A DNA stretch of 34,855 bases, from NCBI GenBank assembly GCA_007135085.1, contig SLJM01000295.1, positions 1 through 34,855 on the forward strand, given 5' to 3'. The notes beneath the pieces are model-generated. The model was given only the letters and a program-made list of their open reading frames with translations, did no database searches and had not been told where the DNA came from. Positions 1 to 34,855 of this stretch are shown here, in pieces; position 1 is the first letter of the stretch; each line of letters begins with the position of its first letter. The translations under genes were made by a program, and so were the position numbers. The stretch is from Myxococcales bacterium. Lineage in GTDB: Bacteria > Myxococcota_A > Bradymonadia > Bradymonadales > Bradymonadaceae.

Positions 1-815
1 ACCTCGGCCAACCGGCCGCCGACGAATACGGCTTTTGCGTGGGCACCGCATCGGGCCCGGAGCTTCCCGGCGACTGCACCATTCTTGGGACCCCTGACCT
101 GAGCGACCCCGTCTTTACTGATCAACTGACAGGACTCGATTCGGGCACTGAGTATTTCGTACGCGCCTTTATCCGTGTCGACGGTGAGGACGCCGTCTAC
201 GGTGACGAGACGTCATTCACCACTTTGCTGGCCGCCCCCGAGTCGCTGATGGCCAGCACGGGCAACCCGGCTGAGATCGAAGTGTCCTGGGCGCCGGTCT
301 CCGGAGCTGCCCATTATGAGATCTCTATTGCCGAAGGGGAATGGACGGAAGTGACGGAAACCACCTTCAGTGATGAAGACGCCCCTGCACCGACGCTCTC
401 GTTGGAGAACCCCACGGCCAGCACGGACGACCTGGACGGTGTCCAACTCGATCTCGATCCAATCACCGCCGAAGCCGGTGAAGCGGTCTCCTATCGAGTC
501 CGCGCCGTCGATGCCCTGGACCGCCCTTCTGCTTATGCCGAAACCACGGGCAATCGCGACACAGGCGATATCCTGGCGAGCTGGGAGTATCGAGATGACT
601 CAGGTGAACCCTGGCAAGAACTTTCAACCATCGCTGACGTGGCGGCGCCGGCTCATTTCGACGACACCCTCGATCCCGGCACCGACCGTGAGTACCGAGT
701 GCGCGCTACCATCGATGAACTGGACGACACGGAGACCTTCTCCGTCGAAGTCCAGGGCGAGCGTCTCGAGGACAGCGGTGAAAATGGTGACGGTGAAAAT
801 GGGGACAGCGACTGA
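1..815 (+). CDS. C-terminal part of a secreted Fn3-like repeat protein (5' end outside window)
   Basis: The reading frame is open from base 3, so the gene begins before the window. A GTG at 39 is internal and there is no reason to start there. The visible 270 or so residues hold about three fibronectin type III-like beta-sandwich units. The first ends with the typical 'GLDSGTEYFVRAF' strand pattern, the second starts near 'PESLMASTGNP' with a 'VSWAPVSGAAHYEIS' core, and the third ends with 'PGTDREYRVRA'. The protein finishes in an acidic Gly/Asn/Asp/Glu tail. Such proteins are normally exported and act as adhesive or structural surface proteins, but the signal peptide and any catalytic domain are not visible. 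Its stop lies 19 bases before the convergent small gene at 835-1005. The Fn3-like call is from pattern only; the function is unknown. Confidence 0.75.
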   Translation, partial: LGQPAADEYGFCVGTASGPELPGDCTILGTPDLSDPVFTDQLTGLDSGTEYFVRAFIRVDGEDAVYGDETSFTTLLAAPESLMASTGNPAEIEVSWAPVSGAAHYEISIAEGEWTEVTETTFSDEDAPAPTLSLENPTASTDDLDGVQLDLDPITAEAGEAVSYRVRAVDALDRPSAYAETTGNRDTGDILASWEYRDDSGEPWQELSTIADVAAPAHFDDTLDPGTDREYRVRATIDELDDTETFSVEVQGERLEDSGENGDGENGDSD

Positions 816-834
816 TCGCGATATATTCTCGGAC

Positions 835-1005
835 TTAACCAAAGACCAGTGCGATCCCGGTGTCGAAGAGGGCCGACGTGCCAATGACCACGCAGGGAAC
901 GATCAACATCGTGACGATCAGCAGGAGGCCGAGAGCGAATAAAAACCGGGCGGTCCGTGATGAACTTTGCCGCGCCGCCTCCGGTGTGTCTTGATGAGCT
1001 TCCAT
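835..1005 (-). CDS. Small single-pass membrane protein, 56 aa
   Basis: This is a 57-codon frame starting with ATG at 1005 and ending with TAA at 835-837. A strong Shine-Dalgarno (GAGGAG) lies seven bases upstream of the ATG. Residues 1-20 are polar (Glu, Gln, Ser, Arg). Residues 21-42 form one clear hydrophobic helix (FLFALGLLLIVTMLIVPCVV), and a second weaker hydrophobic stretch runs to the C-terminus. The arginines at 12, 17 and 20 before the helix suggest the N-terminus stays in the cytoplasm. The gene is convergent with the Fn3-like gene and divergent from the response regulator at 1271, so the 265-base gap between it and the regulator should hold both promoters. I recognise no family. 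The ribosome binding site and coherent membrane topology support a real gene. Confidence 0.6.
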   Translation of the reverse strand: MEAHQDTPEAARQSSSRTARFLFALGLLLIVTMLIVPCVVIGTSALFDTGIALVFG

Positions 1006-1133
1006 CGGATCTCCTCGCTATGATTGAGCATCGGAACAATCGGGGCCTCCCTACCCTTTTTCAAGATAACCACGGCAATCTAACTGCTATCACTTTTCAC
1101 ACTTTTAACGGTTGTTAGACTTTTCAAGATGCC

Positions 1134-1166
1134 TTGTGATTCCTCGCAGATAGAATACAATCTGCG
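1134..1166 (+). promoter_or_regulatory. Sigma70-type promoter with overlapping palindrome upstream of the response regulator
   Basis: A -35 like TTGTGA (1134-1139) and a -10 TACAAT (1156-1161) are separated by 16 bases. A perfect inverted repeat, CGCAGAT (1145-1151) and ATCTGCG (1160-1166) with an 8-base spacer, covers the -10. A protein bound there would block polymerase, so it is a repressor or autoregulation site candidate. The transcript would start near 1168 and carry a leader of about 100 bases before the ATG at 1271. The rest of 1006-1270 shows no gene. Confidence 0.45.
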
Positions 1167-1270
1167 ATGTCCTCAGTTGTTTGCACTGGATTTTAATTGA
1201 ATGATCGCCGGACCCCAGGTCGCGGGGCAGTTGAAGCAGAGCGATATAGCTCCCCAAGGAGATCCCCAGT

Positions 1271-1993
1271 ATGCAGGAAAGCGAAGCAAAAGTATTAATT
1301 GTGGAGGACGACCCGGCACTGGCCGACGCCCTTCGCGAATTCTTAGAGTCCGAGGGTTATGATGCGGACGTTGAAAATAACGGCGCTCGAGCGATAGAGC
1401 GAATTCAAGAATCGCCGCCGGCCGCAGTGATCCTCGATCTCGGCCTGCCCGGTGCCGACGGCTTCGAGATCTGCCGCGCCGTGCGCCCCGATTATATGGG
1501 CGCCATCATTATGCTCACCGGCTCCAAGGGGGATAACGATCATATCCAAGGCCTGGAAGCAGGGGCCGACGATTATGTGACCAAACCGGTGTCGACGCCA
1601 TTATTATTGGCACGGCTGAAGGCATTATTGCGCCGCCTGGAGCAGATCTCGGAGGTGACCGACGTGTCGCTGACGGGCATGGACTCCAAAAAGCTCACTC
1701 GCGGCCCCCTCTTCATCAATCGGCGGGCCCGTGAGGCCAGCATCGATGACGAGCCGATCAAGCTGACCACCTTCGAATTCGATCTTCTCTGGATGCTGGC
1801 CAAACGGGCGGGCACCACGGTCAGTCGGGACGAACTATATCGCGAACTCTTAGAACGCGAATACGACGGCCTCGATCGCACCATCGACGTCCATATTTCG
1901 CGGCTTCGAAAGAAGCTGGTTGAATTTGGAGGAGATGCGGAGTGGATCAAGACCATCCACGGCAAAGGCTATCAATTCTTCGTCGCCGAATGA
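1271..1993 (+). CDS. OmpR/PhoB-family response regulator
   Basis: The 240-residue product has a receiver domain (about 7-120) followed by an OmpR-type winged-helix DNA-binding domain (about 140-238). In the receiver, the acidic pair D13/D14, the phospho-acceptor D56 (VILDLGLPG), T83 and K105 (KP) are all present, so it should be phosphorylated normally. The effector domain shows the usual 'LTTFEFDLLWMLAKRAGTTV' start and ends with the 'HGKGYQF' hairpin. A Shine-Dalgarno AAGGAG at 1256-1261 fixes the start. No sensor kinase is adjacent, so it is an orphan in this window. The 3' end overlaps the convergent asparaginase gene by 22 bases. It probably regulates transcription, but its targets are unknown. 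Confidence 0.93.
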   Translation: MQESEAKVLIVEDDPALADALREFLESEGYDADVENNGARAIERIQESPPAAVILDLGLPGADGFEICRAVRPDYMGAIIMLTGSKGDNDHIQGLEAGADDYVTKPVSTPLLLARLKALLRRLEQISEVTDVSLTGMDSKKLTRGPLFINRRAREASIDDEPIKLTTFEFDLLWMLAKRAGTTVSRDELYRELLEREYDGLDRTIDVHISRLRKKLVEFGGDAEWIKTIHGKGYQFFVAE

Positions 1994-2973
1994 GCGCCAC
2001 GTTCACCGGCCACATTCGATAGAAGATAGGCGCGGCGACTGTCGCGATCGGTGAAATTAGCCAGGCCGTGCATCAGCTTGGTCACCGCCGCCTCGACGGT
2101 CATCTCCCCCCCGGAGATCGCCCCGGCGTCGCGCAACGCCCGGCTATTCTCGTATTGGCTCAGGTCAATTCGGCCCGCCGATTGGGTGACGGTCAATACG
2201 TCGATCCCGGCGTCGACAGCGTCGGCGACCACGGCCGCCACATCGGGATCGCCGGTGGGCACCGTTCCCAGCCCATAGGCGGCCAGGACCAGCCCGCGAA
2301 GCCCCGACTCCGGGGAGGCAAGACTGCGAAAATGAGCGGGGTTCATCCCTGGCGAGACCTGAAGAACCAGCACGGAGGGGTCGAAGTCGGGGCGAAAGAG
2401 ATAGGGACTCTTTCTATGCTCTGCGCCTCCCTCCATCTCCACGTCGACCCCCAGACGAGCCAGGGGCGCCGCATTGGGACTCTCAAAGGCGCGGTAGTCG
2501 TGGGCGTTGCTCTTGGTGGTGCGGGCTCCGTGGAGAAGGAGCCCGTCAAAACAGATCCCCACTTCAAAAATCGGCCGGGTAGCCAATTCCACGGCGTCGA
2601 CCAGGTTGCGCCTGGCGTCGGTGCGAAGCGCCGCCAGCGGCCGTTGGGCACCGGTCAAGATCACGGGCCGATCCAATCCGCATAGCCCATAGGCCAGGGC
2701 ACTGGCCGTATAGGCCATGGTGTCCGTGCCATGGACGATGACAAACCCGTCGAAATCCCGTCGATTGGCGTCGATGATCTGGGCCAGCTCTGTCCAGTGA
2801 GGGGGTCCCATATCGCTGGAGTCGAGATTGAAGACGATACGGATTTCAAGCTCCGCCAACCCGGCGATCTCGGGCACGGCGTCGGTCAAGGCCATCGAAA
2901 AAGCATCGGGTTTGAGCGGCTCACCGGTCATTCCCAGGGTTCCACCTGTATGTAAAATCAACACGCGCGGCAT
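1972..2973 (-). CDS. ansA: Type I L-asparaginase
   Basis: This cytoplasmic enzyme hydrolyses L-asparagine to aspartate and ammonia. The 333-residue length fits the type I family. The first catalytic motif HTGGTLGM lies at residues 8-15 (nucleophile Thr12), the second, HGTDTM, has T83 and D84, and the family string 'TTKSNAHDYRAFESPN' is present. No signal peptide is seen, which agrees with the cytoplasmic type. The frame is open further upstream to 3297, but the extra residues have no family similarity, and the ATG at 2973 begins exactly at the conserved N-terminal strand with GGAG just upstream, so I use that start. The gene is divergent from the pirin gene and convergent with the response regulator, whose last 22 bases it overlaps. 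Confidence 0.92.
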   Translation of the reverse strand: MPRVLILHTGGTLGMTGEPLKPDAFSMALTDAVPEIAGLAELEIRIVFNLDSSDMGPPHWTELAQIIDANRRDFDGFVIVHGTDTMAYTASALAYGLCGLDRPVILTGAQRPLAALRTDARRNLVDAVELATRPIFEVGICFDGLLLHGARTTKSNAHDYRAFESPNAAPLARLGVDVEMEGGAEHRKSPYLFRPDFDPSVLVLQVSPGMNPAHFRSLASPESGLRGLVLAAYGLGTVPTGDPDVAAVVADAVDAGIDVLTVTQSAGRIDLSQYENSRALRDAGAISGGEMTVEAAVTKLMHGLANFTDRDSRRAYLLSNVAGERGAHSATKN

Positions 2974-3103
2974 GCTCGGACTCCAATTTCGGGATAATCT
3001 GGCCTGCTCATAGTATCGCGCCTTTTCATTTCGTCTACTCTGCTTAGATTTGCCCCCGCATTTGTAGCGCTCCACGGCAGTTCCCTCCGCCACAGAGGTC
3101 GAG

Positions 3104-3802
3104 ATGATCGAGAAATTACCCGCCAACACTCGGGGCAACACGCGCACCAGCTGGCTCAACAGCCGGCATAGTTTTTCCTTCGGACAATACCGCGACCCCC
3201 ATCGAATGGGCTTTCGCTCCCTGCGGGTCATCAATGACGATATCGTCGACGGCGGCGGGGGCTTCGGCGAACACGGCCATCGCGATATGGAGATCATCAG
3301 CTACGTCGTCGAAGGTGGCCTGGAGCACCGCGACAGCCTGGGAAACGGCGGTGTCATACGACCCGGCGACGTGCAGATCATGAGCGCCGGCACGGGCATT
3401 CGCCACGCCGAGTTCAACGCCTCCGATGATGAGCCGGTGCGCTTTCTCCAGATATGGATCCCCCCCGATCGCCGCGGCATCGAGCCCCGCTACGAGCAGA
3501 GACGATTTCCTATCTCCGACCAGACCGGCCAACTCCACCTGGTCGTCGATCCCGAGGGGAGCGACGGAGCATTGGAAATCCACAGGGATGCCCGCATCTA
3601 TGCCGGCCGATTCGACGGTGGCGAGTCGTCGAGCCTCGAACTGGGCGACGATCGCTATGGCTGGGTGCAGGTGGTCAAAGGTTGCATCGAGGTCAACGGG
3701 GTGGCGCTCGACGAGGGCGACGGCGCGGCGATAGAGGACGAGGATTGCCTCGAATTTCGACACGGTGAGCGCGCCGAGATCTTGGTCTTCGATCTGGCCT
3801 GA
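3104..3802 (+). CDS. Pirin family protein (cupin, YhhW-like)
   Basis: The 232-residue product is a two-cupin pirin of usual bacterial length. The N-terminal cupin has the metal ligands H57 and H59 (GEHGHRDME), H101 and E103 (GIRHAEF), so it should bind iron or another divalent metal. The 'RDPHRMGFRSLRVINDD' stretch is typical of the family. YhhW-type pirins can show quercetin 2,3-dioxygenase activity, though the physiological substrate is usually unknown. Other pirins act as redox-sensitive protein partners. The start has GAGG just upstream. The gene is divergent from ansA and is followed by a large stem-loop and the RNA methyltransferase gene in the same direction. Confidence 0.92.
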   Translation: MIEKLPANTRGNTRTSWLNSRHSFSFGQYRDPHRMGFRSLRVINDDIVDGGGGFGEHGHRDMEIISYVVEGGLEHRDSLGNGGVIRPGDVQIMSAGTGIRHAEFNASDDEPVRFLQIWIPPDRRGIEPRYEQRRFPISDQTGQLHLVVDPEGSDGALEIHRDARIYAGRFDGGESSSLELGDDRYGWVQVVKGCIEVNGVALDEGDGAAIEDEDCLEFRHGERAEILVFDLA

Positions 3803-3822
3803 CCGATCTGGCTTGACCTGAC

Positions 3823-3868
3823 GGGGCTGGAGAGAGCACCCTGCGCCGGACTTCACTTCTCCAGCCCC
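3823..3868 (+). other. Long stem-loop between pirin and RNA methyltransferase genes
   Basis: GGGGCTGGAGA (3823-3833) is perfectly complementary to TCTCCAGCCCC (3858-3868), an 11-bp GC-rich stem with a 24-base loop. It ends 11 bases before the ATG at 3880. There is no T-tract, so it is not a textbook terminator. No purine-rich ribosome site lies between it and the ATG; the only GGAG is inside the 5' arm and would be paired. It may be a terminator for the pirin transcript or a translational control element. Confidence 0.45.
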
Positions 3869-3879
3869 CGACCTACATC

Positions 3880-5022
3880 ATGGCCCAGACCTATTTCGCC
3901 TCCATTCAGCCCGGCCTCGAGGAAGCACTGTTGACCGAGATACGTCGTCTCGGCGGGAAGCGCCCCCGAAAGGTTTACGGCGGGGTGGAATTCGACGCCG
4001 CCCGCAAGACCCTCTACGCAGCCCATCTGCAATTGGCCACGGCCACCCGGATCTGGCTGCGGGTCGACGAATTTCGCGCCCGCGACGCAGGAGAGCTCTA
4101 CCGAAAGACCCGCCGCTTTGAGTGGGAGCGCCTCCTCGTCGGAGGAGAGACCATTCACCTCAGAGCCTATTCTTCCAATTCTCGACTCTACCACACGGGA
4201 AAGATCGCCGACGCCGTCATCGACGGACTGCGGGATCGCTTTCTGGAAGACCTGCCCGGCACACCGGCCCTGGAGTTTACGGACAGCGCTGACGAGGAGG
4301 CCCAACTTCTGATGGCCCGACTCGACGAGGATCGCTGTCAGCTAAGCCTCCACGCCAGCGGGCCCCTGCTCCACCGCCGCGGATGGCGCACCGAGTCCGG
4401 CGAAGCCCCCCTGCGCGAGACCATCGCCGCCGCCATATTGGAGCTCATCGACTGGCAGCCCGGCCAGGGACTGGCCGATCCCATGTGTGGGAGCGCGACT
4501 ATCCCCATCGAAGCGGCCCGGCGAGCCCTGAATTATCCCCCCGGATTGAACCGCTCCTTTGCCTTCCAGGCCTGGAAGAACTTCCAACCTGCCCGCTTCG
4601 CCGAGATCGCCGATGAGTTGGGCCGCCGAATCGCCAGTGAAGTCCCGGCGCCCATCCTGGCCACGGACCGCGCCGAAGAGGTGCTAAAGAGAGCCCGCCG
4701 CAACGCCGACCGGGCCGAGGTTGGCGAGCACCTCTCCTTTTCGCAGAGCCTGGCAAAGGATACCTCGATCCCCGAGCAGGTCTCCTGGCTGGTCACCAAT
4801 CCACCTTATGGAGCGCGCCTGGACGAAGACAACGCCCTGGCCGAGCTTATCGGCCTGTGGCGTGGACTGTCTCATCCCTGCGGCCTGGCCTTTTTATGGC
4901 CCTGCTCCCGGCGGGACGCCGTCTACGGATTCAAAGAGAAAAGACTGACCCGACTGACCTCATTTGAAAACGGCGGTCTCCCCGTCGATCTCTGGGTGGC
5001 CCCCTTGTCTGAGTCACCGTAA
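3880..5022 (+). CDS. THUMP-domain class I SAM-dependent RNA methyltransferase (RlmL/YpsC-like)
   Basis: The 380-residue product resembles the N-terminal half of RlmL and Bacillus YpsC, enzymes that make N2-methylguanosine in 23S rRNA. Residues 1-60 form the N-terminal ferredoxin-like region, and about 60-160 form a THUMP RNA-binding domain. The methyltransferase follows, with the SAM-binding motif DPMCGSATIPIEAA from D200 and the catalytic NPPYG at N307-G311. It lacks the second (RlmK) methyltransferase found in the E. coli fusion, as in most phyla. The ATG at 3880 begins right at the conserved 'FASIQPGLEEAL' segment. It has no visible Shine-Dalgarno and sits directly below a strong stem-loop. 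The exact base modified cannot be told from sequence. Confidence 0.88.
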   Translation: MAQTYFASIQPGLEEALLTEIRRLGGKRPRKVYGGVEFDAARKTLYAAHLQLATATRIWLRVDEFRARDAGELYRKTRRFEWERLLVGGETIHLRAYSSNSRLYHTGKIADAVIDGLRDRFLEDLPGTPALEFTDSADEEAQLLMARLDEDRCQLSLHASGPLLHRRGWRTESGEAPLRETIAAAILELIDWQPGQGLADPMCGSATIPIEAARRALNYPPGLNRSFAFQAWKNFQPARFAEIADELGRRIASEVPAPILATDRAEEVLKRARRNADRAEVGEHLSFSQSLAKDTSIPEQVSWLVTNPPYGARLDEDNALAELIGLWRGLSHPCGLAFLWPCSRRDAVYGFKEKRLTRLTSFENGGLPVDLWVAPLSESP

Positions 5023-5125
5023 CGCTTAGCATCAGCGCCGTCACTGTACGCCCACGGCCAACCCTGTATACTGCCGAGGATATTAATCTAATCGGCGGCC
5101 ATCGAACCGCCCGCAGGAGGAAGAC

Positions 5126-5935
5126 ATGACCTATATTGGAGGCAAGAAGGCTCTCGTTACCGGTGCCGCCCGCGGCATGGGACGGCTTATGGCCGAGGAG
5201 TTCGCTCGACGAGAAGCGGAGGTCATCCTCGTCGACATCGACGAGGAGGCCCTCGATGAGGCAGCGGCCGATATGAAGCGGTTCAACCAACCGATCCACA
5301 CCTTCGTCTGCGATCTCTCAAAGCGGGAGCAGATCCAGGAGCTTCACGAGAAGGTGGCCGATGAGGTGGGACGCATCGATATTCTGGTCAATAACGCCGG
5401 CGTCGTCACCGGCGGCACCTACGAAGAGCTCGATGACCGGGCTGACCAGCTCATGCTCGACGTCAATATCAACGCCGTGCACTGGATGACCAAGGCCTTT
5501 TTGCCCGACCTCAAGGGCGGATCCGACACCCACCTGGTTCAGTTGGCCAGTGCTGCCGGCCTGGTCGGGGTGCCCCATCAGGTCATCTACTCCGCTTCCA
5601 AGTGGTTCGTCGTCGGCTTTAGCGAAGCCCTTCGCATGGAACTCAAAGACGAAGGGTTCGAAAATGTGGCCATGAGCATCATCTGCCCCGGATTCGTCGA
5701 CACCGGCATGTTCGACGGCGCCAGGGCTCCGCTTCTGATGCCCATGCTCGAGCCCCAATTTGTCGTCGATCGCATCATGGAGGCCATCGAAGAAGAGCAA
5801 CTGTACGTGCGTGAGCCGGCGATCGTACGCTTCACTCCCCTGATGCGGGCCGCCCTGCCCCGTGGGGTGGTGGACACCATCATGGACGCCACAGGGGCCA
5901 CAAAATCGATGAAGGGCTGGAAAGGCCGCAGCTAA
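5126..5935 (+). CDS. Classical short-chain dehydrogenase/reductase
   Basis: The 269-residue protein is an NAD(P)-dependent oxidoreductase of the classical SDR family. The coenzyme motif TGAARGMG lies at 12-19, an aspartate after the second strand (VDIDEE) favours NAD(H), NNAG is at 89-92, and the catalytic residues are S142, Y155 and K159. The C-terminal part (LMPMLEPQFVVDRIMEAI) is of the type seen in retinol- and steroid-dehydrogenase-like SDRs that act on lipid alcohols, but the substrate is not predictable. AGGAGG at 5115-5120 sits five bases before the ATG, a strong start. A possible -10 TATACT lies at 5067-5072 without a good -35. A bidirectional hairpin separates it from the convergent SDR at 6027. 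Confidence 0.92.
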   Translation: MTYIGGKKALVTGAARGMGRLMAEEFARREAEVILVDIDEEALDEAAADMKRFNQPIHTFVCDLSKREQIQELHEKVADEVGRIDILVNNAGVVTGGTYEELDDRADQLMLDVNINAVHWMTKAFLPDLKGGSDTHLVQLASAAGLVGVPHQVIYSASKWFVVGFSEALRMELKDEGFENVAMSIICPGFVDTGMFDGARAPLLMPMLEPQFVVDRIMEAIEEEQLYVREPAIVRFTPLMRAALPRGVVDTIMDATGATKSMKGWKGRS

Positions 5936-5954
5936 AAGCAGGCCTTGCAACAAA

Positions 5955-5992
5955 TGACGGGCGATGGGGAGGTCGTCCCACATCGCCCGTCA
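5955..5992. terminator. Bidirectional hairpin terminator between convergent genes
   Basis: TGACGGGCGATG (5955-5966) pairs perfectly with CATCGCCCGTCA (5981-5992). The stem continues inward with GGGA/TCCC around a GGTCG loop, with one bulged A at 5980. It lies between the stops of two convergent genes (5935 and 6027), the expected place for a shared terminator. No run of T follows on either strand, so it would be an atypical intrinsic terminator. Confidence 0.6.
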
Positions 5993-6026
5993 CGCACTCC
6001 CCGCCAGGCCCCTCAAAATCATCTCC

Positions 6027-7199
6027 TCAGGTCTTGGCGCTGGCGCCTTCACTGATGAGGGTCTTGCTCTTATCTGTGAGCCAGCCCATATCGCGGAACC
6101 AGGCCACCGTATCTTTTAGTCCCTCCCGAACCTCGGGATAGCGGTACTCAAAGCCGGTCTCCAGGGTCTTGCGATTGCTCAGCCAATAGCTGGAGCTGAT
6201 ATATTCGGCGGACTGAATTTCAAAGACACGAACCCGGGGTATCCCGAAGTTCTGCTGCAGCCAGGTCCAAAAGGCAGCCGCCTTTGCCATGACCGGATAG
6301 AGGGCCTTGACCGGCAATAAGGGGATATCTCGCATCTTCCGCCCCGTGAGCAGCGCAATATAGTGCAGAAATTCGTGGTAGGAGATGATGCTATTGTCCA
6401 CCACGTTAAAGTCCTCGCCAATGAGCTCGGGCCGATCAGAGGCAAAGATGGCAAACCGGGCCACATCCTCCACGTGAACGGAGGTGGTGATATAATTCTT
6501 GGCGTCCGCCGGAATGGCCGGCACCAATCCGAGGGCGATCGACAAGATAATGCCGCCGTGACCGTAGCTGCTGCCCGGTCCGTAAATCGGCGCCGGACGC
6601 ACGACGGTGACCGGAAAATCCTGCTCCTCGTAGAGGCGCCAGATCATCTTCTCCTGCTCCCATTTGGACACCGAATAATCGTTGACCAGATGAGTTCCCT
6701 CCGGTTCGGCGGCCGTGGGCGCCGTATTCTTCGGGGAAGAGCAATATTCGGAAAAGGGGATATTGACCTTCGGGCCGTCGGCCGCCGTATAGGGTTTTCC
6801 AAAGACCCCGCAGGTCGACCAATGGATAAAATGCTCTAGCTGGTCGGCCTGAAGTGCCAACTCCAACAGATTTCGGGTCCCGTCGACGTTGACTCTGCGA
6901 AGTACTTCGTAGCTGGCGCTATAATCGTAGAGCGACGCCGTATGAAATACGTGGGTCACGGGCTTTTCGAACAGCACTGCCAGCGATCGGGGCTCCAGAA
7001 GGTCGGAGGCGATGAGCTCCAGATTTGGATGCTCGAAGTCGAGCCCCACCGACTCCAGGGCGGCTCGGTTTTCCTGATCCTCGAGCATCGACGCCAGATC
7101 GGTCCCAATTACCTTCTCACCACGGCGCAGCAGGTTGCGGACCACATAGGCTCCTGAAAACCCGGTCGCCCCGGTCACTAAATTCAATCGCTCGCTCAT
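6027..7199 (-). CDS. NAD-dependent epimerase/dehydratase (extended SDR, 3-beta-HSD-like)
   Basis: The 390-residue product is an extended SDR. The Rossmann motif TGATGFSG is at residues 9-16, and the active-site pair Y175 and K179 (DYSVSKWEQEK) follows a Ser/Thr-rich strand 'HWSTCGVFG'. 'RPAPIYGPGS' is the typical extended-SDR segment after the active site. The C-terminal portion, with 'FNVVDNSIISYHEFLHYI' and a long aromatic stretch, resembles the 3-beta-hydroxysteroid dehydrogenase and sterol/sugar epimerase branch. The natural substrate, nucleotide sugar or lipid/sterol, is open. The ATG at 7199 has GAGG seven bases upstream. It is convergent with the SDR at 5126 and divergent from the GyrI-like gene. 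Confidence 0.87.
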   Translation of the reverse strand: MSERLNLVTGATGFSGAYVVRNLLRRGEKVIGTDLASMLEDQENRAALESVGLDFEHPNLELIASDLLEPRSLAVLFEKPVTHVFHTASLYDYSASYEVLRRVNVDGTRNLLELALQADQLEHFIHWSTCGVFGKPYTAADGPKVNIPFSEYCSSPKNTAPTAAEPEGTHLVNDYSVSKWEQEKMIWRLYEEQDFPVTVVRPAPIYGPGSSYGHGGIILSIALGLVPAIPADAKNYITTSVHVEDVARFAIFASDRPELIGEDFNVVDNSIISYHEFLHYIALLTGRKMRDIPLLPVKALYPVMAKAAAFWTWLQQNFGIPRVRVFEIQSAEYISSSYWLSNRKTLETGFEYRYPEVREGLKDTVAWFRDMGWLTDKSKTLISEGASAKT

Positions 7200-7293
7200 C
7201 GAAGGCCTCGATCGTCGGTCTCAGTAATTTTACTCAATTCTACCGCATCGCCGGGCATCATTCATATAGCCATTGCAACGCCCACCGACATAA

Positions 7294-7309
7294 GTAAGTA
7301 CACACTTAC
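7294..7309. promoter_or_regulatory. Palindromic operator candidate in divergent promoter region
   Basis: GTAAGT (7294-7299), ACAC, then ACTTAC (7304-7309) form a perfect 6-bp-arm palindrome with a 4-base centre. It lies 95 bases upstream of the epimerase start and 187 bases upstream of the GyrI-like start. The form resembles operators of TetR-family repressors, but no such regulator is in the window. The remainder of 7200-7495 is AT-richer and shows no gene. Confidence 0.35.
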
Positions 7310-7495
7310 CACCGTGATGGCAAGACTCATAGTTCGTTTGCCGAGGTTTCCGACCTCTCCCCGGCGAGTTCTGCGAGGAAAAGTCAAAAAGTTGGTGGAC
7401 CCTTCGTAATTCCTCTAATTTTGGCTTATACTTGCCCAGATAGTTATTGATGATTACAAATTAGTTTTTCCACCGTCTTCCATAGAGAGAACGTG

Positions 7496-7963
7496 ATGTC
7501 CGATTCCATCGACGTCGAAGAGCGCGAACCTCAGAAAGCGGTCAGTATGCGCTTTGAATGCGCCGCGCCGGCCATGCGCTCCAATCTGGAGAAAATTCTG
7601 CCCCTGGTGGCTGCCTATACCAAATCTCGCGGCGGTGAGATCGACGGCCCTCCCTATCTTCGCTATCACGCCATGATCGACGGCCAATTCTTTTTGGAGG
7701 CCGGATTTCCGGTCACCAAGGGAATTCCCAAAAATAGTCTGGTCGACAACACGGAGTTGCCCGGCGGCAAGGTGGTGATCACCCGACATGTGGGCCCCTA
7801 TACCGAATTGGGATCGACCCACAAAAAGGTGCGTAACTGGATCCGCGACAGCGACTTCGTTCCCTCCGGGCCGGCCTGGGATATCTACCTCGACGATCCG
7901 GAGGAGATGGATCCCGAGGAAGTGACCACCCAGATCATCTACCCCGTGCGCCCCACCGACTGA
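7496..7963 (+). CDS. GyrI-like/AraC effector-binding domain protein
   Basis: The 155-residue product is a stand-alone GyrI-like small-molecule-binding domain (PF06445 type). The family's C-terminal pattern is plain: 'LPGGKVVITRHVGPYTEL', then 'HKKVRNWI', then 'AWDIYLDDPEEMDPEEVTTQIIYPV'. Such domains bind hydrophobic or cationic ligands, as effector domains of AraC/MerR regulators, as gyrase inhibitors or as cyclopropanoid hydrolases. This one has no DNA-binding part. A GTG at 7493 directly precedes the ATG at 7496; I use the ATG, with a purine-rich AGAGAGA upstream. It converges with the VOC gene with only four bases between the stops. The ligand is unknown. Confidence 0.82.
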   Translation: MSDSIDVEEREPQKAVSMRFECAAPAMRSNLEKILPLVAAYTKSRGGEIDGPPYLRYHAMIDGQFFLEAGFPVTKGIPKNSLVDNTELPGGKVVITRHVGPYTELGSTHKKVRNWIRDSDFVPSGPAWDIYLDDPEEMDPEEVTTQIIYPVRPTD

Positions 7964-7967
7964 TTGC

Positions 7968-8420
7968 TCACTGAGGGCTCATCCCTTTGTCTCGCAACTG
8001 CTCGAGAGCATCCTCGCTCTTCTCCAGGCCGTCCAGGCCCATGCCCGACAGGACTGCGTCGGTCTTGGAGAATTGGATCTCTTCGTAATTGACGACCTGA
8101 ATTCGATTGCCCCAGGGGTCCAAAAAGTCCAGCCCACTGGTCTCCAGGATTTCCACTTCCAGCTCTGCAAGTCGCGTCCTCAGGGGCTGGCGATCGTCGA
8201 CGACGAGACCAAAATGACGGTGGGAATCGGCCTTTTGGGTTCTGCCCTGGGACAGGGCGATGAACTGATCGCCCATATCGATAAAGGCCATCGACTCGCC
8301 ACGCCCCCTCAATTCAAACTCGAATAGAGCCCCGTAGAAATCGAGGGCCTCGTCGATATCGCCCACCTCCAGGGCCACGTGATTGATGCCGACTAATTTC
8401 GATTTCTTCTCCTCGCTCAT
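7968..8420 (-). CDS. VOC family (glyoxalase/dioxygenase-fold) protein
   Basis: The 150-residue product is a single vicinal-oxygen-chelate unit: 'GINHVALEVGDIDEALDFYGALF' (first metal-ligand His14), a central 'HRHFGLVVDD', and 'FLDPWGNRIQVVNYEE' with the C-terminal acidic ligand position. Members include glyoxalase I, dioxygenases and resistance proteins; the reaction cannot be assigned. The frame is open upstream to 8549, but the ATG at 8420 has GGGAGAG seven bases upstream and begins right before the family's first strand, so the longer version is unlikely. The last 30 residues are an extra alpha-helical, charged tail not typical of the core fold. It is divergent from the acyltransferase gene. 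Confidence 0.85.
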   Translation of the reverse strand: MSEEKKSKLVGINHVALEVGDIDEALDFYGALFEFELRGRGESMAFIDMGDQFIALSQGRTQKADSHRHFGLVVDDRQPLRTRLAELEVEILETSGLDFLDPWGNRIQVVNYEEIQFSKTDAVLSGMGLDGLEKSEDALEQLRDKGMSPQ

Positions 8421-8537
8421 AATGACTCTCCCGTCAGTAGTGATAATCCCTTGCCGTGGCCCCACAGGGCGTATACACAGCGTGGTAATAGTTTTTGACC
8501 TGCTTGTCTCAGATCGCACCTTTAGAGAATGGTTGCC

Positions 8538-9566
8538 ATGAAACTCCACGAGATTCCCAAAGACATCAACTGGAAGCGTCGGGCTCTGACCACCACCTCC
8601 TGGTTCTTCCTGGCCATCGCCCTGACCGCTTTGCTTCCGGTGATCATCCCCTTAACCGCGCTCTACGACGTCATGACTCGCAACCAGCTCTCGGCGAGCC
8701 GAACGACTCTGTTTTTCACGTTCTTCTTCGTCATCGAATCAACGGGCCTGGTCGTGGCGTTCTGGCTCAAATTGCGACGAATCTTCGGCATGAGGGATCG
8801 AGACTACGAGATCGCCAATCGCAAATTGCAGCGCTGGTGGTCTCGGGGGCTCTTCTGGGGATCGGTGCGAATCTTCGCCGTCGACTGTCATATCAACGGC
8901 CTCGAGGAATTGGAGGACGAAAGGCCCTGCATCGTCCTGTCCCGCCACGCCAGCACTCTGGACACCATGCTCCCCATCGCCGTCGTACGTGAAATGAAGC
9001 ACTTTCGCTACGTCATCAAGTCCGAGTTGCTCGCCAGCCCGGCCCTGGACTACGTAGCCCAACGATTTCCCAACGTCTTTGTCAATCGCGGCGGCGACAA
9101 TCCCGAATTCGAGATCGAAAAGGTTGTCGCCCTGGGCACGGAGTTGGAGCCTAAAGACGCGGTGGTGGTCTACCCGGAGGGCACCCGATTTTCCCGGCGA
9201 AAGAGGCTGCGTCTCATCGAAAAATTCGAGGACAATCCAGATATGCTCGACATCGCCACGGAGCTGCGAAACACCCTCCCTCCCCTGCGTGAGGGTGGGG
9301 TCAGGCTCATCGAAGAGACCCCGGAGGCCGACGTGGTCTTCATCGCCCACCGCGGCATCGAGGGCGCCGGTGCCATGTCCGACCTGTTCAGCGGCGGGCT
9401 GACCAAAGCCAACCTCGATGTGGCCATCTGGCGATTTTCTGCCGATGAAGTCCCCCGTGACGATGGTGAGGTGCGCCAATTTCTCGTCGAAAACTGGAAG
9501 CGCATCGACCACTTCGTCAGCCAGAAAACCCTCCCCGGAGAGCAGCGAAAACGCCTCGCCGAGTAG
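8538..9566 (+). CDS. 1-acyl-glycerol-3-phosphate acyltransferase-like membrane protein (PlsC family)
   Basis: This is a probable phospholipid acyltransferase of the inner membrane. With ATG at 8538 it has 342 residues. Two hydrophobic segments (about 19-42 and 55-78) precede the catalytic domain. The HX4D motif is H137 to D142 (HASTLD), motif III is EGTR at 214-217, and 'VNRGGDN' is the region-II-like strand. The length and the two leading helices resemble the LPLAT/LCLAT group more than the short E. coli PlsC. ATG also occurs at 8529, but AGAGA at 8524-8528 is nine bases from 8538 and touches 8529, so I prefer 8538. It is followed by a TraB-family lipoprotein gene in the same direction. Confidence 0.85.
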   Translation: MKLHEIPKDINWKRRALTTTSWFFLAIALTALLPVIIPLTALYDVMTRNQLSASRTTLFFTFFFVIESTGLVVAFWLKLRRIFGMRDRDYEIANRKLQRWWSRGLFWGSVRIFAVDCHINGLEELEDERPCIVLSRHASTLDTMLPIAVVREMKHFRYVIKSELLASPALDYVAQRFPNVFVNRGGDNPEFEIEKVVALGTELEPKDAVVVYPEGTRFSRRKRLRLIEKFEDNPDMLDIATELRNTLPPLREGGVRLIEETPEADVVFIAHRGIEGAGAMSDLFSGGLTKANLDVAIWRFSADEVPRDDGEVRQFLVENWKRIDHFVSQKTLPGEQRKRLAE

Positions 9567-9601
9567 TGACTGGCCTCGCAGTTCCCCGAAGGAAACACCT
9601 T

Positions 9602-9637
9602 GTGGTAATCTCGCGGCGTTGTTCCGACGCCTACCAC
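9602..9637 (+). other. Interrupted stem-loop upstream of TraB-family gene
   Basis: GTGGTA (9602-9607) pairs with TACCAC (9632-9637), and GGCGT (9615-9619) with ACGCC (9627-9631), enclosing a 7-base loop and a one-sided 7-base bulge. It ends just before the ribosome site (GAGGG, 9639-9643) of the ATG at 9650. It could end the acyltransferase transcript or modulate translation of the next gene. No T-tract follows. Confidence 0.35.
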
Positions 9638-9649
9638 TGAGGGTTTGAA

Positions 9650-10627
9650 ATGTTCCGTTCGATCGCCGCTGTCCTCGTCGCCTTATCACTCTTTTTCATC
9701 GCCGCTTGCGACCAGAGCGAGCCAGAGGCGCCGGTCGGCGAAGAGGTTGAGCAAGTGGAGGCCCTGGCAGTCGAGGTCGCCGACGACGAACCGACAGCTG
9801 ACGAAGAAACCTCCTCCACCGGCATTGAGCGCTCTCTATTGTGGCGAATCGAAGGTCCCAATGAACCGGTATGGCTCTTCGGCACCATCCACGGTGGTGT
9901 CGACGTCTCCGACTGGGAGCGGATGCCCGCCGAGGTGCGACAGGCCTTTGAAGATTCGGAGCTGATCGTCCTCGAGATCGATATGGATGAGGCGTCGAGC
10001 CCGGAGGTTCAGATGGCTCTCGCCAGCAAGATGATCCTCCCCGAGGGGGAGTCACTTCAGTCGAAATTTGACGACGCCCAATGGCAGCGCCTCCAGGAAA
10101 TTGCCCCCATGCCCGCCCCGGCCATGGATCGTCTCCAACCCTGGGCGGTCTTCAGCATCATCCTCGACGGCCTTACTGGTGAGGCCGAGGCTGTCGATCT
10201 GGCGATTCAACGTCGGGCAAAGAACAAGGGCAAAGAGCTCGACTATCTCGAGACCCTGGACGAACAACTGCAGGTGCTCGCCGCCACCATCGACGCGGCG
10301 GTGCTGGCCGACACCGTCGACCGTTACGATTTTCACAAAACCCGCACTCACGAGCTCATCGAAGCCTATCGCCTGGGCGATGCTGACACCCTGGAATCCA
10401 TCGTCTACGACGCCGAAGAGATGGCCCGATTTCCCGACAGCCACGATCTATTGATGGTGGAGAGAAATCAGAACTGGCTGACCTCACTGCAAGATTATAT
10501 CGAGCGTGGAGGCGTCTTCGTCGCCGCCGGGGTGGGCCACTTCGTCGGTGAAGACAGCGTGGTCACCTACCTAGAAGAGGCGGGCTTTGAGATTTCCCGC
10601 GTTTCCCCCGCTGATAATGACCAGTAA
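9650..10627 (+). CDS. TraB/GumN family lipoprotein
   Basis: The 325-residue product has a lipoprotein signal peptide ending in IAAC (Cys20), followed by an acidic linker to about residue 58. The mature domain is of the TraB/GumN/Tiki family, which includes metal-dependent proteases. The N-terminal signature GTIHGG has H81, and the C-terminal signature 'VGHFVG' has H297, the paired histidines expected for metal binding. 'LIVLEIDMDE' supplies the conserved acidic strand. An Asp follows the lipid-bearing Cys, an inner-membrane retention signal in enterobacteria that may not apply here. The substrate is unknown. Its stop codon abuts the stop of the convergent RuvB-like gene with no gap. Confidence 0.85.
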   Translation: MFRSIAAVLVALSLFFIAACDQSEPEAPVGEEVEQVEALAVEVADDEPTADEETSSTGIERSLLWRIEGPNEPVWLFGTIHGGVDVSDWERMPAEVRQAFEDSELIVLEIDMDEASSPEVQMALASKMILPEGESLQSKFDDAQWQRLQEIAPMPAPAMDRLQPWAVFSIILDGLTGEAEAVDLAIQRRAKNKGKELDYLETLDEQLQVLAATIDAAVLADTVDRYDFHKTRTHELIEAYRLGDADTLESIVYDAEEMARFPDSHDLLMVERNQNWLTSLQDYIERGGVFVAAGVGHFVGEDSVVTYLEEAGFEISRVSPADNDQ

Positions 10628-11392
10628 TTAAAGAACTGCCTGTGTCAGGGCTCGTTCGTCGATGATCGTCGCCGAATGCTCTTCATCCCAGGAGGCCACC
10701 ACAGTGGCGATGATCCGCTGCAAGCGCCCGGGCAGCCCCTCCGAGCGGCGCACCAATTCCTGCACCGCTCCCTCGGTGACGCTCAATCCCAGACGATCGG
10801 CCGAGCGGTGAGCGATCTCGATGAGCGATTCCAATTCATAGGGAACCACCCGCAGGGAGATCCAATCTCTGGCCACCTGCTCTTCCAGCGACGGCCCGGC
10901 GCCGCCCAGGTCGGCCTGGGAAGTGGCGATGGCGCTGAACAGCGGAAGTTCCAGATCTCGCTCCACGTCCCCCCCGGACACCGCGGAGTCATCGTTTATC
11001 TCGAATTCGCGCACCGATCTGGCCAGAATCTGGTAGGCCTCCGATTCAAGGCGATGGACGCCGATGAGACGAAGGACGGCATTATCGGCCAGTCCGTATA
11101 AGGCCTCCCGCATTGATTGAGGATCGCAAACCCCGGCGGCATCGATACTGCGAAACGACTCCGGGCTGTCGTCGATGATCTCCATGGCCAGAGCGGTCGA
11201 GATGGCACGTTTGCCCGTCTCTGCCGGCCCCACCAATAAGATGGCCGGCAAGGGGTGCTCCCGCCGCTCAGAGGCCTCCAGCAACTCGCCAAGGGCTTCG
11301 ACCAACTCCGGTTGACCAATGACGGCAGAGAGCGAACGAGGTTCCATCCTCGCCATCAACCCTTCCACCCGGTTTATCTCTGTCTCTACCAT
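10628..11392 (-). CDS. RuvB-like AAA protein with degenerate Walker motifs (likely pseudo-ATPase)
   Basis: The 254-residue product follows the RuvB layout: 'IGQPELVEALGELLEAS', a P-loop region, 'VHRL', a sensor-like 'SAIATSQADL', and the lid 'ELVRRSEGLPGRLQRII'. The ATPase residues have changed. The P-loop reads GPAETGKR, with K61 kept but Arg62 where Ser/Thr is required, and the RuvB Walker B Asp-Glu is replaced by I110-G111. The C-terminal winged helix of RuvB is missing. It is therefore probably a non-hydrolysing AAA paralogue, perhaps an interaction partner or a clamp-loader-delta-prime-like subunit. I start at ATG 11392 with GGGA upstream; a GTG at 11416 in the same frame is an alternative. 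It directly abuts the convergent TraB-family gene. Confidence 0.65.
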   Translation of the reverse strand: MVETEINRVEGLMARMEPRSLSAVIGQPELVEALGELLEASERREHPLPAILLVGPAETGKRAISTALAMEIIDDSPESFRSIDAAGVCDPQSMREALYGLADNAVLRLIGVHRLESEAYQILARSVREFEINDDSAVSGGDVERDLELPLFSAIATSQADLGGAGPSLEEQVARDWISLRVVPYELESLIEIAHRSADRLGLSVTEGAVQELVRRSEGLPGRLQRIIATVVASWDEEHSATIIDERALTQAVL

Positions 11393-11477
11393 GCGATATT
11401 CCCGGTGCCTGTGCACCTGGCGCGACTTGCTGCATCTCCCTACATCCTCTCGGCTCGAGAGTTGGAAAAGAGCATGA

Positions 11478-11831
11478 CTAAAATCTGAGGCTCACGATAC
11501 GAAAGACCACCGGAGCCTGTGGCGTATGGGGATCGACAACCCGAGAAATCTCGAGCTTTCGGGCAAACTCATCGGACTTCATTGCCTCTAAATTCATCTC
11601 CGTGGGCTCTGTTATGGGCCCTCGTCGACCGAAGATCAAGTAAATCGCCGTCATCCCCAGAGGAACCCCCACCATCAACGCCCCCGTGGTTGTGGAGGAG
11701 CCCATCGATAGTGGCTCCTCGACAAGGCCCTTAAGAGCGCTGTCGAGGGGATTGGCCGCCGCCGTCGACGGAGCCATCAATCCGAAGATCCCTACCACCA
11801 TGGTCATTGCTATGATGAGCCGCCAATTCAT
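11478..11831 (-). CDS. Small exported membrane protein, unknown function
   Basis: The 117-residue product has a cleavable-looking signal peptide (hydrophobic 4-19, then 'APSTAAA', probable cut after Ala26). A second hydrophobic helix spans about 50-68 and is followed by positive residues (GRRG), so the C-terminal 50 residues should face the cytoplasm. GAGGAAG seven bases before the ATG supports the start. No family is recognised. The neighbouring minus-strand genes also encode membrane or exported proteins, and it may be cotranscribed with the upstream polytopic protein gene 112 bases away. Confidence 0.65.
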   Translation of the reverse strand: MNWRLIIAMTMVVGIFGLMAPSTAAANPLDSALKGLVEEPLSMGSSTTTGALMVGVPLGMTAIYLIFGRRGPITEPTEMNLEAMKSDEFARKLEISRVVDPHTPQAPVVFRIVSLRF

Positions 11832-11943
11832 CGCCGCTTCCTCGCCGAATCCTAACCTATGGCGTCGACGGCGGACGTCTCAATAATATGCTCGCGCCGT
11901 CGACTCTTTCAATCCGACGCAAAAGCCCCCCTCTTTTATTCAT

Positions 11944-12939
11944 CTATACCGCCTCCATCTCCAACTCCACGTCTTCTTCGAGGCGAAGAAAGCTCTCCAT
12001 ATCGTCTCGCAGAGCCGGCGCGAAGTGGTCGGGATGGGTGATCTGGGTATAAAAGACGGTGAAATAGCTGACCTTCAAGGCCGCCACCGCATAGGCGACG
12101 ACGATGCTGATGGACTTGCACAAAAAGAGCATCCCCAAAATGATCGGCCAGGCAAAGGTCACAGACTCGATCGTCCCTCCCCCCTCGACGTTGACATCGG
12201 TGATCTCCAGGGTGAAGACTGCGGGGGCGATATCTCCCAGCGCCCAGGCCAGGGCAACTCCGATCACACCGATAATAAAATAGAGGGGAGAGATGATCTT
12301 GGCGGCGATCTTACCCAGAATATCCACCCCGAATAGCCCCACCAGCGTCTCGGGCACCCGCTCTTTGAGGTCTTTCATCTGTTCTGCTGCCTCTTTGAAC
12401 CCCAGCCCATCGACGGCCACCGACGGCAGCAGATAATGCTTGGCCAGATCGAGCACTTTGGCCAGGCCGGCCATCAAGAGGTTGAACAAAAGACCCAAGA
12501 TGCCACCCTTCTTTGATTTTCGAGAGCCCACATAGGACATGATCATGGTCAATAATGCGATTTTTCGCACCGACCCCTTCAGCTGGGCCGTTCGCTTGCG
12601 GGAGTCCATAAACGACCGCTGTCGACCACATAATGTCTCGTAGACCAACCAGCTCAGGCGAGTCTTCTGGTAGCTGTGAAAGAAGAACCGATAGAACCAC
12701 ATGGCCGTCGACAAAAACAACCATGGAAGGGCCAGAATCCAAGCCCCGCCGAGGATGGCTGCCACACCAAAGAAAAAGAGAGTGGCCGTGACGAAGGAAT
12801 AGATCATCATCGCCACCCAGGGATACATCACCTCCCTGTTGCGATTGACGACGGTCACCGAGTTCTTGAGCAGATATTTCAAGCTGCTGAATTGCTCTCC
12901 GAAAGATCTGCGTTGGTTTTCATTACCCAGTGAAACCAT
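11944..12939 (-). CDS. Polytopic membrane protein of unknown function
   Basis: The 331-residue protein has a polar N-terminus, two adjacent hydrophobic helices at about 41-88, a charged basic loop (KKTR, RKRTAQ), a weak amphipathic segment near 145-165, and hydrophobic helices near 215-240 and 262-295. The C-terminal 30 residues are acidic and cytosolic-looking. The general layout recalls the uncharacterised DUF6159-like membrane proteins, but I cannot confirm the family by eye. The start is well supported by GGGAGAG seven bases before the ATG. It lies 53 bases downstream of the lipoprotein gene at 12993-13577 in the same direction, so the two are probably one operon. Role unknown. Confidence 0.7.
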   Translation of the reverse strand: MVSLGNENQRRSFGEQFSSLKYLLKNSVTVVNRNREVMYPWVAMMIYSFVTATLFFFGVAAILGGAWILALPWLFLSTAMWFYRFFFHSYQKTRLSWLVYETLCGRQRSFMDSRKRTAQLKGSVRKIALLTMIMSYVGSRKSKKGGILGLLFNLLMAGLAKVLDLAKHYLLPSVAVDGLGFKEAAEQMKDLKERVPETLVGLFGVDILGKIAAKIISPLYFIIGVIGVALAWALGDIAPAVFTLEITDVNVEGGGTIESVTFAWPIILGMLFLCKSISIVVAYAVAALKVSYFTVFYTQITHPDHFAPALRDDMESFLRLEEDVELEMEAV

Positions 12940-12992
12940 AATGGCTCTCCCTTAATCATTGACCCACTGTCATTGGTTGCCTTCGATAATCA

Positions 12993-13577
12993 TCAGAGGC
13001 ATAGGCCGGCGTCAACCCCGCGCAGGCAGTGGTGACGTTCCTCCAATTCGGTGACATACCACCGACCGTCGTCGCCCTCCAAATGAACCAGCAGGTCCAT
13101 ACCGATCATGGAGTCGTCCATAAAGCCCCACAATGCGATGACTCCAAGCGCTTCGTTGTCACCGGTATTCATGATTCGATAGGTCTGCTCCCGAAATTGC
13201 TGACCCAGCGCCTGATTGAGACCGAGCTCGGCGCCCAGGGCGTATAATTCGTCGACCGCCTGCGCCGAGCCGGTCATGCTGTCCGGGATATCCCGTTCAC
13301 TTTCTGCCCACTCAGTGGTTTGCGGATTGGCAAAATCGGGATCCACCGATTCTTTGAGCTGCTCCATCCGAGGTTGCTCGATGAGCTGCTCCCGGCTCAT
13401 CTCCACACCGCCGGCCGGCTCTGGCTCCGGCTCGCCACTGGCGGCTCGTTCAGACTCCTCTGCTTCCAGCGCAGCAGGTTCGGTGGCCTGTGCCGACTCC
13501 GATTCGCCCTCTCCCGCAGTTGGACCATCACAGGCGACGACAAGGAAGATGAAAAAAAGCATCGTAACAAAACGCAT
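12993..13577 (-). CDS. Putative lipoprotein with acidic linker
   Basis: The 194-residue product has a lipoprotein signal peptide ending in VVAC (Cys16). A long linker rich in Glu, Ala, Pro and Ser (about 18-60) follows, as in several other lipoproteins here. The rest is a compact domain of about 130 residues; its C-terminal half, 'GVIALWGFMDDSMIGMDLLVHLEGDDGRWYVTELEERHHCL', looks like an alpha/beta NTF2- or DUF-like fold, but I assign no family. Two cysteines near the C-terminus (HHC and GLC) could pair. GGAGG lies four bases before the ATG. The gene is divergent from the ArsR-rhodanese regulator and its 198-base upstream region is shared with it. Confidence 0.7.
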   Translation of the reverse strand: MRFVTMLFFIFLVVACDGPTAGEGESESAQATEPAALEAEESERAASGEPEPEPAGGVEMSREQLIEQPRMEQLKESVDPDFANPQTTEWAESERDIPDSMTGSAQAVDELYALGAELGLNQALGQQFREQTYRIMNTGDNEALGVIALWGFMDDSMIGMDLLVHLEGDDGRWYVTELEERHHCLRGVDAGLCL

Positions 13578-13660
13578 AGAACCTCCACTAAAATAAAGAA
13601 GAGTGGTCTTTGGGATATATCACTTTCGGTGCGCTCCATCTTTTTACCCAAAACCAACCC

Positions 13661-13673
13661 TCCTCGTCGAGGA
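13661..13673. promoter_or_regulatory. 13-base palindrome in the divergent region
   Basis: TCCTCG-T-CGAGGA is a perfect palindrome with one central base. It lies between the divergent lipoprotein and ArsR-rhodanese genes, 43 bases upstream of the proposed -35. It could be a second operator, but chance in a GC-rich region is not excluded. Confidence 0.25.
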
Positions 13674-13703
13674 TAGCCTCAGTGGAATATTTTGTTGGAC
13701 CAC

Positions 13704-13737
13704 TTGACTTAAACAAACAATCAAACAATATTTTGAT
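13704..13737 (+). promoter_or_regulatory. Promoter and operator of the ArsR-rhodanese/DsbD operon
   Basis: A -35 TTGACT (13704-13709) is 17 bases from a -10 AATATT (13727-13732). An inverted repeat ATCAAA (13720-13725) and TTTGAT (13732-13737) with a 6-base centre overlaps the -10. ArsR-family repressors commonly bind AT-rich palindromes at the -10, so this is a plausible autoregulatory operator. The region is distinctly AT-rich compared with its surroundings. Confidence 0.5.
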
Positions 13738-13775
13738 CGTCTCAAATCCTACTCTGTCTTCTCTTTCGGATTCAT

Positions 13776-14450
13776 ATGTCACTGCAGGAATTACCGCCGA
13801 CGCTCTACGAAGTATTCGCCCAGGTGGGCAAAGCGCTCTCCAGCCCCCATCGCCTTCGAATCCTCAACCTCCTCTCCCAACGAGACTGGTCCGTCGACGA
13901 GCTGGCCGATGCCCTGGGCCAGAGCACGGCAAATACGAGCGCTCATCTACAGGTGCTGCGCCAGGCGGTACTCGTGGAGCGACGGCGCCAGGGCAAACGG
14001 GTCTATTATAGTATCGCCGGAGAGCAAGCTGCCTCTTTATGGCTGACCCTGCGAGATATGGGACTGACCGAATTGCCAAATGCTCGCGAATTAATGAGGC
14101 GTTACCGCGGCGAGCCTCGATCGCTATCCCTTTTGAACAGTGATGAATTGCGCGACAAAATCGCCTCCGGAGAAATCGTTCTCCTCGATCTGAGACCTTC
14201 TCGAGAATATGAGTCAGGCCACCTGCCCTGGGCTCGCTCCATTCCTCTCGACGAACTGGAAGAGCGAATTGCCGAGCTGCCGGCGGACAAAAAAATCGTC
14301 GCCTATTGTCGCGGCCCCTATTGCGTCGGTGCAATCACCAGTGTGGAAACGCTGCGAGAATACGGGCGTGATGCTCATATTCTACGCGAGAGTGTGCTCG
14401 AATGGCGCGCTCTCGGCCTATCACTCGAGACCGCCGAGGTGCCCGCATGA
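13776..14450 (+). CDS. ArsR/SmtB-family regulator fused to a rhodanese domain
   Basis: The 224-residue protein has an N-terminal ArsR winged helix (about 10-95) with 'LSSPHRLRILNLLSQRDWSVDELADALGQSTANTSAHLQVLRQA'. Its C-terminal rhodanese domain (about 115-215) has the active loop C178-R-G-P-Y-C183. The only two cysteines in the whole protein are those of this loop, and the metal-binding cysteine motif of classical ArsR proteins is absent. Rhodaneses carry persulfide on the loop cysteine, so sulfur or redox sensing through the fused domain is the natural inference, not a demonstrated function. Its last four bases (ATGA) overlap the start of the DsbD-like gene, so the two are translationally coupled. 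Confidence 0.9.
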   Translation: MSLQELPPTLYEVFAQVGKALSSPHRLRILNLLSQRDWSVDELADALGQSTANTSAHLQVLRQAVLVERRRQGKRVYYSIAGEQAASLWLTLRDMGLTELPNARELMRRYRGEPRSLSLLNSDELRDKIASGEIVLLDLRPSREYESGHLPWARSIPLDELEERIAELPADKKIVAYCRGPYCVGAITSVETLREYGRDAHILRESVLEWRALGLSLETAEVPA

Positions 14451-16675
14451 AGCGCCATTTTCTGAGCCTGTCGATCTTTTTTCTCACCCTCCTCTTTGCC
14501 GCTCCTCTTGCCTGGGCCGACATCGAGGTCCCCCCTTCGGCCTATGATTCAGGCATTCACGAGCACGGTCATGCCCAGACCGAGGTTCGCCTTCTCACTG
14601 AATACGAGCAGGTTCGCCCTGGTGACGAGTTTCGGGTCGGTGTTCTGTTTCGACTGGAACCGGACTGGCATATCTATTGGGAAAACCCAGGCGATGCCGG
14701 CCTCCCCACCCAGATAAGCTGGGGAGCTGAGGGGCTCGACATCAAAGACCTCCAGTGGTCAGCCCCCGGCGTCTACCCCGAAGCGGATGGCACGTTGACC
14801 ACCTTTGGCTACGATGGAGAGGTTCTCCTCTTCAGCCGCGCCGTGGTCAGCGACGACGCCACAGGTTCAATCGAGCTCAGCGCTGACGTCGAATATCTGG
14901 CCTGCCGCACCAGTTGCCTCCAAGATGATCATCAATTGTCGCGGACCATCACCGTCGGCGACGAAGCGGTGCCGGCCGACGACGAGATACGCCGCCTCTT
15001 TGACGACTACGCCATGCAGGTCCCCCAGCGGGCCGACGCCGTGGGCATTGAAGCTCACGCCGAGAAGATCGACGATGAGAGCGCCCTACTCCACATCGTT
15101 CTCTGCGAAGAGGAGACCCTGGACTGCCCGGCAATGGAGCTGGTCTACGAGGAGGTCAAATATGCCTTCGTCACCGCCGCTGAGAGCGAAGTCCTGGTCG
15201 ACGTCGCCGAAATCACCGACCACCCAACGGCTCACCTGGGTTGGACCTTCGAGCTCAACCTGAAGAAACAGCACCCAATCGAGCCTCCCCAGCTATCGGG
15301 GGTCTTTCGACTGGACGACGGCTACGGCTCGCTCCTGCCCATTCACGTGACCACCGCCCTTATGGATGCCCCCTACGGGGCCGATGAGGCCGGCGAAGTT
15401 GCAGATGGGACCTCCCCGCTGACACCGGTGGACGACAAACCGCTGTCGCTATTTTTCGTGCTGATCTTCGCGTTTTTGGGCGGCCTCATCCTCAACCTGA
15501 TGCCCTGCGTCTTCCCCGTGCTGGCCATCAAGGTGGCGTCCTTTACCGAGCTGGTTCAAAAGGACAGACAGAGCATCTTCGCCAACGCCGCCGCCTACAC
15601 CGGCGGCATCACTGCCAGCATGCTGGCTTTGGGACTGGCTGTGGTAGGACTCCAACTGGGGGGGACCCAGGTGGGATGGGGCTTCCAATTTCAGCAACCC
15701 CTCTTTCTGGTGGCTCTGACGATCATCATTGTATTATTCGCCCTCAATACATTTGACCTCTTCCAGGTCTCGGTGGGAGCCAACTCGCTGGCCGAGAAAG
15801 CGGAGTCCACCACGGGGGCCCGGCGCAGTTTTGCAGAAGGGATCTTGGCCGTGGTGCTGGCCACGCCCTGCTCGGCGCCCTTTTTGGGGACTGCCGTGGG
15901 CTTTGCGCTGACCGCCAACGCCGCCACCATCCTGCTCGTCTTCGTAGTCCTCGGCCTCGGTCTTGCCTCGCCATTCGTGGTGCTCACCATGATCCCCGGC
16001 GCCGCCAGAATTCTCCCCAAACCGGGGGCCTGGATGGGCCACCTCAAGACGTTTTTGGGCTTTGCCCTGCTCGCCGCCGCCATCTGGCTGGTCTGGCTGG
16101 TGGGACGGCTGGCCGGGGTGGACGCCATGGGGCGAGTGCTTGGCTTTCTGGGCGCCCTGAGCATGGCCACCTGGCTCTTCGGCGTTGTCCAATATCGAGC
16201 CTGGGACAAGGTCAAGGCCTTTACGGTAGCTCTGGCGATCACCATCGTCGCCGTGGCCGCCACCCTCACCTTCCCCATCGACGCCACGCCCCCTCAACGC
16301 GGCGGTGAAGTAGCTGCCGTCGAAGAAGGTGAGATTCACTGGCTGGAATGGAGCCACGACGCCGTCGACGAACAACGCGACGCGGGTCGTGCGGTCTTTG
16401 TCGATTTTACGGCCGACTGGTGCCTGACCTGTCAGGCCAACCTTCGAAATGCCATCGACACCGAATCAGTCCGCGAATCCATCGCCGACAACGATGTGGC
16501 CATGTTCAAGGCCGACTGGACTCATCCCGACGAGACCATTCGTGCCGAGATCGAGTCCTATGGCAAAGCCGGGGTGCCGATGTACCTCTTCTACGGGCCC
16601 GGCGATTCGACTCCCGAGGTCCTCCCGGAGTTATTGACTCAAGGGATGCTCATCGAGCGCTTCCAGGCTCAATAG
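14447..16675 (+). CDS. dsbD: DsbD/ScsB-family protein-disulfide reductase
   Basis: This 742-residue membrane enzyme should carry electrons from cytoplasmic thioredoxin to the periplasm. A signal peptide (about 1-23, ending AWA) is followed by a periplasmic alpha domain with the pair C153/C157 (CRTSC). A hydrophobic core of about eight helices (roughly 335-605) has the paired redox cysteines C354 (NLMPCVFP) and C475 (ATPCSAPF). A C-terminal thioredoxin-fold domain has C659-L-T-C662. The N-terminal domain looks more like ScsB than classical DsbD, so copper or redox stress is a possible client pathway. The start is the ATG at 14447 (GAGGT six bases upstream), overlapping the regulator's stop; the longer frame from 14402 lacks a signal peptide at its end. 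Confidence 0.92.
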   Translation: MKRHFLSLSIFFLTLLFAAPLAWADIEVPPSAYDSGIHEHGHAQTEVRLLTEYEQVRPGDEFRVGVLFRLEPDWHIYWENPGDAGLPTQISWGAEGLDIKDLQWSAPGVYPEADGTLTTFGYDGEVLLFSRAVVSDDATGSIELSADVEYLACRTSCLQDDHQLSRTITVGDEAVPADDEIRRLFDDYAMQVPQRADAVGIEAHAEKIDDESALLHIVLCEEETLDCPAMELVYEEVKYAFVTAAESEVLVDVAEITDHPTAHLGWTFELNLKKQHPIEPPQLSGVFRLDDGYGSLLPIHVTTALMDAPYGADEAGEVADGTSPLTPVDDKPLSLFFVLIFAFLGGLILNLMPCVFPVLAIKVASFTELVQKDRQSIFANAAAYTGGITASMLALGLAVVGLQLGGTQVGWGFQFQQPLFLVALTIIIVLFALNTFDLFQVSVGANSLAEKAESTTGARRSFAEGILAVVLATPCSAPFLGTAVGFALTANAATILLVFVVLGLGLASPFVVLTMIPGAARILPKPGAWMGHLKTFLGFALLAAAIWLVWLVGRLAGVDAMGRVLGFLGALSMATWLFGVVQYRAWDKVKAFTVALAITIVAVAATLTFPIDATPPQRGGEVAAVEEGEIHWLEWSHDAVDEQRDAGRAVFVDFTADWCLTCQANLRNAIDTESVRESIADNDVAMFKADWTHPDETIRAEIESYGKAGVPMYLFYGPGDSTPEVLPELLTQGMLIERFQAQ

Positions 16676-16744
16676 ACCCGAAAACCACGATACAGATCCT
16701 CGGCGGCAGCTGAGAATTTTGCCCTGCCTTTGCGCTGAGAGAGA

Positions 16745-17311
16745 ATGATGAACCAAACCAACTCAAGTCGAGCCCACAAGGCCTTTTTGAAGCTCCATGG
16801 CCGTCATATCAAGATCATCCTGGCTCCATTTTTAGTGGGGCTGATGCTGGTCACCCTCGGCCTATTGGGGGTCGTAGGGTATGACCTGGGTTGGCTGGAC
16901 AGTGGCCCCATGGTCGACTCCCAGACCGGGGAGTTGACGGCTCCGCTCATGGTCTATTTCTGGTTGGGGATCGCCGTTCTCACTGCTGCCACCCTCTTTC
17001 ATCTGGGTTGGAATTTCCTTCTCGGTAGCCAGAAGGGCGTCATCAGTCGCTCCCGACTACGGACGGCGTTAGCCGATGGCGATCGCCTGGAGGCCACCGT
17101 AAAAGATCGGTTCGCCCACTCGATCTACAAACGAGGGGCCCTCCCCCTGGACGTGGTGGTCTTTGAGCTGCCTGGCGGCCGGGAAGCCTGCTTCGCGGCC
17201 TTCAGTGACCGAGCCCTGGCACAACTGACCCCCGGCGATGTGGTCGACGTCCACTGGAACGCTGCCGTCCCGGAGGTCGCCATTCCCGTCGAATTATTAC
17301 CGTCGCCCTGA
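16745..17311 (+). CDS. Two-helix membrane protein with soluble C-terminal domain, unknown function
   Basis: The 188-residue product has a basic N-terminus, hydrophobic helices at about 24-46 and 69-92, and a C-terminal domain of about 90 residues rich in short beta strands (LDVVVFELPGG, ACFAAFSDRAL, GDVVDVHW). The C-terminal part, by topology, sits in the cytoplasm. No family is recognised. GAGAGA precedes ATGATG, with the first ATG at 16745. It lies 69 bases after the DsbD-like gene in the same direction and may be part of that operon, but no functional link can be read from its sequence. Confidence 0.65.
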   Translation: MMNQTNSSRAHKAFLKLHGRHIKIILAPFLVGLMLVTLGLLGVVGYDLGWLDSGPMVDSQTGELTAPLMVYFWLGIAVLTAATLFHLGWNFLLGSQKGVISRSRLRTALADGDRLEATVKDRFAHSIYKRGALPLDVVVFELPGGREACFAAFSDRALAQLTPGDVVDVHWNAAVPEVAIPVELLPSP

Positions 17312-17324
17312 CGCCCGATCAGCC

Positions 17325-17342
17325 CTCTTTGGCGACAAAGGG
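17325..17342 (+). terminator. Weak hairpin after the 16745-17311 gene
   Basis: CTCTTTG (17325-17331) pairs with CAAAGGG (17336-17342), one pair being G-T, around a GCGA loop. It starts 14 bases after the stop codon of the upstream gene. The tail (ATAGCTCT) has no T-run, so termination strength is doubtful. Confidence 0.3.
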
Positions 17343-17397
17343 ATAGCTCTCATCACCCGTCCATCCCGGCCCACCTCGATTGACTCCCCTTATCGAA

Positions 17398-17427
17398 TGC
17401 CAATTGTTATAATGAGAGCCTGCCAAT
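17398..17427 (+). promoter_or_regulatory. Extended -10 promoter flanked by direct repeats, upstream of the B12 kinase
   Basis: TGTTATAAT (17405-17413) is a perfect extended -10 element (TGnTATAAT). TGCCAAT occurs at 17398-17404 and again at 17421-17427, exactly 23 bases apart, just before the -10 and around the start site. TTGACT at 17380-17385 is too far (22 bases) to be a standard -35. The leader of about 160 bases before the GTG at 17582 contains TTGGGG (17478-17483) and CCCCAA (17497-17502), which can pair. No gene is seen in 17312-17581. Confidence 0.45.
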
Positions 17428-17581
17428 AGCGATCCCCTGTAAATGCCTGAGATGAAGCATAGAATCTCTGTGTTGTGTTGGGGATTTATCGAACCGCCCC
17501 AATCGTTATGGTGCCAGACAATAGACATGCGGCTCCCTTCGTTCGGGGCGTATCTGTGAATCCAAGAAAAGGACCGTTGCC

Positions 17582-19825
17582 GTGACCAGAACAGAATTTT
17601 TTTCTCCACAAGGCGACTGGTTTTTGCGCTCTCACCGCCAAGATCTGGCCAACGATCTCGGGGAATATATTTTTCGGGCCAATCCGCAATTGATGACCCG
17701 CCATGGAACGGTTGGCCTCGAATCGACCCAACGGGAGATGGAGCAACACCTGGCTTCGTTATTCAATACGATGGTGTTGGACTCACCACAGGTTTTTGCC
17801 GAAGATCTGACCTGGTTTCGGAGTAATATCAATCGTTCCGACCTCGATGATCTGCAATTTGAGCCGATGCTCGACCAGGTGCTCCACTTTTTGAAGGACG
17901 CCTTGCCCGAAGAAGAGGCAAATCATGTGCTTCGGTTTATAGCCCGTGCCCGCCGAGGCATGGCTCACACGCCTGAAAGGGGCTCCTATATCACCGAGAC
18001 CAACCCCTTTCGCGAGTTGGCCCTGCGAATTCTCGATCTCATCGTCGACGAACGTCGAAGGCTGGCGAGCGCATTGGCATATTCTGCCGTGGAGTCTGGA
18101 ATCTCTCTGTCAGAATTTTATCTCCATGTCCTCCAGCCGGTGCAATACGAGGTGGGAAGGCTGTGGGAAGCGGGGCAGATCAGCGTCTCCGCAGAGCACT
18201 ATACGACCACCGCCACTCTGTCGATCATGTCCGAACTCTATCCGCTGGCGCTCACTGGCGAAGACGCCCCTGAACGGGTTGCCGTCATCGTCGCCGTCGG
18301 CACGGACACTCATACCCTGGGCGTTCGCATGCTGGGCGACCTGATGGAGGCCGACGGCTGGACAGTGCATCTGCTGGTCAACCGCAACCACCCACAGGAG
18401 ATCGTCAGGGCCCTGTCGAATTTTGACGCCGATCTGCTCGCCATATCAGTGACCATGTCTCGCCACCTTCTCCAGGCTGGTGAAATCATCGACGCCGTCC
18501 AATGCACCGACCATCAGGCGGCCACAAAGATCATGGTCGGAGGACGGCCTTTTGAACTCGATCAGAACCTGTGGAGGAAATTCGGGGCAAATGGGTGGGC
18601 AGTCGACGCCCCCCGGGCCGTGCAGATGGCCAATCTCCTAGTAGAGGAGCGAGCCTTGGACCGATCCGATCTGTCACGACGACCCCACGGGCCGGGGACG
18701 ATCTGGTGGTTGATAGATAAAGGACCGGAGACCGCAGTGGTGCGCGACGAGCTGGGCTTGAGCGACCTCATCGACGGCAATGAGGAGTTCGACCTGTCCC
18801 GACTTCTCGACTCCCTCGATGGCCGCACTGCCCCCTTGAAAGCCCCGGTCCTCCTGGCGGGCCCCGGTGAGCCGAGACGATCGGAGATCTATTTCGATGC
18901 CCACCGGCACCATGATCGATGGGTCATCGCCGCCTCCCACTCCATCCCCGACGTGGAGGCTCTCATTGACGATGGCATCCGCACGGCTCAGGCCCTCGAA
19001 AAAACGCTGAATATCGCATCTCTGCAACGAGAGGACGCCTCAGCTCAGATAAAGAGCCAACTTCCCGGATTGGCGGGATTATATTCAGAGATCACCACTC
19101 TACAGCGCGAATTGGTCACCAAGACCATCAGCCTCGAGGAAATACAGCGCGATCGAGACCGCCTGTTGGCCATGGCTGCCCATGATATGCGCAACGCCCT
19201 GACCGCCATCGACGCCAATTCCTTTCTCCTCGAGGAATTATTGGGGGACCTGGAAATCCCCGGTGACGTCTATCATCATTTGCAGGCCATCTCTCGCAGC
19301 AGCGGGTATTTGTTGAAGCTGACCGCGGATCTGCAGGAGCTGGCCAGCCTGGAGACGGCGTCGCTAACCTGTCGTCCCATCGATCCACTCCCCCTGATTG
19401 TCGAAGGAGTCGACGACGCTCGCGCCGTCGCAGCAGGCAAGAATATCACCGTTGAATTACACACAGGCGATGATTTGCCTCCAGCCTCGTTAGATACGAC
19501 GCTATTCAGGCGGCTTCTCGGCAATCTGTTGAGCAACGCACTGAAATTCTCTCCTCCTCACAGCACGGTCTACGTGGAGGCCTCGGCGTCAGAGGAGCGA
19601 CTTATCCTGACCGTCCGCGACGAGGGGCCTGGAATTTCCCCAAAAGAGATCGAACAACTCTTCGACCTCTTCTTTCTCGGCAAAGCCCGCCCCACCGGAG
19701 GAGAACGGAGCACGGGCCTTGGGCTGCCCATCGTCAAACGGATCGTCGACGCCCACCAGGGAGAGATCGACATCGACAGCACCGTGGGCGAAGGCACGGC
19801 TTTTACGGTGTCACTTCCCTTATGA
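17582..19825 (+). CDS. Soluble cobalamin-binding sensor histidine kinase (predicted B12 photoreceptor-type sensor)
   Basis: The 747-residue protein has no transmembrane segment. Residues 1-110 are helical and resemble RsbRD/globin-like sensor modules. About 130-225 is a four-helix B12 cap with W195, nine residues, then E205-H206, the Wx9EH signature of CarH/LitR light sensors. About 232-360 is a B12-binding Rossmann domain with D242-T-H244-T-L-G247 (the DxHxxG axial-ligand motif), 'SVTMS' and 'VGGRPF'. A PAS-like or linker region follows, then a coiled coil, the HisKA H-box with H534 (AAHDMRNA), N-box N652, D680 (DEGPG) and a G2 box 'TGLGLP'. AAGGA at 17569-17573 supports the GTG start. All catalytic boxes are intact. 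CarH has a His after the Trp that forms the light adduct; here it is Glu196, so the light reaction could differ. No response regulator is adjacent. Confidence 0.88.
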   Translation: MTRTEFFSPQGDWFLRSHRQDLANDLGEYIFRANPQLMTRHGTVGLESTQREMEQHLASLFNTMVLDSPQVFAEDLTWFRSNINRSDLDDLQFEPMLDQVLHFLKDALPEEEANHVLRFIARARRGMAHTPERGSYITETNPFRELALRILDLIVDERRRLASALAYSAVESGISLSEFYLHVLQPVQYEVGRLWEAGQISVSAEHYTTTATLSIMSELYPLALTGEDAPERVAVIVAVGTDTHTLGVRMLGDLMEADGWTVHLLVNRNHPQEIVRALSNFDADLLAISVTMSRHLLQAGEIIDAVQCTDHQAATKIMVGGRPFELDQNLWRKFGANGWAVDAPRAVQMANLLVEERALDRSDLSRRPHGPGTIWWLIDKGPETAVVRDELGLSDLIDGNEEFDLSRLLDSLDGRTAPLKAPVLLAGPGEPRRSEIYFDAHRHHDRWVIAASHSIPDVEALIDDGIRTAQALEKTLNIASLQREDASAQIKSQLPGLAGLYSEITTLQRELVTKTISLEEIQRDRDRLLAMAAHDMRNALTAIDANSFLLEELLGDLEIPGDVYHHLQAISRSSGYLLKLTADLQELASLETASLTCRPIDPLPLIVEGVDDARAVAAGKNITVELHTGDDLPPASLDTTLFRRLLGNLLSNALKFSPPHSTVYVEASASEERLILTVRDEGPGISPKEIEQLFDLFFLGKARPTGGERSTGLGLPIVKRIVDAHQGEIDIDSTVGEGTAFTVSLPL

Positions 19826-19868
19826 CAGGGTGACAAGAGACTGGGGTAATATGAGCTGCAGAGACTCG

Positions 19869-22800
19869 TCACATACACCCTGCTCCCGTCGAGCCGTCAT
19901 CATATTGGATGATGCCGTCAATACACCCCGAGGGGCCCGGGCAATCACCATCGTCTTCACATTCAAGGGTGCAGATATTGTTGAAATAACAGCCCCAGCC
20001 GTCGGGACAGCCCGCCTCGTCGGCGCTACAGATTCGCGAACACACTCCATAGGCAGTCATACCGTTTCGGCAGACTGCACCATCTCCGGTGCCGCACTGG
20101 CCGGCGCCGTCACAGGAATCGCCCCAGTCGCCTGAGCCGGTGCCGACAAACCAGCATTCCTTATTGCCGTCGCCGGTGGCGTCGTAGCAGGCATAGTCGG
20201 AACGCCCACAATCTGCGTCGCTATTGCAGGAGGCCACACAATACCGACCGAAGATGGTCATCCCCACCTCGTCGGGCAAGCTGTTGGTCGGCGTGCAATG
20301 AGAGCCGGCCGGACAGGTATCGTCGTCGCAGAAATTGATGCTGCAATAATTACCGGGATAGGAATAATTGCCGTCTTCACCGAGACAGACCACGGACATA
20401 AAGCCTTCGTCGGGGGCCTCGCCGCAGTCGGATTCGTCGGTACAGGCCGAGCCGATATGCTCGTTTTCCACCTCCGGCACGCAGCTGATCTCGAACCCCA
20501 GTTGGTTCTGGGCGCATCGCCAGCCGGAGGGACACCAATCGTCGTTGCCGCAATAACGGGAGCACATGCCCTGTCCCGTATCTTGTCCCTGGTCATCGAA
20601 GAGGGTTCGACATACGGCGTATTCACCGACGCCACCGCACTCCGAGGCCCATTGGCAGGATTCACCGTAATCTCGGTCTCCAATACCGACGTGCCAGCAT
20701 TGATCTGCGCCGTCGAGGTTGGCATCGAAACAGGCGTATTCCGTGCGCGGGCAATCGCCGTCGCCTTCACATTGAAGCACGCAGTACCCTCCCTGTCCCC
20801 CGGTGAGCACGGTCCGCCCCGAATCATCGTAGAGCGGCGGGTCATCGGCGCAATAGGAACCGGAGGGACAGTGGTTGTCATGAGAACAGGGGAGCGTGCA
20901 ATAGCCGCCCGACATCACCACCGGGTGGAGATCTCCGCCGTCGAAACAGCGATCGCGATAGTGGGGGTTATTCACCCCGCTCTCACAGTCGGTGTGGTGA
21001 GCACAACTGAGCCCAATCTCGTTCTTCGCAGGCTCGACGCATATCGATAATGTGGCATCACATTCCCATCCCGTAGGACATTGGACGCCGCCCAGATCAC
21101 ATCGCTGTGTGCAGAAGGTAAACTCCCGACTCTCAGTGGTGGTGAGATAGGAGTTCTCCGTGGCGCAGACCGCAAAATCACCGATCTCACCGCAATCGCG
21201 GGAGGTCTCGCAGACATCACCGAAATCGCCGTCCCCCGTGCCTGTGTGCCAGCATTCGGAGCGGCCGTCGCCGTTGGCGTCGTAGCACCCATAGCCCTCG
21301 CGGGGGCAATCGGCGTCGCTATCGCAGGACGGTACGCATAGATTAAAGGCCAGGCTCATAAAGAGAGAGCTATGCATCTGCCCTCGGTAGAGTACGTCTG
21401 TGGCGCAATGGGTGTCGTCCGGGCATTCGCTATCGTCTGCGCAGCTCAGCGCACAGAATCCTCCGAAGACCCGATTCTGCTCCTCCGTGATGCAATAGGT
21501 CGACGACGAACCGGGGGCGTCGTCTCCGACGGTGGCGCAATGGTCATCCTCGGTGCAGCCGCTTCCCACGTGGGGTTGAACGTCGCAGTCGTTGTCGGTG
21601 ACCTCCGTGCAATGGCCACCGGCGGGACAACAACCATCGTTGTCGATACACATCCACTGGTGACGCTGCACACATCTCGAGGCGCAGATATAGGCCGAGA
21701 TTTCAGCGTCGGGAAACGCCCTCTCCACTTGACCGAAGGTACAGACGTCGTCGGGATCTTCGTCGACACAATCGTCGTCGCTGATCGGGCAGTCGCCGTC
21801 GCACCACTCCTGTGGCTCTTCGAATTGGCCGGTGCCGCAGACGAACCCACACTCCGGGTCGGGGCCGCCCACGCAATCGACGTGACAGCAATAATCGCCG
21901 CTGCCTGGTACGAGCTCCACCCATTCGGGCTGGTTGGGCTCTTCGCTGTCGCGATAGGCCTCGGCGGCCCCCGGATCGTCGGCGCAATAGACGTCGAGGA
22001 TACATGCCCGCATGATCGCATGATGGGTCACGCCCACAGCCTCACAGGCGTCACGACCGATCTGCTCCTCTCCCGGAGGTAAATCATCGAGGGACATCGC
22101 CGAAGCAGGCATATTGGGCAACGTATAGTCGGCGGTGCCGAACCCATCATCGTAATTAAAGAGCGACTCGGACTGACTGATCCGCCAGCTATCGGCGTAA
22201 TCACCGTGGATTAGTTGGTGGTCCCATTGTTCGATGACCTGGCCGTTTCGATAGGCGATATCATTGCCGGGATAGCCGTTGAATTGACCGAATAGCCCCT
22301 GCAATTGACCCAGTCGCGAATAATGGGCGTTGAAGCGAATATCGATGCGGTTCGAGCCCATGGTCACATGCATCCAGGATCTGTCGGGCCATTCCATTAA
22401 GAATTTGTCATCTTCGGTCTGCAAGACCGTATGACCTCCGCCCAGGTCCATAAATCCTCCCGGCAAGGCCGTGGTGGCCTCACCGTCGAGGAGGAGTCGA
22501 CCTGGGCCGTCCACATAAAAACCCAGTCGATAATCTCCCATCTGGACTGCCACCGCCGAATTGCGGCGGGCGTTTGGACAGCGACCGCCACCGAGGGGCT
22601 CCTGGCGCACCTGGATCATCATCCCATCGTCGGCTCGCGACTCGACCAGGACGAATTCCCCGGCCGACTGGAAGCCGTAGATCAAGCCGTCGGTGGTACG
22701 GATCTGGGTGCCGCCGATACTCTCGGCGCCCCGCTCGATATCGGAGGGACAACTGGCCTGCACAATATCCTGGGTCGGCCCTGCCGGGGTCCATCCCGGC

Positions 22801-24773
22801 GAATCACCCCGCCGGTCATCCGGTCGATAGGGGCCGCTGATCTGCACGCCCTGCTCGTCGACGATTGCCAGCCCATGCTGAGGTGCGTCGAACTTTGCGT
22901 ATGGAATTGCATAGGAGGAGTCGCCCGTACAGCCCACGTCCATCATGCAGTGGCGCAACATGGTGGGATCCGAGATCCCCACGTTCTGATCGCAGACCCG
23001 CCGGCCGTATTCGTATTGCTCCTCGCTCAGATCATCCAACGACCTCGGTGCAAATGGGAAACTCGTGGGAGCAAATTTCTCAAACGATTCGCCAGGTCCG
23101 TAGTCAAACAGCGACTCATGGCGACCGACGCGCCAGCTATTGCCGAATTGTTCGTAGACCTCAGCCCTCTGTATTGGCTCGGGCAAGAATCGCCCGTCTC
23201 GAAGTATGAGTCCGTCCTCACCGTCGACCTCGTGGTTTCCCACAAGCCCCCTCGCCTCAACGACTCGCTCCCGCGGCAGATGTTCCATCTCCAGGGCCAG
23301 GTGCCGATCGAAGACGTCGACCCGGATACGCTCACCGTCCCTTCGCTCGATGATATAGGACTCACCACGTGGCAACTCGACGGCATTTCGCGTCACAGTG
23401 GTGTGATCGCCGACCTGCCAGAAATATTGCGACACCTCCTGTGGCTCGCCGTCGATCCACAGCGGCGACTCACGATCGAGATAAATCCCGATACGGTGCC
23501 CTTCTGAGCCGACGGCCACGGCCGATATCTTACGCCCGTCGGCACATCGCGAATGGGGGTTGTCCACCTGTCTTATCTGGATATGAAGCGAGTCCCGCGC
23601 TCGATGCCGATACCAGACGAACTCGCCCGTATCCCGGAAGGGATAAGATCGGCGGTTAAGGGGCATCATCAGCGGGTTGCCACATCCGAATTGCGAAAAA
23701 ATCACTGCCGCTGCGATCAAGATGGCGCCCGCCGCCAGCACCACCACCCCGGCCAGAAGGGCTCCCGCAAAACCTGCTACCACACCGGCGACGATAATCG
23801 TCACCAGGCCAACCACAGCCCCTACCTCCTGCATCGTCAACGGCTCTCGCTGCCCGGCCTGTTTACCGAAATTGATCGCATCCCAGGCGATGGAGGCCAG
23901 GGTGGGCAATCCTTTGGTAAGGGAGCTAAAGACCAGCCCAAAACCGAAGTCTGCCACGGACTGAAAGTCCTCGCAGACGGTGACCAGCTTTTCAAAAAGC
24001 GTCCCTGCTCGGGACTGACTTCGACAGGCGTCGAGCGCTGCCGACAGGTGGTGGTGGATATTTCCGTCGAGCAATATCCCCATGAGAATTCCAAACCGCT
24101 CATCCCCCAATGCATCCGTATCTACGTACTCCAACAGCCACTCTTCGATGGCCTCCTCTTCCATGGTCACCTCTCCCCCGACGGCGACTTCCTGAATGAT
24201 TCGCTGGTCCCCGGTTCCCGCAACAAGGCTCAAACTCCTCACGGCGAGCAAGGGGTTGTCCTCGCTCACGGCGAGCAGATCGGGTTCGTTGATATCGGTC
24301 AAAATCTGCATTTCCAGATAATGCTCGCCCGTCCCGATTCGATTTGTCATGAAGATGGGAGGCGTTTCGCCGTCGATCGATCGAAGAGCTCCGACTCTGG
24401 ACGACCACATCAAATCCGGTCCAGAGTCAGAGGACAATTGCACGTCGAATGCCGTACCGTGCTGGGCCCCCAGCGTACGAGCGCTTAATTCCACCCGCCC
24501 CTGTCCACCCGACGATTGTTGGTAGTCGAAGCGTGTCGTTCGCTCTTCGGGAAAGCTCTCGAAGTCGATGGAGTAGATTCCGAATTCATCTCGCAGCAGT
24601 TCATCGGTCTCAACCGTTCCCCCGTGAAGATCTTCACAGACCAGTTGATCCACCCCGTCTTCGAGCTCCACTTCGTCGTCTCCTCCCCCGCAACCGATCT
24701 GGGACAGCGACGGCAATAAGAAGAAGAGAACTAGAACGGGATAGCCTGAATAAAAAAAGCGCAGAAATTTCAT
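19869..24773 (-). CDS. Large lipoprotein with two VWFD domains and three C-terminal Cys-rich modules
   Basis: The 1634-residue exported protein starts at ATG 24773 (a TTG 12 bases upstream is possible). The signal peptide ends in QIGC, with Cys28 the likely lipid site, though the -3 residue is unusual. A Gly/Ala/Val-rich hydrophobic stretch lies at about 316-362. VWFD domain 1 (about 371-563) and VWFD domain 2 (about 683-874) each end in 'SLF[DN]Y' followed by a Cys motif like 'CxxDVxC'. From about residue 960 to the end it is cysteine-rich, with 'CxxDxDCP'-like motifs and three modules of 180-186 residues. VWFD proteins in eukaryotes form adhesive polymers; in this lineage they are uncharacterised surface proteins. 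The neighbour at 24859 is a paralogue of the VWFD part. It is convergent with the B12 kinase (43 bases between stops). Confidence 0.82.
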   Translation of the reverse strand: MKFLRFFYSGYPVLVLFFLLPSLSQIGCGGGDDEVELEDGVDQLVCEDLHGGTVETDELLRDEFGIYSIDFESFPEERTTRFDYQQSSGGQGRVELSARTLGAQHGTAFDVQLSSDSGPDLMWSSRVGALRSIDGETPPIFMTNRIGTGEHYLEMQILTDINEPDLLAVSEDNPLLAVRSLSLVAGTGDQRIIQEVAVGGEVTMEEEAIEEWLLEYVDTDALGDERFGILMGILLDGNIHHHLSAALDACRSQSRAGTLFEKLVTVCEDFQSVADFGFGLVFSSLTKGLPTLASIAWDAINFGKQAGQREPLTMQEVGAVVGLVTIIVAGVVAGFAGALLAGVVVLAAGAILIAAAVIFSQFGCGNPLMMPLNRRSYPFRDTGEFVWYRHRARDSLHIQIRQVDNPHSRCADGRKISAVAVGSEGHRIGIYLDRESPLWIDGEPQEVSQYFWQVGDHTTVTRNAVELPRGESYIIERRDGERIRVDVFDRHLALEMEHLPRERVVEARGLVGNHEVDGEDGLILRDGRFLPEPIQRAEVYEQFGNSWRVGRHESLFDYGPGESFEKFAPTSFPFAPRSLDDLSEEQYEYGRRVCDQNVGISDPTMLRHCMMDVGCTGDSSYAIPYAKFDAPQHGLAIVDEQGVQISGPYRPDDRRGDSPGWTPAGPTQDIVQASCPSDIERGAESIGGTQIRTTDGLIYGFQSAGEFVLVESRADDGMMIQVRQEPLGGGRCPNARRNSAVAVQMGDYRLGFYVDGPGRLLLDGEATTALPGGFMDLGGGHTVLQTEDDKFLMEWPDRSWMHVTMGSNRIDIRFNAHYSRLGQLQGLFGQFNGYPGNDIAYRNGQVIEQWDHQLIHGDYADSWRISQSESLFNYDDGFGTADYTLPNMPASAMSLDDLPPGEEQIGRDACEAVGVTHHAIMRACILDVYCADDPGAAEAYRDSEEPNQPEWVELVPGSGDYCCHVDCVGGPDPECGFVCGTGQFEEPQEWCDGDCPISDDDCVDEDPDDVCTFGQVERAFPDAEISAYICASRCVQRHQWMCIDNDGCCPAGGHCTEVTDNDCDVQPHVGSGCTEDDHCATVGDDAPGSSSTYCITEEQNRVFGGFCALSCADDSECPDDTHCATDVLYRGQMHSSLFMSLAFNLCVPSCDSDADCPREGYGCYDANGDGRSECWHTGTGDGDFGDVCETSRDCGEIGDFAVCATENSYLTTTESREFTFCTQRCDLGGVQCPTGWECDATLSICVEPAKNEIGLSCAHHTDCESGVNNPHYRDRCFDGGDLHPVVMSGGYCTLPCSHDNHCPSGSYCADDPPLYDDSGRTVLTGGQGGYCVLQCEGDGDCPRTEYACFDANLDGADQCWHVGIGDRDYGESCQWASECGGVGEYAVCRTLFDDQGQDTGQGMCSRYCGNDDWCPSGWRCAQNQLGFEISCVPEVENEHIGSACTDESDCGEAPDEGFMSVVCLGEDGNYSYPGNYCSINFCDDDTCPAGSHCTPTNSLPDEVGMTIFGRYCVASCNSDADCGRSDYACYDATGDGNKECWFVGTGSGDWGDSCDGAGQCGTGDGAVCRNGMTAYGVCSRICSADEAGCPDGWGCYFNNICTLECEDDGDCPGPSGCIDGIIQYDDGSTGAGCM
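19905..21566 (-). repeat. Three tandem Cys-rich modules (546-558 bases each) in the VWFD lipoprotein
   Basis: Module starts lie near 21566, 21020 and 20462 (reading the minus strand), with the third ending near 19905. Each module holds a 'C..DCP' motif pair and an almost identical core at about 21295, 20739 and 20199: 'CYDANGDGRSECWHTGTG', 'CFDANLDGADQCWHVGIG' and 'CYDATGDGNKECWFVGTG'. Spacings are 556 and 540 bases. The modules are diverged but clearly homologous, so the repeats are old in-frame duplications and not a recent DNA repeat. Confidence 0.8.
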
Positions 24774-24792
24774 ACCCAATCCCAACCATCTC

Positions 24793-24815
24793 GAGGCCCC
24801 GAAGGCCTTCGCCTC
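24793..24815. other. Hairpin between the two VWFD lipoprotein genes
   Basis: GAGG (24793-24796) and CCTC (24812-24815) flank the perfect 12-base palindrome CGAAGGCCTTCG (24800-24811). It lies between the stop of the upstream paralogue (24859) and the start of the large gene (24773), the spot for a partial terminator or a stabilising hairpin. No T-run on the minus strand. Confidence 0.35.
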
Positions 24816-24858
24816 ATTGGCCGGCGTTCATCAACCGGCGCGAAAGATTCAAACAGTC

Positions 24859-27264
24859 CTATTGGCCACTGGCCGTAATCACTCGCAGCTCGTTGATGCC
24901 ACTTTCCGAATTCAACCGGACCTCGACGGCACGCCCTCCCTGCTTGATCTCTATCCAGCCACCGTCAAAGTCCACGCCCCGCCCCTGTTCGGCGAAGTCG
25001 GCACCGTCGATGGCGAAGAGAGCGTCGCTCGAGGCCAACCCGGCGTCGGTGACAATCACCCCCAATACGTCGTGGGCGAAGATGAGCTCTCCCTGAAGCG
25101 CTCCCGTGCGCTGCGGCACCTCGTTGAGGTGAAGCAAGAAGGAATGGACCGACGTGCCCGGCGCGATCTGGTGGGAACTCAAGTCGTCCTCGTCGTCAAC
25201 ACGGCCCGCTTCGACGACGTCGACCTCGAGCGCGCTCGAGAGGGTCACGCCCCCTGCTTCACGGACGAAGCTGATGCACTCGTCGACCTCGGGGGGGCAA
25301 CTGGCCTGCCCGGCGGGCGAATAATCAAAACTGTCAGGGGCCCCCAGACAGATATCGCCGTTGAGGGTCACCGGCGCCTCCATATGCATATCCGTATAGG
25401 AGAGGCTGGCGCTCAGATGCTCCGTCGACGCCACCAGCTCATCGTCGCACATGCAGGCCACGTCGAAGATGCACCAATTGTGATCGGGGTGGCCGGTCAC
25501 GCCACGACAGGCCGCCCTGGCCTGCAGACGAACGTCGTCGGGAAGGTCGTCAATATCGACCTCCTCCTCAGGAAGCTCGGGGAAGGTAAAGGTCGACGTA
25601 TCCTCACCAGGGGCATAATCGAAGAGCGACTCCGATTGCTCGACGCGCCAGCTGTTGACAAAATCGCCGTAGAACTCCTCGAAGGTAAAGGGCTTTTCTA
25701 TGATCCGTCCGTCACGGGTCTTGAAGTCGTCGCTCGTGATATTCGTATAATTGCCCCAGAGCCCGCTGATCTGGCCGAACCGGCTCTTGGGCAAGGTGCC
25801 CTGCATATCGAGTTGGTGATCCCGCACGGCGACCTCCAGCTTCTCTCCCCCTGGCCAATAGAATTTAAAGCCTCGCTCTCCCCGTTGATGAATCGACGCT
25901 CCCGCCGAAATCCCGGAGAGCACCTCCGCAGAGATGCGCTCCACGGGCTGACCGTTGATCCACAAGTGGGGGGCTTCGTCGCGATAGACTGCGATTCGCG
26001 CCGCCCCCATCCTAAAGGCCACCGCCGAGATGACCGTAATATTCTGACAGGCCGAGATATCGCTTCGACAGGAAAGACTGGCTGCCGGTTCGGTGCGTAC
26101 CTGGATCTGCCAGGGATTGCCGAAATCGGCGTTGGCCAGGATGAACTCCCCGGCGGCATGAAAAGCAAAAGACGATCCGTCGAAGGTGCGCAGATGGGGC
26201 TTACCGCAGGCTTCGGCGCAATCCTCGCAGGGATTACCACCGCCGGGCTGAAAAATGGTTCGCACCTGGTCGTCATCGACGAGCAAGGTCGATGGAAAAG
26301 CCGTGCCGTCGTCACAACGGAGGCCCGACAACCCGATGGGCTGGCGCAGCTGCTGGCCTTTGTCCTCCCAGGCCTGGCGAGCACATTCGGCGGCGTGGGC
26401 CTCGACATGCTCCATCCAGGAGGGGTCCACATAAGCGGCGGCCAATAACCGCTCCGAGTCGCTGCCGATAATCGCGTCGGCGCCGGTGGCGGCCAGCCAG
26501 CCCTGAAGGTCGTCGACATCACCCAGACGTCCTCCCTGTTGCACCACCTCAAAGGTGGCCTGGCTATCGTCGGCGCTGTAGAGAAAACCACCCAGATTGG
26601 GGTCGCTCTCGCTGGGGACTCGATACTCCAATGCGGTAAGATTCGGCGCCGCCGGCAGCCCCGGGATCACGTCAAAACCACAACTGGGCACCGAATAGGC
26701 GCTCTCAAATACGGGCACCGGCCAGGCGCAGGGGTGACCTTGTCCTTCTTCGGGAGCCTCGTTGGCATAGCAATCCAGGGCTTTGAAATCAGCCCGAATC
26801 AAGACCTGTTCCTCACCGCTGACCAGAAGATTCCGAGTGCGGAATTCGTCCTGGTCCTGGTTGCTCACGATCGCATCGGTGAACAACTCCAGTGGCTGAG
26901 CGCCCTGGCGCTCGAAGGTGGCCCTCACCTGGCGCTCCACTCCCTGGTCGACGCCGAAATAACCCTCCACGGTCATCAGGCCCAGCTCATCACCAGCGCT
27001 GTCGAGCAATGTGATGGCTATCAGATCGGCTTCCACATCCGAGGCATAGGCGTATCTGGCAATCTCCGTATGCTCACGGACCCACTCCGATGCGTCGATG
27101 GTATTGGTATGTAGATCACCGTCACATTCGTAGGTGATCCCCTGGATATGTGGCTCTGGTTCGGGGCCGCAGGAGCTGCATGCCAGATTGAGCACCGACG
27201 ATATCAGGGTGGCGATAACCAACAACCCATAGGAGCCCCTCAGGGAGGGCATAAAACGCTTCAT
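24859..27264 (-). CDS. VWFD-domain lipoprotein
   Basis: The 801-residue product has a lipoprotein signal ending in NLAC (Cys29). A large N-terminal region without a known family holds several cysteines. A VWFD domain follows at about 352-550 ('LRTFDGSSFAFHAAGEFILA', ending 'SLFDYAPGED'), then the same post-VWFD Cys motif as its neighbour ('AACRG...WCIFDVAC'). The C-terminal third ('ALEVDVVEAGRVDDEDDL', 'VIVTDAGLASSDALF') looks like a beta-sandwich of the kind seen at the end of surface proteins in this lineage. It should be secreted and lipid-anchored. GAGAG precedes the ATG. It is upstream of the 1634-residue paralogue with an 85-base gap, probably in one transcript. Confidence 0.82.
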   Translation of the reverse strand: MKRFMPSLRGSYGLLVIATLISSVLNLACSSCGPEPEPHIQGITYECDGDLHTNTIDASEWVREHTEIARYAYASDVEADLIAITLLDSAGDELGLMTVEGYFGVDQGVERQVRATFERQGAQPLELFTDAIVSNQDQDEFRTRNLLVSGEEQVLIRADFKALDCYANEAPEEGQGHPCAWPVPVFESAYSVPSCGFDVIPGLPAAPNLTALEYRVPSESDPNLGGFLYSADDSQATFEVVQQGGRLGDVDDLQGWLAATGADAIIGSDSERLLAAAYVDPSWMEHVEAHAAECARQAWEDKGQQLRQPIGLSGLRCDDGTAFPSTLLVDDDQVRTIFQPGGGNPCEDCAEACGKPHLRTFDGSSFAFHAAGEFILANADFGNPWQIQVRTEPAASLSCRSDISACQNITVISAVAFRMGAARIAVYRDEAPHLWINGQPVERISAEVLSGISAGASIHQRGERGFKFYWPGGEKLEVAVRDHQLDMQGTLPKSRFGQISGLWGNYTNITSDDFKTRDGRIIEKPFTFEEFYGDFVNSWRVEQSESLFDYAPGEDTSTFTFPELPEEEVDIDDLPDDVRLQARAACRGVTGHPDHNWCIFDVACMCDDELVASTEHLSASLSYTDMHMEAPVTLNGDICLGAPDSFDYSPAGQASCPPEVDECISFVREAGGVTLSSALEVDVVEAGRVDDEDDLSSHQIAPGTSVHSFLLHLNEVPQRTGALQGELIFAHDVLGVIVTDAGLASSDALFAIDGADFAEQGRGVDFDGGWIEIKQGGRAVEVRLNSESGINELRVITASGQ

Positions 27265-27289
27265 TTCACACTCTCAAATCAACACGAAT

Positions 27290-27310
27290 AGACAGACCAA
27301 AGGTCAGTCT
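27290..27310. terminator. Hairpin between the P460/SDR operon and the VWFD operon
   Basis: AGACAGACC (27290-27298), AAA, GGTCAGTCT (27302-27310) form a 9-bp stem with one A-A mismatch and a 3-base loop. On the minus strand it is followed by ATTCGTGTTGATTT, moderately T-rich. It lies 70 bases beyond the stop of the SDR gene at 27380 and 26 bases before the VWFD start. It can be either a terminator or an operator near the VWFD start. Confidence 0.4.
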
Positions 27311-27379
27311 CGCCGCGCCCCCCTGCTCTGTCCACTCTGTTTTTGTGTCAAAATGAAGTCCATCAGATGGCTTCGAAAC

Positions 27380-28354
27380 TCAGGGACTTCCAACGGATCG
27401 CCCCACCCAGGAAGCCAGGCGCTCCACCCCTCGAGCTGCCACCGATTCGGGCTCAGCACCGTCGAGGGTTCGCCTGACGGCATCCTCAAACCCCACCCGA
27501 TCGTGGTGGCCGATTAACTCCCAATAACTATCATCTTCGGCCAGGAGATCGCCCTTGAGCCCCTTGACCAGTTCCCGGGCTAAGAAGAGGTCACCGCGGG
27601 TGACGAAGCGAAGCCAGCGACTGGACAACTCCGGTGATAAGAGGGGCACTCTCAGCCCGACCGTGTCGTGGCCCATTACCCGCGCCGTGGTGCGCAATAT
27701 TTCTTCCACCGTAAGCCGATCGGGGCCGGGAATATCGAAACGGTGCGACTTTGAAGTCTGCAATCTCAGGGCTCCCACCAGGGCCTCGACGACATCGTCG
27801 ATATAGACCGGCTCCGTGCGCGACTGAGTCCACTTCGGCAGAAGCATCAGCGGGAGGCGAGCTGCAAGATCACGGACGATTCGCCAGCTGGCGCTACCGG
27901 CGCCAATGATCATGGAGGCCCTCAATTCGATGGCCGAGACCTCACCATTTCGCAGGATGCAGCCCGTCTCCAGCCGACTCGACAGGTGATCCGAGATAGC
28001 TCCTCCCGGCTCCACTCCCCCGAGATAGACGATCCGCCGAAGCCCATGGTCAGCGGCGGCCTGGCGGAAACGATAGGCCGACTTTCGCTCCCGGTCGTGG
28101 TAGCCCGCCCCGCTGCCCATCTGATGGACCAGATAAAACGCCGAGTCACAGCCTTGGAGGGCGGCCCTCACCAGCTGCGAATCTTCCACGTCGAAGGGCA
28201 CCCACAACCGATCGGGAAAGCGCCGTTGGGCACGCTCGACCGAACGGGTTCCGCACCGTACGGAAAACCCCTCCTCGATGAGCCGGGGGTATAAATGCTG
28301 GCCGATAAACCCGGTGGCCCCCGATAAAAATACCACTTCTCCTCTTGCGCTCAT
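27380..28354 (-). CDS. Atypical SDR (NAD(P)-binding Rossmann protein), paralogue of the upstream gene
   Basis: The 324-residue protein has the coenzyme motif SGATGFIG at 11-18 and lacks the YxxxK active site of classical SDRs. The 'YLVHQMG' stretch and 'LPKWTQSRTEPVYIDDVVEAL' mark the same subgroup as the gene directly upstream, in which these strings read 'YLVHSTL' and 'LPKWTESKIAPVDRRDLV'. Proteins of this group are often NmrA-like redox or substrate sensors, or reductases of unknown substrate. The start is fixed by AGGAGG seven bases before ATG 28354, and the ATGA overlaps the upstream stop, so the two are translationally coupled. Confidence 0.8.
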   Translation of the reverse strand: MSARGEVVFLSGATGFIGQHLYPRLIEEGFSVRCGTRSVERAQRRFPDRLWVPFDVEDSQLVRAALQGCDSAFYLVHQMGSGAGYHDRERKSAYRFRQAAADHGLRRIVYLGGVEPGGAISDHLSSRLETGCILRNGEVSAIELRASMIIGAGSASWRIVRDLAARLPLMLLPKWTQSRTEPVYIDDVVEALVGALRLQTSKSHRFDIPGPDRLTVEEILRTTARVMGHDTVGLRVPLLSPELSSRWLRFVTRGDLFLARELVKGLKGDLLAEDDSYWELIGHHDRVGFEDAVRRTLDGAEPESVAARGVERLASWVGRSVGSP

Positions 28355-29835
28355 GATGCATCCTCCTGGCAAAGTCCCTCCAAATATCTACCGAATCGGT
28401 GCATCACCAAGCGATGAATTTGAGCCTGGGTCATTCGATAGACGAACCAGGGAAGGCGCGGCTCGAAATCGTGGATCGCCGCCATGACCTGATCTCCTGC
28501 GAGCACCTCCCGAAATTCCAGGCGCGCCCATCGATGCTCTCGAGCCAACGCGCCGCCGCGAATCCAGTAGAGGTGACGGTCTGAATGGCTGACGTCGTCA
28601 TCGAACTCCAAGACCAGCATGGGCCGCCCAATCGGCCGCAAATAAAAGCGAAGGTTCATCTCCGGGTCGCGCTCCACATTGATGAAGGGCCGCATAAACC
28701 TGGGCAACCAGCGGGCATATTCACGGGCGATCCACGTCGCGTCGTGGTCGTCGGGCAGGGGCAATCGCTGTACGGAGCGGACCACTCGGCGGTCGTCTCC
28801 CCGGCGCAATAATTCAGTCTCCCGCACCACCTGCAGCGATGTCGCCCGCCGGTCGACCTCCCGAGCTTCCTCTCCATTACGGACTGGTTTGATGCCGAGA
28901 GCCCCACCCAACGACTCCTCGAGTGGCCTGGGATTCCAATCAACAGGGTCTGGAAGTGATGTCTTGTGGGTGAGTCGGCCGCCCATTGCCTGAGCCACGA
29001 ATTCGGCGACCACCGCCGGATGAACATCACAGAACGCGCTGATCCATCGCGCCGCCAGCCAGGGCATCGACACCGGCATGCCATAAAACCGACGTCTCAG
29101 GCCGAGTAACCTGGCCGAGCCCTCCAGAAGTTCAGCAAAACTCGTGACCTCAGCCCCCCTCAGGTCATAGGCTCGCCCCATCGCCTCTGGTCGGCCCAAT
29201 AGATCGACCAGGACCCGCACCAGATCCCTCCGATCGACGGGGGCGATCTTTGACTCTGTCCACTTCGGCAAGGCCATCACTGGGAGGCGCTCGACGAGAT
29301 CCTTCAAGATCCGACTCGCCACGCTGCCCGGCCCCAGGACCATGGAGGCCCGCAGAGTCGTGATCGGCGTCCCATATTGAGCCAGCGTCGACTCCACCTC
29401 CCGCCGAGTCTGGGCCTGGGGATCATCCTCGTCGCCCCCGGCGGCGATCCCCACATAGATGATATGCTCCAACCCGTGGTGAGCCGCGGCGCGGGCGAAA
29501 TTATCGGCGCAGATCAGATCCATATCGGCCGGCTTACCCTGAGTCAGATGGGCCGATGGCAGCGTGGAGTGGACCAGATAAACCCCAAATCGAGCCCCCG
29601 TCAGCGCATGGAGGGTCTGCGTTCGCGAGAAGAGATCGCAGCGCCGCCACCGATAACCATCCTCGCTGCCTCCCCCCACCAGGTCGGGTCGCCGAGTCAG
29701 GCCCACCAGCTCCACAGCGGTGTCCTGGAATGCCCCGGCGAGGCCGCGCCCAATAAAGCCGGAAGCTCCGGCGACGACCACCTTCACATCTCCCCCCTGC
29801 CCGGTCGACGCATCATTTGTGGGATTACTGCTCAC
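28351..29835 (-). CDS. Atypical SDR with C-terminal DUF2867 domain
   Basis: The 494-residue product has an N-terminal NAD(P)-binding domain (GASGFIG at residues 23-29, about 17-310) and a C-terminal DUF2867-type domain (about 345-490), recognisable from 'RPIGRPMLVLEFDDDV', 'LEFREVLAGDQVMAAIHDFEPRLPWFVYRMTQAQIHRLVM'. The DUF2867 fold resembles SRPBCC-like lipid-binding domains, but its function is not known. I start at GTG 29835, which has AGGAGG about ten bases upstream; a GTG at 29859 in the same frame would place that Shine-Dalgarno inside the gene. The stop overlaps the next gene's ATG (ATGA). It follows the P460-like lipoprotein gene by 46 bases. Confidence 0.82.
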   Translation of the reverse strand: MSSNPTNDASTGQGGDVKVVVAGASGFIGRGLAGAFQDTAVELVGLTRRPDLVGGGSEDGYRWRRCDLFSRTQTLHALTGARFGVYLVHSTLPSAHLTQGKPADMDLICADNFARAAAHHGLEHIIYVGIAAGGDEDDPQAQTRREVESTLAQYGTPITTLRASMVLGPGSVASRILKDLVERLPVMALPKWTESKIAPVDRRDLVRVLVDLLGRPEAMGRAYDLRGAEVTSFAELLEGSARLLGLRRRFYGMPVSMPWLAARWISAFCDVHPAVVAEFVAQAMGGRLTHKTSLPDPVDWNPRPLEESLGGALGIKPVRNGEEAREVDRRATSLQVVRETELLRRGDDRRVVRSVQRLPLPDDHDATWIAREYARWLPRFMRPFINVERDPEMNLRFYLRPIGRPMLVLEFDDDVSHSDRHLYWIRGGALAREHRWARLEFREVLAGDQVMAAIHDFEPRLPWFVYRMTQAQIHRLVMHRFGRYLEGLCQEDAS

Positions 29836-29881
29836 GGCGGGAGAGCCTCCTCCTGACACGACGACCGGGGAGTTTTGCCCA

Positions 29882-30475
29882 TCACTCGAATTCGGGGAGC
29901 ATCAAATAATCTTGACCCGACGCCTCACCATGGCAATTAACACATCCCTCCACGTCCGGTCCCTCCAGGGCCATGCCCTCCATCTCCATGACCCCTTGCA
30001 GTTCAGGATCGGTCTTGAGCCAGTACCAATCGCCCATTTCTTCGGAGAGCTTTTCCATCACAGTCACTCCCGTCAACTCCTCTCCGTCGGCGTCGGCATA
30101 TTCTTCCTTGACGAAGATCGCTCCCTCGGGAATCGGCAGCTGTTGGTCTGCTACGGCCTGGTGGCCAACTTCGTTGGCATAGGGGATCACCCAGACATCA
30201 CCGGGGTGACCCGACTCGTAGGGTTCGTCCATCCCTTCGTGGTGCTCCCACTGTTCATAGCCCTCGATGGCAGCGATGAGTTCCGCCGCCTGTTCCGAGG
30301 GCTCGGCAAGCTCCATCTCCATCTCTTCCTCTTCCTCCACCACCGGTTCGGGCTCCGGCTCCTCTTCGACCTCGACGGGCTCCTCTACTTCGGGCTCCGG
30401 CTGTTCACACCCCGTCAGCGCCAGCCCTGCTATAATGATTGACACCAAAAACAACAATTCTGTTCGACGATTCAT
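29882..30475 (-). CDS. Cytochrome P460-like c-heme lipoprotein
   Basis: The 197-residue product has a lipoprotein signal ending in LTGC (Cys23), a linker of Glu/Pro repeats (about 24-60), and a domain with 'GHPGDVWVIPYANEVGHQA', 'IFVKEEYADADGEELTGVTVMEKL', 'DWYWLKTDPE' and the heme-c site C178-V-N-C181-H182. This is the cytochrome P460/c'-beta family layout (PF16694), with the CxxCH near the C-terminus. P460 enzymes oxidise hydroxylamine or bind NO; which applies here is unknown. GGAGG lies six bases before the ATG. The following two genes are SDRs in the same direction. Confidence 0.83.
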   Translation of the reverse strand: MNRRTELLFLVSIIIAGLALTGCEQPEPEVEEPVEVEEEPEPEPVVEEEEEMEMELAEPSEQAAELIAAIEGYEQWEHHEGMDEPYESGHPGDVWVIPYANEVGHQAVADQQLPIPEGAIFVKEEYADADGEELTGVTVMEKLSEEMGDWYWLKTDPELQGVMEMEGMALEGPDVEGCVNCHGEASGQDYLMLPEFE

Positions 30476-30646
30476 CTCATGCCTCCAGTGGCTACAATTC
30501 GGTTAAACCACATCGTGGAACGGCAGGACTTCGCCACGACACCCTTTTCTCAATACAAAATAAGCACCGCAGAAAATTAGACGCCTCCCCCAAAACTTCA
30601 AATGAATCGTGAATCGCCACACCAGGTGGCATCAACCAGATAGGAT

Positions 30647-30985
30647 CTAAATATCCTGATTGAACAGCGGCACCTCACCGAATTTTCTCAAAAAATGATC
30701 GGCTCGCCTGGCGATCGAGGCCCGCGCCGAAGCCCCCTGGAGGTAGCGAAATACCAGCGGCCCCTGGCCCAGGCTTCCTGGCTTCTTTAACTCTTCACCA
30801 AAGACCTTTCGAAGAGTCTTCGCGGCGTTTTCAGAAGAATAGCCATACCAGACCATGGCACTCATCCCCTCCGAATAAGACAAAACCCCGTCGGCCCGCC
30901 GCACCTGTAGGGCCGCCGCTGTCTGCGGTCCATGGGCCTGTACGCCCTTTTCGGTTAATTCAAACCAGTCGGAAAATCGGTTCAT
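30647..30985 (-). CDS. Small protein, possible degenerate GIY-YIG-like fold
   Basis: The 112-residue product is the last gene of the monooxygenase-esterase operon. Its ATG overlaps the SDR stop as ATGA. Its layout recalls a GIY-YIG nuclease fold: 'DGVLSYSE' then 'VWYGYSSENAAKTLRKVF', and a C-terminal helix ending 'GEVPLFNQD' like the family's 'P..N' end. The GIY and YIG motifs would be GVL and WYG, and the usual catalytic Glu before the terminal Asn would be Asp (RRADHF). This is a by-eye resemblance, so activity is doubtful. The function in a ketone-degradation operon is not obvious. Confidence 0.5.
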   Translation of the reverse strand: MNRFSDWFELTEKGVQAHGPQTAAALQVRRADGVLSYSEGMSAMVWYGYSSENAAKTLRKVFGEELKKPGSLGQGPLVFRYLQGASARASIARRADHFLRKFGEVPLFNQDI

Positions 30986-31731
30986 TGAGTGCCATCCCTC
31001 TTCAGGTCTTCCGCTTCGGCGACCAACTCATCGACCCGCTCATCGAGCCCCAACTCCACCAGCGCGGCGGCCAGTTCAAGACTATCCGTCGATCGCACTC
31101 GAGCAGCCATACGCCTGGCCCCGACCAGACGCAACCCGGCTCCGGCGGCATCGGCCATCCATCCACCGACGCGTTCCATGGGCCGCGATTCATCTCGATC
31201 CGGGCCGGTGATCATCCCCGGTCGGGCGATGACATAGGAGAGCCCACTGTGTCGCAACGCCTCCTCGGCCTTCCAGCGGGCTCGATAATAGGCTGTTCGC
31301 GCCCCCTGGCGAACCCCCATGGCCGACAGATAGACCACCTTTGGTGTCACACCGGCCTTCTCACAGGACTGGAGGAGCAATCTAAATAATCCGTAGTCGA
31401 TAGCCTCATAGCTGGCGTCTACGTCGCCGTCACGCATCCGTGCTTTTGTGGTGCCGATCAAAAAATAGAGGTGCGACGGCTTCACCTGAACCAGACTTTC
31501 TACCCAGGCTGCCCCGTCCCAGGGTGTAAAATCGACTCTGGCCCCCCATTCTTCGAATTGAGCCTCCCACCGTTCGCGACTGGCCGATTCAGGGCGAATA
31601 TGAGCGATCGTGTCCACCCCCTGTGCGCAGAGCTGGCGAACCACCTGGCGCCCCGTATAGCCCGTGGCGCCTGCCACGAGGACCACCACATCTTCTGGTG
31701 TTGTGTCATCATCATTCATGACCATCACCAT
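30982..31731 (-). CDS. Atypical SDR, NAD(P)-binding (HTATIP2-like)
   Basis: The 249-residue protein has the coenzyme motif AGATGYTG at 20-27 and a further 'VVYLSAMGV' strand with no YxxxK active site. 'YYRARWKAEEALRHSGLSYVIARPGMITGPDRDESRP' is the conserved core of NmrA/HTATIP2-type atypical SDRs. The frame overlaps the preceding esterase gene by 20 bases. GGGAG lies ten bases before ATG 31731; ATG 31725 and 31719 are alternatives. The product may reduce or sense an intermediate of the pathway, but its substrate is unknown. Confidence 0.78.
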   Translation of the reverse strand: MVMVMNDDDTTPEDVVVLVAGATGYTGRQVVRQLCAQGVDTIAHIRPESASRERWEAQFEEWGARVDFTPWDGAAWVESLVQVKPSHLYFLIGTTKARMRDGDVDASYEAIDYGLFRLLLQSCEKAGVTPKVVYLSAMGVRQGARTAYYRARWKAEEALRHSGLSYVIARPGMITGPDRDESRPMERVGGWMADAAGAGLRLVGARRMAARVRSTDSLELAAALVELGLDERVDELVAEAEDLKRDGTQ

Positions 31732-32722
31732 GTCGGAAAAACTCCCAGATCAGGTCTGTGGCGTTCAGCTGATTGGACGTGGCGCCGCTGATCCGCGGGG
31801 CGAAGGGTTCGTAGGGTGGCCAGGCATGACCCATCCCATGAACCACATAATAATTTAAGGCTCGGTCACCCTGGCAGTCCCGGTAGATGAAACGCTCCAC
31901 CTCAGTGGGATCCGATTCGTCGACGGGGGGCAAAACCTCGACGTCCGGGGACCCATCACAGCCCAGTTGGTGAGCCCAAAAGGTCATTGTTTCTGCCGCC
32001 GATTCGATCGCCCCACCCTCGCCGAGGCGGGGATATCGATCGTGGGACACTTCCCCTCCTTCAAAGGTGACAAACTCGTCGTCCGTGCCCTGAATCCCCA
32101 GCAACGACGGCGGCTGTCCCGGTTCACAGGAGTCGACCAGCCGCGATGGCATGGCGGCGATGACCGGCGCCGACATACTGAGTATCCCATCCAATTCACA
32201 GGCCAGACGAAAGGACATCATGCCCCCATTGGAGGCGCCGGTGACGCCGATGCGGTCGGAATCGATGTCGAGATTTCGCTCCACCAATTCCACCAACTGG
32301 GCAATAAAGGCCACGTCGTCGACCCCCTCCAACTCCGGCTCCGTGGTGCCTCGACCATCGGCCCACCGCTCGTCGACGCCCTGGGGATAGACCAGAATTC
32401 CTCCGTCTCGATCGGCCAGTGACTCAAACCCTATATTGCGCATGCGATCCATATTTCCCCCGCCACCGTGCAGAATAAATAGCAGCGGCTGCGGACCGGC
32501 GTCGACGGCGGCCTGCGGGATATAGATGGCGAATTCCCGACTCCTATCGTCGAATTCAATCGCCCCATAATGAGCGCCGGCTTCTTCGGCAAACCCCGAG
32601 GCCTGCCAATCACCGTGGCCGTCATTGAGGTTTTCCGGATCCTCTCCGTTGACCCCGCGTAGACAGCCAAAGGACACCCCCACCAACAGGGCGAGCCAGA
32701 ATAAGTGGACCATTTTGATCAT
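31712..32722 (-). CDS. PHB-depolymerase/feruloyl-esterase-like secreted hydrolase (lipoprotein candidate)
   Basis: The 336-residue product is an alpha/beta hydrolase of the LpqC/polyhydroxybutyrate depolymerase type. The signal peptide ends at 'VSFGC' with Cys20; the lipobox lacks Leu at -3, so lipidation is uncertain. The oxyanion region 'FILHGGGGNM', nucleophile S164 (GASNGG), the acid near D214/D215 (QGTDDE) and H299 (GMGHAWP) give a full triad. The family cleaves polyesters, feruloyl esters or acetylxylan. The start ATG shares one base with the upstream esterase stop (TGATG), so the genes are coupled. An exported esterase alongside a cytoplasmic one suggests two stages of substrate processing. 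Confidence 0.85.
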   Translation of the reverse strand: MIKMVHLFWLALLVGVSFGCLRGVNGEDPENLNDGHGDWQASGFAEEAGAHYGAIEFDDRSREFAIYIPQAAVDAGPQPLLFILHGGGGNMDRMRNIGFESLADRDGGILVYPQGVDERWADGRGTTEPELEGVDDVAFIAQLVELVERNLDIDSDRIGVTGASNGGMMSFRLACELDGILSMSAPVIAAMPSRLVDSCEPGQPPSLLGIQGTDDEFVTFEGGEVSHDRYPRLGEGGAIESAAETMTFWAHQLGCDGSPDVEVLPPVDESDPTEVERFIYRDCQGDRALNYYVVHGMGHAWPPYEPFAPRISGATSNQLNATDLIWEFFRHGDGHE

Positions 32723-33798
32723 CAGCGACTCTCTCGACGTTTGGGCATCTCAGCTCTTAGACATCGGCCGAATTCCTCGGCCAAATCGGCGACGGCCGCC
32801 GCCGCGGCGTCGACGACCCCTCCCTGAGTGATGAATCCATGGATCAATCGATCACAGCAATGATAGGTCACGTCCACCCCGGCCTGTGCCATCCGCTGCG
32901 CATAGGTTTCGCCCTCGTCACGGAGGGGATCGAAGCCGGCGGTGATCACCGTCGCCGGCGGCAGAATACTCAGGTCATCGTAGCGATTTGGAGAGCATCG
33001 GGGATCGTCGTCGTCTGCTCCATAACAATGATTAAACCAATCGATCATATCTTGCGTAAGTAAGAATCCCTGTGCGAAGAGCTTACGCGATTGGAAGGCT
33101 TCGCCATAATCGGTCTTGGGATAGATCAACAATTGATGAGCCGGTAGGGGACGACCCTCTTCGGCCTGCTGCTGACACACCACGGTGGCCAGGTTTCCTC
33201 CGGCGGAGTCTCCGGCCACGACAATCTGTTCCCCCATCAATCCGAGTTCACGGGACTGCTCTCTAACCCACTCAAAGCCGGCGCGGCAATCGACGATGGC
33301 CGCCGGGAAAGGACATTCCGGGGCCAATCGATAGCCGACGCTGATCACCGCGCAGTCCGCACCTTTGGCCAGGGCGCTGCAGAAGCCCTCGTAGCTGTCA
33401 TGGCTGCCGATGACGAAGCCCCCGCCGTGAAAAAAGACACAGCCAGGAAGAGCCCCTTTTCGGGGACGATAGATCCGCCCCGGTAGGTCACCGGCCGGTC
33501 CGGGAATAGTAATATCCTCGACGGAGTGCATCGAAAGGGGATCCAGATCGAAGAGCCGGTTTGCCCGGTCGTAGATCTGGCGCGCCTCCTCGGGGCCCAC
33601 CTCGTGGAGGTCTGGAGCTCCCGCTTGCTCCATGATCCTCAGCAATAGGTGGGTCTGAAAATCCAGCGGGGCCCCCCGGTCGTTTCTCGGCGGCTCACCA
33701 AAGATTCGCCGCGCCAGGGCAGCGGGCATACGAAGGGCAGCTCGAACGCTTTGACGCAGCGCCTGTCCCGCCAATGTATCATGCTCAGGAGGTCGCAT
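32722..33798 (-). CDS. Hormone-sensitive-lipase-family esterase (alpha/beta hydrolase)
   Basis: This 358-residue cytoplasmic carboxylesterase has the HSL oxyanion motif H124-G-G-G, the nucleophile S198 in GDSAGG, D290 (AGFDPLRDEG) and H320 (LIHGF), a complete catalytic set. The length suits the family and no signal peptide is seen. HSL-family esterases hydrolyse short acyl esters and lactone-like esters. Its first 14 bases overlap the 3' end of the monooxygenase gene, and its stop shares a base with the next esterase. That order, a Baeyer-Villiger-type oxygenase then esterases, fits hydrolysis of the ester made by the oxygenase. Confidence 0.92.
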   Translation of the reverse strand: MRPPEHDTLAGQALRQSVRAALRMPAALARRIFGEPPRNDRGAPLDFQTHLLLRIMEQAGAPDLHEVGPEEARQIYDRANRLFDLDPLSMHSVEDITIPGPAGDLPGRIYRPRKGALPGCVFFHGGGFVIGSHDSYEGFCSALAKGADCAVISVGYRLAPECPFPAAIVDCRAGFEWVREQSRELGLMGEQIVVAGDSAGGNLATVVCQQQAEEGRPLPAHQLLIYPKTDYGEAFQSRKLFAQGFLLTQDMIDWFNHCYGADDDDPRCSPNRYDDLSILPPATVITAGFDPLRDEGETYAQRMAQAGVDVTYHCCDRLIHGFITQGGVVDAAAAAVADLAEEFGRCLRAEMPKRRESR

Positions 33799-34855
33799 GA
33801 TCTCCTCGCCAGGTCAGCCTGAAGTCGTCGCGCTCCAGCTTCCGGGTGCGCAGCCAATATTCGAAGGTATAGCCAGGCCAGATGGTCGTATTCTTGCCGC
33901 TGTCGTCGATATACCAACTCTCACAGCCCGTATTCCACACCGTCTCGCCAAGGCGCTCCTGCAATTTATCGTTGAACTGCCGGTGCACCGACGGCCGCAC
34001 CTCGATGGCGTCGGCTTCCTCGTCGATCATCGTCTCCAGGCACTGGCGCACCAGATTGGCCTGGCATTCGATCATATAGATTATCGAATTATGACCGAGC
34101 GCCGTATTGGGCCCCACCAGGATGAACATATTGGGAAACCCGCATACGGCGACGCCGTAATAGGCCTCCGCCCCCTGGCGCCACTCCTCGTTGAGGTCTC
34201 GACCGCCCCGGCCGGTGACCTGGAAATAGGACAGAAAATCGGTGACGTGAAAGCCCGTGGCCATGACGATGACGTCGAATTCTCGCTCCACTCCTTCGGC
34301 GTCCACAGCACCGGTGGCCGTGAGCCGCTCGACGGCATGGGGCACCAACTCCACATGGGGCTTGGCCAGGGCCGGATAATAATCATCGGAGATGACCACC
34401 CGTTTACATCCCACCGAATAATCGGGCGTGACCGCCTGAATCATCTCCGGATCGTCGAAGACCTTCTTGGCGTGGCGCTTCGAGGCGTGGGCGAAGAGAT
34501 TCATCAACCGCGGCTCCGTCAAAAAGCCCACGGCGTGTGCCTCGTTTCGCAGATAGATCAGATACCGAAACAAAAGGTGGGCGGGCCAAACCTTCTGGAA
34601 CAGATTCTTGGCCCACCCCGGATATCGCCGATCTCTGCGCGGAAAGACCCAGGGAGGGGTTCGTTGGAAGACGGTCAACGCTTCGACCTCGTCGGCGATA
34701 GAGGGCACGATCTGTGCGGCGCTGGCTCCCGTGCCCACCACGGCCACCCGCTTGCCCCTCAGTTCCACGTCATGATCCCACCGGGCGGAGTGGAAGAGGT
34801 GGCCCTCATACTCATCGAGCCCCGGCAGATCTGGAAATTTGGGACGACTCAGCCC
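33785..34855 (-). CDS. Flavin-containing/Baeyer-Villiger-type monooxygenase (5' end outside window)
   Basis: The minus-strand frame runs off the window end, so the N-terminal FAD-binding part is missing. The visible 356 residues begin 'LSRPKFPDLPGLDEYEG', continue with the BVMO fingerprint F/Y-x-G-x3-H-x3-W (YEGHLFHSARW), the NADPH-binding GTGASA, 'VIVMATGFHV', and 'FILVGPNTALGHNS'. BVMO fingerprint proteins insert oxygen next to ketone carbonyls to give esters or lactones, using FAD and NADPH. A GTG at 34768 is inside the coding region and is not the start. It overlaps the downstream esterase by 14 bases. Substrate unknown; the class is well supported. Confidence 0.9.
   Translation of the reverse strand, partial: GLSRPKFPDLPGLDEYEGHLFHSARWDHDVELRGKRVAVVGTGASAAQIVPSIADEVEALTVFQRTPPWVFPRRDRRYPGWAKNLFQKVWPAHLLFRYLIYLRNEAHAVGFLTEPRLMNLFAHASKRHAKKVFDDPEMIQAVTPDYSVGCKRVVISDDYYPALAKPHVELVPHAVERLTATGAVDAEGVEREFDVIVMATGFHVTDFLSYFQVTGRGGRDLNEEWRQGAEAYYGVAVCGFPNMFILVGPNTALGHNSIIYMIECQANLVRQCLETMIDEEADAIEVRPSVHRQFNDKLQERLGETVWNTGCESWYIDDSGKNTTIWPGYTFEYWLRTRKLERDDFRLTWRGDHATS

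Follow-up and report, generated by a model that had tools for sequence, protein, structure and literature searches.

The open reading frame at positions 17582 to 19825 (+) of the window, which is the whole 34,855-nucleotide stretch of Bradymonadaceae DNA analysed here (contig SLJM01000295.1), probably encodes a single-chain cytoplasmic photocobilin-type histidine kinase that arose as a natural fusion of a two-gene cassette. The cassette would consist of a photoglobin-B12 sensor and a PAS-like-HisKA-HATPase kinase, and these parts are joined in the present protein.

Gene and domain organization

The gene is intact and encodes 747 amino acids from a GTG start, with AAAGGA just 5' of the start codon and about 270 bp between it and the end of the preceding gene. 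Its features are as follows.

17582..19825 (+): whole gene, photoglobin, B12 cap, B12 Rossmann, PAS-like, HisKA, and HATPase_c, 747 aa
17603..18010 (+): photoglobin (phycobiliprotein-like globin), residues 8 to 143; from family profile, AF2, and Foldseek
18026..18238 (+): B12 cap (B12-binding_2), residues 149 to 219; from Pfam and alignment; G192-W195-x9-E205-H206, with E196 at the position of CarH His132
18281..18610 (+): B12-binding Rossmann domain, residues 234 to 343; from Pfam and alignment; D242-T-H244-x2-G247, S289, G320-G321
18710..18940 (+): PAS-like domain, residues 377 to 453; from AF2 strand/helix order, Foldseek, and hhalign
19154..19357 (+): HisKA dimerization and phosphoacceptor domain, H534; from Pfam and residue check
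19493..19822 (+): HATPase_c, N652, D680, GLGL box at 712; from Pfam and residue check

Pfam matched B12-binding_2 (residues 149 to 219, 3.6e-11) and B12-binding (residues 234 to 343, 1.7e-17) in the B12 half and HisKA (residues 525 to 592, 1.8e-8) and HATPase_c (residues 638 to 747, 4.9e-26) in the kinase half, and all four matches exceed the curated cut-offs. The H, N, G1, F, and G2 boxes of the kinase are intact (H534, N652, D680, FFLG at 697, and GLGL at 712). Hydropathy in 19-residue windows peaks at 1.29, and the peak falls inside the B12 Rossmann domain, which indicates that the protein has no membrane segment. The description of a soluble histidine kinase with intact HisKA and HATPase domains, given in an earlier note made from the sequence, is thus borne out; the residues that it named (W195, E205-H206, D242, H244, G247, H534, N652, and D680) are all at the claimed positions, and the Pfam check that it proposed for a B12 signature recovered both the cap and the B12-binding domain above cut-off. 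A membrane sensor was rejected for want of a membrane segment, and a flavin or LOV sensor was rejected as no match to such a family was obtained.

Between the B12 domain and HisKA, AF2 predicted a PAS-like fold by strand and helix order (residues 377 to 453) that was absent from the earlier domain list. Foldseek alignments between the model and LOV-PAS kinases spanned more than 410 columns.

Other genes were also observed in the window. Upstream of the kinase, at 13776-16675 (+), an ArsR-type regulator fused to a rhodanese domain overlaps a DsbD-type gene, and this region is likely a sulfur/thiol operon. At 19869-27264 (-) are two large convergent genes, one encoding a Cys-rich lipoprotein-like protein of 1638 residues and the other a protein of 800 residues whose von Willebrand type D domain is animal-like although the DNA is bacterial. 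A cytochrome P460-like protein is encoded at 29882-30475 (-) amid epimerase and esterase genes.

B12 module

A search of the sensor half against all solved structures returned SasPcob (8j2x/8j2w, 1.1e-15) as the best match, followed by AbDPcob (8j2y, 7.8e-12), CtMerR (8jbs, 3.4e-10), and CarH (5c8a, ~1e-3). The earlier label of a CarH/LitR-type module holds for the type of B12 photosensor, but the closest characterized proteins are the photocobilins (8j2w, 8j2x, and 8j2y) and not CarH. The cap and Rossmann domains carry the W-x9-EH and E/DxHxxG motifs of CarH-type B12 photosensors, and the fingerprint of the module comprises DxHxxG, S289 41 residues further on, and T291, followed after 28 residues by GG at 320-321. 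Residues W195, E205, H206, H244, G247, S289, G320, and G321 are the same in all 35 homologues, although these share only 24 to 42% identity with the protein, which indicates that the residue pattern is not due to chance. A generic corrinoid methyltransferase domain was rejected on account of the invariant cap Trp and Glu-His. The sequence makes it likely that the protein binds B12. AdoCbl is probably available in the source organism, since its genome encodes a lysine 5,6-aminomutase beta subunit and a methylmalonyl-CoA mutase B12 domain.

The light signature of B12 photosensors has four parts, GxxW, EH, GxxH, and GxxxP (PMC11796333). GxxW and EH are present in the kinase, and TxxH and VxxxH replace GxxH and GxxxP; the module, which is of the AdoCbl photoreceptor type, was thus described slightly too strongly as complete. 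The same-genus relative also lacks GxxH and GxxxP. Among the 35 relatives, the Gly of GxxH is absent from 8 and GxxxP is also absent in Saccharibacillus; the "LG" glycine is kept in 33, with Val266 in both the kinase and the same-genus relative. This erosion of the light signature in the lineage of the kinase had been overlooked in the earlier note, which instead singled out Glu196, in place of the CarH His that forms the light adduct, as a special feature. The residue at that position is Gln in 22, Leu in 7, His in 4, and Glu in 2 of the 35 homologues, and photocobilins with Gln or Tyr there are light-active (PMC10979010, PMC11796333). Glu196 is thus unremarkable, because the position already varies in working photoreceptors. 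The light state of SasPcob is a water- or hydroxide-ligated cobalamin with no bis-His adduct (PMC10979010, PMC11796333).

The loss of two of the four signature elements, together with the long branch of this lineage and the use of B12 in the metabolism of the host, would suit a sensor that is not photochemical and that signals the AdoCbl level or the redox or ligand state of cobalamin to the kinase, with light being incidental. However, the Trp and Glu-His, which in light-sensing proteins touch the adenosyl group, are invariant in all 35 homologues, a generic corrinoid domain would need neither, and the nearest relatives are proven photoreceptors, which makes a sensor of this kind rather unlikely.

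The same genome also encodes a separate CarH-like MerR protein (contig C254, L083:1393-2433, +) with the full signature GEGW, W-x9-EH, GEQHxxG, and GxxxP and with Ala at the His132 position.

N-terminal globin and bilin site

The N-terminal domain is a photoglobin, that is, a phycobiliprotein-like globin of the bilin type, according to the family profile and the AF2 model. A profile of residues 8 to 143 and their homologues searched against all PDB chains found the bilin-binding globin of SasPcob first (5e-9), followed by allophycocyanin (1.7e-6), phycocyanin (4e-6), and AbPcob (5e-6). Pfam Phycobilisome matched 11 of the 35 homologous globin domains (best, 1.6e-9) and did not match the N-terminal domain of the kinase itself. 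The domain was modelled alone because a Foldseek search with the full model gave kinases only; the AF2 model has six helices (pLDDT 89.7). Its top Foldseek matches were phycobiliproteins and SasPcob/photocobilins with a probability of 1.00 and TM scores of 0.66 to 0.68, and the assignment rests on the profile search as well because the E values were only about 0.1. The extra N-terminal helical domain of the earlier note is therefore present, and its identity makes the sensor half a known globin-B12 unit, in which a phycobiliprotein-like globin is fused to a B12 module as in photocobilins.

The conservation of the bilin site bears on whether biliverdin or another bilin is bound by the globin in addition, in which case red light would reach AdoCbl via the bilin and the kinase would be a full photocobilin responding to the whole visible range. 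The globin is homologous to that of SasPcob, and W78, invariant in 35 of 35 homologues, aligns with SasPcob Trp296, which touches both chromophores in the solved structure (PMC10979010). The bilin-contacting Asp270 of SasPcob aligns with E52, which preserves the acid; Asp occupies this position in 28 of the 35 homologues, but it is replaced by Glu in the kinase and by Val in the same-genus relative, and AbDPcob, which has His in its place, shows biliverdin binding of about 20% (PMC10979010). The search for haem oxygenase was positive for 11 of the 32 genomes that carry relatives and for the Polyangia genome, whose fused kinase has the bilin Asp; it was negative for the kinase's own genome (93% complete) and for four genomes of the same genus (incomplete assemblies). 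The missing haem oxygenase in its own genome is weak evidence, because the other 21 of the 32 genomes, mostly with Asp-bearing relatives, show none either. Bilin binding by this globin is doubtful from its residues, and a full photocobilin kinase appears distinctly unlikely. In the preferred reading, of a kinase switched by AdoCbl, the globin would cover the B12 domain as a lid with a structural or regulatory role, and its binding of biliverdin in this lineage is probably weak or absent.

Linkage of globin-B12 genes and kinase genes

A scan of species genomes with residues 1 to 373 of the protein retrieved 49 loci, 33 matching over the globin and B12 module and 16 over the B12 part only. The loci belong to Bacillota, Bacteroidota, Balneolota, Ignavibacteriota, Cloacimonadota, Fidelibacterota, Thermodesulfobacteriota, Acidobacteriota, Spirochaetota, and Myxococcota and to the archaeon Methanohalophilus, and in most of them the gene product is a separate protein of about 350 residues that comprises a globin and a B12 module. 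In 30 of the 33 globin-B12 loci, the next 400 bp downstream contain the start of a histidine-kinase gene on the same strand, and one of the three exceptions (L022) is itself a fusion. The corresponding number for the loci matched only over the B12 part is 11 of 16, and kinases make up 4 of 137 genes more than three places away in the same loci. A Fisher test of the linkage gave 1e-25, a value that overstates independence because the loci were seeded from the kinase and several come from related species, although the effect is still very large. Of five downstream neighbors examined with Pfam, four had HisKA and HATPase, and the archaeal one had HATPase together with PAS and a helical domain of the SpoOB type.

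Since the sensor is separate and directly precedes a kinase gene in nearly all globin-B12 loci, the present kinase appears to be a fused member of a widespread putative class of two-component systems that respond to B12 and probably to light. Kinase output, which the earlier note had taken as a departure from the norm, is the normal state of the globin-B12 family. We give an even chance to the broader proposal that a globin-B12 photosensor and a dedicated kinase, usually encoded by adjacent genes and sometimes fused, form a widespread AdoCbl-switched two-component class, represented in about ten phyla of bacteria and in one methanogenic archaeon. The present protein would be a fused version that is losing the bilin site and thereby uncoupling the B12 switch from the bilin antenna.

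Several of the loci have further features. Stand-alone globin-B12 genes with a histidine-kinase gene directly behind them include those of L014 (Paenibacillus albidus), L016 (Rhodohalobacter), L018, L025, and L028. A third signalling gene follows the kinase gene in a Cyclobacteriaceae genome (L018:8239-12228, a CheB-CheR-PAS-kinase hybrid) and in a Neomarinimicrobiota genome (L028:8139-10559, a receiver-PAS-kinase hybrid). In Geomonas limicola (L033, upstream of 6157), three ORFs stand in a row, the first globin-like and 138 residues long, the second short and with a B12 domain, and the third a kinase. This arrangement represents either three genes or two genes with a frameshift.

Many of the separate downstream kinases start with a domain placed like the PAS-like domain of the fused protein. 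A profile of their N termini had no significant match to the middle region of the fused protein, and hhalign aligned them with its PAS-like region over 80 columns at an E value of 2e-4 with a probability of only 47%; the two domains are for this reason called only probably equivalent. With the PAS-like domain adjoining HisKA and occupying an equivalent position in separate kinases, and with the sensor evolving fast in this lineage, the B12 and globin part could by now be a structural scaffold and the PAS-like domain the true sensor. This is very improbable, however, as the protein retains all of the family-invariant B12-contact residues, including the cobalt ligand.

Fused forms and their evolution

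Among 379 genomes of the phylum, relatives were found in 21 and fused kinases in four, namely, the source genome, a same-genus genome (42% identity), a Polyangia genome (L022/L065), and a same-class genome (L071). In the phylogenetic tree, the kinase, its same-genus relative, and the Polyangia kinase were grouped, though not firmly (86/93), and L071 was placed elsewhere, which indicates one or two fusion events. The kinase and its same-genus relative share a stem branch of 1.13 compared with a median end branch of 0.53, and this long stem is compatible with a changed function.

Comparison with known B12 photoreceptors and kinases

SasPcob and AbDPcob (8J2W, 8J2X, and 8J2Y; PMC10979010) resemble the kinase in having a homologous B12 module and a bilin-type globin, in keeping the cap Trp, the Glu-His, the cobalt His, and Trp296, and in having no His at the CarH 132 position. 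In contrast, the globin is C-terminal in these two proteins and N-terminal in the kinase, the output is absent or a GGDEF domain rather than a PAS-like domain with HisKA and HATPase, and Asp270 of SasPcob corresponds to Glu52 in the kinase, which also lacks GxxxP. Globin-B12 units are also joined to several other kinds of functional domain, and their B12 domain can be N-terminal or C-terminal (PMC10979010).

The MerR repressors of the CarH/LitR class (5C8A) share the cap Trp-x9-Glu-His and the base-off His ligand. However, CarH has an N-terminal MerR DNA-binding domain where the kinase has a globin, and it has His132 for the bis-His light adduct where the kinase has E196; the kinase is accordingly not a CarH in the strict sense, and its sequence match to CarH is weak. 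Soluble histidine kinases of the PAS/LOV type (e.g., 8A6X and 4GCZ) have the same order of PAS-like domain, coiled coil, HisKA, and HATPase, whereas the present kinase has no flavin-binding LOV domain and carries a globin-B12 module before the PAS-like domain.

Photoglobin-B12 proteins likewise have a globin beside a B12-binding light-sensor domain, and their fusion to other functional domains has been reported (Schneider et al. 2022, cited in PMC10979010 and PMC10151467). Schneider et al. reportedly name signal-transduction domains generally in their abstract on these proteins, and a kinase association is perhaps already listed there. The B12 module, the globin, and the kinase are each already known individually, and the detailed papers on B12 photoreceptors that were found characterize transcription factors, a stand-alone photocobilin, and a diguanylate cyclase. 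No characterized B12-photoswitched histidine kinase is reported in the open-access papers searched. In the open literature searched, which excluded the key photoglobin paper, no description was found of a fused globin-B12-PAS-like-kinase with an eroded bilin site or of a near-universal globin-B12/kinase operon.

Proposed mechanism and significance

In the proposed mechanism, AdoCbl would be bound base-off on His244 in the dark, with the CarH-type cap (Trp195 and Glu205-His206) against the adenosyl group. Green light would cleave the Co-C bond, the adenosyl group would depart, and the cap helices would move. The resulting cobalamin would be water- or hydroxide-ligated like that of photocobilins and not bis-His ligated like that of CarH, because residue 196 is Glu and not His. 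Altered dimerization of the sensor would act through the PAS-like domain and the coiled coil and change autophosphorylation of His534, whether upward or downward, followed by phosphotransfer to a response regulator probably encoded elsewhere. Light-gated kinase activity is plausible from the sequence, and a precedent for such a switch is AbDPcob, in which light raises diguanylate cyclase turnover more than tenfold (PMC10979010).

No response regulator gene is adjacent to the kinase gene; the closest one lies about 16 kb from it and is of the OmpR type. This gene (1271-1993, +) has no adjoining kinase gene in the window and is a candidate partner by default only.

The fused protein would offer a single soluble readout of dark and light AdoCbl chemistry as autophosphorylation, and the many split pairs make it possible to ask if control of the kinase by the sensor operates through contact between two proteins. 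If the proposal is true, green light and coenzyme B12 would enter two-component signalling, and the protein would provide a new scaffold for optogenetic kinases.
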